A stretch of 64,000 bases of DNA from Tubulanus polymorphus (Eukaryota > Nemertea > Palaeonemertea > Tubulaniformes > Tubulanidae): assembly GCF_964204645.1 (NCBI RefSeq), contig NC_134026.1, positions 5,084,001-5,148,000 on the forward strand. The letters run 5' to 3'. Below are positions 1 through 64,000 of the stretch, in pieces. The position numbers and the translations under genes were made by a program. Position 1 is the first letter of the stretch. Each line of letters begins with the position of its first letter. The notes beneath the pieces were generated by a model. It was not told the origin of the DNA. It searched no databases and saw only the letters and a list, made by a program, of their open reading frames with translations.

Positions 1-1549
1 AATCATAAAACACTTCAATAAAGATTTTTGCCATGAACGAGTTGTCGCGCAGTACAACAAATATTTTTTCAATCTATTTCGCAATCGTTGAATTGATTCA
101 AATAAATTGAATGACTCATTCGGTTACGTGTCTAGAATAATACTGAATTCAACAATCTTAAGTACACAAATAAATCGACAGTTATTTTTAGAATAATAAT
201 AATAGAACATTGATAAATCACAATAGTAAATAATCATCTCGTACATTCAATAGCATATCAGCCCTACAAGAAATTCGAAATTTTGGCCCCATTCAATTAT
301 TCACCCCCCCCCCCCAAACTAAGCAAGGACCAAGTTGGGGTGAGTTGAGTTTATTTCGATGATTTTGAACTCTAGGCCACACAGTTCTAAGTGATTTTCG
401 ATTCATCAAAATCAATTATTATTGATTAATGTACAGCTGGCCAGCATTTTTCAAGCAGTGATTAAAGCCCTATTTTTTGAAACCCATCTCAACTTAATCA
501 CTAGGATAAAATCCTTTAGAGAATTTCTCCCTGTAATAACCGGGATAGTCTTATCGCAAGCCCACCCCTGTCAGATTATTTTGGACTGTATTTAACAACC
601 CAGACCACTCCAGTCATAGATTATTTTGGACTGTATTCAACAATATCCAAGTTTAACTTCATATCGTATTGCCAGCCTAAGGTCAGAAAAAATATGTCTC
701 AATTGAAGAATGGATCCGACTTGAACCGAGTCTACTGTTAATTAATCGGATTTGCGAACGCGTCGTGCTAAAAATGAGATCAACGGAAGCAATAAACATA
801 AAGAGTATTTGTGAATTTTAACGCCTTTGATCGTTGTGTAAGAATTGAAAAGTACTCAATATCGTTGACTAATCATAGATCGATTAATTGAATAAACAGC
901 AAATCACACATGTGTATTTGTAGAATAAGAAGAAATGTTCAAATCAACACAAAAATGTTGAAAATATATAAAGCCAAGTAAAAAATCGTAAATACAAATG
1001 GAAACGTAGCAAAGCCAAATAACACAAATGTAGACACGGGTGAAAAATGTTTCATATGAACAATATGGCATTAAAACATTCTTTACTACCTTCCACTACT
1101 ACTAAAAGAGTCTTCATTAATTATTCTTAAGTTTATACTAAAAAACTTTTTGATACATCTTGACATTTATTCTTTCTTCATTTCAGCAACCCAAATTAAA
1201 GACATACCACTTAGCAAATGAACATTACAATTTTTCTGGTGGTCGACACTCGAGCCAAATACCTAACAAAAACCCGATTCAACTCTTATCTTTGATTTGT
1301 AATTTCAGTCCGCAGAGTTTTACAAAATGTTTAAAACAATGGTAAATAAGTACGGCCGTCCAGCATAGTGCTCTCGCGGCGGCAATCTCAATGGATGGAT
1401 TGTCACATTTACTATGATTGCGACACAACAAATCATTATTTAGAAGATAATAATTTTCCTAACGTTAACGAGTGATGAACTTAAAAGATAATTTCTGTCC
1501 CAAAATAGTCTTATCAGTGAGTGTGATGATGTACAGGGAGTCGGAGCGC
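1..1549. other. Non-coding stretch, 3' flank of EPT1
   Basis: I see no exon with coding character here. It is AT-rich, with a C homopolymer near 303-315. A direct repeat of about 25 bases (core ATTATTTTGGACTGTATT) lies near 575-600 and again near 617-643. A TTTATT at 1166-1171 (AATAAA on the minus strand) could be the polyadenylation signal of the EPT1 transcript, which would give a 3'UTR of about 380 nt. Confidence 0.5.
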
Positions 1550-4500
1550 TTATGTTTTTGGTTGTTGCGGGACTTTCTTTTTCTTGGTTCCATTCATCTG
1601 GAAATGCGGTCCGTACGGGTTCGGTTTCTCCAAGGAAAATACGTGTATGTTGAACTTTTCGCTCAGCTGATAAACCTGAAACAAACGATACGATGAATTG
1701 AGCATTTTCGGCCAAGCGCCGACGCGAAAGATTTAAAAATATCCAGAACATCATCGAAAGATAATTTCGATCAAGATGTACGACGTACAGCGTTCTTACA
1801 GTTTCAAACTACTACTTACCACCGTCACTCCGTAATGAACGTGCGCCATAGTAACAAATATTGCGTAACCCAACAAAGCGTGAAGTTCATATACAGCTAA
1901 AGGAGTGAAAATGACCAGTGGTACCATGATAACGAGTGGCACCAGTATCCAGTGAAACAATATACTACGTGTATTACTCATCTGATTGACGATCAAATAA
2001 CACTGGAAAAGATAATGGCGAATGATCATCGTGCTGTTGATGATAATGGATATAACATTCATTAAGTCATTATAAGAGAAAACTAGCACCTGAAAGAAGA
2101 ACAATGTAAGATATCTTAACATTTCAGTTACTCAATGGGATACCGGCACACACCAGATGGTGCAACAGTTCACTGAGTTATTTGCCGCAAAATTTGTTCG
2201 TTATAAATGAAATTTGAACTGGATTTCCGAAGAGTCTTAAAAGTTTCCTTGAGTTTATAATTTATTCATATTTTCGATACCATCAAGAATACTGAATTCC
2301 TGAAACAAGACTCGCTTTCCCACTCAGTGTATGGAAAAGATTTTACTGAAAATTTATTTTCTTATTGAAAACATCGAATCCAATTTAATCGAAACGTAGA
2401 AATTGATGTGCAGTAACCCGGCGACCACTAGTGAACCAACATGGAATCCTTGCGTGCCACAGTAGCGATGCCGGTACTCCATCGCTATGAGCCGTTTCCA
2501 CGACTGTCCATACTTACACATATATTAGAGAAGCCGGTTCCTATAACCCACATCATTAGTCGCGGTTGTTTGTCAACGATTCCTGATGGCGATAAATGAG
2601 ACCACAGCAGAATCATCGCAAAAAATGTTATGGCACTGACACCTGGACGAATCGCCTCCGAAAAACTTCTCATTTTTCCAGTTTTATCGACATATGACCT
2701 GGAATAACACAGATAGACAAAACATTCAGACAAAATTCTCATTCCTGAGGTTAGCAATTACATTTAACCCTTTCAGTGCTGTCTATAAATCAATACCCAA
2801 AAGTACTGGTGATAATTTGAAATTTAAAAGAAATTCCACACTAGTATATCGAACAACAGCGGACCACTCTGCACCTACACCGCAGCCAGGTGTATCGTTA
2901 GCTACTAATATTTCACTGTTTAACACCTTTCAATAGCGATTGAAAGTGATTACTTATAACAACAATACCTGGTACATCGCAGTGCGGTGTGCTAGCAAAG
3001 TCCATCAATGATTTATACACCGCACTGAAAGGGTAAACCACCTAAATCTCTTTGCTTACTTAAAATTGTACGAAGCTACTAACACAGAGTAGATATAAGA
3101 CTTAATACATGAATGGTTCGAAAACCACACTCAAACGCGGTGAACGGATAATAAGATAAAAACCCACTATGTACAAATTTCTAATCAAAAGAATTTTAAA
3201 TGAGGAATTTATTTATTCAAACAATCTTAAATATAAAATGGGATCATTCATTTATTACGTACGCATAAAATTTGATTTTTTTCAACCCCCCTCCCTCTCT
3301 GTACGCAAATTCTGCCATTTTTTTCATATACATTAAGCATTACAGTACGCAATTGCACTGAACCCCTCCCCTATTGAGTACGTAATAAATGAATGACCCC
3401 AATACACGACGTTTCGATCTCACCCTAGAGATCATCAGGTGTGAGTAGATAAATTCTTGATTTTAAAATTCTTTTAATTTGTACATAGTGGGCTTTTTTA
3501 TTATTACATGAATATTGCTTACCTGTATATATTCCATATACTCATGGGAAGTGAAAGTGCAAAGCATCCACCTGAAAACAGAGGAAAGGCAATTGTTCCA
3601 GGAGCTAATTCTTCTTATAAGGTTTACGAGTTAAATCGACGTTATTATTGAATATGATCAGAGAAAAGCCATCAATCGAACTCACCAAGCATAAGCAGTA
3701 CAGATACATCTGCAAACGTCATCTCCAGATAAGGGACTCGGAACTTGATCGATTTATAACCATTGAAATACAAATAAACAAAAAAAATCGACAAAGTCTG
3801 AAAAACAAGATTAAAAAGAGATGTTAACCATTAATCAGTTTAATTTTACAACTCTTGGGATGGTCCTTCGTAATCCAGACACAATTATATTGGGCTGCCA
3901 AAAAATTTTAGAAGATTCGTAGAGCAGCCATGTTAACTGGGTTTAGAATAAATAATGAGACGAGTAGTAATATAAAGGTTAACTATTTATTTGATGCAAG
4001 AGCTCTCGCTACTAAAATGTATAGAAGCTTCATCAGGTGAATTACATTTTCAGTACACACAAAGAAAACAATTGACTCATACTGTTATATTGAAATTCTA
4101 TGGTGACTGATAAATGATTGCTGTCCGTTTAAGTGAACCTAGTCATTTTCGTTCATAAAAAACTTCAAAACGTGCAATGAGAATGAGGCTTTACTTACGT
4201 ATTGACTGATATCGTAGCCCCACGGTAGAAACAGCACTCCCGTTAAATATTTCTCCCAGTGCGACATGAAAAACGTCACACAGCAACTCATCGTTAAATA
4301 AACGAACAGCAGAGCATCGCCGCCCCAGATACCGCGACCGAACGGCGACATCATAATCACCGGTAGAAATGACACGACCCAGCTGTCCAAACCGTGATCG
4401 AATAATTCACCTAGCGGAGTACTGGAACCCGTTCGTCGCGCTTGTTTACCATCGCAGCCATCTGCAAATAAAAATGTAAAATACCATTGAGCTAGGTATA

Positions 4501-5634
4501 AAAGGAGAATCAATCAATGATCAGCGACCTATACTCCAGAGTTGATTGGCTCAGATTATGGCATATTTTCTTATTGCAATTCATTAAGATAATGACCCAT
4601 CCCGCTCCACCTACCCAGAAATCTGGAGAATTTATCATAGTCCCAAAAATCTGAGGCAAAAGCAGAACTTCTCTACTGTATTTACATTTCATCAAAATGT
4701 CAAAAATAGATTTTCTCAAGATTTAGAACTTAATTCACTATCCTCTAGAATTCAAGCCATAAACCTGGCCCTGTTTTTAGCATAATAATACTTACCTAAA
4801 GTATGCGCTATAAAGTTGTTGATCGAACACATCAGCCACACCCATGGCATAATAGGTGGATAATAAGGAACAGCATCGGTAGATGCGTAGAAATGCAGAT
4901 CAAAGTACGTCAGTACGAAGTAATTCAAGATAATAAGTAGAAAGCCGGAAAACGTCATCAGATTCGGAGCAACCCATTTCGGCACAATCTAAAATAATGA
5001 AAAACAGAAGATTCGATTTATTGCTGGGAAACGAAAAGAAGGTTCTCTTACGATGAAAATTCATTGAAATGAGCACCACGCAGCTTTAGACATTTGACTT
5101 ACTTTTATGCACTGATTCCAAAATGGATGAGAAATGTACGTGCTCAATGGGCTGTTATCAACAGACCAATACTGAAAAATAAAACAAGAATACAGTTGAA
5201 AGCAGCAATAACGGGTTTCTGGCATTGATTATGCGAGATTTTCTGACTTAAGTTGACGATTCAGGATTTCAACGGCAGCCACTTCACTGCAATCTTTAAG
5301 CTTAACTACTTGAGCAATCCCAAGAGAAGAGAAAGATTTTGGAAAGTCCAAAAGTATAGGTGTGTAAGTAAAGTTTATTCGGTTATTCGGACCCTACTAC
5401 GCATCTGCCACCTGCGGGATTTTTACAGAACTAAAAAACATTCGATTCAGATTTCATTCTATTTATCTCGTACTCAGTGCTTGTTGATAACACATTTTCA
5501 TAAACAGAGCCACTTTCATGCAAATCTTTCTTGCTTGATTTCATCAGTTATAATTCAAAAAACCTACAATCAATCACCTTATACTTATCAAAACCTTTCG
5601 ATATCTCCGGCGTAATGTATTCCATAATCGCCAT
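1550..5634 (-). CDS. EPT1: Ethanolaminephosphotransferase 1 (selenoprotein I homologue, no Sec)
   Basis: Transfers phosphoethanolamine from CDP-ethanolamine to diacylglycerol in the Golgi/ER membrane, the last step of the Kennedy pathway to phosphatidylethanolamine. Coding exons, 5' to 3': 5634-5578, 5171-5103, 4988-4796, 4461-4199, 3797-3686, 3571-3523, 2698-2518, 2089-1820, 1675-1550. All have GT..AG borders and matching phases, giving 439 aa (human protein 397). The N-terminus ([19 protein letters not shown]) aligns with the family start. The CDP-alcohol phosphotransferase signature DGxxARx8GxxxDxxxD runs from D110 to D132. Several hydrophobic membrane segments follow. The C-terminus reads FSLEKPN, as in vertebrates, but continues PYGPHF to a TAA, where vertebrates have a selenocysteine codon within SDULG. 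I see no in-frame TGA in the assembled coding exons. The assignment is secure; the last 30 residues diverge. Confidence 0.93.
2764..3036 (+). mobile_element. piggyBac-like MITE, copy A
   Basis: A 273-bp element inside an EPT1 intron. It starts TTAACCCTTTCAGTGCTG and ends GCACTGAAAGGGTAA, so the ends are inverted and framed by TTAA or a near-TTAA. Six further relatives occur in the window. The TTAA frame and CCCTTT terminus are those of piggyBac-superfamily elements; no transposase is present. Confidence 0.75.
3117..3520. mobile_element. Foldback element interrupted by a second MITE
   Basis: The left arm (about 3117-3238) contains ATAAAAACCCACTATGTACA. The right arm (3401-3520) carries its inverted copy (TTGTACATAGTGGGCT). 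The same family lies at 63088-63458. Between the arms sits a separate insert that has no counterpart in the 63-kb copy. Confidence 0.7.
3239..3400. mobile_element. Nested MITE with GGGGTCATTCATTTATTACG ends
   Basis: About 160 bp with inverted ends: GGATCATTCATTTATTACGT on the left and ACGTAATAAATGAATGACCC on the right. It splits the foldback element around it, so it inserted later. The interior has pyrimidine runs (CCCCCCTCCCTC). Confidence 0.7.
3925..4065 (+). repeat. Dispersed repeat shared with 12.1 kb
   Basis: Contains AATGAGACGAGTAGTA, then TTTATTTGA..GAGCT, and GCTTCATCAGGTGAAT. The same blocks appear in the same order at about 12130-12240. It lies in the EPT1 intron between exons 4199 and 3797. 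Confidence 0.6.
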
Positions 5635-6553
5635 TTTTTTAACTGGTTAGTATTCGATCGTATGCAACGGCGTATGTAATTCGTTATCCGGGATTCGAAC
5701 CTGGAACGTCGTTCGGGACACGAGCTCGCGAAATTCTGTTGCTCGAATTGAAAGAAATGCTTCAAATAGTTGTACTCACCGGACTCATATAAATCGGTTA
5801 GACACTGAAAAGTGGTAACTTTCTGGAAATATTAGAATAAATCTGACGACCGTGTACATATCAATAAACAAATTCTGAATCTGTCTCGTCATTCGGCGGT
5901 TTTCGATAGTACATGTAATTTCGTTTATACGGCAACTGTAATTTCCTTGCATCGACTGTTTTTAGCGGGCATGATCGGAGACGAAAGACACCGGAGTTGG
6001 AGACGATTTCAAAGGAACCGGCAAACTTTTTTCATAGTGGGTGATTTACTGACTCGTCGAGCATGGTCAGAGTCCCGATTAGACGATTTGGCCCGAGTCA
6101 AGCTTGTTCAAATTTGGTCCAGTGCCTAAGAGAGCGCACTGTTCACACGTAAATCACTCACTTGTTTCTAAATGCTATCAAAACGATGCAGCGAAATGCA
6201 AGAGGAGTCATTTCGAGCACATCGGTATTCACACATCAGTCGTAGGGCCAAATTTTTTCCCAAGATATATGGTAAGGCATTCTCTTGTCCTCTTATATCG
6301 TCAATCAAGTTTGGATAGATAGATAATTTTGCTTGATTGAAAATCAAATTTGATGTTGATTGATGAAAACTATTCGACCAATTTGGATTTTTACAATTTA
6401 GCGGGGTTCGGTGCAGACGTCACATAGATACTTGGATACGCGGTCGTCAAGGAAAACCATAGGGCACCATAGCAACAAATGTCATAGCAAAATCACATTT
6501 CGTGAAAGCGGTCATAATTTTACGATGCTGTGTGATATGATTTATTTTGCACG
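5635..6553. other. Divergent intergenic region between EPT1 and the membrane protein gene
   Basis: About 920 bp separate the two start codons, which point away from each other, so both promoters and 5'UTRs must lie here. No TATA box or other clear element could be picked out. About 240 bp of it (6030-6260) is a dispersed repeat. The minus strand near 5690 has a tRNA B-box-like GGTTCGAATCCC without a matching A box. Confidence 0.5.
6030..6260 (-). repeat. Dispersed GGCACGGGCC-type repeat, copy 1
   Basis: Reverse-oriented member of a family also seen at 41700, 42355, 48395, 50390, 54390 and 61060. Recognisable blocks are GACGATTTGGCCCGAGTCAA, then AGTGCCTAAGAGAGCGC and GTTCACACGTAAATCACTCA. 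They correspond in reverse to the copy at 54.4-54.7 kb. No coding capacity. Confidence 0.65.
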
Positions 6554-8045
6554 ATGTTTTCTTTGAGATTATTCTCAATTTGTTGCTTTATTCTCTTGGC
6601 TACTCCGGGGGGAGTCGATGGAGATGAAAACTTCCTAGATTACTCGTGAGTATGAACCAGGCACATCGAATACTGTTTTAGATTTAAATGAGTGGAGGCT
6701 CATGATATCAAACAAAATATCCGATCGTATGCTCCTTTTGGTAATGATCGGTGCCACGTCGTTATGCAATGTTATATTCATGATGAACCGTCTGTTAAAC
6801 TTTTTCCAGTATCTTGAACTGTGTATTCGGGTACGTGGCAGAAATCTTTTCGATTTTCTACCGATATAATGGAGATGAAATAGTCGCTGAGAAATACTAC
6901 CAGAAGTAAGTAAGAATAAAAGAAAAGTATCCTTATTTTCAGGTTGATGCTCGGTTACCTGGACTGACATTTTAGTATTTTCTTTTCCAGTGTATGTTAT
7001 TTAGATGTGTGCGCTTTGACTCAAAATGACACTTTCTACGCCGATAGGGACTCGGACAAAACGCAGCAGAATAATGTGCATGTTCTGAACGAAAATAACA
7101 AAATTTGCTACTCGGACGTGTGCGCGTTAGTGAAAAATGACACTTATTACGCGGATAACTTCTTTGATTCGACTATATTTGATGGCGCACTTATCGATGA
7201 AGATCTCAAAATTTCAACGATTCTTTTTGAGAATTTGAGCTGCTTTAAATTATTATTGGTGGAACTGGTCTTATTGCTGAGTGTGGCTCTTCTTGGTCTT
7301 CTGTCAAAATTAATGAGATTCTTATTAAATGGTAAGGACTTTTGCGCTGCCTAAAGATCTTTCTGCGGTAAAATCACTTCATTGGAGCCCATACCTTATT
7401 GATATTCACTCATTTAATTTATCCAATAGCTCTGGTTGGAAAATATAGCGCAACTGCTGGTGAAGTCGCCGCTGCCAATTCCTCGATTGATGAGAACGAA
7501 AATGAGAAAGAAGAAGCCGACAAAAACGTCCAAGATCGCGACAAATTACCACTATCTATTTCCATCGCGCCAGAACTAGAAGACTTTCGTCTGATCGTCA
7601 GTGAATCCCGGGTCAAAGCTTTCATGGAAAACGAAAATATCTCCAAAGAATCGAAACAAATGGCGCTAAAATTACAGTTCCAGTTGGCCAAAGTTACAAA
7701 GGTAACTGAATATCCAATATCAAATCTGGGTGTTAGTGAGCTTTTTCTCAGATTTCAATCCAAAGCTTATAAGCAATAGAAGTGTTCATTGTTCGAATAA
7801 TCATTTTGCAATTCACTATCTTGCAGTGTTGGGTTCACATGAGACTAATGCGTGAGTTGGCGGTGAAAACTTACACCAGGCCATGGTTCAAAAGGTAAAA
7901 TCTAATTTTTCAAAAATTCAAAAATTTGTTTTGAAAATCCATTAGATATCGGTGTATTTTCATTTCTTCCAGGGAAATGTTAAAGAACCAGCAGCGATTC
8001 TTTCTACCTGCAGAAGATCACACACCATCATCACCTGTTAATTAA
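6554..8045 (+). CDS. Unrecognised type I membrane protein with duplicated Cys/Asp motif
   Basis: Exons 6554-6645, 6810-6905, 6991-7331, 7430-7701, 7827-7894 and 7973-8045 join in phase to 313 codons plus stop. The first exon encodes a hydrophobic signal peptide (residues 1-20, MFSLRLFSICCFILLATPGG). Two similar 17-residue units, CYLDVCALTQNDTFYAD (65-81) and CYSDVCALVKNDTYYAD (102-118), lie in the predicted lumenal part. A single Leu-rich membrane segment covers about 150-172. The tail is acidic around 188-210 (NENEKEEADKN) and then basic (CWVHMRLMRELAVKTYTRPW). I do not recognise the family and assign no function. The gene structure is convincing: six consistent splice pairs, signal peptide, and AATAAA 25 nt after the stop. 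Confidence 0.8.
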
Positions 8046-8748
8046 AATCAGACGATCATGTCGATGTATAATAAACAAATTCATTCACATCTATCGTATC
8101 TTGCTGTTTCGTTTTACGTTACTATAATTACCGCACATTGGAGCGGTACTTGATTTACCATGATCAAAGTGCTCCAGTCGACACAAGTCTCACGATCGGC
8201 CGGAGAGGGACAGACCGAAGCCCATTAAAAAAAAAGAATCAAAGACGGGAAGAAAAGTACATGTATTTTTGATATATCGTGTAGAACTTTTTATGTATTG
8301 ACCGTGATGAGTTTGGCGATTTACTGTTCATTCGTCAGCCCAGGGGCTATTAGGCTAGATAGCGACACTAGTTTCCAGCGGGACGGGGTGGGCTTAGAGG
8401 AGTCTAACGGCACAGAGGTCGGGGGTAGCTCAGGGATTTGTCATTTCTCCTTCTTTTGAAAGAATGTAATTGTTTACTTCTGTACTGTATATCATTTATT
8501 CTAATGTTCCTGGTTTGAATATGCCAGTACAAATTAATTTACATTGAATTGCATTGAATTAAATCGTCCGCGTCGGAATCCGAAGACGGTGACCGAAGAT
8601 TAGTAAATCATTACATCTACGACGAAACAACTTTTGAAACGTCAAAAAAGAAAAATTTCCAATTTTTTTGTTTTTACCTTGTAAATTCTCACACTTGCTT
8701 GATATAGTTTTTTGCTCGTGAGAAAGAAAACTATGCCAATTTGACAAT
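8046..8748. other. Intergenic region upstream of FHIP2A
   Basis: Holds the polyadenylation site of the upstream gene and the promoter/5'UTR of FHIP2A. AATAAA at 8070-8075 is the likely poly(A) signal. A GC-richer patch at 8330-8450 has no coding potential; its TAGCTCAG resembles a tRNA A box but no B box follows. Confidence 0.5.
8070..8075 (+). terminator. Polyadenylation signal AATAAA
   Basis: Canonical hexamer 25 nt after the stop codon of the membrane-protein gene, implying a very short 3'UTR. Confidence 0.7.
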
Positions 8749-15524
<6,776 letters not shown>

Positions 15525-15677
15525 AAATCATTCAGTCACATTTTCTACATTCGTTCTCATTTATGAATACACAGGGTTTGGAAAAACCTTCGAAGCATGC
15601 TGCAACTGAATATCATATTGTGCATCGAAATAGTCGTTAAAGTCAGTAATAGATTATTTTTGTGTACATGTATATGT

Positions 15678-15683
15678 AATAAA
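15678..15683 (+). terminator. Polyadenylation signal AATAAA (FHIP2A)
   Basis: First canonical hexamer after the FHIP2A stop codon, about 155 nt downstream. Confidence 0.5.
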
Positions 15684-17354
15684 CCAGTTCATATGATATA
15701 TATTTTACATATAATTATAACGTGCAGCTCATGTAGAAGGATTCTTCGTAGGGTACATCAAAGGTCGTTTTTAATGGTACTACTATAACTAACTACTCTG
15801 GATATAATGTAGGTTACATGAATCCTTTCAGGGGTTAGTTTTTTAGACTCAGTTTTTGGTAAACTTTTGGATTTTCCATTTTGTTCCTCATTGTCATCAG
15901 GGGCTTTTAACCTTATTACCAGTGCCAAGTAATGTAGGTTGAGATGTGTCTTAATAAACTCACGGTTAACATTTGACTCATTGAAAGTGCTCAGAGTCAA
16001 ACTTAACCGACAGCAGCTTACGAACTAGGTCTTGAATGTTTGCTCAGTTAACTAGAATTCAATGCCTTTGTACATAAACGTGTATATTTTATCAGAAGCG
16101 TCTATGACATCAGATTAGTTTACCTGAAATTCACTGTAGTAGAAAAAATTTTAATACTTGGAAATAATCTGTGAATGAATGCTGTTTCATTGTGCAGATG
16201 TCTGGAAAGTAGAATTTTATATTTGTGGTATAAGTATTGCGGTGCATCAATTGAATTCAATCATTCTGTGGTACGAGGTAGATTGAATCTACCCCGCGTA
16301 CCGTATGTCTTCCATTCAGGGATAATAAATGTTGGTTTTTTAACAACATTTGGTTTAATTTTTGTCGGATTTATGCTACGTAAAAATTATCCTAGTCATG
16401 ATTTTAAGTAATCTCAAAAAATGTTTTCATTTTCACTGATTTTGTTCTTAATTCGCTACGCCATGGACCAATAGTTTAATGAAGTCATTAGTAGTTGCAT
16501 AATGTTGCGTATTGCTGGGATGCAACACCATTCATTTGTATATCATAGATTTTGTTTACACTAGTACATAATGATTTGCACAGCCACGTTCAACTTTATT
16601 GGTAGACAGTTAAGCGTTTATGAAATGTCTCCAAATGTCAGTATTTCTGAGAACTGGTATTTCAGCTATTAACCTCTTGTTATCAATCATTATGGTGCTA
16701 TGAAAGATTAACCATTGTTAATAGGAATTTGTATTTCTGCTACAAGTACATTGACAAAAACAGCCTTTTTAATCACTTGTTTGGAGTTACCTGCTATTTC
16801 TCCAGGCAGATTACGCTTGTTAGTACTGCATTTCTTTGTTTAGTTGGGGACTAGAAAAAATGTAACCGCCGTAAAGGCATATATATTGTACATAATGATC
16901 TTATTGACATCAGTAAAAAGTTATTCAAATGTTATTCAAAGCTAATTTTTCTGTCGTCTACTATTTGGCTTTTCTTGGTCACAAGTTCGTGTTGGAGGAA
17001 TGGAGGAAATTCACAGGTGAATCAATGAAGATCCAGAGGTTGTGGAGAGATGACATCTAGAAGTGGCCCTTAATTGGATTTCAATAGTAGTTTAAGGTTG
17101 TTAATCCTTCCAGTGAAGGATGTAAATCTTTGGAAAATCCTGATGTTTACAAGTCCATGATACTTTTAGTTACTCAGTCTTCCAGAAAGACTGGGTTCAT
17201 CAATACAGTATCATATCTAAGACAAAACAGTTCTCTGATACAGTGACTATTTAGTCCAGAATTTCACAGGAAAACCTCAGCTTACTGCAGATTTTTCACA
17301 GAAAAGCATCCAAACTCCAATAAACCATGGACTAAACCAGCAATTCTCTTTAAC

Positions 17355-17360
17355 TTTATT
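17355..17360 (-). terminator. Polyadenylation signal (TTF2)
   Basis: AATAAA on the minus strand about 360 nt past the TTF2 stop codon at 17716. Confidence 0.45.
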
Positions 17361-17715
17361 GGTTTTATTATCGGGAAAATATCAATTGCACAGACAATAC
17401 AATCTAAATTACGGTAAATGACATATAGTTAAATGCATCTAAAATGACCAATGAACCGGGGTAGTTATCAATTATCCCTCCATAAAAAGCTTACTCTCAT
17501 GCAGTGATGCATACATCAAGATTGCAAATGAAAAAAATCTAAACACATAATGCAAATGATTTTTGAAATTCGTACATCTAAAACTAAATTTGACCATGAT
17601 CTTGTTGGAACTAGATGATCAAATATTATACATTGATAAAATAAGTACACAAAGAACTAAAGATAAACAGATGGAAAATCACCAGTAACAGGTTTGAACT
17701 TAGTCAATATTGTAC

Positions 17716-20700
17716 TCATAATTGAGGTGTTTTGTTATACTGACGAATGGCCCCTACATTCGAAGAATACAAGCCTGACTGGCCAGGTCTTCCATTTCTG
17801 ACGTTTTGGTAAGCTGATTGCTGCATTGGAGGTTTGAACGGCGCGTTGTTGTAAGATTTAAACCCTGAGTTATTCGCTGGACGGACTGTCGAAGAGCTAT
17901 AGGTCGGCACGTGATTTGATGACTCCTCCAATCCGAACAACATTTTCAGATCGTTGAGAGACAGTTTCTGTCGTTTAGCTCCGGCTCTGAAAATTTCATG
18001 AACATATAATTAAGTAATCTATAGCAAAAACTTAATAAGACACAGCCTATGAACGATGTAGATAATCTGAACATACCCTGTAAGAACATTGTTTGCCAAA
18101 TCTGTCTTTTTCTTTTGCAACGCAACAATTTTTTCTTCAACTGTATCCTTACAAACGAACCTATAAACATAATATATCTCAAATAGAACATAAACCACAG
18201 GTTACTTATTCAGAAAAGGATCTATTTACAATCCACCCCGAATATACTGTCCACGTCGCTGATTTGAGTTTTTAGTGGCATTGAGGGTATGGTAGTGTAT
18301 TGGGGGTTAAACTTTAAGGGTATGACTGCGTATTGGAGGTTCTCAGAAAATACCAGGCATTAGGGTCGAGAGTTTAGTGGCTGACTGACTGTATTTACAG
18401 TACCTGTGAATGAAGACATCTTTCTTCTGACCAACTCTGTAAATTCTGTCACATGCTTGAGCTTCAAGAGCTGGATTCCTATTGAATTACATGTATATAT
18501 TTTGTTAGACAAATATCAAAACGGGATATAGTGATATGGTAGACCCTTTTATTATAGTAATCAGTGCCCAACAAACATGCTTTACACATCAAGCACTCAC
18601 CAGTGGATGTCCATTATGAACAAATTATTTCCGCCAATCAGATTAAGTCCGACTCCGCCTGCCCTGAGTGACAACAGCATCACCTACGAAGGATATAAAT
18701 CACAATCAAATCCCTGCCAGGAAAATCCTCACGCGAGAATAATCAAAACAGATACATGTCGTTGTTTACCTCGGGCCCCTCATTATCGTTATTGAAGTTT
18801 TCAACCATATCCTGGCGTGATTTCGGAGGAATATTGCCTTGAATTAGGTGAAAACGTATGCCTTCTTTTTTCAAGTGAATCGCGACTATGTCCAACATCT
18901 TCGTCCACTGAGATACGATAACACTGCGCAAACAAAACAGATATTAATCTAAGCTCCAACTGTTCAAGTTTTGTAATCAATGAAATTTCGTTAGTCTAAT
19001 AAAGTACCTCTTCTCTGGTTTACCAGGACGAGACCTTCTTTTGATTTCTCGAATCTTTTCAATAAGCATAGATATCTACAAAATACCATTCAAAAACTGA
19101 TCTAGGAATCCGAACAGTGTTTGTTATTTGTCAAAAGCGGAAATGAAAATATCAACCAGTACCTTCGTGCTAACAGCTCTACCTTCGAATAGAGAATTCA
19201 ATCCAACCTTTGGTTCTTTAGGGTCACTAAGAGACATTAGATCCATTTGTTCTTCGAGAGTGACATCGAGACCTTCATCTTCTAACACATCCATTTCGAA
19301 TGCCTGTTAATTTGAATGAGAAAATTACATTACAGTGTATCAAATAAGTTATTTGACGTTAAAGAGTGACTTCTTAAAAACCTTTTTGCATGAGAAAAGC
19401 TTTTGTCCAGTGCTAAGGCCCGATAAGGAAGAATAACTAAAATAATGAGCGTCCACAGCCTGGTGTATATGCAAGTATCAATGGTGGTTTGAATGCTAAA
19501 AGGAACACTTACATCTTTCATGAGAGACAAGTGACAGCAAGCTTGTCGCAGTCTCAACAGTAACAGCAGAATCTGACTTCCACCTCCTGTAGCATTCTCA
19601 TCCTTCTTCAGGGTCAGTGCACCCGACAAATGACTAGATCCAGGATCGGGCAATGGCTTGGTAAACGTATTCGCACTGGCATAACCCATCTTTTCTCGTT
19701 CTTTGTCCTCTTGCTTTTTGAGATATTCTTGCAGCATGTTCCTACAAAGCGACATCACGTATACATTACGAACTAACTCGAGATAAGAAATTTCTTGGAT
19801 CAAATTCTGGCTTCAGCGAATATTCAAGGTGAGAATCGCAAGAAACATACTTCGATTGCGAGAATATCTTGTCATATACAACTTTTTCATCTGTTGAAAG
19901 CATCAGTTCATGGTTAACGACCTTTTTCTCCGGTAAACTGACCTATATCGAGTAGAAAACCGAAATTCACTAATAAAATCAGCAGGAATGACACCTCCAG
20001 TTTTTGAAAAACGCTGCATTGTTTCCTACCAGTGGCTTTCCACTGACAGTCATTTGGTTTTTCGTTCTTCTCAGCAATAGACTTTTAATCAAAATATTCA
20101 AACGCTTTGTTCCTTGTCCTGAATACATAGAAATCATTAAAATCGCACACAAATCACACCGTCTGGAGAAAGTCAGTATAAGTAACTATAACATAGTTAT
20201 CCATCATTTGTCCCTAGCAAAATTCACCTGATTTCATTTCAACCTGTTTTTTCCATACTTTATATTCATCAAATGGAGAACAACGTAAAAATCTAGATAA
20301 ATAGAGAACCGTTAAATATAGATCGCCGTTTATAAAGCTCAGCACTAGCCGACTATCATGAAAGAGAACGATATAACACAAACCTTAGAAGAGAGTACAT
20401 GTCTAACAAGTCATTCTGAATAGGAGTACCAGTAAGAACCCATCTATGGGCAGCACGCAGGCGACAAACCGACATCGCAGTCAAGCTCTTGTGATTCTTG
20501 ATATTGTGTCCTTCGTCGAGAATGATTCGATCCCACGCGATCCTCAGTAAACCCGGCTCGTTAACACCGGTCTGCGAAAATAAAGATGGTAGCTTTAAAG
20601 ACCTCAGAAACTACATGTATATACCACAATTTCAACTGGGCATAACAATTGTTAGAGGTCAGACCTTGTAATAGGAAATAATCAATAAATAGAGTTGAAC

Positions 20701-23700
20701 CTTGTGATACCGGTAATAGCAAATTCCAATATGGAAAACCAAATCAGAAATGATTTCATACTATTTGTAGGAACAAATAGATTTTCCGATCCCCTTATAT
20801 TCGTTTTAACTAAGTATTTGAAGTTCACAAACCTGTTCATCTTTGACAGATTCCTCAGCCGACGCTTTCTTCCCATCTATACCAGTAGGTGCACCGACTT
20901 CCTTCCCAATGATACTGTACGTAGTCAACACAACATCGTGTTTAGCTATCCTAAGAGAATAACGGAAAGATGCAACTATTATAAGTAACCTAGCTTTCAG
21001 CTTAAAATCCATCAAAATACTGCATTTTTTTAAAAATTTCGCACATACATCCGTGGATCCTTATCCCGTTTCGGGCCGTGATAAACGAGAACCTTCAATT
21101 TTCCTTCGTCGCATCGATTTTCAATTTCTTTGTTCCACTGATGAATCAGTGACGCCGGGGCGACGACCAGAGTGGCGCGGGATGCGACTAACGACTTGTT
21201 CACTGTAAGAAGCAAGCAGAAACTATTTTTGAATGTTATGAGCAAAACGAGTTTTTTAAGGAGTTTTGTGCATTTTGCTCAAAGTGAAGGAGTTTCAAGC
21301 AGTTTTAAATGCATTTTCCCTTTTGGAAGTAGATTTTTCAGGAATCAAGGAGTTGTATCGACATTCCTTGTATTTGGATGAGATAGGTGCATGAGATTAC
21401 TAACGAAAGAAACCATTAATTGAGGCAATAAACCTACCTTTCTTCAGTTCTTGTTCTTTCGACAACCATTCCGAACTGGCAGCATCTTTATCGGGATTCC
21501 TTTCTTTCTGGTTCATAATCAGCGAAATCATCGTCAGAGTTTTCCCCAGACCCATATCATCAGCTAAAAACAAAACATACACAAATACTTGTAAAAATGT
21601 ACGAGAAACTCTACGAACATGGGGAAAGGGTGGTTCAATTCTTACCAAGTATACCACCAGCGGGTTCCTGTTGTTCGCGCCACAGTAACCAAGCAATCGC
21701 CTGCCTCTGATGGGACATCAACTGAACTTTCAAACCCGATGGATCTTCGCTCTCAGTCGTTTCATTAGGACAAGTCTCAAGTTGCCTGAAAACAAAAGGA
21801 TGTTTTTATTTCAATTCGAGACATTATCAATCAATATCATGGTTTGTCTTTCATGATGTAAATTGTATATATTCAATATACAATAGGGCTAGATTTTGTT
21901 TGCTTTCAACATCAGGGTTAGACGATAATGACTTTGAGGGATATAGAATAAGTCATTATCTGGAAGGCTACTGGTCAGTATGTGAGACCAAGAAATAAGA
22001 ATACAACATCTAAAAGGAAGGTAGTTGTCTTTATGAATGCGCTTGAACTTACTTATGTAAGCGTTCTAAAGCATCAGTTGTAACAGCTCCGACTTGTTTC
22101 AATCGATCTTTAGTCATACGTCCTCCATACAGCGTCATCGCTTGCGGATTGGCTAAAATACAACCGACCGAAATTATCAAACTCATTTCATTTGCTAGAT
22201 CAACACTGTCCACACCTAATTCCATTAGCTTTCTTCCCAATTAAGCATGTAATTTCCTGACACTTAACTCTGAAATCCATGACTACCCTTTGATTACGAG
22301 GAAATTTCAACTGAATGCCAGAAAATCGTCAGAGCCAAAAAATGTGAACTCAATTAACACCACAAAAAATGAATATATCATTAAACCTTGACTGGCGCAC
22401 TAAAGAGCTGAAATTCCCTGACTTTCAAAGACCCGGAAAACTATTTCTAAATTCCCTAATGTTCCAGGATTTTCACTGACCGTGGGAACCCTGTGCTACT
22501 GAGACATTTTAATGAATAGTGATTGGTGTTCGTCGTGGTGTTCTTAAACAAAATTGTCCCCTCCTCTATATGCATTAGTTAGCATACCTGCATACATCTG
22601 TTTGAGAGCTTGTGGTGGTATTGGTACGGCATGCGATAATATTTGTGTCTGACGAGGAACTACGCTCGGTCTAAACCCATCTCCCTTCGCGTCGACTTTG
22701 GGTTTGTGAATGGCGCCATATGCACTTTGTTTCGTTTTCATCTCGTCGAGAATCAGTTCACCGAGAGTTTTCTCCAGTTCTTTAATCTGATCCTTAATCC
22801 GCGCCCCTTTATCGGGCAAACACGAAACATCGACTTTCTGATACAGTTCCTGAAATGGTCAAAACCATCGTAGACATCAAAATTCTAATCTCTGTAATGC
22901 ACAAAAAAACATTAATTACCGAGTTGTAACTCACTCGTTTCTTCATCAATTCATGTTTCAGTTGTTGCTTAATTGCATCTCGTTGCGAGTCATCAGCCAC
23001 GTGAACCGATCTCGGATCACTTGTCGATCCATTTGCGGATTCCGATTGGGGACAAGACGCCGATACTTTTCTTTCTGGTTTGTGAGATACCGATGAATCT
23101 TTCTGTACATGTTTGTGAGATACCGATGAATCTTTTTGTTCCGGTTTGTGAGATACAAATGAATCTTTCTGTTCCGGTTTGTGAGATACCGATGAATCTT
23201 TTCGTTCCTGTTTGTTGGATACCCCAGGATTTTCAATTATGAAACAATCATCATCATCATCATCTGTGTCATCATTATCACTGAGTATAACAGCGCTACT
23301 CTCACGTCTGCTGCCCATACTACGCTCGATTTTCGCCGATGAAGAACTTGAACCACATTTTTCATCAGATCTATTTCCATCTTTTTCAGAAACCCTTTCC
23401 GCTATATCTGCATAGTTTTTATGCCGGTGCGGTACGTTGTGTGAGCTGACTGGACGTTTATCCGATTTAGGAACTGGTTTGGTTTGCGTAAGCAGATCGG
23501 ACACATCTTTTTTATACAACGGTTTCTGAACAGAATCGCGTGTATCCAGATTACTGACGACATTCGGCGGAAGTCTATGATCACCAAGGGGTTTTTTCGC
23601 TTGTTTTACCACTTCTTGCGATGCCTGGAAATATTAACTGTGTAGTCAATTGGCTAAAGAAGCTCACAATAGTATCCCTTTGAATGAGTCTACATCACAG

Positions 23701-24888
23701 TACAGTGTGTAAATCAGTAATGGACCTTGCTAGTACACCTTGGTTTATTGACGTTATTAGTAATAAATATTTTAATGAAATGAAAAATGGCAGCACACTT
23801 CGAACACAGTGAAATACTATTAACTAACAATACACCACAGTGATATACTGACGTGAAATCTTAAAAAATTTTCAAATTATTAATTAGTCAGCAATGAAAG
23901 GGTTAATCATTTCACTATTAAAACAGTTTCCCACCCCATATTGCTGGTGGTATTTAAAATTTAAAGATGGTCTGTGACCTCACGTCACATCTTGTACAAT
24001 GGGAGGTCTTAGGCATTTTGTCTTGAGAAGTCACATTACAGAATGACTCCTAAAGGCCACCTTGAATTCACACCCAACTTTTTTCTGGACTCACCTTCTG
24101 AAGTGCGAGATCTTTCACCACGCCAATAACTGGATTCTCTTTTTGCATAACCTGAAAAACCTCAACTGATTAATACTTTTTGTTTGAATTCAGAACGAAT
24201 GGTTATCAAGTTGAGAAATGTTATACCTCGTTAGACTGGACCGTCACGTGACCACACCAAGATGCACCACTTTCTCTGCCAACAGTACAACGATAGTATC
24301 TCCTTAAAAGTAAAATGATATGTATCATATAGATAGCCATAAATCAACAAATTCAGTAATTTTGATCGTTATTTTTCAGTTCATACCTCAATTCATTTTT
24401 TGAGTTTTGCGATGAGAAGCTCTGTAAATCTATACATTTTCCTGGGTGCTGTGTACACAACATTACTGGTATTCTACAAAACAAAGTCAGCCTTAGATAA
24501 AAGAAACCCAAAACATCCTCCGCGGTAAAATATATCCTGCCTAAATACAACTTACTTTGCTTCTTTCACGAAGTCACATCGATCAGCCGTACTCGGTCCA
24601 CAGATAAAGAAGCTTCTTCCTTTATTTGGCCCAGGTTTCGTTGATGTTTTAATGTAGCATGCTTTTCCTGGACGACAAATACAGAAGCAGAATAGATAAA
24701 TATCAAATGTCAACTAACTCAATGAGAACTTAACATTTCGTGGACAGACTAGAATTCCACAGAAATTGTCGTTATTTTGCTACTACGATTTAAAATTTAA
24801 TGAAAAAAAAACAAACAAGATGTTCTATTGTTTTTTAGTTAGAAGAAGACCATCTTGACTTACCATGATTGCAATTAACAAGATCCAT
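17716..24888 (-). CDS. TTF2: Transcription termination factor 2, SNF2-family ATPase
   Basis: Uses ATP to release RNA polymerase II transcripts from DNA, notably at mitosis. Exons: 24888-24864, 24667-24556, 24473-24387, 24302-24227, 24151-24095, 23624-22920, 22849-22588, 22152-22053, 21785-21646, 21563-21438, 21202-21049, 20950-20833, 20571-20384, 20292-20228, 20118-20030, 19942-19851, 19741-19513, 19303-19163, 19075-19008, 18923-18770, 18683-18601, 18478-18404, 18160-18077, 17986-17716. Phases all agree: 1166 aa (human 1162). Order: N-terminal GRF zinc finger (about 5-45), a second Cys/His block, a Ser/Lys-rich disordered region with tandem repeats, then the helicase core. Walker A DDMGLGKT is near 523, DEGH near 673, LTGTPIQN near 701, VSQWTKM near 948, AGGVGLNL near 1004 and DRIYRVGQ near 1034. 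About 70 polar residues follow the usual LFGL end, unlike human. Confidence 0.96.
22240..22510 (-). repeat. Dispersed 'AGGGAATTT' repeat in a TTF2 intron
   Basis: On the minus strand it begins CAGGGTTCCCACGGTCAGTG and then has repeated blocks such as TTAGGGAATTTAGAAA and GTCAGGGAATTTCAGC. Similar lysine/glycine-codon-like strings (GGAAAAGTCAGGGAAA) occur near 43130-43240 and 50890-51000. The terminal CAGGGTTCCCACGG looks like a transposon end; no coding capacity. Confidence 0.55.
23089..23220 (-). repeat. TTF2: 33-bp in-frame tandem repeat in TTF2 exon 6
   Basis: Four units of 11 residues (consensus [11 protein letters not shown], with variants [11 protein letters not shown] and [11 protein letters not shown]) in the disordered linker before the ATPase core. 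Unit length is a multiple of three, so copy number can change without a frameshift. Confidence 0.85.
23690..23906 (-). mobile_element. piggyBac-like MITE, degraded copy B
   Basis: Lies in TTF2 intron 5. Its right end reads AGTCAGCAATGAAAGGGTTAA, the reverse of the family's left end. The interior keeps GGCAGCACA..GAACACAGTGAAATA and TTTTCAAATTATTAATTAG. The palindromes are decayed. Confidence 0.6.
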
Positions 24889-26516
24889 TGTCTAATAATT
24901 CAGGATGTTTTTGCACCCTGATTAGACTTCTTTCGTTTTAATATTTCCAAATTTCCCAGAGTAAATACTTAACGACAGCTGGCAAAGGCCGACAGGCGCT
25001 AGGCGGCGCTGTCTTGATCAGGTTCGAATCGTAAATAAATCGTAATCGTAATCGAATCCTCTGAAAATTCGAATCCTGACACGAGACTTGGAATCAATCG
25101 GCTTTTTGCCCGAGGTCCATAGCTTTTTATCCATTGACACTCGATTTAACGAAAACTCTTGCATCCATTCTTTTTTTTAGATTTCTTTTATTTGATATCA
25201 ACATCAAAAATAAATTACATGTAAATTGAATAAATTACACAATCCGCTTTTCTCTGTGAGAACTTATCTTAGGTGGCAAACAATCCATTTAAAACTAGTT
25301 TTCGTGACATTTTAATTTCTGTTTTTGGTGAACCATACAATATACAAAATAAAACAAGGGAAAAAAACTCATAAAAATGAGGTAACTGGAGAGGTCATTT
25401 TCTCGCGGAATTTCAGCAGAAGATTTTGAATACTTTTATACCACGAGTGTATAGGATTAAAAAAGTTAATAAAATAAACCGAGGACAATGTCTATAAAGT
25501 ACCAATTGAATAGTTGAAACAATGACAACTACTGCACAAAAAGAGCTTTTTCTAATCAAGCAACTGAAAATACAAAATTTGTGGAATGATATTTCTTACT
25601 AGCGAAAAGCATTTGTGAGTAAATCCGACGGAAATATTGGATACTATTGTGGAGGTAACAATAACGAATGATAATAATACTACAATCAAGCACCAAAATT
25701 ATGACAACTAACAAAATCAAACGTGTATTATTTCATTACAACATCTTGTGTAAATCCAGTGCAACCCCATTTAATGACATTTGGTTTACAGGCAATGCAA
25801 CACAGTCAAACCGTTTTTTATCCAGTCCACTGTCATTGTACAGTGTCAGAAACAATGATTTTGAGCAATTTTCTTATATAGAATGCATCACAATCATAAA
25901 AGTCATGTATAATCATATGAACATAATATAGTGGTATATGACACAAAATAGAAAATGCTTTTTGATACAGCAGATTAACAAGGTTACACATTACTTCAAA
26001 AGCTTCCATGTTAAATAACTCCTGGATACCATGGGGCATGTACACTTTTAACGGTGTTACAGAAGTGTGCCATCATGAAATAATACTAATAAAAATATGA
26101 AATAGGAATGCAAGTATATTGTTTACACAAAAGTCCACCAATAAAAGATGTGGTTAATTTCAGTGTTTAAAATGTCATTGAAATTTAAAAAAAAAAACAG
26201 TGCACATCTTAATGTGAAAATCGTAAGTGAATTTATGCCACTATTGAATATTTTTCTCGATGTCAAAATCTAATCAGGTCTCGAATATCGATACCTTTAT
26301 GAGACTATCAATTGAAAGAAGTGACAGATGTAATTAGCTTCAGCCATGCCAAACTGGGCCACAAGATCGAGTTCGTCATTGAAAAAAAAATAATTCAACT
26401 CAGTATTTTGCTTATATAGGCAATCATTTTCAGTAAGCACAACAAAAAAGTTTTTAAGAAACATTCTTCTGCAGTCTGTCAATTCCATCAAGGTAGCCAA
26501 ACCATAGCTAGGCGTA
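24889..26516. other. Gap between TTF2 start and SNAP29 stop
   Basis: It contains the TTF2 promoter near 24900-25100 and, beyond it, probably the SNAP29 3'UTR. TTTATT at 25187-25192 would be a poly(A) signal giving a 3'UTR of about 1.3 kb; nearer hexamers are possible. The sequence is strongly AT-rich and no coding exon is seen. Confidence 0.45.
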
Positions 26517-27822
26517 CTATTTGTAGAGAATGTGATGAATTTGTTTGGTTTGTCGATTAACGGAACCATCGGCGCGATCAACTGCTATATTTATTCTCTC
26601 AATTTGATCGTTTTGAGACTCTAATTCGTCATTAAATGCCATTCCCATGTTCTTCAACCGAGACAACGTCGAGCTCATTAGACCTGAAAAAAAAACACCA
26701 CACAATTCATCAGTAAAATTTGTTTATTAGCCAACTCGTAATATAGCGCCCCCTAAAACCAGTTTCATGAAAAGGATTACTCTTAAATCAATAAAATTTA
26801 TCCATTAATTCAGTAGATCTTAAATTGATGATTTAGGGTTTACTCCGTTCTAAGAAACAGGGCCCTGGGTAGTATATCAGGTGATGTGGGCTTGTATATT
26901 AGGGGATGTGGGTAGTACATCAAGGGATGCCAACATTGGAACAGAAACGTCTGATTTCCTAGATTCAAGATGAAAATGTCAAATCACCTAAATTTTCATC
27001 GAATTGTTCTTCATTCGATTTCGACTTGACCGAATCGGCTTGTCTAGCTCCGTACGGGGAATCAACAGTATCTTCTTCACGCAGCCGAATTGCCGGGTGA
27101 ACGCCCGATTCCTTTTCATTGTAATCGTTTTCGACGACATCGTTTAGTCGGCTAGTTTTTTTTCGCACGGGTTCAGGTGGCGGCGAGTTAGTTTCCTTTT
27201 TAGAAAACCAGTTTTTTAATCCGCCGAAAACACTCTTGATTGAGTTTATGTGTCTTTGAGTAGTTTTCATTGATTCATTTATTTCAGTTGCCTTTCCTTC
27301 GATATTATCCAACTGTTCGCCTTGTCGGACAAGTTCCTGAAATATTCAAATAATCACAATTAAGTATACCTTCAAAAAGGGCAATGAGGAATTGATGGAT
27401 AAATCCACAGGGGCCTGACACAAAAAGTTTTTGACTCCAGTATCCTAGGTACTACATATAAAAAGTCTTCTTATATATTGTACCTTAGGATACTACTGGG
27501 CCCTGGGGTAAAACAATTTTGTGTCAGGCCCCTCTGTGTGGACAAATCACTGGCCTAATAATTAACTTGCTGGTCATCTTACCTCCGCCGTAGCTATTCC
27601 CATTTGCTCAGATTCGTATAAATGAACTAAAGACCGCTGTTGACTGGCAAGTTGACTTTCCTCAGAATCCTTGATTTTTTGAAGCAGCGCATCCCGTCGA
27701 CTTTCAGCGGTATCTACGCCGCCACCGAACGCACCCATATTCGCGTCGTGTCTCTCCGTTCCCCAACTATCGTCGTCGTAGAATGGATTGCTCGATCTCT
27801 CGTGGTCGTCCCATTTCGACAT
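26517..27822 (-). CDS. SNAP29: Synaptosomal-associated protein 29 (Qb+Qc SNARE)
   Basis: Supplies two SNARE helices for fusion of autophagosomes and endosomes with lysosomes and other trafficking steps. Exons 27822-27583, 27336-26988 and 26683-26517 give 251 aa (human 258). NPF at residues 12-14 is the EHD-binding motif that marks SNAP29. The Qb helix runs from about 60 to 125 and includes the conserved SESEQ-type start and the block RHINSIKSVFGGL. The Qc helix fills the last 60 residues (SRLKNMGMAFNDELESQNDQ), with a Gln at its centre. There is no palmitoylated Cys cluster, unlike SNAP25, which fits SNAP29. The start ATG gives MSKWDD. The linker is Pro/Lys/Glu-rich and unrelated in detail to vertebrates. 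Confidence 0.95.
26866..26935. repeat. Short imperfect tandem repeat, SNAP29 intron 2
   Basis: Three degenerate units of about 24 bp built on GTAGTATATCAGGTGATGTG and GTAGTACATCAAGGGATG. No further function is visible. Confidence 0.5.
27406..27540. mobile_element. Palindromic MITE in SNAP29 intron 1
   Basis: The left end CACAGGGGCCTGACACAAAA is matched by the right end (reverse complement CAGAGGGGCCTGACACAAAA), with a further inner inverted block around CAGTATCCTAGGTAC / GTACCTTAGGATACTA. It fills about half of the 246-bp intron and can fold almost end to end. Confidence 0.75.
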
Positions 27823-29037
27823 TTTTTACAAATCACCAGATTTATTCTGAGAATTATTCGAATGAGTTTCGATTTTTTATTTGACAGCGCCACATATACT
27901 TCCGGGTTAGCAGCGCCCTCTAGTAGTGGTAGTAGCTATTTTCAACCCAAATTTACTATATTGAATTACTATCTAAATCATATCTATTTGTAGAGCGTAA
28001 TTATCTGGATAAAGATATGCAATTAAGTAATAGAAACCCCCAGGAAATATATTCTGGGATTTTTATTTGCAATCGTATGAATAGTCGGTTCAGAACTATA
28101 TTATTTCCGAATGGGCCCAAAAGCATGCCGAAGCAAGGGGTACTGGTCAGTGGTCAGCCTACTATTGCCTAATCGGTCACCGATATTGTAGTGATATAAA
28201 TATCCACAAATCAAGAGCAAAAGCTGTGAATTATTTCATGACAAAAATTATATTTAATCATCTCGTTATCCATCATATACAGATAACATTCCAATAATCC
28301 TGAGAAATGTGGATTAATGTGGTTAAACAAATACATGAAAATGAAAATCACTACCACCACCAACTAAAATCATATGACTCAATTACTGTGTAAAGCACTG
28401 ATAAAGCATCAGCCAAGTTACCGGTATCAGACCGACCCTTGACATTACCCACAAAGAATGATATTAGTACAATCATATTTTTAGAACTTATGTCACACTC
28501 TTAGCCTCTTAGCTTCATGAGTTATCAATCCCATGTATAATTCAATTAATCATACTACAATAAATTTCACAATTCTCTTCTCATGAATGAAGCTGATAAA
28601 TTCAAGAACCTAATCCAGTGTATTCTGAAAACAAACTAGGGGGCCAGGGACACCCGTGTTCTGTTGGTGAAATGCTTGAATGCTGATTATTTCAATTATT
28701 TCAGCGCCCTCTGGTGCAGACATACTTCCTTAAATGAATTTGTCACGTCTACAGCCAGACAATTTAGTGAACGAATAGCCCATTGGGGTACGACCCAAGT
28801 TGGTTAAAAAAAAATGTCACTATTTACAATTGCGGAATGAGTTCTAGAACAATGAGCCTAGCACACATCCTTTACAAATGATGCCGAATGAAGTTCAATT
28901 TATGGGTGTCATCGGAATTACCTTAAGATGTAAACTTTTAGGCAACCGAATAACTCAAAGTCATGTATCTAATATGAAATAGTCGAGTAATTGAGAGAAA
29001 ACCATCAAGAGCTTAAATTAGCACCACACAGATGTGT
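27823..29037. other. Gap between SNAP29 start and YDJC stop
   Basis: Contains the SNAP29 promoter (27830-28000 region) and the YDJC 3'UTR/poly(A) site. No coding exon, RNA gene or clear repeat was seen. Confidence 0.4.
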
Positions 29038-31112
29038 TCATGAAAAATCAGTAAATGAACACAAGATTATTCCATTGTTATCGTAAAACTCAAACATATC
29101 GTCACTACGCAAAATACGCATTTCATGTTCCCTTTCTACGGACATTGCAAACGTATCTGGACCATCTCCGCAGCCAGCATCGCTTGATATGGCGGGATAC
29201 CCTGGATGAACCATCAATTCACAAGTGACTTGATTTTTATCACAACTCGCAAAGTTTTTAGTGGCCATCGACACAATATCATTCAGTTTTTTCTGAAGTC
29301 GTCCAACTGTCATGCAACTACCCAATGTCATCAATCCAGTGAAGTATTCTGCATGCCTAAAAATCAATGAGGACAAAAATAAGTATTTTCTTAAACATTT
29401 TTCTGAAAAGTAAGCTCTTTTAAGCACTTTGAACCCTATGATAAATAAAAGACCCATAATCACAATTCGATCATTAGTAAAAATGTACCTAAGCTTGAAC
29501 TGATTGAAGATTTTACGACTAGCAGCAGCATTTTCGATACAAGCTTCGTTGAAAGCTAAACAAGACGGCGATACGAACCAATCACAATCGTGCAATCCAA
29601 TTTCATACGGTAATCTTGTGTAGTTGACTCCGTAACTAGTAACTGCTTCAGCGAAAACCTGATTGACACCTGAAAATACAAACCAGTAAATAATACAGCT
29701 TCATTCTAGTATGACTACAGAAGCCCATATACCTGGTTCAGTACTCGGAATTCGTCAGATCTGTCCAAAAATTAAAATATTTTCTAACTCAACACATCAT
29801 GGATCATCAGCAGGATCTGAACCTGAAGGCACCAAGATGAACGGTACAGTCAAGTTGATTTGTTCATAAAATCAACACTTTTGGAGTAATAGAATATATC
29901 AATGATATCCATCTTTTTGGTACCAGCACTTTTTCAAGAAAGATATTTTAGTAAACCTTGCCTTACTTTGTCACGACCAACTCAGTCTTTTGACCACCTT
30001 GAACAACGAAGTCATTTTTCTGTATCTTCCGATCCTTAATTCCAACTTCGCTTACCTCGGACCAATTTTTTTGGTCCCAGTTTGTCCGTGTTTGGCAAGG
30101 TTTAATACATAGTAAGTGAAGTTATATATGATTACACTTAAAATTTCAATGTACAATTTGCATACCTGGTAGAATATGTACATGTTGATGGCCGTCCACA
30201 TGGACTGGACATACTCCAGTCAGTTTGATAAATAATTCGATTTGAGCAACCATTTCACGTTTCAAATCTGGCATATTTATCGATCCCGACTCTAGTAGTG
30301 TTATGAATGACATTTTATCATGAAAGCTTCCCGTGTCATCAGTAAGGCTAGTTTGAAGGGTCGCTGGACAAATCGGCTTTCCTTCTGTTACATTCATATG
30401 CAATCCTGTTAATAAAATCATATCGAGTGAATAAATATTGGGGGTGGGTGGATCTACTGTTGTTCATTGTAGAAAATCTAAATTTAGCAGTGCTTTCACG
30501 GAGGAAAAACAGTTTAAGACAATGATATCATTTTGGCATTTGAGATTTTGGGGGAGCAAGCCTCAGTGGGAATCAAAAGCGTATCATGAAAATTTTGTTG
30601 AGACTAAAATTATTGGGGAGAGGCATATATGCCCCACCCTTGCCCGGCTGATGCCGCCCCTGGTAGTTTACCTAATTCAATAATACATGTATTTATTTTT
30701 CCATAAGGATTATCAAAATATCGATATAATGCGTCCACAATAACTAGTGGGTTTGAGCACTCTTTTTCAATTGAAAGGCAGGAGGAATACAATCGAAAGA
30801 GAAATGTTGTTGCCCCAAGATTCTACCTCAAGTTCCATATGAATGCTGGACTGAGGAAACCGGAAATTCAAAGACATTGCACCTTACATTAGAACACACT
30901 TAAACATGTCCAGAACAATACATACCAAGTGGCAAATTGTATTTCTTAGCTTGAGCAACTGCAGATTCAGCAGCTTGACCGTTGACAAGTAATGATGCAC
31001 TCGTAATCGACTTCTTATGCAGAAAACAATCAATGATCCCACGATTTCGTTCATCACAATATCCAAAATCATCTGCGTTTATCACAAATTTCATGAATTC
31101 CTTCGAAGCCAT
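29038..31112 (-). CDS. YDJC: YdjC-like carbohydrate deacetylase
   Basis: A metal-dependent deacetylase of the YdjC/NodB-like fold, thought to remove acetyl groups from N-acetylated sugars or chito-oligosaccharides; the animal substrate is not settled. Coding exons 31112-30926, 30405-30166, 29669-29489 and 29356-29038 join to 308 aa (human 323). The expected metal/catalytic residues are present: NADDFGY (D14, D15), GLHMN (H65) and VDGHQHVHILPG (D133, H135, H137). An AG acceptor ends one base before the ATG (exon edge 31113), so at least one exon lies upstream. See the 92-codon ORF at 31817-32095. Confidence 0.93.
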
Positions 31113-31816
31113 TCTGGAAATTTACAAAGAATCACATGACTCGATTTTCAATCAGTAAGTGGGTCATAAAAAATTATCATGATCAAATTGACTACCAAAT
31201 TTTTTGAAGTAGTTAGATACATAATCTATCCTCCCTAAACATGACTATAAAAATATAGTATAGTACGTTGAAGTCTAGCTCGAGGAAACATTTTCGTCCT
31301 TCACACTATTTTTTTTATTATAGTGGAATTCTCTATAAATCATTGTTACAACAGATGTTGTTTTATCAATGGTTATAAGTTACAAACATTTATCTGGACT
31401 TCGTGATCCCATTTTCTAGTTATCTAGTACTTTAACAGTTGGTCCCAACGAGGCCCTTAAACTGAAATACCAGCAAAAGTGGTATTCAAAACGATAAACA
31501 TATATGTAAAATCTGGACTTCTTAAAATCCTGACGAGTAGTAGCCTAAATATTGATCCCAATTAACGCAGGTGTTACCAATTCTTCCAGGGTTTGATCAT
31601 TCAGACTTCAAGTGTGTTGTTCACAGGACATGACCAAAGACATTAGATTCTGAACAAATGAACTCATTCAAACTTCACGCCGACATAGCCTTAGATGAGG
31701 GTCTGAGGAAAGTTGTTCAAGGCTGAAGATTGCAGGTTATTATCATAACTGAAAAACAAAAACTATTGCGAAAGAAACTTCCACGCTAAATAGACACTTC
31801 ACCTGCTTACCTTTTC

Positions 31817-32095
31817 TTATGGATTATTGTTTTTCTGAAATGCATACGTGTGATCGAAGATGCACTTTTTTGTTTTTCCGGCAATGTTCAAAGTACGATA
31901 GATCTTCTTGATTACGCGAATGTAACTATGATCTTGAAGTAACGCACGGATGTGGACGATATCGGACATGTTATCCGTCTGGTCGGCTAATACACTGTAC
32001 GAATGTTCCACTTCGCAGATACTGCTGCGATCGACTTCAGCGCTGACCGGCACCGTCGAAAAATAGTTATGTTCCTTGAGGCAGTCAGTGCTCAT
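31817..32095 (-). CDS. Unrecognised 92-residue protein, possibly dicistronic with YDJC
   Basis: A complete ATG-to-TAA frame beginning MSTDCLKEHNYFSTVPVSAE and ending AFQKNNNP. Codon use looks like neighbouring genes and the C-terminal half is basic (VIKKIYRTLNIAGKTKKC). I recognise no family. It sits in a likely exon 32172-31811: the acceptor ATTTCAG is just before 32172 and the donor AAG|GTAAGC follows 31811, six bases after the stop codon. The next acceptor downstream is the one before the YDJC ATG. Splicing them would put this ORF and YDJC on one mRNA with 7 nt between stop and start. It could instead be a 5'-leader ORF without a stable product. Confidence 0.5.
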   Translation of the reverse strand: MSTDCLKEHNYFSTVPVSAEVDRSSICEVEHSYSVLADQTDNMSDIVHIRALLQDHSYIRVIKKIYRTLNIAGKTKKCIFDHTYAFQKNNNP

Positions 32096-32172
32096 TCTTC
32101 AATCATTTCTAGAACTATAATAACTAGTTAAGCAATCTTGTTTGTCTTCTCTTCCTTGTCCGACTGACCCTG

Positions 32173-32829
32173 CTGAAATGAATAAAGGTTGAAAATAAAG
32201 GTTGCCCAAATTGAGAGAACCAAGTTAGATGGAATCATCTGTCTAAAAATAGTGCCTTTTAGATTGATCAAAACAACAAAATAGCCTACATTAACTCCTC
32301 TGTGAGCTATAAACATCAAAATATTTTGTTGTTTTGATCAACTGTAAACCACACACAGCTAGTTAGCTTAGGCTAAATCAATTAAATAATCAACGTTACT
32401 TGACAACGATGAACGAGTCTCACCTGGCCTCACAGCCTAGGGCCTGAGCTTATAAATATATTTTTCTTAAAATCCTACGGGTATTTAAGAGTCTACATAA
32501 GCGTGTGTTAATCGCTCAGAAATTTACTTGACACATAGGCTTATGCAGCACACTGCGCAGATAAGGTCGCATCGTGTCAATCAATCCAAGTCTTGCAAAC
32601 GCACTTCGCCATCTGCTGGTAAATGAAATGGTGTTCGACTGAGAATTTGTATTGGCACTTAGTTTCTATTTTTGTTGTTGATGATATTCTATAATTTTGG
32701 CGATACTTGCATCATTTATCATGCGATAATTTAGAAAAAGGTCGTAAAAGTTTTTTTAATTTACTCAAAATGAATTGATTTTGTTCAGTGAACCGTATCG
32801 TACGGTGCTGCCACCCGGAAATAACGAGC
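32173..32829. other. Divergent upstream region of YDJC transcript and rabphilin gene
   Basis: About 650 bp between the minus-strand exon ending at 32172 and the plus-strand candidate first exon near 32830. The two transcription units probably start here in opposite directions. No exon or repeat is seen, and no core promoter element could be assigned with confidence. Confidence 0.4.
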
Positions 32830-32949
32830 GATTGCAGAACTGAAACGATAAAGCGCTGGCTTCATAAACACTGAAACACTCTGACCCGCAGCATAGAACT
32901 CGGTACAGTACAGCTGTCTGTTTTGACGTACGTGTGTCTTATTTCGCAG
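32830..32949 (+). other. Candidate 5' non-coding first exon of rabphilin
   Basis: A block of moderate GC content ends TTTCGCAG|GTAAGA, a strong donor, without an open frame through it. It lies head-to-head with the YDJC-side transcript. Assignment to rabphilin is inference from strand and position; the 5' edge is a guess. Confidence 0.3.
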
Positions 32950-35900
32950 GTAAGATACATTTTTTCAAGTGATGTGGTGCAGTCAGTCTTGCAGTATGTA
33001 TACGTAGTGACATAGTCATAGTGACAAGTGTGTAGGCCTAGTGTTTGTTCAATGTTCATGTTGTTTGAAGTTTTACTTTTCACTCAAAGTCTCAGTCTCG
33101 ACTAAAGTGGTGGTGTAAATTCATTCACTCCAAACAAATCAGGTGTTTGTTGAATAACTGACTATGACTCTGAGTCTGTCTTAAACAGATATTTCCTTCT
33201 AGTCTTCAAAACTTTGTAGGCCTAAATGCTTAGTAGTTTCGATCATGGTTTTAAATTGTGAATCTATAACTTTGAGTTTGGCAGATAAGTTTTTCAAAAT
33301 TATTTCTTGTGTTAATCAGATTTTTAGCCTAATGCTTTTATACTTTTCTATACTACCAGAACTTTCTGTGTTATGTCGTATTTTGTTAGAAAATTACGCT
33401 TAATTAGACTTAAATCATATAGGCTTAACACCATAATCTGTTTCACCATGACAGGAGGACCCGTGGCGCTGCCTCACTATTATAGCATACAATAGGCCTA
33501 TAAGGTATTCTATAGCCACCGCTCCACATTTAATGGAGATGTGCTCAACACAGTTTATGTTTTGACTTATCAAAAAGAGGCAGATAAAGTAAAAATGTTT
33601 CAATAGTTTTCGTAGGAATTTGATGATTTTAGATGTTATTGTTCAAGAATTAGCCTAGATATTCCTACCGTCTTCCCATTACTATATTGAAATTTTAGAT
33701 AGTAATTTATATAGTAAATTAAAACGGGCTTAAGTTAAGGATTTAATAGATATAAAGGAATTATCTGAGGAATATGAATTTTCCATAATGCTAAGAACTA
33801 ATGTAACTTAGGCCTATTTCAGTTCTAGAGTAGGCCTATAATTCCACCCAAGACTTGAGAGCACGCTGATAGACTGAATTTAGTGAACACTACTTATTCT
33901 ATGATGCCAGTGTAGGCTTTGTGTCAGTCAAGGTTTTACGGTAAAAGAACAATCAAACAATGTGTATGACAGCAGTTATTCGTGTATTTTTTCCGACAAT
34001 CTGAATGAAACGGCTGAGTATTTTCGGTCGTCGCTGTCCTGGCATCTTATCAGGCACTTATCGTTGATCACAATGATCACTTGTGCTTATCTTGTAATAT
34101 CCAGTCATAAAGTGAATAACTCTCCATATGTTGCTATAGCAACCGAGGAAATTATGACGATTAAATTCCGTTCAGTTGTTGATAACGACCATTAATCTTG
34201 TCCCCTTACGATATATCGGATTCGATATTTCATCTCACCAATGATCCGGCCACCTGACGATAAATATGGGGCAGGTGATATTTTGCCTACGCGACCTTAT
34301 ACCTGTCAACGGTATTTTTCTCGTTCTGATTGGCTAATTTACACTGCGCGTGCGTACGCGACTTAGAAAATGCGAGTCAAGTGTGACGATTAGAGAAAAT
34401 GAAAGCGGATGAAGCTGTAGGTGAACTCGGGCCAGAATATTGCTGGCATAACATCTTTCCACTAGACCACTGAATGTTTTAACTACATAAAGTACACAAC
34501 CTTACCCTAACCCTATCTACGGGTGTAAAACGGACCCTAGACCTAAACCTACCCCTCTAGGCCCTAACCGTATGGAAACTCTAACCCTTTTCATAGTAAA
34601 ATGATTTTATTGTTATTATTATATCTTATCGTGTATAGATGTCAGGAAAATTGCGTTTACTAAAATAATGCCCCATCGGCAAAATATCCATTATCTAATA
34701 GGCCTATCACATTTGAGCTATTCGATCGCGTCTGTTGATCGCAGATGCCTGTCGAAAGTTTTGGCGATAACCATTTTCGTCGATCAGAAAGGATGTACAA
34801 AATTCGGGATGTAGTTCAGTTCATATTTAGTATCCATAGCAACGATATCGAGTCGCGATGATAATCCAGGTGAACTTATGAGAACAATGAGCGTGACCTC
34901 GTAAGACACAACGACACCGACGATGAAACGCTGATGAGAACTGGTCTGACGTGCGCTCGCTAATGGCTTTCACAATTCATTATTAATTCTGGTTGCTGAT
35001 TCAGTTAACAACTCAGTTGATAAACACTAAGGTTTGGATTAATGAATTTTATTAGCAGTGAAATTGCCTTCCTTTATGCGAGTCTTTGCTGTGGGCTTTA
35101 AGGCCTATACAAGCATCATACTTTTGTCATTCCCCCTACCACCGAGTATTGCATGTTTCAGTGAACATTAGTTGATGCAGTTTGGGCGTGCAAAGTTTTT
35201 AGTAGGTTAGGTATTTGAAATATTGAAAATGAGTTACAAACTCAGAAATTTTTCAATCAATAAAGAGCAATATCTTAATTCACTGTTTTTCATTTGCTAT
35301 CGAAATGTGGGATCAGAATTGCTGGAGCCATTTTAACTCCCCAGTCAGTCTCACTTGCGCTGGAGTTTAGATAACACCTCGAATATATTAAATCACCAAT
35401 ATGGCCTGATATACTACGTTAACACTTATCACTGGACCCAGCTGCTACATTTCTCAATTTGATACGATGCTGGATCGTGCTTATTTGACTCTATGAACGC
35501 AGATCCAAGGCTCTAATTTCGATTCGGTTAAACATTTTCTCTTAGTAAGTTGATCATACACAGAGCTGGGTTTTTGGAAAAAATGTGGTTTCGAACTATT
35601 TGGTATGGTAATCATATGGAGATTTTGCTCAATTTGAATGCGATTTATTTGTTTTTGAACCGGTACTTCAAATTTCATACTGGCACACGTTGCCGTAATT
35701 GTTTTGTCGGTGTTTATATCGTTTTAGAAATGGAAAAAGTGTGAATTCTATAGAATGTGAATCATGTGAAAATATCTGTTTACAAGGAGTGCACTCAGTA
35801 CCAGCATATCCTCTCTTATCAGAATTAGTTTTTAGATAGCATTATTGGTAGAAATATAAGGGAACATTCACAGGGATCATTGTTTGTTTTATTTTTTTCG

Positions 35901-36099
35901 ATCTATTCTGTCACGTTAATCAGCCGGAAATTAAGTTGCGCGCTGGTTCCTACAATTGAGACTATATATCCTGTATTCAGTTATCAGTTAGTGTAGTGAT
36001 GTTGTGATCATAATTTGTGTGATATCAAATACTAGATTGGCTGCTTGTAGGCCGTATTGGATTTTGGAAAGTGTGCCATAACTTAAAATTCATTGTATA

Positions 36100-36386
36100 G
36101 AGGGCGGACCCAGACAGGAGCACAAGAAGCACATGCTCCTGTTGCAATTTCCCTTGCCCTTTTGAAAAAACAATTGCAGGGCTGTAATAAGACAGCAGTC
36201 CACAGCACAAAATTATCTCATATTCTCCTAAATGTCTGTCAAGTGCCTGGAAATTGTATGAAAATGCACTGAAATTTCACCATTTTCCAGCCCTTGTTTT
36301 GGCTGCTTGGATACTTAACTTACCCTATTTCAGTATATATGCCCTTTTATTTCTTGTTTCAAAATCTGCCCTGGATCCACCCCTGG
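36100..36386. mobile_element. hAT-like non-autonomous element
   Basis: The left end AGGGCGGACCCAG is matched by the inverted right end CTGGATCCACCCCTG. Related elements with CAGGGGYGGATCCAG ends are at 47.7 and 52.5 kb. No transposase. The superfamily call rests only on the terminal CAGNGG form. Confidence 0.6.
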
Positions 36387-37785
36387 TACACGCAGTGTGT
36401 TTGAATTAAGATCATATTCTCGATGCTTGCCTGGAGGCCATTTTCATTTTCAACGTAAAATCTTTATAGATTGTTCATTCGATCAAAGAGATATGTATTA
36501 TTTTTGTTTAGACTTGATGGTTTCATTTGTTATTTTCACCGGCGAACCCACAAACTCCGTGCATACACGCAAAACAATTTATGTAACCGTGGGCAACAAC
36601 TTAGTAACTTCCAATATTCATGCGATGTCGGGAATGATTACATGTTATACGGTCTGCCGTTGTGTGCATTGTTGAAATACGATAAGATTCTCCCGGGGAG
36701 TTCTTTTTTTGGAACGAACAGACCGTATGCTGCAACGTTTTTCATTAATTGCTCTTTTATAGAATCGTAGCGCGCCGCTGCAGCGGCTAGATACCTCCAT
36801 AAAACACCTTCGCAAAACGCGATAAACGATCGAAGAAGATTCGCGAATGTCGTCGTCGTCGCCGTCGTGAAAATTATACACGTTCCTTTCTTCGTCCGTT
36901 GATGGTTTCGATAATTTATGACAACGCTCCGATCGGCACAGATGTTACGAGCGATTCGTCGGATATCTTTGACTTCGATAAATACATGCCCTGTAGAAAA
37001 GAGAAAGCTTGTAACAGATATCATCGTCGAGCAATCTGTTTTCTAGTTACTTATGTATGCGATGGCGACGTTCGGTCGGAATTAATTTCAGATCTCACGC
37101 GGATGAACGAATGCTCGGCTTATATTTGAATGCGAGATATTGAAACGTTTTTGAAAAAAATTGTCATCGGTAGTACGCTGAGCTAAAGTTTCGATCTGAG
37201 ACACGTTTTTTGCTTTCCGAGACTGATAATCAGCCATTATTTTTTTAGCTTTGCAGATCACTAGTTAAGCGCGTTGCTCGCTAGGAGATTTCTTGACGCT
37301 TTGTTTATGAGTTTCATCACTAGCGTAAATTTGCTGCGATACTGCCTTACAGTAGCAACAAGCCGGTGACAAGATCGCTCAGTATCTACCATGCTAGATA
37401 TTTGGGGACAAGTTTTGCTGCAAATCACTGTTTAACGCTATCAGACGCGTAGTTTCGCGGCTAGTAGCGACGAATCCCATAACAAACAGCCAATCAGTGC
37501 CAAGATAGATTTCATGTGCGATTCACAATATGGTGGCGCCCCTGAAATGAGTCAATGTCAATAACTAGTAGTGCCATCTAGAGGCCTGCGAGTCGGCCGC
37601 AAAAATCATCTAGTAATGGAATCCGGGGGCAACCAGACAGCTATTGTCGGCAATTTAGACAAAAATTGCTGAGGATAAAAATCATACAGTTGGTTTTGAA
37701 ATGAGTTCATATGTATAAAACCCAAATGACGTTGTTATCTTATACCGTGGATTTCGTTTTAGGGTTCATGCTACGTACAATGATT

Positions 37786-38057
37786 TTAACCCTTTCAGCG
37801 CTGACTTATTAATACCCTATACTGCTGGAGATAATTTCAACATTTTGAATAATTCCACCCTAGTGTGTTGAACAACTGTAATACACCGCAGCGCGGTGTA
37901 TCGTAAGTTACTAGTATTTCACTATGTTTGACAGGTGCTGCCATCTTTCAAGAGAGATAATTACTAATTATATCAATACACCGCAGTGCGGTGTACTAGC
38001 AAAATCCATCACCGATTTATACCCCGCACTGCGGTGTAGACGCACTGAAAGAGTTAA
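37786..38057 (+). mobile_element. piggyBac-like MITE, copy C
   Basis: 272 bp framed by TTAA on both sides: it starts TTAACCCTTTCAGCGCTGAC and ends GCACTGAAAGAGTTAA. It contains three copies of a 17-nt palindrome of the form ACACCGCAGTGCGGTGT. It has the opposite orientation to copy D, 760 bp away. Confidence 0.85.
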
Positions 38058-38818
38058 CGCCTCACGACAATTCAAGCCCGGTACTTATATATAGAAGGTA
38101 TTTTCCTTTTTGTGCTGTCAGTGTCGTATATCCGCTGCACTGAACTCCTGACCTGAATTCTCATCGGTTTTACGATGCTATTTGGCACGAATGGTTTTGT
38201 TCTCTCGTAAAATCAAACTTCAGTATATGTGGGGGGGTCATAATGTTGGGGCGCTCATTTGCGACTTTATTGGCGGCTATTAATGTTACTAATTGTTGAC
38301 CGTTCTCTCAGTATTTTCAAATATGAATTTACCGATGGCGCAGCGTTTATGAAAGTCGTTTTCGGGGACCGCACGCGTCGTGTCTAGACGTCGACGAGGT
38401 TGACGTTATACGCTGTGCGGCGGCGGCGAGGACAGCGAGAGATAATAAATCATTTCAGAATTATTTGTGCCACCAGTCGGAGAAAATAAGACGTCACTGG
38501 TAATAAATTCGGAGCCGTTATTATCCGTCGACGTCCGTCCACGTCGCGTGAAATGCACGAATAAAGGATGGATCGAAATTTATGTTACATATATAAAGCA
38601 ATTTCACCTGCCATTAACTATTATATGCACCTATAAAATGTCTGTACGTTATTATTATTATTATTGCTGCTGTTGCGGTATTTAATTGCTGCTCTTTATT
38701 GCTCTCTGATCACTGTCATCGTGAGTACCTCGATTAAACGATGGAACTTTGACTGAAAATCTCGATTCGAGGGAGAAAGATGAAACTGATATATGAATTT
38801 TAGTCCAATCAAAACTGC

Positions 38819-39119
38819 TTAACCCTTTCAGTGTGTCTACACCGCGGTGCCGTGTATTAATCAGTGATGGATTTTTGCTAGTACACCGCACTGCGGTGTA
38901 TTGATGTAGTTAGTAATTAGTAATTATCTCTCTTGAAAGATGGCAGTACATGTCAAACATAGTGAAATGTCAGTAACTAACGATACACCGCGCTGCGGTG
39001 TAGACACACTAGTGGTATTCCCGTTGTTCAACATACTAGGGTGGAATTATTCGAAATTTTCAAATTATCTCCAGCACGATAGGGTATTAATTAGGCCTAG
39101 TCAGCACTGAAAGGGTTAA
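38819..39119 (-). mobile_element. piggyBac-like MITE, copy D
   Basis: 301 bp from TTAACCCTTTCAGTGTG to CAGCACTGAAAGGGTTAA, intact TTAA on both sides. It contains TACACCGCACTGCGGTGTA and ACACCGCGCTGCGGTGTA. Inverted relative to copy C. Confidence 0.85.
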
Positions 39120-39454
39120 TTGATTATCATGTCATTGACAGGCCTGTAGTATGAGCATTATGCGGTCAGGTTCGTTTTTCATTTGGTTGGAACTCTCTAA
39201 GTGTTTGAGAATTTGATGCTCGAATACGAGCGATTTCTGTTGATATTTAGGTTAAAGCAAAATGAACAATTTTGATCTACATGTCTAATGTTGTAATAGT
39301 TTCTGGAATATTTTTTTTTGAACTGTGAAAAAGTGAGTGGAACTAAAATCTATGCGTCGGAACAAATCTAACCGAAAGACAGCAGGTCTAAGAGTTCTGG
39401 AATGAAGAAAGGTTTGAACACGATTTCATGATAAGAAACTGATTGTCGTTTCAG

Positions 39455-39743
39455 ATGAAGACGACGATGAGGATGATGTACCCGATGCGACGACGATCGT
39501 GAAGCAGTTATTACGATGTATTAGTCGTGATGTATTTCGAATCTAGCCGCTAGTCACTTGCATGAGGTTTTACTAGTCGTAAACACACGCACTACACGGC
39601 ACACACTAAAGAGCAGCTTGTGTATGAGCATTGAACAGTTCCGCTGAACTGCGATATTACAGCGTACCCTGTGTGCGAACGAGGCAGACTTAGATTTTTT
39701 CGGTCGTCTGACTTTCGAGGACATTAATACGACTAGAACCGCA
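39455..39743 (+). other. RPH3A: Probable 5' leader of rabphilin exon 1a with upstream ORF
   Basis: The acceptor GTCGTTTCAG ends at 39454. The exon would run from 39455 to the donor at 39793. A 15-codon upstream ORF starts at its first base (ATG 39455, stop TGA 39500-39502) and contains four further in-frame ATGs. Another frame (39457-39546) is open and very acidic (DEDDDEDDVPDA), ending TAG. Confidence 0.4.
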
Positions 39744-39793
39744 ATGGATCAGTGGACGTGTCCGGATGACCGACAATTGTCGCTCAGAGCCAA
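39744..39793 (+). CDS. RPH3A: Rabphilin alternative first coding exon 1a
   Basis: Encodes MDQWTCPDDRQLSLRA plus two bases of a Lys codon, then GTAAGT. The phase-2 donor fits the exon at 46268, giving ..LRAKLGTGWSV. It is a shorter relative of exon 1b ([20 protein letters not shown]), which lies 1 kb downstream with the same phase. The two carry separate start codons, so they are mutually exclusive starts. Confidence 0.75.
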
Positions 39794-40325
39794 GTAAGTT
39801 AATAATTCGTACTTTCATGTGTATTCATAATATTTTTGTAGTACCATATTTCGAGTTTAGTTAACTTTATTCATTCGATACAGTATGTCTGCCTAAACGG
39901 TTGTTAGTCCTAGTATCAATAGGAATTGAGGGTATTAACTTGGAAAGTAGTTTTGTATTAGTTTTTCTCTTGTTACTGGTGAACTATTTAGACATATACC
40001 GGTGGTATATGCTTTATTTTCATTGCTGTTGACATTTTATTTTCCGTTTAGACCCCCAGACAATATACATTAAGGTCAAGCCTAATTTGAACCTAATTCT
40101 AGCTAGCTGCAGATATATTTATAAATAGATATCATGACTATCCTGGATTAATTTCAAATTTTTATCTACATTCCAAAAACAATTTCACTGTTGTAATACT
40201 ATATGACATTTTGTTTAGATTTTTCAAGCTTTGCCAATTAGAGCATGTCTTGCTAGCGATGCCACTTTCAAGCAATTTCCGTTATTTCTATTACATAATA
40301 ATGCACATATTTTGTTAGAATTATT

Positions 40326-40597
40326 TAGCAGAGCTGCCAACTGTTACTGATTTTCGGTATTCGTTACTATTTAATAGTGAGAAATACTGATTTGATTTGA
40401 TGCATACTGAAGTATGAAAGATGTTAATGAGGGTCTTACTGTTGATTACTGATTAATTTTTACCAAAATATGAAATATATTGAGGGTATAATTGTTGATT
40501 GCTGATGAATTTGAACATTTTCATTCATATTTCAATGAAATTTTCCTGAAAAAAATTAATTTGTTACTGATAGCACTTTTCAGAGGTTGGCAGCCCT
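40326..40597. mobile_element. Element with CAGAGCTGCCAAC ends
   Basis: The left end CAGAGCTGCCAACTGTTACTG is mirrored by GAGGTTGGCAGCCCTG at the right. It lies between rabphilin exons 1a and 1b. A related, shorter element follows exon 1b. Confidence 0.6.
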
Positions 40598-40754
40598 GTA
40601 TTTTCAAAATCGATCAATTCGTGTGAGTTGAGTTTCATATTTTGTTTTGGTTTCTGTTAACGTTTTGTTGGTTTAATTGCAGATAAATTTTCTTGTTTAC
40701 GCACACGCGCGCACACGTCTTACGGTAGATCGTTTTCTGTGTTCAGTTTGCACG

Positions 40755-43700
40755 ATGGGAGATTTCGCAGTGTCGTCGAACACGGAATCGTGGGTTTGCC
40801 CAAACGACCGACATTTGCAACTTCGAGCCAAGTAAGAAACACCACGACATTGTGTGACCCCTCCCGTTCGTTCGTACCCCTTCCCCCAATGAAAATCTCG
40901 TGTAAATCCGGCAAAGAATTAGTCGTTGATTAGCTAAGGGCTGTTCAGAGGATTGATGGCCTCGTGAAAATGTTTTTGTCTGATGATCTGAGAATTTAGT
41001 ATTCTTTTTGTTTGATGCATTTCTTCTTTGAAGAACTATTCAATTAGAGGCAGACAATTGCACTCCAGAACGTAGGTATAGGTATTGCGGCCCAGTTGCA
41101 GCCAATATCGAAAGAGATGACCTCCACCTGGCTGCAAACTCTTGGTATTCATTATTCATTGATATCGCCCCTATATAGAGCATTTTAAGCAACAGAATGC
41201 TGATCACATTAGTTTCAATTTCCTCGAGGACCTGTTGGCAGCCCCTCCCCCAGAGCTACCAACTGTTTATGGTTTTCAGTATTTTGTCCCCGAAAATATT
41301 GATGTGACTTGTTTGATCTGACGGAAAAATCCGACTTGTTACTGATAGCACTTTGCAGAGGTTTATCAGCCCTGTTCGAAGGTGGTTTGTTGTTCGACAT
41401 GGCCCGTTAGACATAAGGCTCTCAATCGATCATTAATATGCCCGTCATGTCGCGATGTCCGACAGAGTTACACATGAAAATTGAATCAATAGAGACTGAC
41501 GATCTGCATGATAATTGCGGCTTAGATGAACATACTGTTAGGGTTAGCTTTGATTATCACACTACCGTATTGATTGTGTTAATTTAATCACCCTCACAGT
41601 CTACTGGTCAGTCACAACACAGCATGTTGACAGCTATAAGAAATATGCAGCAATAAGAGCTATAGATAATTTGAAAATATGAAATTGTTCTGCCAAATTT
41701 TAGCACTGGTCAAATCATTGTGTCTGGAGTTTGTTTAGTATCGAGTGAGTGGCTTATATCTGACTCAGGCCTGATCGGGGCCAATTTGGCCCGGGCTAAA
41801 TCATCTCCGTGTGATCGTGGCTAATGACCGGGCTTATCGCATTAATCTAATGATAAATAATAAGTTTAGTCCTGTTAGCTCTTTTTGGATCTTAACCTTG
41901 ACCGTCAATTCGCAGTGATGGAGTTGTTAGTCTAACCACCATGAACTGCGCCATAAATACGGCTAGTTCTACGGCGGCTGTGATTGCTGCCATGATTTAT
42001 GAATTCGATGATCCAGTTTCATCGATTCGCGATTGTATTGTTAGTTGATCGCTGCTGGGGGAGGGCTATTAACACGAATACCCCTCCGACAACGACGCCG
42101 CTGTCATCGGCATCATCGCTTTATTGATTCAGATCAATCTTACGAGCGTTATTACCGATCTTTACATTGATTACATAATACAGTACCGTCCACGACTTCG
42201 CTTACTGATGCCGCACACATATGCCCGTATTTGCTGCATTGCTACATTGTTCACCGATAAACTCTGCCTGGTCGAAAAATTCCCCTGATCAGACGCAATT
42301 GCTTTTCTTCGAGGAGGCATCTTTAAAGATAAAGTACCATACCTTGCCCTAGTTGCCCTGTAGGCCCTAGTTAACCGTTCACATGAGTGCCGATACCAAA
42401 TGGGTCTCAGTGCCTGTTTGGCCCAACCAAACATGTCTGACCAGGCCCGAGCTGGCTCAAATTATTGGGCATGAATGCTATCTCATTCTTCAAGTGACTT
42501 TCATTATTTTCTCAATGCATTGTATGGTATCGAGTGAGTGGTTTACATGTTAACGGGCTTTCTAATTAGGCACGGGCCGAATTTGGCTCAAGTTTGATGC
42601 GGGCCAAATTGTCTTCGTTTAGTCACGGGTCCTTAATGCGAAAATCTTGAGAACGATTACACATGTCTTGTACATTACACCAAAGTTAGAGAAAAGTTGC
42701 TGAATAATTGCTGCCAATTATCAACAGAAAATGCTGGCTTCATTGCGGTGTAACTTCTTTTTTCATTATCGCAAGATCCTCAGCACTATTGACCCGGCAT
42801 ATGAAATTAATCAATCCTTTACTCCGACATTTTCTTCCTGTGCATCAACCTCGATTGATCTTTGCTATGTTCTCGTGATTAACTTCGGATGAAAATATCT
42901 CCGTAAGCGGCTTATTCGACAGCTGAAACAATCCGAGAAATTACCGCGACGCCTCGAGCTGTTGTGGCCCTTGCTTTTAATTGCGGTATGGATAATTCTT
43001 GCGCATCGTTTTGTACAACTGATCGAATTTACGAATAGATCATTCGAATTGTCCTTGGAATACGAAAAATTGTCATCAAAGCGGCAATACCTTGCATTTT
43101 TTGCTTTTTATCGTAAACCGGTTGGCCAGAGACACGGAAAACCTGGAAAACTTGAGGAATCAGAAAAAATCTAGAAGAAAATAAGGGTTAATTCTTGGAA
43201 TTTGAGAAATTTTACCAAAAACCTGGAAAAATCTAGGAATTCGGATAATGTTATTGATTGACCACGTGTTTCGTTATCAGTACGCAATTCCTGAAAAATG
43301 AATGAATTCTAACATTTTAAACCTTTGCTATAACATGCTTGTCTGGTACATGTATCGTATAAAATGTAATCTCTCCGTTTCAAAGAGTGTCACATAGATT
43401 TTGATAAAGTACTCAGTATCGCGCCGGCGTACTGACGATTAAAGGTATTAACGGAGTATAAACCGTTGTAGCGTTAGTTCTCATGACAGTAGCTTGTATT
43501 TAATGTGTTGCTCGGTATTGAGAACGAGTCATGCAGATGTTATGCTACACAGTTTTATCTCTCCCGGTATGACATGATTTCAATCAGGGTGTGGTGCCGG
43601 TGAAAGTGATTTTTTCACCGCTGCTGTCGTAGTCATGTATTCACTACCAATCCGTTTCCATTCGAATTCCATTCGCATGATTATCATATTCTTTTCGCTG

Positions 43701-46700
43701 ATTGATTTCACTGGGCTCCAGAATTGTGGTTTTCGTTTTTCCCGATTCCTGACCCATTCTCACAGAGAACCATTAGAATGAAAGCGTCTAATATTGAATT
43801 GTCATCGGAACTGTCAAAACATCGGCGAAAATGTAGCGTCAAATACTTAATGTATTTAATCTTATGTTCACGATCATAACGAAGATTAACTTTCGCCGAA
43901 GAATATTTTCGTGACGTGAACAACCGGTGATGTGGTTCTCGCTCAACTTTACGCAGTTCGGCTGTCAATCGTGTTGTTAGTGCTGATTTTGAAAAGGGTT
44001 GCCTAGCAACAAATAAAACGCGGCAAAATACTTCCCCCCCCCAATTAAGTACAATAACTCACCTTCTAACCCCTGTTGTAGCGCACTGGACCCAATTCCA
44101 CAGTTCCTCGTTAGAAACTGCAACCTTGAGATAGAATTTGTTCATTTTCAATTATTCATCTGTTTAAGTAAGACAAACTGTGGAACTGGATGATTACATC
44201 GAAGTGCTCTACAATAAAAACAGTTCCTCAATTTGAGTCTTGAGTCTTAGTTGATTAAAAACAAATTGATAACTATAGGTTGCCTCACCTCCGCATTGGC
44301 TTTACCCCTTCAGTGCTGACTAATTAATACCTGAAAGTGCTGGAGTTCATTTGAAAATTTTTGAAGATTCTACCCCAGTATGTTTAATGCGTTGACATGC
44401 ATCGTTAGTTACTAATATCAAACTATGTAATCAGAACTAATTGCTTTAATACAATCAATACACCTCGATGCGGTGTACTAGCTAAGCTCCATCACTGATT
44501 TATAAACCGCTCTGAAAGGTTTAAGGGTCAAATTCTAACCTATAACTGATGTCTTGATTGACTTAAAACTCCAAATCATAAACAATTAGACCATTCAATA
44601 TAATGACATTCGAATCTGAAGTTCACAAAACCTCACACCACAATACAGCTGCTATTTTTGAAAGTGTTTCCCCGTTGGTGGCTATTTCGCATAATGTTCA
44701 TTCATGTCTACCTTTAGGTCACACACACAGCATCATCGGAAACCAAGACTGATTTATATCTAAAAATTGCGTATTATCAGCGGTCTTTATTTTCGTCTCA
44801 GACCTCCGGCGCTGTATATATGTATTATATTTATAAAAATGTGTTGCTCTATTCAACAATGCGTGAACATAGAGAGCGCGATAAAAGATGCCGAATATCT
44901 ATTCTCATGCACGGAAATGCAATGGATTTTTTTCCAAGAAAATTCGAGCCGAAATTGTCGGACAGATTTATACGTCGACGCAGGTTATTGGTTCGTTATT
45001 ATGATGTATACGCCGTTACTTAGAGACATTCGTCGGGTATTTCATGTCGTTCTCGAAACACTTCATGATCTTCGATGAGGAAATATACGACGTATTGCTT
45101 CGCTGCTTGATATTTCAACCGGAGCGCCGTGTTGTGTATTGTCCATAAGAAAAAAATCCCGCGCTCTCGCCTTGCGTTGATATTTCACTATACTATCGAC
45201 GATGATATTAATATTCCATACACTCGGCATCTTGAGCCGCGATATTGCGAAATCTGTGTCTTATATCGGGTATAAATCTTGTTCTATCGGCGCGGGCCTG
45301 TTTATGTGTTTCGACTGCTTGTCATCGTACTGACGTTTGTTTTTAGCGGCAATCAATGCGGGTACAAGATCTTACTAATTTTTAGGCTACGCTAAAAGAA
45401 TGTGTCCATTTTTGTAAAGGTGAAAGAACTAGGGAAAACGTCATTCGTCGTAGGCTTTTGGCGTGTGTACGAAATTCGGACCGAAGTCGAGATCTCTGCC
45501 GGAGTAGCAGAAAGGCTGATACAAGAATAGTTATACAGGGGTGTAGTGAAGAGGATTCACATGGACTCCCCCGGAGTAACGCTATTTTTGGGCCCCAATT
45601 TATTCTTTAAGAATTTAAGGACGCTGGCATTTTGAACCCTCAGGATTGTCATCTCCTTCGCTGTGCCACTTTCTCAAAAATGAAACCCTGTGCATAAGTT
45701 TCTGACTATGCCCCGTGTGTTGGCCCAGACTTTGGCATTTTCTTGGTATATACACGTATGTATAAGCATTATTGTTGGAATGCCAGAAACTCCATGCAAA
45801 TACCTCAATGATCAATATGTGAAATGAAACGCTCTGTGCGTCTCCAGGCTTAGACGCCTCGAACGCTATTTTACGAATAATTCAGCTGCTCAAATCAAAA
45901 TCTTCAAATTGAACAATACGTCGGAACCGAACGACGTTAACCCCCCCCCCCCTGAGAAAGATTTAATCATCGCGTATAAATCGATACAATTCGACTGTGT
46001 TTTAAGGAATGACTGAAGTTTCGATCCTGACTTAATTAAAAATCGCGTAGCGTGATTTGAATAGAAATCTACGGGTTCATAAATCTTACTTCGGTAATGA
46101 AATACGCATGGAACGGGCACTTTATATCGGCCGTCTGAATAGTGAGCAATATTTGGGGAGGTTGAATGCTTTGTAATTCATAGATGTAATTACATTTTGT
46201 ATATATATATATATATGTATATAGATTCTCATGAAATTTGTAATATCTTTTTTCTAATAACTTACAGACTGGGGACCGGTTGGTCGGTGCACACGAATAA
46301 GATGACTACGTTCAAGAAACAAGACCAACTGAGCTGCGATGAACAGGAACAGATAATGCGAGTGATACAGAGAGCGGAAATGTTGGAGCAGATTGAACAA
46401 GAACGAATAGGGTGAGAGTTTCCCGTCCGCGCAGATTGTGTCTGAATTTATGAGTTTCTACGTGATTATAGATCGTCGTATAGATTGATAGACCAGAGCT
46501 CGTTCATCCTGTTCGCGATGAAGACGAAAGGGTAATCATGAGCTAGTACGTGAACACCTCCAGGGGCCAGTTGCATAGTCATGGCTTAGACTTAAGACCA
46601 GTCTAAGACCATCTTCGTTCTGTAGCCAATCTAACAACTTAAGACCAGTCTTAAAACCTAAGACCATTTTTGGACTTAAGTCTCAACTGAGGAACCGGCC

Positions 46701-49700
46701 CCAGGTCTGTACGCAGCCTCTCTTTTTGTTGGGCGCGAATTTAGACAAAGCGGAACTTATTTGATATAACGAATGAGGTTGTCCCCGATTTTTGCGATGC
46801 TTTCATCATTCATATTGCCCTAACCCGAAAATACTACCGGTTTGTAGAAAGATCTGGTAGATTCGTTTGTCCCGAAGAAAGAATTTTTGATGAAACCTAT
46901 TATATCACAAAGTCTTTGAAATAGGTTTCTTTTTTGTCTTTTGATCGTCGGAAATTATTTGTTGAACAATTTCCGTTGCTACGTAGCAATCAAAGTGCGC
47001 TATTGCGGGGAAGGTGTCCCTTGGGTCGGAATATTCATGCGTAACTGTAATGCTGCTTAGATGATGATTCGGTGTGACGTGTTTAAGCTTCTTTTTCTTC
47101 TGCTTCTCTGTGAAGAGTAAACTTTGTGAAAAATTGCTGCGAAGTGGACGAGTCCCTCGGGCTCGCACCAAGTCACCCGGGACTGCGCTCGTTTCGAATG
47201 ATACCGATGAAGTTGGACGTACCACGCTTTGACTGCTATAGGTTGAGGATACTTTCAGAAAATGTTATTATATTGATAGACGTCTCTTGAAACGATACTA
47301 ATCAAGTCAGTAAAGCTTTGGTTAGAATTTTCTGTCGCAGCTTCTAAAAAGCAGTTCTTATCTGCATTATAGATCTGCTCGCGTCTGGAGCCATTTTTTC
47401 GAAGAAATAAACGATTGTGTAGTCGAACATGTAGCCAAATATATCGGTTCTATGTAGCAGTAGAGTCTTTTTTTAGGAACGACGACTGAAAATATCTCTG
47501 CCTTGCATTAGGATTATTGGTTGATGACTTACAAGTATCTTTTCGTTGAAAGAAGTGTTTTTGCCTAAAGACATCAATAACAGCTTATATACCGTCAGCA
47601 GCACTTGCTGTCGCTTTGATGTTGCTAAATGCTATCTATCTAATGCACTTCGAAAGTAAGGTTTAGATTTATCCAGTGATAGCTATAAAACATGTGAATG
47701 TCCAGGGGTGGATCCAGGCTAGAAGTGAGGAGCTTCACCTCATTTGAACACGGCACGAAAAGGGCACATTTAATCGTAGCGGGTGACCCGGCGAATGTCG
47801 CAGGTGCAAAGTGCTTGCAGGGGTCCGCCCTCGCCCCGAGAATTTGGAAAAATCAGATGTATTTTTTCTGCAATTTTAGTGCATATTAGATCATGAACAG
47901 TACATGGGATAAGAAGTGGATTTTCAAAAGGGCGCTCGGTCAGAAAGGGGGGCGATTTGAACCCCCTGAACCCTACCCTCTGGATCCGCCACTGATTTTT
48001 GAATTACCAGAAATCTCACAGGTATCTTTTAAAATATAGTCATATGCCTATACCGGAAATCTTACAGATGACCCTCTATTCTTATGAAAATACCATATAA
48101 CCTTACTATTATAACTAGAACTCGACCTAAAGCTTTCGACAATGCTCTTTAGCCCGATGCATGTCTGTGACCGGAATACCTCAACAAGTAAGCATGTCTT
48201 AGAATTTACCTAGTGAAAATATCAAACATGTTAGATATCAACACACTAGGTGAATTGCTGGCGTATTTCACATCGTGCACTTGTCAATAGTGTTCAAATT
48301 CCTAGTCTACCAGACAATCTTCGCTAGAATAAATCTGAATTTTGTCAGATGTTCTTGCAACTAGTTTGTGGATAGTAGTTCGAGATACCAAAATACCCAT
48401 GGGTACACCAAAGTGGGTTTGACCATTCCGAATTTGAGAGCAGGCTCAGATGCAAACCACTCACTTGATACTAAAAAAATCGAAGTGAGTCACTTCAGGA
48501 ACCAGTTGCAATTCACACGCGATAATTCGCGACACAAGTTACAATTTGGCTTGGGCACGGGTCCATTTGGCACCAGTGTGAACAGTTGTTCCGACCAAAA
48601 TTTGGCCTGGTTGTGTGAACATAAGTATAGTAAAGGAATACAGATCTACTGAAATGTAAATTGAAATCAATTGTGAGACTCTTTGATCTTCATTTTCTAT
48701 TCTTGTTCTGGTTATCGATCGTATCTTAAATGATATCACGCCCACATTTTGAATCCATCATCATTGTCGCTGTTCTACCAACAAAGAAATCGGACATGAA
48801 AATCGTATCAATCTTCTTCGTTTAATGACAGCTCCGCGTTTATTGATGGTGATCTTTTTTTATGTAGAGTCTAAATTTACGTTGACTTGTCGTTAGTCGC
48901 CGCACCGAAATGTCAGGCGATCATGTCGTCGCGGTAACAGTGTAATAGTGTCCATATGTCATGTATAGTTCACCCCGTCAAGGGCGGATCTGATTTGTTG
49001 GAGGGGGTCAACATAGAAATTGGAATGGGCACTTTAATTTGAAAGGGGCAGATTACGAAATGCGAGGGACGCAAGGGTGAAATATTGTTGGGGTTTCTAG
49101 TCATTTTCCCGCAGACAATTTATAGGACAAAAAGGGGCTTTTCCAGTCCTAGGCCTAATTTGGATTAATTTTTCGTCTTTCTAAAGTTTTCTGTGTAAAA
49201 AACGACCCTTTGGAGGGCACATTGGAATTTTGATGGGGATGGACCAGTCCACGCCCCAGTCCACCCTCATAAATGCGCCCATATCAAACATGAACGAATC
49301 CAAGTCCCGACTTAGTCTGCATGGATTGAACTTCTGTTATAGAAGTTAATGAAGTTCGGTAAATACAACGACACCCTAAGCGCGAATGAAACCCCCACCC
49401 CCAACCCCACAATCTCTTTCACTCAGGCACATGCCGTCAGAACAGCAACGATGTAACTGGCCATTAATTTTCTTTTTTATCGTTACTGTGCGCATAAAGG
49501 CCAGCAATCATAGGACTGCAAATATTTAGCTAGGGCTGTATATGCGATGTTAGATTATCGAGGGATTTTCATTGATCACATTTTCTAGTCACGTTTGAAT
49601 ACTGACTCAGTTAATTGGATCCGTCTGGATAGCACCGGGCCAGACGAACTCTATTTAGACGGGCCTTATATAACTCATAACTAATTATATCAGAAGAAGT

Positions 49701-52700
49701 TTTCCTCATCGAAAGCCTTCCGCGCGCGATCAATGAATGCGTGTCGTGATGGTAGCCTACTCGATGCGTGAAAATGAATAAATATTTGATTTAGTTTTTA
49801 ACTTCGTGTCGTACGGTTTTCACGATACGTAGATTTATTTAAGGCTCCGTTAATCAAATCATATTTCATCGTTTAGTCATAAATCGGGCCCGATCTCCAT
49901 GACTACGTATGTTCGCGTAAAACCGTCTTAGTTTCAAAGTGTTGCTGGAATTAGAGTCGTGACTTGTTGCACGCTATAGGTTTCTCTGATAATCAGTGAA
50001 ATTCCAGTTTATCGCTCAGTTAATATTGATATGAGTCCATAGCAGCAATCACCGGCCGTGTTAACCCTTTCAGTGCTGGCTAATTAATACCCTATAGTGC
50101 TGAAGATAATTTGAAAATTCTGAAAAATTCCACCCTAGTGTGTTGATTAACGGGAATAGCACTATAGTGCGTCTATACCCTGGCGCGGTATATAGTTAGT
50201 TACTAATATTTCACTATGTTTGACAGGTGCTGCCATCTTTCAAGAGAGATAATTAGTAATTACTAATTAAATCAATACACCGCAGTGCGGTGTACTAGCA
50301 AAATCCATCACTGATCGTACACCGCACTGCGGTGTAGATGCACTGAAAGGGTAAATATTGATATGAGTCCATAACAGCGATCAAACGTGCGTTTTTGGCA
50401 TTCCAGGAACAACCGTTCACGCGGGTGCCAAAAATGGGCCCGTGCCTGTTAGGTCCGAGCCAAAATTATCGCGAGTGAATTGTAACTGCTTCCAGAAGTG
50501 ACTCGATTCACTTAACTGTTTAAGCATTGAATGAGTGGTTTACATGTGAACACGGTTTCTAATTATTAGGCACAGGGCAAATTTGGTTCTAATCAGGTTC
50601 GAATCCCTGCCGAGGGAGGATAGTCTGGAGAGGGTGTTGAGGGACTAATAACTAGTATGATCCTAGTTAAGAAAGCGATACGACGGAGAAGACGTATGAG
50701 AATACTGTACACATACTGTATGATCGAAGAAACTCGATAATCCGGCGATGATTTCAGGATCGTCAATTATTCATGGCCTGTCTCGTCCGTTCTAGAAAAA
50801 ATTGCCGACGAATATATCTAATGTACGTCGACAACGAATACATCGTACTGATATGCGACTTGCACGGTATTTGGTGTATTGAAACGGGGTGGCCACTGCA
50901 CTTGGAAATCAGGGAAAAGTAAGGGAAACTTTCTTATATTTAGAAAAGTCATGGGAATGTGGAAAAAAGCTCAAAATCCTGGAAAAGTCAGGGAAATGTG
51001 AGAAGATTGAACAGTTTCCGTCTGTGTTTTACGTATTTGACTGTGTAAATTGATTGGATTCTTTGTAGACCAAGACGGGGAAAGCGACGTACATGTCGGT
51101 GAATAAAACCAGTGGCCACTTTATAAAATTCTATCTGATAATCTCCATACGGCGTGTATTCTCTTTGAAGTGCGCGTTTGCTGAAAAATGACAACGGCGA
51201 GTTTTAGAAAAGCCATTTTCCTTTGATCAATTATTTTTAAATTTCATTATATTCTGCGGTGGCGGCGGCGACGTGTAAGACGCGATCGGCCGCTCAAAGT
51301 TCATTTGCTCGTCGGGTCTGTGACGTGTTCGCCAAATTAATACGCCTGAAGGGCGAGTTATAATGAATTGACTTTTATCCGGAAGTATTATCCACGGCGA
51401 CAGCGAACGGGTAATCCCGGTGAATTGTATTCAGAGCCAACTTCTTCATGGCAAACTGGATTTTGCGCGTAGATATTAGAAATTGACTTTAACACAAGTC
51501 TATATGGGTTAAGAGTAGAATTTAATGTCGGTCAATGATGTTCATTTCAAAGCTGCTAAATTTCTTAAGATTTTCATCGATAGTTTGCTGGGAATGAACT
51601 GTTGACTAATACGCTTTTTATGGTTCTCAAGCTTCCATGAGACCCTCATTTTTGTCCTGTCTCTCGGTCTGTGTGTGTGTCTTTCAGCTTCTTAGCTTCA
51701 TTGATACTTGGTTGATCTTGATAAAACTTGGGTACAATGTTAGTTCGGGGGTCTAGCTGTGCAGTGCAAAGAATGGATCAAGTGCGCCACCTAGCGACAA
51801 AACTAGGCACTAATAATTCGTTTTTCAAGGGCTTTTGGCCTAAATACAACGTATCCAAAATGCAATGGAAACTAGTTGCAGAGTTCGAATTAGAGACTGA
51901 ACCCCGAACGGTTGTCGTTGTCGCGCATATGGCTTGTCTTGATAAGAAATTAGCCTACACATTGTTCTTCGATCTATGGTTAACCTCAGTTTTAAGTTCA
52001 GTGGATTATCAGGCTGTATGCTTGATATCCTGCAAACACTGAGCTAATGTATGAACAGTCATTGCAGCAAATTGGTAATGACTAGTGACACGTGTATAAT
52101 CCTCTGGGAATGGTTGATATCCTATGGGAGATTAACATTCTAGTCCACAGTCAAACCAAGTCTTCAGTTTGCCAACAAAATCTGGGTAATGAGATTCCGG
52201 CTTTAAGGGTCATTCCATCGATTACAAGTTGTCGTCTGCTTGTTTGGTTCGTGTTCAGCAAATTGACAGGATTACGGAACGCTGACCGAATCGGCGTTGA
52301 ATAATTAACTAGTCTTAAGATGTTTAGCGCCTCGTTGGGGTGCAACATGAATTAGATATTTCACTTTTACCGGAGATTTTCGTCTGATCAACTCGTCGAA
52401 CCGTTTCGACGCGCGCTCACGCTGAAAATACCTACCCATTAAATTTTCAACGTTGTCAAAATGGTTGACCAGGAATTCGGCAGGCGTTTGTAGCAGGGGT
52501 GGATTTAGGGGGTGTTTTCGGAATCTGGGCCCTTGCCCTTTCCATCGAGGTCACTCTTTTTTCTTCAAGATATAGATCGTTAAAACGATCACTCATCCTC
52601 TTGGGAATTGCCCATTTTCGGATGTTTTTCCCCAAACACTGCGATTGGAACTCCGCTATTAGCCTATGAAGCCCTGCTGCATATGAAAAATGCCATAGTC

Positions 52701-55700
52701 ATTTCTTTTGGACGTCTGCTTTCCGATTTTCCTAGATCCGCCCCTGCTTCTGCTGGTTGTGTTGTTCCACAAGCACTGTTTATGTTTATGTCGTTGACAA
52801 GTGCAGATCGTTCACTATAGCCAGGGTCAAACGAAGCCATTAAAGCGAAAATTTGTAATCTTATTACGTTTATACCTTTTCTTGAAAGTTGAGAGGGATT
52901 TCATCGATCCCCCAATCCATAGTTATACCACTAGCCGTTATGATAAATTGATCTGGATCGCAAACATTCGTAAGTGCCAATCCCAGGTGCTTACTAATGG
53001 CCTGTGATAGCTCCGAAGCTTTTTGGCGATACTCCTTGGGTATTATTATGCGGATTCCCTCGGAATTGGAAACGATCTTCGAACTGGTAGCCGGCGTCGA
53101 TACTAAAAAGAAACTAGAAAAACAATGTCTTTCGTCTCCGTTCGGGATGGTATGAAAATGAGTTCCTTTTTCCCGCCTTGCGCGGACACAGAATTACCGA
53201 ACAGTAACTCTGCTACGGCCAGCATTTGAACCCGTGAGGATTGATAAGATACCGATGGCTTAAACCACTCGCCCACTACTGCGCCTCTCTCCAATATCTT
53301 GATCATGCGCCATTTAATCATCTTGAGTGATCAAACATTGGCACAAAGGAAATCCCAAGACGTATATATGTACATGTGCATACAGTCTGAAGGTGAATTC
53401 CGGTGAGTCTAGATATCGGTATAAGTAGCTAGACGCAGACCACTCTTCGAATTCCAGATGAAGTCGAAATCCGATGTCAGAAACTGCAGCGCTATACTGG
53501 TAGCGATGATGCTATCCTATTATGTATTGGCCACTTGAGATTCAGAACGAGAGTGATGGGCAAATATTATATATGTATATGATATATAGATGCAGTTTGC
53601 CTTGAGGAATATCGCACGTCGTGGCATTAACTCTAAGTGTCAGTTTCACCTGTCACATTATCAACGGCACCGGTACAACGGATCTACTTATTCGAATTGT
53701 CTAATAGCATTTAGGTGTCACCACACATACCGACCGGAGCGTGCTTCATACATTGCTGTCCTGGTGTGATGATTATTTGCCAGCAAACACGGGGACGTTG
53801 GTAATGATTTTTTTTTTTATGTCGCGCCGTCGCCTTTGTAAAAAATCATCCATCAGCGACTTGTTTGCTTTCATTTTCAGCTTCAATAAACTCGTCTATT
53901 CCGTGGCAAACCGAAATTGTTATTCACTTCATCTTTCATGTCACTTGTGAACTGCTTCTGAATTCTTGATTTATGTTTTAAGCATTCGGCAATGTCGTAT
54001 CGGACGCAGTGTTGCGCGTACATCTTTTCGATTCATAATTAGTACACGCTCGAAAGCTTTTAATTTTTCGTGAAAAATCGTCCTCCTGTTCATACTACAG
54101 TTAAACCTCGCCAGCTCGTACCAAGCTGCGACCGGTCAAATTGTTCGAGCTAGGCGAAGTCCGTGTTGAGGATTGGTAAAATAAGATAGAAAATCAGAAA
54201 ATGATTTCGTTTTTGTCTGAATTTTGTTTGAATGGGCCTACATTGCCTGTTCTAGGTTGGCGATGTGAACCTAAGGGGATTGAAACTTTTTAACCTGGGT
54301 ATGGAAAATGAAATTGGAAAACCCCGTGTTATTTATGATTGCCTGATAAACTTTACCTAATACAAGATGCGAAGGCAATAGCTGCGAACACAGGAGCGTT
54401 TTTGACCCGCGCCAACTGTTCACACGGGTGCCAAATGGGCCCGAGCCTGTTTGGCCCGACCAAAAACGTCGCACCAGGCCCCGAGCCAAATTTTAGCACG
54501 AGACAAATGATTGCGTTTGAATTGCAACTAATACCGGACTACTAATACTTCGCTTTGTTTGAGCATTGTTTAGTATCGAGTGAGTGGTTTGAGTGTGAAC
54601 GCGCTCTCTAATTAGGCACGGGCCTAATTTGGCTCGAGCCTGATCTGTGCCAATTTGACTCGGGCCAAATCGTCTCGGTTGATTGCGGCTAATACCTCGA
54701 TAGTTCGTCGGCACATACCGGGGCCTTTTGTTTTTTTTAATTCTTCACAGTGTCCGTTGATACTCAGGATTTTAGCTGTGAGCGACTTCTAAAACGCGTA
54801 TTCGGAACTGACGTGTTTTGTTGCGTCACAGCAACTGACGCCGTGTTATTAGGATAATGATGCAATTCCGCGGTGTCGAAAAGTTTCGCTACCGGCAAAC
54901 CCGCGAGGGCTGCGGTAATCTGCGAGAAAATTGAGTTCATCGTTGCGGCAAGAGCCTAATTACTCAGGTACGCGTATTCCGTACTATTTTCGGATACTGC
55001 TCGGCTTGTCGGTTACGCGGCTCAATTTGGTAAACGACTTTGTGATTTAATATGAATAGAATTTTCTAGTGACACGTTAATTCAAGTCAGTGAGTTATGC
55101 ACGACCGATGTAATCATTCCCCTGGGAGGGTGGTACTCACTCGTGCGCGCGGTTGTGCACACTTTCATCCAGTTTGCCCGCATTGCCTGTAGCTTCAATA
55201 ACGACATGCCTTCAGACGTTATCGCATCAACCACGATTAACCGCCCTTCAGCTGCCATCTCGATTTTTTGAAAGCCCCCGTTACGTAAAATGATGGAAAT
55301 GTGTGTTCAAGTCATTTGTACCAATTAGACTTAAAGAGCTTGCAAATTGTTTGCAAATGCGCATCCGAAATTGTCACTAATTACTGTCAATTATCATTGA
55401 ACATCGTAGCCGGTAAAGGCGACTGCGTGCTGTTCCGTCGTGACGCGTAACGACGCCAATCACTCGGCAAATTTTATCAAGCAAACCTGTTTCTTTTTTA
55501 GCTGATGTGGAAGCCGCATAAAATTCTGGCCTAATTAATCTTGAAGAAGCCTGATATTGTTTCTTTACCGCGTCTGGTTTCGTCTCTTCCACCATCAACA
55601 GACAATAGAGTTACAGACGCTGTTGATCTTATTCCCTAATGGTTTTCCTTCCTCTAACTTTTCCTTTCATTCCTCGATATATGATTTGATGCTTAGTATG

Positions 55701-58700
55701 ATACTAGACTGATAGTTTAGGGGGGTTCTGCGTGTATGAATGACAAATTCACCCCCCTCCCCCCCCCCCTATTTGCGGATGAAGACCATGAAGGCCTATG
55801 AAGCCAAAAGAAAAAAGAAACTGAGCATCGCTATAGTAGAATTCACTTATTGGTGACACTTTTACATTAGTTCTAGATTCGAGGCCAAATTGCAGCAAAA
55901 CTGTCTTTACTCTAAAAACAGATTGAACCCCCTACAAACATGGCTGGCTACGGGCATGTCGTGGTAAAATTCAGCGGAACTGTTAAAGATGTCGTGCAAG
56001 TAGCTAATCGCGGTTTGTTTGCGGCAAAATAATTGCGACACAAATTATTCATTAGACAAACGTTGCTACTTCGATTGGGTTTACTGCCGATGAAATTTAA
56101 TGCTTCTTGTCATCACATGATTTGATGTAGTGACAATTAATGTTTATGCTTACACTTGCTGCTCGTGTGGTATAATGAGTGTGAAGCAGGGAGATATATC
56201 AGTTCTCCCGTCAAAATTGCTTACTTCTCTAATCATACACAACAACGCTCTTCTTCAACTTGAAGGTCTAGGTCATTCAAAAGTCACTCCCTTAAAAGGT
56301 CGATGATCCTCGTTGAGTTTGTAGGATACAGTAATAGATATGGGAAACACAAATGCGGAATCAAATTATGTTGATGCAGTAAAAACCATAGAAACCATTT
56401 CAATAATGTTTATATACATTGATACATAGTATGCGTTGTTTAAGGGGTTCTGTGTGAGCTTATGTGCAGTATTTCATCAATTTGGCGTTTCAAAATAACA
56501 CCATTTCTTGCGATGAATAAATTTACCGCGATCGCTGCAATCAATTCGCTCGCTTCTGTATTATTTCACGCAACTCGCGGTCGGTCGTTATTGTTTTAAC
56601 GCTCGGAGTAGTTTTTTTTTTATGCGTCATCCATCAATGTTTTCCATGTGTAAATTTTCGTTCAATATTACCGCTACAAGTGTCATACATCAGGTCGTCT
56701 TTTGACAAATAGAATTTTATTGCCGTTGATTACGCATAAGGCAGCAGCGGCACTGACTGTCATCCATGTTTTCCAGTGCGAAGCCGCCTTACCCCAGGAG
56801 TTTCCTTAGAACGTGGGCTATAATCGAAAGTTTCAAGCCAATCAACGAAACTGGAAAAGTGTGTAAAAACCTCATAAGTTCACAAGCTCCACGATAGTAC
56901 TTATAATTCATTCAGAAGCTATTTATTGAGTTGGACTAGAAGAAACTCGACAATTTTGGTTACTTTGGCCTTTTTAATGGAATGGTAATCTGTGTAATGG
57001 ATTTTGTCTCGACAAACGGAAACATGTGATTTATCACTGAGTTGGTAGTAAATGTTCTCATTGGTCAACGTCGTTAGTTTTTTTCTAAAAAAAACGACTT
57101 CAATTTCGTCGATGAGAGACGTCGTCGACGCTCTTTCCTGCGAGTCACGAATCTTGTCTTTTTAGCGGATGATGAGCGGTATATATTTCCCCAGACTGGA
57201 GAACGCGCGCTAGACCTCGTATCGAGTCTGATTGATTGATTTTGCTTAATCTCCCTCGATTCCAGTCGCTGCCAGAAGTAGACTACAAATATATCCCATC
57301 GGATGATGGATGATTCGGGAATCCACTTGAAGCTATGATATTTAGTATACCCGTCGGGGATTAGACCTTGCTTTACCCCCGGTAACCTTAGCCAGACGAG
57401 TCGCATCCTCCCTTGAGAGCCGTCATTGACCAAAACATTGCTCTTCATCCCTTCTCGTCATTGACTTTTGACATTCAGTCGCCTTGTAATGACTTTACAG
57501 ATCTCCTCAAGGGATTTTTTGACGGCTGTTAAAACTTTTACAGTAAAGTTTATACACATTGATTCCTAGTATGCGTTATATAAGAGGTTATGTGTGAGTC
57601 GATGTACACTACATCATCAATATTGCGATTTCTCTAATTTCATGACTCTAATTTTATTTTTATGAATTTCAATAATTATTTTTGAGAGGATGTGCACTAT
57701 GTCATCAATATATTGGGCTAGACTGGTTGCCTGTCAACACAATTCAATTGTTGATTTATTGATATTCCAAATAACTATTGATCCTCGGTATTATATGATT
57801 TATTTATTGTCGGCAATCTTAAGCTATATATTTGTTATCTTTAAAGGGGTCAATAAACTTTCAAGTCAGTTTTCTTGTTTTATTTTGCCGTTTAAGGAAG
57901 AGTAAGTTAAAAAAGATATTCATATGATTCATTTTCCTGTTATCTTTAAGGCGATCTATTCTATTTTTAGGCACCTGGTTGAGAAATTAGATAATATGAA
58001 AAAGAATGCTATGGGTAATGGCTCGACACAGTGTATTCTATGCGGAGATGAATTTGGGCTTCTCGGCGCATCGCCCACTTATTGCGATGATTGCAAAAAG
58101 GTAGGTAAATCTTAAACCTTGATCAGATCATTATTCATATTGCTTAACCCTACCGTAAAGAAAGCCTTTATTTCCGATGTATGTGCTAGTTCCAACAGTA
58201 TTGTATTTTCTCATAGACTCGCCAGATTTTTCGCTCACAGTAAGGCCTGCCCTCTAAGTACTTCATCATGAGTAAGGAATTGGTGTTTTCCTAGAAAATA
58301 GGGATGACGCCTTGATAGGGCCCCAGTTGTTTGAAAAACCAAGGTTGGGCAGGAAAGGCTGTTCAAAAATTGAAAAATAGACATGTTAGAAAATGATAAA
58401 GAGTATTCACAGTTTTCGATGCCAATTATTGCTCAGTCCAGTTCGCATCCCAACTGGCAAAGTGGTAATTAATTTCATATTTTACTTTGATTCAATATAA
58501 ACAACACTGATGTTGTCAGTTTGTGATCATGATACTGAAATTAAGCAAGGATTAACTAACTCTATGTCTATCCAACTTTCTGACGTAGCTGAGGATGATT
58601 TTCGTTTATATTTTGATCATATACTTGCAGGCTGTTTGTACGAAATGTGGAGTAGATACGTATAATAGCCAACATCAACCACTGTGGCTGTGTAAAATAT

Positions 58701-61700
58701 GTAGTGAAAATAGAGAGGTGAGTGAATATTAAAACAACACATTACTTAAAACGCCTAAAGCCTCGACACGATTGTCGCGTGTGTCACAAGTGGCCGCGCA
58801 AGTCGGTTGCGATGCGGTTGTCAGCAACTGTGCGACTAGTTACTGCCAGTCACAACAGCACGCAGGTCGGCTGCGACGGTGGCTCGCGTCGCAGAAAGTA
58901 GAACATGTGCGACTCATTGGCAGTCGCAACCCGTCGCTGGCAGTCGCAACCCGTCGCTGGCAGTCGCAAGGTAGCGTAGGTCGGTTGGTCATTGCGACGC
59001 GATCGTCGCTGGCGGTCGCAGTGAGTCGCGAGCCATCGCAAGGCTGACCTACGCCCGCCTTAACGTACATCGACAAAGTAACTGTAGTAGCCAGAGACGA
59101 ACTGGCTGGATAAACCAGTGGCTCGAATATTCCGATGAGCTTGATACCAATCTATCTCCAGTTCCGGCCAGTTGCTCATTCAGTTGTAAGTCCGATGTAC
59201 GCTTTGGTTGAAACGTGCTTTTATAGAGAACAGTATTGATGAACCGTAACCATTTCTACGGTGAAGTTGTCACCGAGTTACCTGTAAATGATTTTAGCCG
59301 CGATCGCAAGAGCAATTTCGGCCCGTGCCAAATTAGACTCGGAACTACTGTTAATACCATACGACTATGGAAGCAGTCGCACTCAACTGGACTGAACTGT
59401 GCTATATTTTCGATCCAAGCTTTAACGTCCACTGTCAATTACGTAAACTCCTATTACTGTCATTAGATACTTCTTTGTACGCGGTAAACTTTTCCTTCCG
59501 TATTGAGCATCGGTTTTCTGGTGAAATCAAAACCATCCGTACCGCAATAAGTGCCTTCGAGGTTCCCATTGAATCAAAGAAAAATCGTGCGATTGTACTT
59601 ATATTAATGATGACGTAACTGTGGGTTATTTTTGTAGCCGAACCGTGGTTTCTACGCTTGGCAGCGATTAGTTTGAACGTGCGTCGCGAAAAGGTCGGCT
59701 GGATGCAAAAAGTGGAAATGCTTTTAACGTCTTTTTCTCCGGTTACCGGGAGACATACGGGAATCGTTGATGTAAATGTCCTGACATTATCTCTATGACA
59801 ACTGTGAAGTTTCGCTGTCGTCAGGTTGAACCTAGAATACGTCATCTGTCGGGTGTATGAACCTTTGAAGTGGTCTGCACTAGGACATTAAAGACAAACA
59901 TTGGTCACGATCAGCTTCAACCGAAAAACTAACCGGTTTGGCCAAGAATATATAGATTTCCATATATGGTTTCAACAACGCATTGTTTCACTGCTATAAT
60001 TAGGCAACATAAATTCAAATAATTTTTGCGAAAAAACCATAAGCAGAAGAGAAACCTACAAGCTATGGGAAGTTGTTGGTGCATTTCACTTTGGGAGTAC
60101 CTCTAATATTGCCTGTTCAGACATCGCAGTGTCCTTTCGGGATGTGACAAGTCCTTTCGAAATCGGCCTCTGGATCCGCCCCTAAACCGGTTTAGGGTTA
60201 TCCGGTAATCATTCTTGCCATGTTTCAGGTTTGGAAGCGATCGGGAGCCTGGTTCTTTAAAGGTATACCGAAATACACCATACCGTCGAAACGAGTCGAC
60301 GGCGGAAAATACGGCAATTCAAGAGGTCGTCTAACAGAAAACAAACCGGGAGCTCGAACAAATCGACCGAGCTCTAGTCGCACTTACCAGACGTGGAGTA
60401 AAGCCAGAAATAAATGTAAGTATCGAACACTTCGGCATAAAATGGTGCTTACAATCGCGTATGAATTGATGATTGACGAAAGAATTGGAGAGTCCTGAAA
60501 TGTTAAGGTTGAGGCATTTTAGGTTAAGAGTTATAAGTTAAGTTAGCTTCGATGTTGGATTACAAATCACGTCATCAACTTGATATAGAGCATTGAAATC
60601 CATACATTAATCTCTACATATGTTATAAAGGCCATTAACATATGGGAATTATTGAAGCACGTCTGGAGACAGACATCAGATGATAGATACCCGATATGCG
60701 ATGCGTGGGCGCTGGCTGATAGCCGATCATTTCAATAAATACCGCACGATATAGCGTGAGACGCACGATATAGCGTGAGACGTTGTTGATGAAAAATCCA
60801 TTAGTCGAAACGAATTCGTGAAACGGTCAAGTTCACTGTGCCATCAACGTGCGTACAATTCCATTTTAATTACGTGGTGAACTCCCCTAAAATATATATC
60901 TATATAGAAATAATTTACATGAAAGCCCTGCGTATACCTAGGGACCGATGAAGCAGTTTAATATGCATCAATTCATGTTAAAAATTCAGACTTTTAGTGT
61001 TTGACACAAATAACGTATTGAATAATCCATATAAATACAGTACTTAGATATCCATTGTCGATTGAGTCAAACTGGCAAAGCATTTTCGGCCTGGGCCAAA
61101 TGCCAAATGGGTTTGTGCCTGTTTGACCCGGCCCAAATTAGGGCAGACCAAAAATGTTTTACCAGGCCCATGCCAAATTTTAGCACTGGTCAAATCATTG
61201 CATGTGATCTGCAACTGGTACCGCAAGTGACTCACTTCGCTTTAAGCATTGCTTAGTATGAGTGAGCGGTTAACGTTTAACTTTAATTAGGCGTGGCCAA
61301 ATTTGACTCTTGTCTCTGATCCAGGCCAGACCTCGAGATATCTTCAGAATTGCATGATATGGACAGTAAGCTTTCCAGTCACGCTGACATCCTAGTGACT
61401 TACGTTCGGCAATTAATCAAATCTATCTTAGCATGTAGAAAATCAGTTGGCTATCATTCAAAGCTTGAAAGGGTGTGGTCTATTATAGATCATTACGCGT
61501 TAATGCACATATACGCTAAGTGTATAATTTAAGACCTCATGATAACCGATGATTTGCTATTCGATTTTATCAAATTATTAGGGCGATTTCGAAGTACACC
61601 TCGCCAGATCGTTATTATACACATGGCTGATTAATAATAGGTAGTTAAAACCGTCGTATTTGCAAAAAGAAATCAAATTCATTTAAAGATTTGTTCGGTA

Positions 61701-62537
61701 TTTTGTCGCGTGTTGGTCGAAAAGTCAACTGACTGTAACAAAGAAAAACGAACGCGTAAAAGTTAATTACGTTGACTCGTTCGCTGTAATGTTTCCATTG
61801 AACTAATGAAATAAAAGCTTTTCTTCGAAATCGAGCTGATTCGCACGTTTCGAAGAAAGTTACCGTCATAATTGACACCTACTGGAATACACACCTCTAA
61901 TATCGTGACTCCTCACATTTAGTCAGCTCAACTTAATGACGTGTTTCCGATATGAGTTCGGCAACACAGAGGGCTGGCTTGTTTTGACTAATTTGTCCGG
62001 ATCACAACTATATCTGAGTGATAAACAAATTTCGAAAAAAATTAGTCAAATCGGTAAAAGACTGCGAAACTGGTTCATCGAATAAATCATGTATTAACAT
62101 GTTTGCCGCCGGCTACAAATATACTCACACTTCCAGTTCTGTCACCACTGCCAGCTACGAACCGTGATGTAGATGCACTTAAGTGGTGTGCCCATTATTC
62201 AAAACACTAGGGTGGAAATTTTGAAAATTTTCAAATTATCTCGAGCATTTTGGGTATTAATTAATTGGGTTAAGAGTGCCTTATAGCTTAGTGAGTGCTG
62301 TAGCAGTAACCATTTTAACTTTTGTTTATTCCTACCTCAAAGAGAGTGGAGCCTTTTTGCGTTGCGTTGCCTGATGTTAAGATCGGGTCGCGTTTTTATT
62401 TCGTCTTATTCTCGGTTTCGTCGACGTTTTTACAGCTCAAAGCTACGGCGAAAGCAGCGATCAAGAATCGTCGAGCGGCTCCGACGACGACATCAGCATC
62501 GGAAAAAAGAGAAACAATAAAACCTATACAGATTCAG
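40755..62537 (+). CDS. RPH3A: Rabphilin-3A, N-terminal part (3' end outside window)
   Basis: A Rab3/Rab27 effector on synaptic and secretory vesicles that regulates exocytosis. Exons: 40755-40831 (1b), 46268-46411, 57971-58100, 58631-58717, 60229-60415, 62436-62537; phases agree over 242 codons. Features: [19 protein letters not shown] at the start; the Rab-binding helix with [13 protein letters not shown] (about 61-73) and EKLDNMKKN; a FYVE-type zinc finger with Cys pairs C95/C98, C112/C115, C120/C123 and C138/C141; then the Rab3-contact motif SGAWFFKG (151-158). After that comes a basic, then Ser/Asp-rich linker ([14 protein letters not shown]). The last donor (GTACGT at 62538) leaves phase 1. 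The two C2 domains and the stop must lie beyond 64 kb. Introns of 5.4 and 11.6 kb are far longer than in the neighbouring genes. Confidence 0.93.
41245..41375. mobile_element. Second, shorter GCTRCCAAC element
   Basis: Left CCAGAGCTACCAACTGTTTA, right TTGCAGAGGTTTATCAGCCCTG; it shares TTGTTACTGATAGCACTTT with the 40.3-kb element. Confidence 0.5.
41700..41830 (+). repeat. Dispersed GGCACGGGCC-type repeat, partial copy 2
   Basis: Blocks TTTAGCACTGGTCAAATCAT, ATCGAGTGAGTGGCTTA and GGCCAATTTGGCCCGGGC match the copies at 54 and 61 kb. Confidence 0.6.
42355..42640 (+). repeat. Dispersed GGCACGGGCC-type repeat, copy 3
   Basis: Near-complete copy: AACCGTTCACATGAGTGCC, AGTGCCTGTTTGGCCCAACC, ACCAGGCCCGAGCTGG, ATCGAGTGAGTGGTTTACAT and TCTAATTAGGCACGGGCC in order. 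Confidence 0.65.
44302..44524 (+). mobile_element. piggyBac-like MITE, degraded copy E
   Basis: Begins TTACCCCTTCAGTGCTGACT and ends ACCGCTCTGAAAGGTTTAA; interior TACACCTCGATGCGGTGTACT is a decayed palindrome. The TTAA ends are mutated. Confidence 0.65.
46198..46222. repeat. (TA)n microsatellite
   Basis: About nine TA units followed by TGTATATAG, some 45 bp before rabphilin exon 2. Confidence 0.8.
46561..46703. mobile_element. Foldback MITE with CAGGGGCC ends
   Basis: 143 bp: left CAGGGGCCAGTTGCATAGTC, right (reverse complement) CTGGGGCCGGTTCCTC, with inner repeated AAGACCAGTCTAAGACC and AAGACCAGTCTTAAAACC blocks. It sits 150 bp after rabphilin exon 2. Confidence 0.7.
47703..47994. mobile_element. 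hAT-like non-autonomous element
   Basis: 292 bp with ends CAGGGGTGGATCCAG and, inverted, CAGTGGCGGATCCAG. No flanking 8-bp duplication was evident by eye. Confidence 0.7.
48395..48620 (-). repeat. Dispersed GGCACGGGCC-type repeat, copy 4
   Basis: Reverse-oriented; AAACCACTCACTTGATAC, AGTGAGTCACTTCAGGAACC and CATTTGGCACCAGTGTGAAC are the mirrored family blocks. Confidence 0.65.
50061..50354 (+). mobile_element. piggyBac-like MITE, copy F
   Basis: 294 bp from TTAACCCTTTCAGTGCTGGC to GCACTGAAAGGGTAAA. Contains TACACCGCAGTGCGGTGTA and ACACCGCACTGCGGTGTA. Shares long blocks with copy C (GACAGGTGCTGCCATCTTTC). Confidence 0.85.
50390..50600 (+). repeat. Dispersed GGCACGGGCC-type repeat, copy 5
   Basis: AACCGTTCACGCGGGTGCCA, GGCCCGTGCCTGTTAGGTCC, GAGTGGTTTACATGTGAACA and TTAGGCACAGGGC in family order. 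It is followed directly by CAGGTTCGAATCCCTGCCG, which resembles a tRNA T-arm. Confidence 0.6.
52494..52746. mobile_element. hAT-like non-autonomous element
   Basis: 253 bp with ends CAGGGGTGGATTTAG and, inverted, CAGGGGCGGATCTAGG; same end type as at 36.1 and 47.7 kb. Confidence 0.65.
53095..53295 (-). repeat. tRNA-Ser-like SINE
   Basis: On the minus strand the head reads GTAGTGGGCGAGTGGTTTAA (A-box form of tRNA-Ser) and, about 35 nt on, CACGGGTTCAAATGCTGG (B box GGTTCAAATGC). A non-tRNA body of about 120 nt follows. Spacing and mutated stems exclude a working tRNA. Confidence 0.6.
54390..54690 (+). repeat. Dispersed GGCACGGGCC-type repeat, copy 6 (fullest)
   Basis: Reads through AACTGTTCACACGGGTGCCA, GGCCCGAGCCTGTTTGGCCC, CCAGGCCCCGAGCCAAATTT, GAGTGAGTGGTTTGAGTGTG, ACGCGCTCTCTAATTAGGCA, GGGCCTAATTTGGCTCGAGC and TGACTCGGGCCAAATCGTCT. 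This is the best reference copy of the family in the window. Confidence 0.7.
58770..59050. repeat. GC-rich GTCGCA repeat block
   Basis: About 280 bp unlike its AT-rich surroundings, full of GTCGCR/YGCGAC hexamers on both strands. It includes an exact 20-bp tandem (CAGTCGCAACCCGTCGCTGG) repeated about 2.5 times at 58921-58970. It lies directly after rabphilin exon 4. Open frames across it on both strands are a by-product of base composition. Confidence 0.7.
61060..61335 (+). repeat. Dispersed GGCACGGGCC-type repeat, copy 7
   Basis: GCCAAATGGGTTTGTGCC, TACCAGGCCCATGCCAAATT, TTAGCACTGGTCAAATCATT and AGTGAGCGGTTAACGTTTAA match the other copies in order. Confidence 0.65.
62155..62277 (-). mobile_element. 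piggyBac-like MITE, truncated copy G
   Basis: Keeps GTAGATGCACTTAAGTGG, ACACTAGGGTGGAAATTTTG and TTCAAATTATCTCGAGCATT. The terminal CACTGAAAGGG is lost. Lies about 160 bp before rabphilin exon 6. Confidence 0.5.
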
Positions 62538-63087
62538 GTACGTGACACTATCGGCTTACGTTTGCAAGTCGCCTTGCCTCTTTTTCCACCATAATTTCAA
62601 CCCGATTGATAATTCGTCGAATTTAGTTGGGTATGCTATATTCTCGTTGCACATTTTGTTAAGAAATACCTCGCGTGCCTGCGCACGTAATCCGTTGCGG
62701 GGTAGGGGGTTGTAATTAGTATGGGAAGGGGGCACTGAACAGAGCCTCGGGAGAATGAAAATCATCATTTCACATGGAGGGTGGCGCGAGATGATATAAA
62801 AATGTCGGCCACATCTGCAAGTCAAATTCGGCGTATCAGAAAGATTTCATGAGACAGAAATAGTCTCGCGAGACAGCGGAACATGGCATGAAATATTTCA
62901 AGCAGGTCCGTACTTCGATAAGAGATTAAGAGTATGTAGAATTATGGCATAGATCTAGACAAGGCCGTCCGAAAACCAGTTCGTTTAAGTTGATCGGTTT
63001 TTTTTTCATTGGATACGTGTTTAAACTTGTAAATGCTTCTTCCGGCTATTCAGCTTTTCCGTCTTACGCAATTGTAACAGCTTTGGC

Positions 63088-63458
63088 AGATAATAAGATA
63101 AAAACCCACTATCTACAGATTAAAAGAATTTTAAAACCAAGAATTTATTATTCGAACAATCTAAAATTTATAAAATACCCTAGAGATCATCGTCAGGTGT
63201 GAGATATAGACTAAAAACATGGGTATATACACATAGGAGAACAGGTCAATTGAGTGAATTGGTGAGTGAGAAAATAATTAGTGTTTGGCAATTAAATGAT
63301 TAGTGTCTGTTCTCCTCTGTATATATACCCCTGTTTTTAGTCGTGTATTTAATATATTTTAGATTGTTCGAACAATAAATTCTTGTTTTTAAATTCTTGT
63401 AATCTGTAAATAATGGGTTTTTATCTTATTATCCGTTCACCACGTTTGAGTGTGGTTA
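63088..63458. mobile_element. Foldback element with long inverted arms
   Basis: Left arm GATAATAAGATAAAAACCCA..TTCGAACAATCTAAAAT, right arm its inversion (ATTTTAGATTGTTCGAACAA..TGGGTTTTTATCTTATTATC), each about 90 bp. Inside is a second inverted pair around GGGTATATACACATAGGAGAACA. Intact relative of the interrupted copy at 3.1-3.5 kb; the outer left end is shortened. Confidence 0.8.
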
Positions 63459-64000
63459 TCGTTCTATCTAGCTTTGTTCTCCCAATTCTCCTTCCGTATT
63501 TAATTCTGTTATTTTGCGCCTTGATGTAAGTACTCCCTTTTATGATTTTTATATGTAAACGATTATAACTCTCTGAATGATTTGTCTCGCACACACCGAC
63601 CTACGCTGAATGATCGACCTCGTATTCATTAACCCTTCTTCATTCATCAACATCCTCAATATGCTGACCGATGGACGCCTGCTGGTCATCCCCGAGAAAA
63701 TTTTGAAAAAATTAGTCTCATGTTCATGCATTCTTAGCTTTCCTAGGCACTGCTTAATCGTCTCATATATTGAAATACACCTTGTACTTGTAGAAAATGA
63801 ATATAATGTGAAGGAAATTTTCCTTGATCCGCGCCTTGCCTGGCAGAGGCGTGTAGCTCATTTCGTGGTAGATAGCGATTAGGTGAAAAAGGTTTCAACA
63901 ATTCTGATTCTCCCATTAATTAAATGAATTTCGTTTCGATGATTAGATTAGTAGATTATTAAGTTATTCGAAGAATTCGTTTCTATCGTCAACTAAAATG
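63459..64000. other. Rabphilin intron, end of window
   Basis: No exon matching the expected C2A domain is found before the window ends. Open frames on both strands near 63600-63880 have no recognisable product. Confidence 0.4.

Follow-up and report, generated by a model that had tools for sequence, protein, structure and literature searches.

Two putative alternative first coding exons, apparently old tandem copies, in the rabphilin gene of the nemertean Tubulanus polymorphus

Alternative first exons that arise by duplication are a known kind of gene structure. Duplicated tandem first exons of which one is used at a time have been described for UGT1A and for hydra of Drosophila (PMC9013439). 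As in the locus described here, the duplicated first exons of UGT1A lead onto common exons, and in that gene one is used per transcript. UGT1A, however, has thirteen first exons, each with its own promoter, which encode the substrate-binding site, whereas two short exons are present in the rabphilin gene considered here (PMC9013439). In another known pair of alternative exons a TM segment is encoded by only one of the two, which are consequently not near-copies, unlike exons 1a and 1b of this report.

Within the rabphilin family, alternative N-terminal exons have been reported for Caenorhabditis (Craxton 2010, PMC2823689). The gene family and the place of the alternative exons, the N-terminus, are the same in both cases. 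The main text of that article is silent on whether the Caenorhabditis exons are copies of each other, whereas 1a and 1b are copies; its rabphilin section mentions alternative N-terminal exons for Caenorhabditis only, from a collection that included Capitella, Helobdella and Lottia. Among the matches listed in a literature search, none was seen to describe a duplicated first exon for rabphilin, and the word isoform is absent from the excerpts of rabphilin papers PMC8612575, PMC11483123 and PMC7522021.

Invertebrates are stated to have a single rabphilin gene (PMC2823689). Noc2 (RPH3AL) is the counterpart of the N-terminal portion of rabphilin and is described as a fission product of ancestral Rph3a (PMC2823689, PMC10511049). 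Unlike rabphilin, Noc2 has no C2 domains.

Gene identity and exon structure

A stretch of 64,000 nucleotides of Tubulanus polymorphus (assembly GCF_964204645.1, contig NC_134026.1, positions 5,084,001 to 5,148,000), referred to below as the window, was analysed. Positions are counted from its first base except where a contig or locus is named. The original prediction had placed here a rabphilin gene with two duplicated, mutually exclusive first coding exons.

The product of the joined exons 1b-2-3-4 (Table 1) matched chain B of PDB entry 1zbd (rabphilin-3A) with an E-value of 6e-38 over residues 41-146, with weaker matches to Slp2 (7.7e-5) and melanophilin (5.6e-4). The same product matched Pfam FYVE_2 (PF02318) over residues 46-146 with an E-value of 3.5e-27 (95.4 bits, cut-off 27.2). 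Matches to C2 domains were found on the strand of the gene at contig C2:5156832-5156912 (E 0.0019) and 5157562-5157744 (E 9e-12). These C2 exons lie approximately 9 and 10 kb beyond the end of the window and are tied to the gene by position; when pieces of them were joined, these matched best the C2 domains of DOC2B (5e-42) and then those of rabphilin-3A (8e-38). The DOC2 genes are thought to be derived from a rabphilin gene (PMC2823689). A protein search of the 268-Mb genome pointed to one locus, all four of the four matches at E-values up to 10 lying in this gene. Seven PF02318 matches were present in the genome at E-values up to 0.1, five of them outside this gene (contigs C1, C2 and C6). 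Taken together, the 1zbd chain B and FYVE_2 matches, the tandem C2 domains downstream and the single locus bear out the earlier naming of the gene as rabphilin.

Several features of the surroundings were recorded. A FYVE_2-type Rab-binding domain with two PF02318 matches over the cut-off is located at C1:4596910-4600520. On the strand of the gene and 3' of the C2 exons, reading frames at positions 5352-7130 of locus L002 resemble syntaxin-18 by eye. When neighbouring reading frames were compared with Pfam (10 of the 33 frames of at least 100 residues), one match exceeded the cut-off and three fell below it. The former is a frame of 220 residues on the minus strand (29038-29700) which matches YdjC (E 1.3e-9, 38.7 bits, cut-off 29.7). 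The intron after exon 2 contains, at 46560-46720, repeated cttaagaccagtcttaa-like words which by eye are probably a dispersed repeat. The intron after exon 4 contains a CpG-rich stretch (58741-59140) of repeated GTCGCTGGCAGTCGCAACC-like units, with CpG counts among the highest of the window.

Table 1. Exons, duplicated segments and candidate acceptor sites at the 5' end of the rabphilin gene
Feature	Position	Strand	Remarks
Coding exon 1a	39744..39793	+	MDQWTCPDDRQLSLRA + 2 bases; G at -3, G at +4; donor GTAAGT at 39794
Coding exon 1b	40755..40831	+	25 residues + 2 bases; A at -3, G at +4; donor GTAAGA at 40832
Shared exon 2	46268..46411	+	Rab-binding helix begins here
Shared exon 3	57971..58100	+	helix and first part of zinc finger
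Shared exon 4	58631..58717	+	second part of zinc finger
Duplicated segment, copy in 1a	39752..39798	+	direct repeat D2; from base before Trp codon into donor
Duplicated segment, copy in 1b	40790..40836	+	direct repeat D2; 72% identical to 1a copy
Candidate acceptor AG	40681..40682	+	would open exon at 40683, 72 bases before 1b ATG; 97th percentile
Candidate acceptor AG	40745..40746	+	would open exon at 40747, 8 bases before 1b ATG; 93rd percentile

As had been proposed, two ATG exons of the same phase are present which both fit the exon at 46268, and their frames read through to exon 4. Both exons end in GCCAA/GTAAG (the stroke marking the splice site), with the last codon split 2+1. Joining either of them to 46268 completes an AAA (lysine) codon across the splice, after which the frame is open through exons 2, 3 and 4. 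Among the 3719 GT dinucleotides of the window, the donors of 1a and 1b rank at the 99.7th and 98.8th percentile, respectively, based on a generic splice-site matrix which was not trained on this genome. Going upstream in frame, the first stop codon is met at 39645 from exon 1a and at 40674 from exon 1b, and neither interval up to the start contains another ATG in that frame; the nearest upstream ATGs in other frames are at 39624 and 40535, respectively.

Exon 1a encodes three residues ahead of the Trp and exon 1b encodes 12, in agreement with the difference of nine residues in the original prediction. Counting the lysine formed by splicing, the Rab3/Rab27-binding helix is preceded by a tail of 17 residues in the 1a form and of 26 in the 1b form. 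The tail encoded by exon 1 precedes the Pfam domain and the matched part of the crystallised chain, since the matches to these begin at residues 46 and 41, respectively. Helix and zinc finger are carried by the shared exons 2-4 and, as had also been claimed, the segment before the helix is the only one predicted to change with the choice between 1a and 1b.

The two exons are separated by 961 bases, and part of this spacer (40324-40616) is a multi-copy repeat. At least 132 matches to it were found in the genome, that in the window itself counted. At a number of places, successive matches overlap with an offset of about 112 bases, a pattern expected of an internal tandem array. On the 3' side of exon 1b, at 41251-41363, two portions of the repeat are found again with 85% identity (direct repeats D1 and D3); this exon is thus flanked by copies of the repeat on either side.

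Homology of the two exons and constraint on their peptides

A repeat finder detected a direct repeat of 47 bases with 72% identity, which begins one base ahead of the Trp codon and ends within the donor. When the window was scanned in six frames with the 13-residue peptides of both exons as queries, the sites of 1a and 1b scored 78 and 75, whereas no other site scored above 25. A degenerate motif which included the donor, searched with up to three mismatches, gave exactly two matches in the window compared with none in each of 100 shuffled sequences. The prediction of a tandem exon duplication is thus upheld by the repeat, by the scan scores and by the motif counts. Neither the six-frame peptide scan nor the degenerate motif revealed a third copy of the exon in the window, and no tandem repeats were found within 38000-47000. 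No other copies of exon 1a or 1b were found in the genome by a DNA search in which 40 of 868 candidates were scored. An origin as exons borne by a repeat was rejected, since the spacer between 1a and 1b was the only part that matched elsewhere in the genome in that search. When the degenerate exon pattern was applied to viral_contigs, five pattern matches were obtained and none of the five was confirmed.

The flanks of the two exons showed no likeness beyond that of shuffled sequences. The score of the alignment was reached by 104 of 300 shuffles for the upstream 500 bases, by 38 of 300 for the upstream 200 bases, by 186 of 300 for the 60 bases preceding the Trp and by 264 of 300 for the downstream 300 bases. 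A duplicated promoter or intron is untraceable, because neither the upstream nor the downstream flanks have similarity beyond shuffles.

The shared peptide reads W-x-C-P-x-D-R-x-L-x-L-R-A, with nine of 13 residues identical. At the four positions that differ, Thr, Asp, Gln and Ser in 1a correspond to Val, Asn, His and Gln in 1b. A similar motif, Trp-x-Cys-Pro-Asn-Asp-Arg, is present in the N-terminus of Noc2. In the 39 bases that run from the Trp codon through the Ala codon there are 13 differences, four of them at first, two at second and seven at third codon positions; these differences change four of the 13 residues, and four of the nine common residues are specified by different codons.

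Based on a null model in which 13 changes were placed at random (20,000 trials; the ranges reflect variation of the start sequence and the transition rate), 5.1-5.5 identical residues would be expected on average, versus the nine observed. Nine or more identical residues were obtained in 0.19-0.69% of the 20,000 trials (P 0.002-0.007) and a BLOSUM score as high as the observed one in at most 0.06%, and a stop codon arose in 42-59%. The excess of changes at third positions (7 of 13, compared with 6 of 26 at first and second positions) was marginal with a Fisher P of 0.06, as is expected when only 13 codons are compared. The NG86 method gave a dN of 0.24 and an undefined synonymous distance (returned as -1 and taken as saturation); YN00 yielded no value. 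The similarity of the two peptides thus exceeds what random changes in the DNA would be expected to preserve, which points to an old tandem duplication with both copies kept coding. From the sequence, it looks as if neither copy has drifted freely and both have been retained as coding sequence, and the duplication would be old, its age being drawn from one short stretch.

Choice of the start and competing explanations

With moderate confidence, we favour the explanation that the first exon of rabphilin was duplicated in tandem long ago, that the gene has retained the two copies as coding exons, and that the choice between them is most likely made by the start of transcription. Each copy, with its own ATG and donor, would be spliced to 46268, resulting in two rabphilins which differ in their tails only. 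In transcripts initiated at 1a, exon 1b would be removed along with the intron, and transcripts initiated between 1a and 1b would carry 1b only. We infer separate starts and use of both exons, and likewise any functional difference of the tails.

The sequence ahead of the two exons was examined for acceptor-like sites, ranked with the generic matrix among the 3310 AGs of the window. No AG above the 80th percentile was found before 1a in 39300-39744, the best of the 15 AGs in the last 200 bases being at the 78th. For comparison, the acceptors inferred for exons 2, 3 and 4 rank at the 98th, 90th and 97th percentile, respectively. The simplest reading of 1a is therefore that of a true first exon. 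Given the two acceptor-like AGs ahead of 1b (Table 1), 1b may be a first exon, or it may be spliced to a preceding 5' exon that is noncoding. The AG at 40745 does not decide between a start and splicing, since the same place also reads TCAGTT, which is initiator-like (a loose match at 40743).

No TATA box was identified on the plus strand in 39301-40900, where three loose matches to the initiator were present; these core promoter motifs were uninformative. The ratio of observed to expected CpG is 1.25 around 1a, 1.63 around 1b and 0.38 between them. This pattern counts weakly for two starts, because the spacer is partly repeat, the mean of the window is 1.0 (sd 0.47) and the intron at 41000-45800 has a ratio of 1.1; a 200-base window over 1a is at the 72nd percentile for CpG.

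Whatever the mechanism at the RNA level, the two tails are expected to be exclusive at the level of the protein, because an mRNA which contained both exons could not give full-length rabphilin from the 1a start. Joined to 40683, exon 1a would give the product MDQWTCPDDRQLSLRAK followed by a stop, and joined to 40747 a frame-shifted product of 55 residues. Mutually exclusive use of 1a and 1b in the mature transcripts, as originally predicted, may be the case, the loss of frame bearing on it indirectly.

The main competitor is a single promoter with the choice made by splicing, which we regard as possible and clearly less probable. Exon 1b would then be spliced in at 40683 or 40747 as the second exon of transcripts with a more distant upstream start, and 1a would be used when its donor is joined directly to 46268; if both exons were retained, the frame of 1a would end early and turn into a short upstream ORF preceding the 1b start. 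The AGs before 1b, at the 97th and 93rd percentile, fall within the range of the inferred acceptors of this gene (90th-98th), and when 9115 windows of 73 bases were examined, 2.2% contained a comparable pair. Between 36000 and 1b, three donors exceed the 98th percentile, at 39333, 39794 (that of 1a itself) and 40623; the last of these would give introns of just 60 or 124 bases. A single AG equal to the better candidate is found in 9.9% of the 73-base windows, so an acceptor-like AG before 1b may be due to chance, and the percentiles come from a generic acceptor matrix with no training on this genome. The AG 8 bases ahead of the 1b ATG would also suit a trans-spliced leader, joined at 40683 or 40747 ahead of 1b, if this organism uses spliced leaders; we consider this very improbable.

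It is unlikely that either exon is a relic that has dropped out of transcription or splicing. Across so short a stretch a decayed copy can remain open for some time, but both copies retain an ATG in good context, an open frame, a donor and much of the peptide, whereas under random change a stop arose in 42-59% of the trials, and about five of the 13 residues would remain. An artefact of assembly or haplotype, in which two alleles were placed in tandem, is the least probable reading by far and carries almost no weight with us: the repeat has diverged by 28% over its 47 bases, the flanks are unalike, and the protein search places the gene at one locus (4/4 matches, E up to 10). Assembly duplication was rejected on account of the unrelated flanks and the 28% divergence of the repeat.

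Implications of the two tails

As a gene structure, the duplicated first exon favoured here is a further example of an established type. A bolder idea, which we regard as improbable, is that it acts as a switch for a second Rab, such that the 1a and 1b forms would couple secretory granules to different Rabs. The idea derives from Noc2, in which Rab2a is bound by the region preceding the Rab3/27-binding domain (PMC10511049), and assumes that the tail of rabphilin does likewise. If it were true, the single rabphilin of an invertebrate would cover by choice of exon the roles that are divided in vertebrates between rabphilin and Noc2. That one gene has two similar yet different tails suggests that the motif W-x-C-P-x-D-R-x-L-x-L-R-A is important in its own right, and the pair of 1a and 1b offers a direct way to ask what the tail of rabphilin binds.
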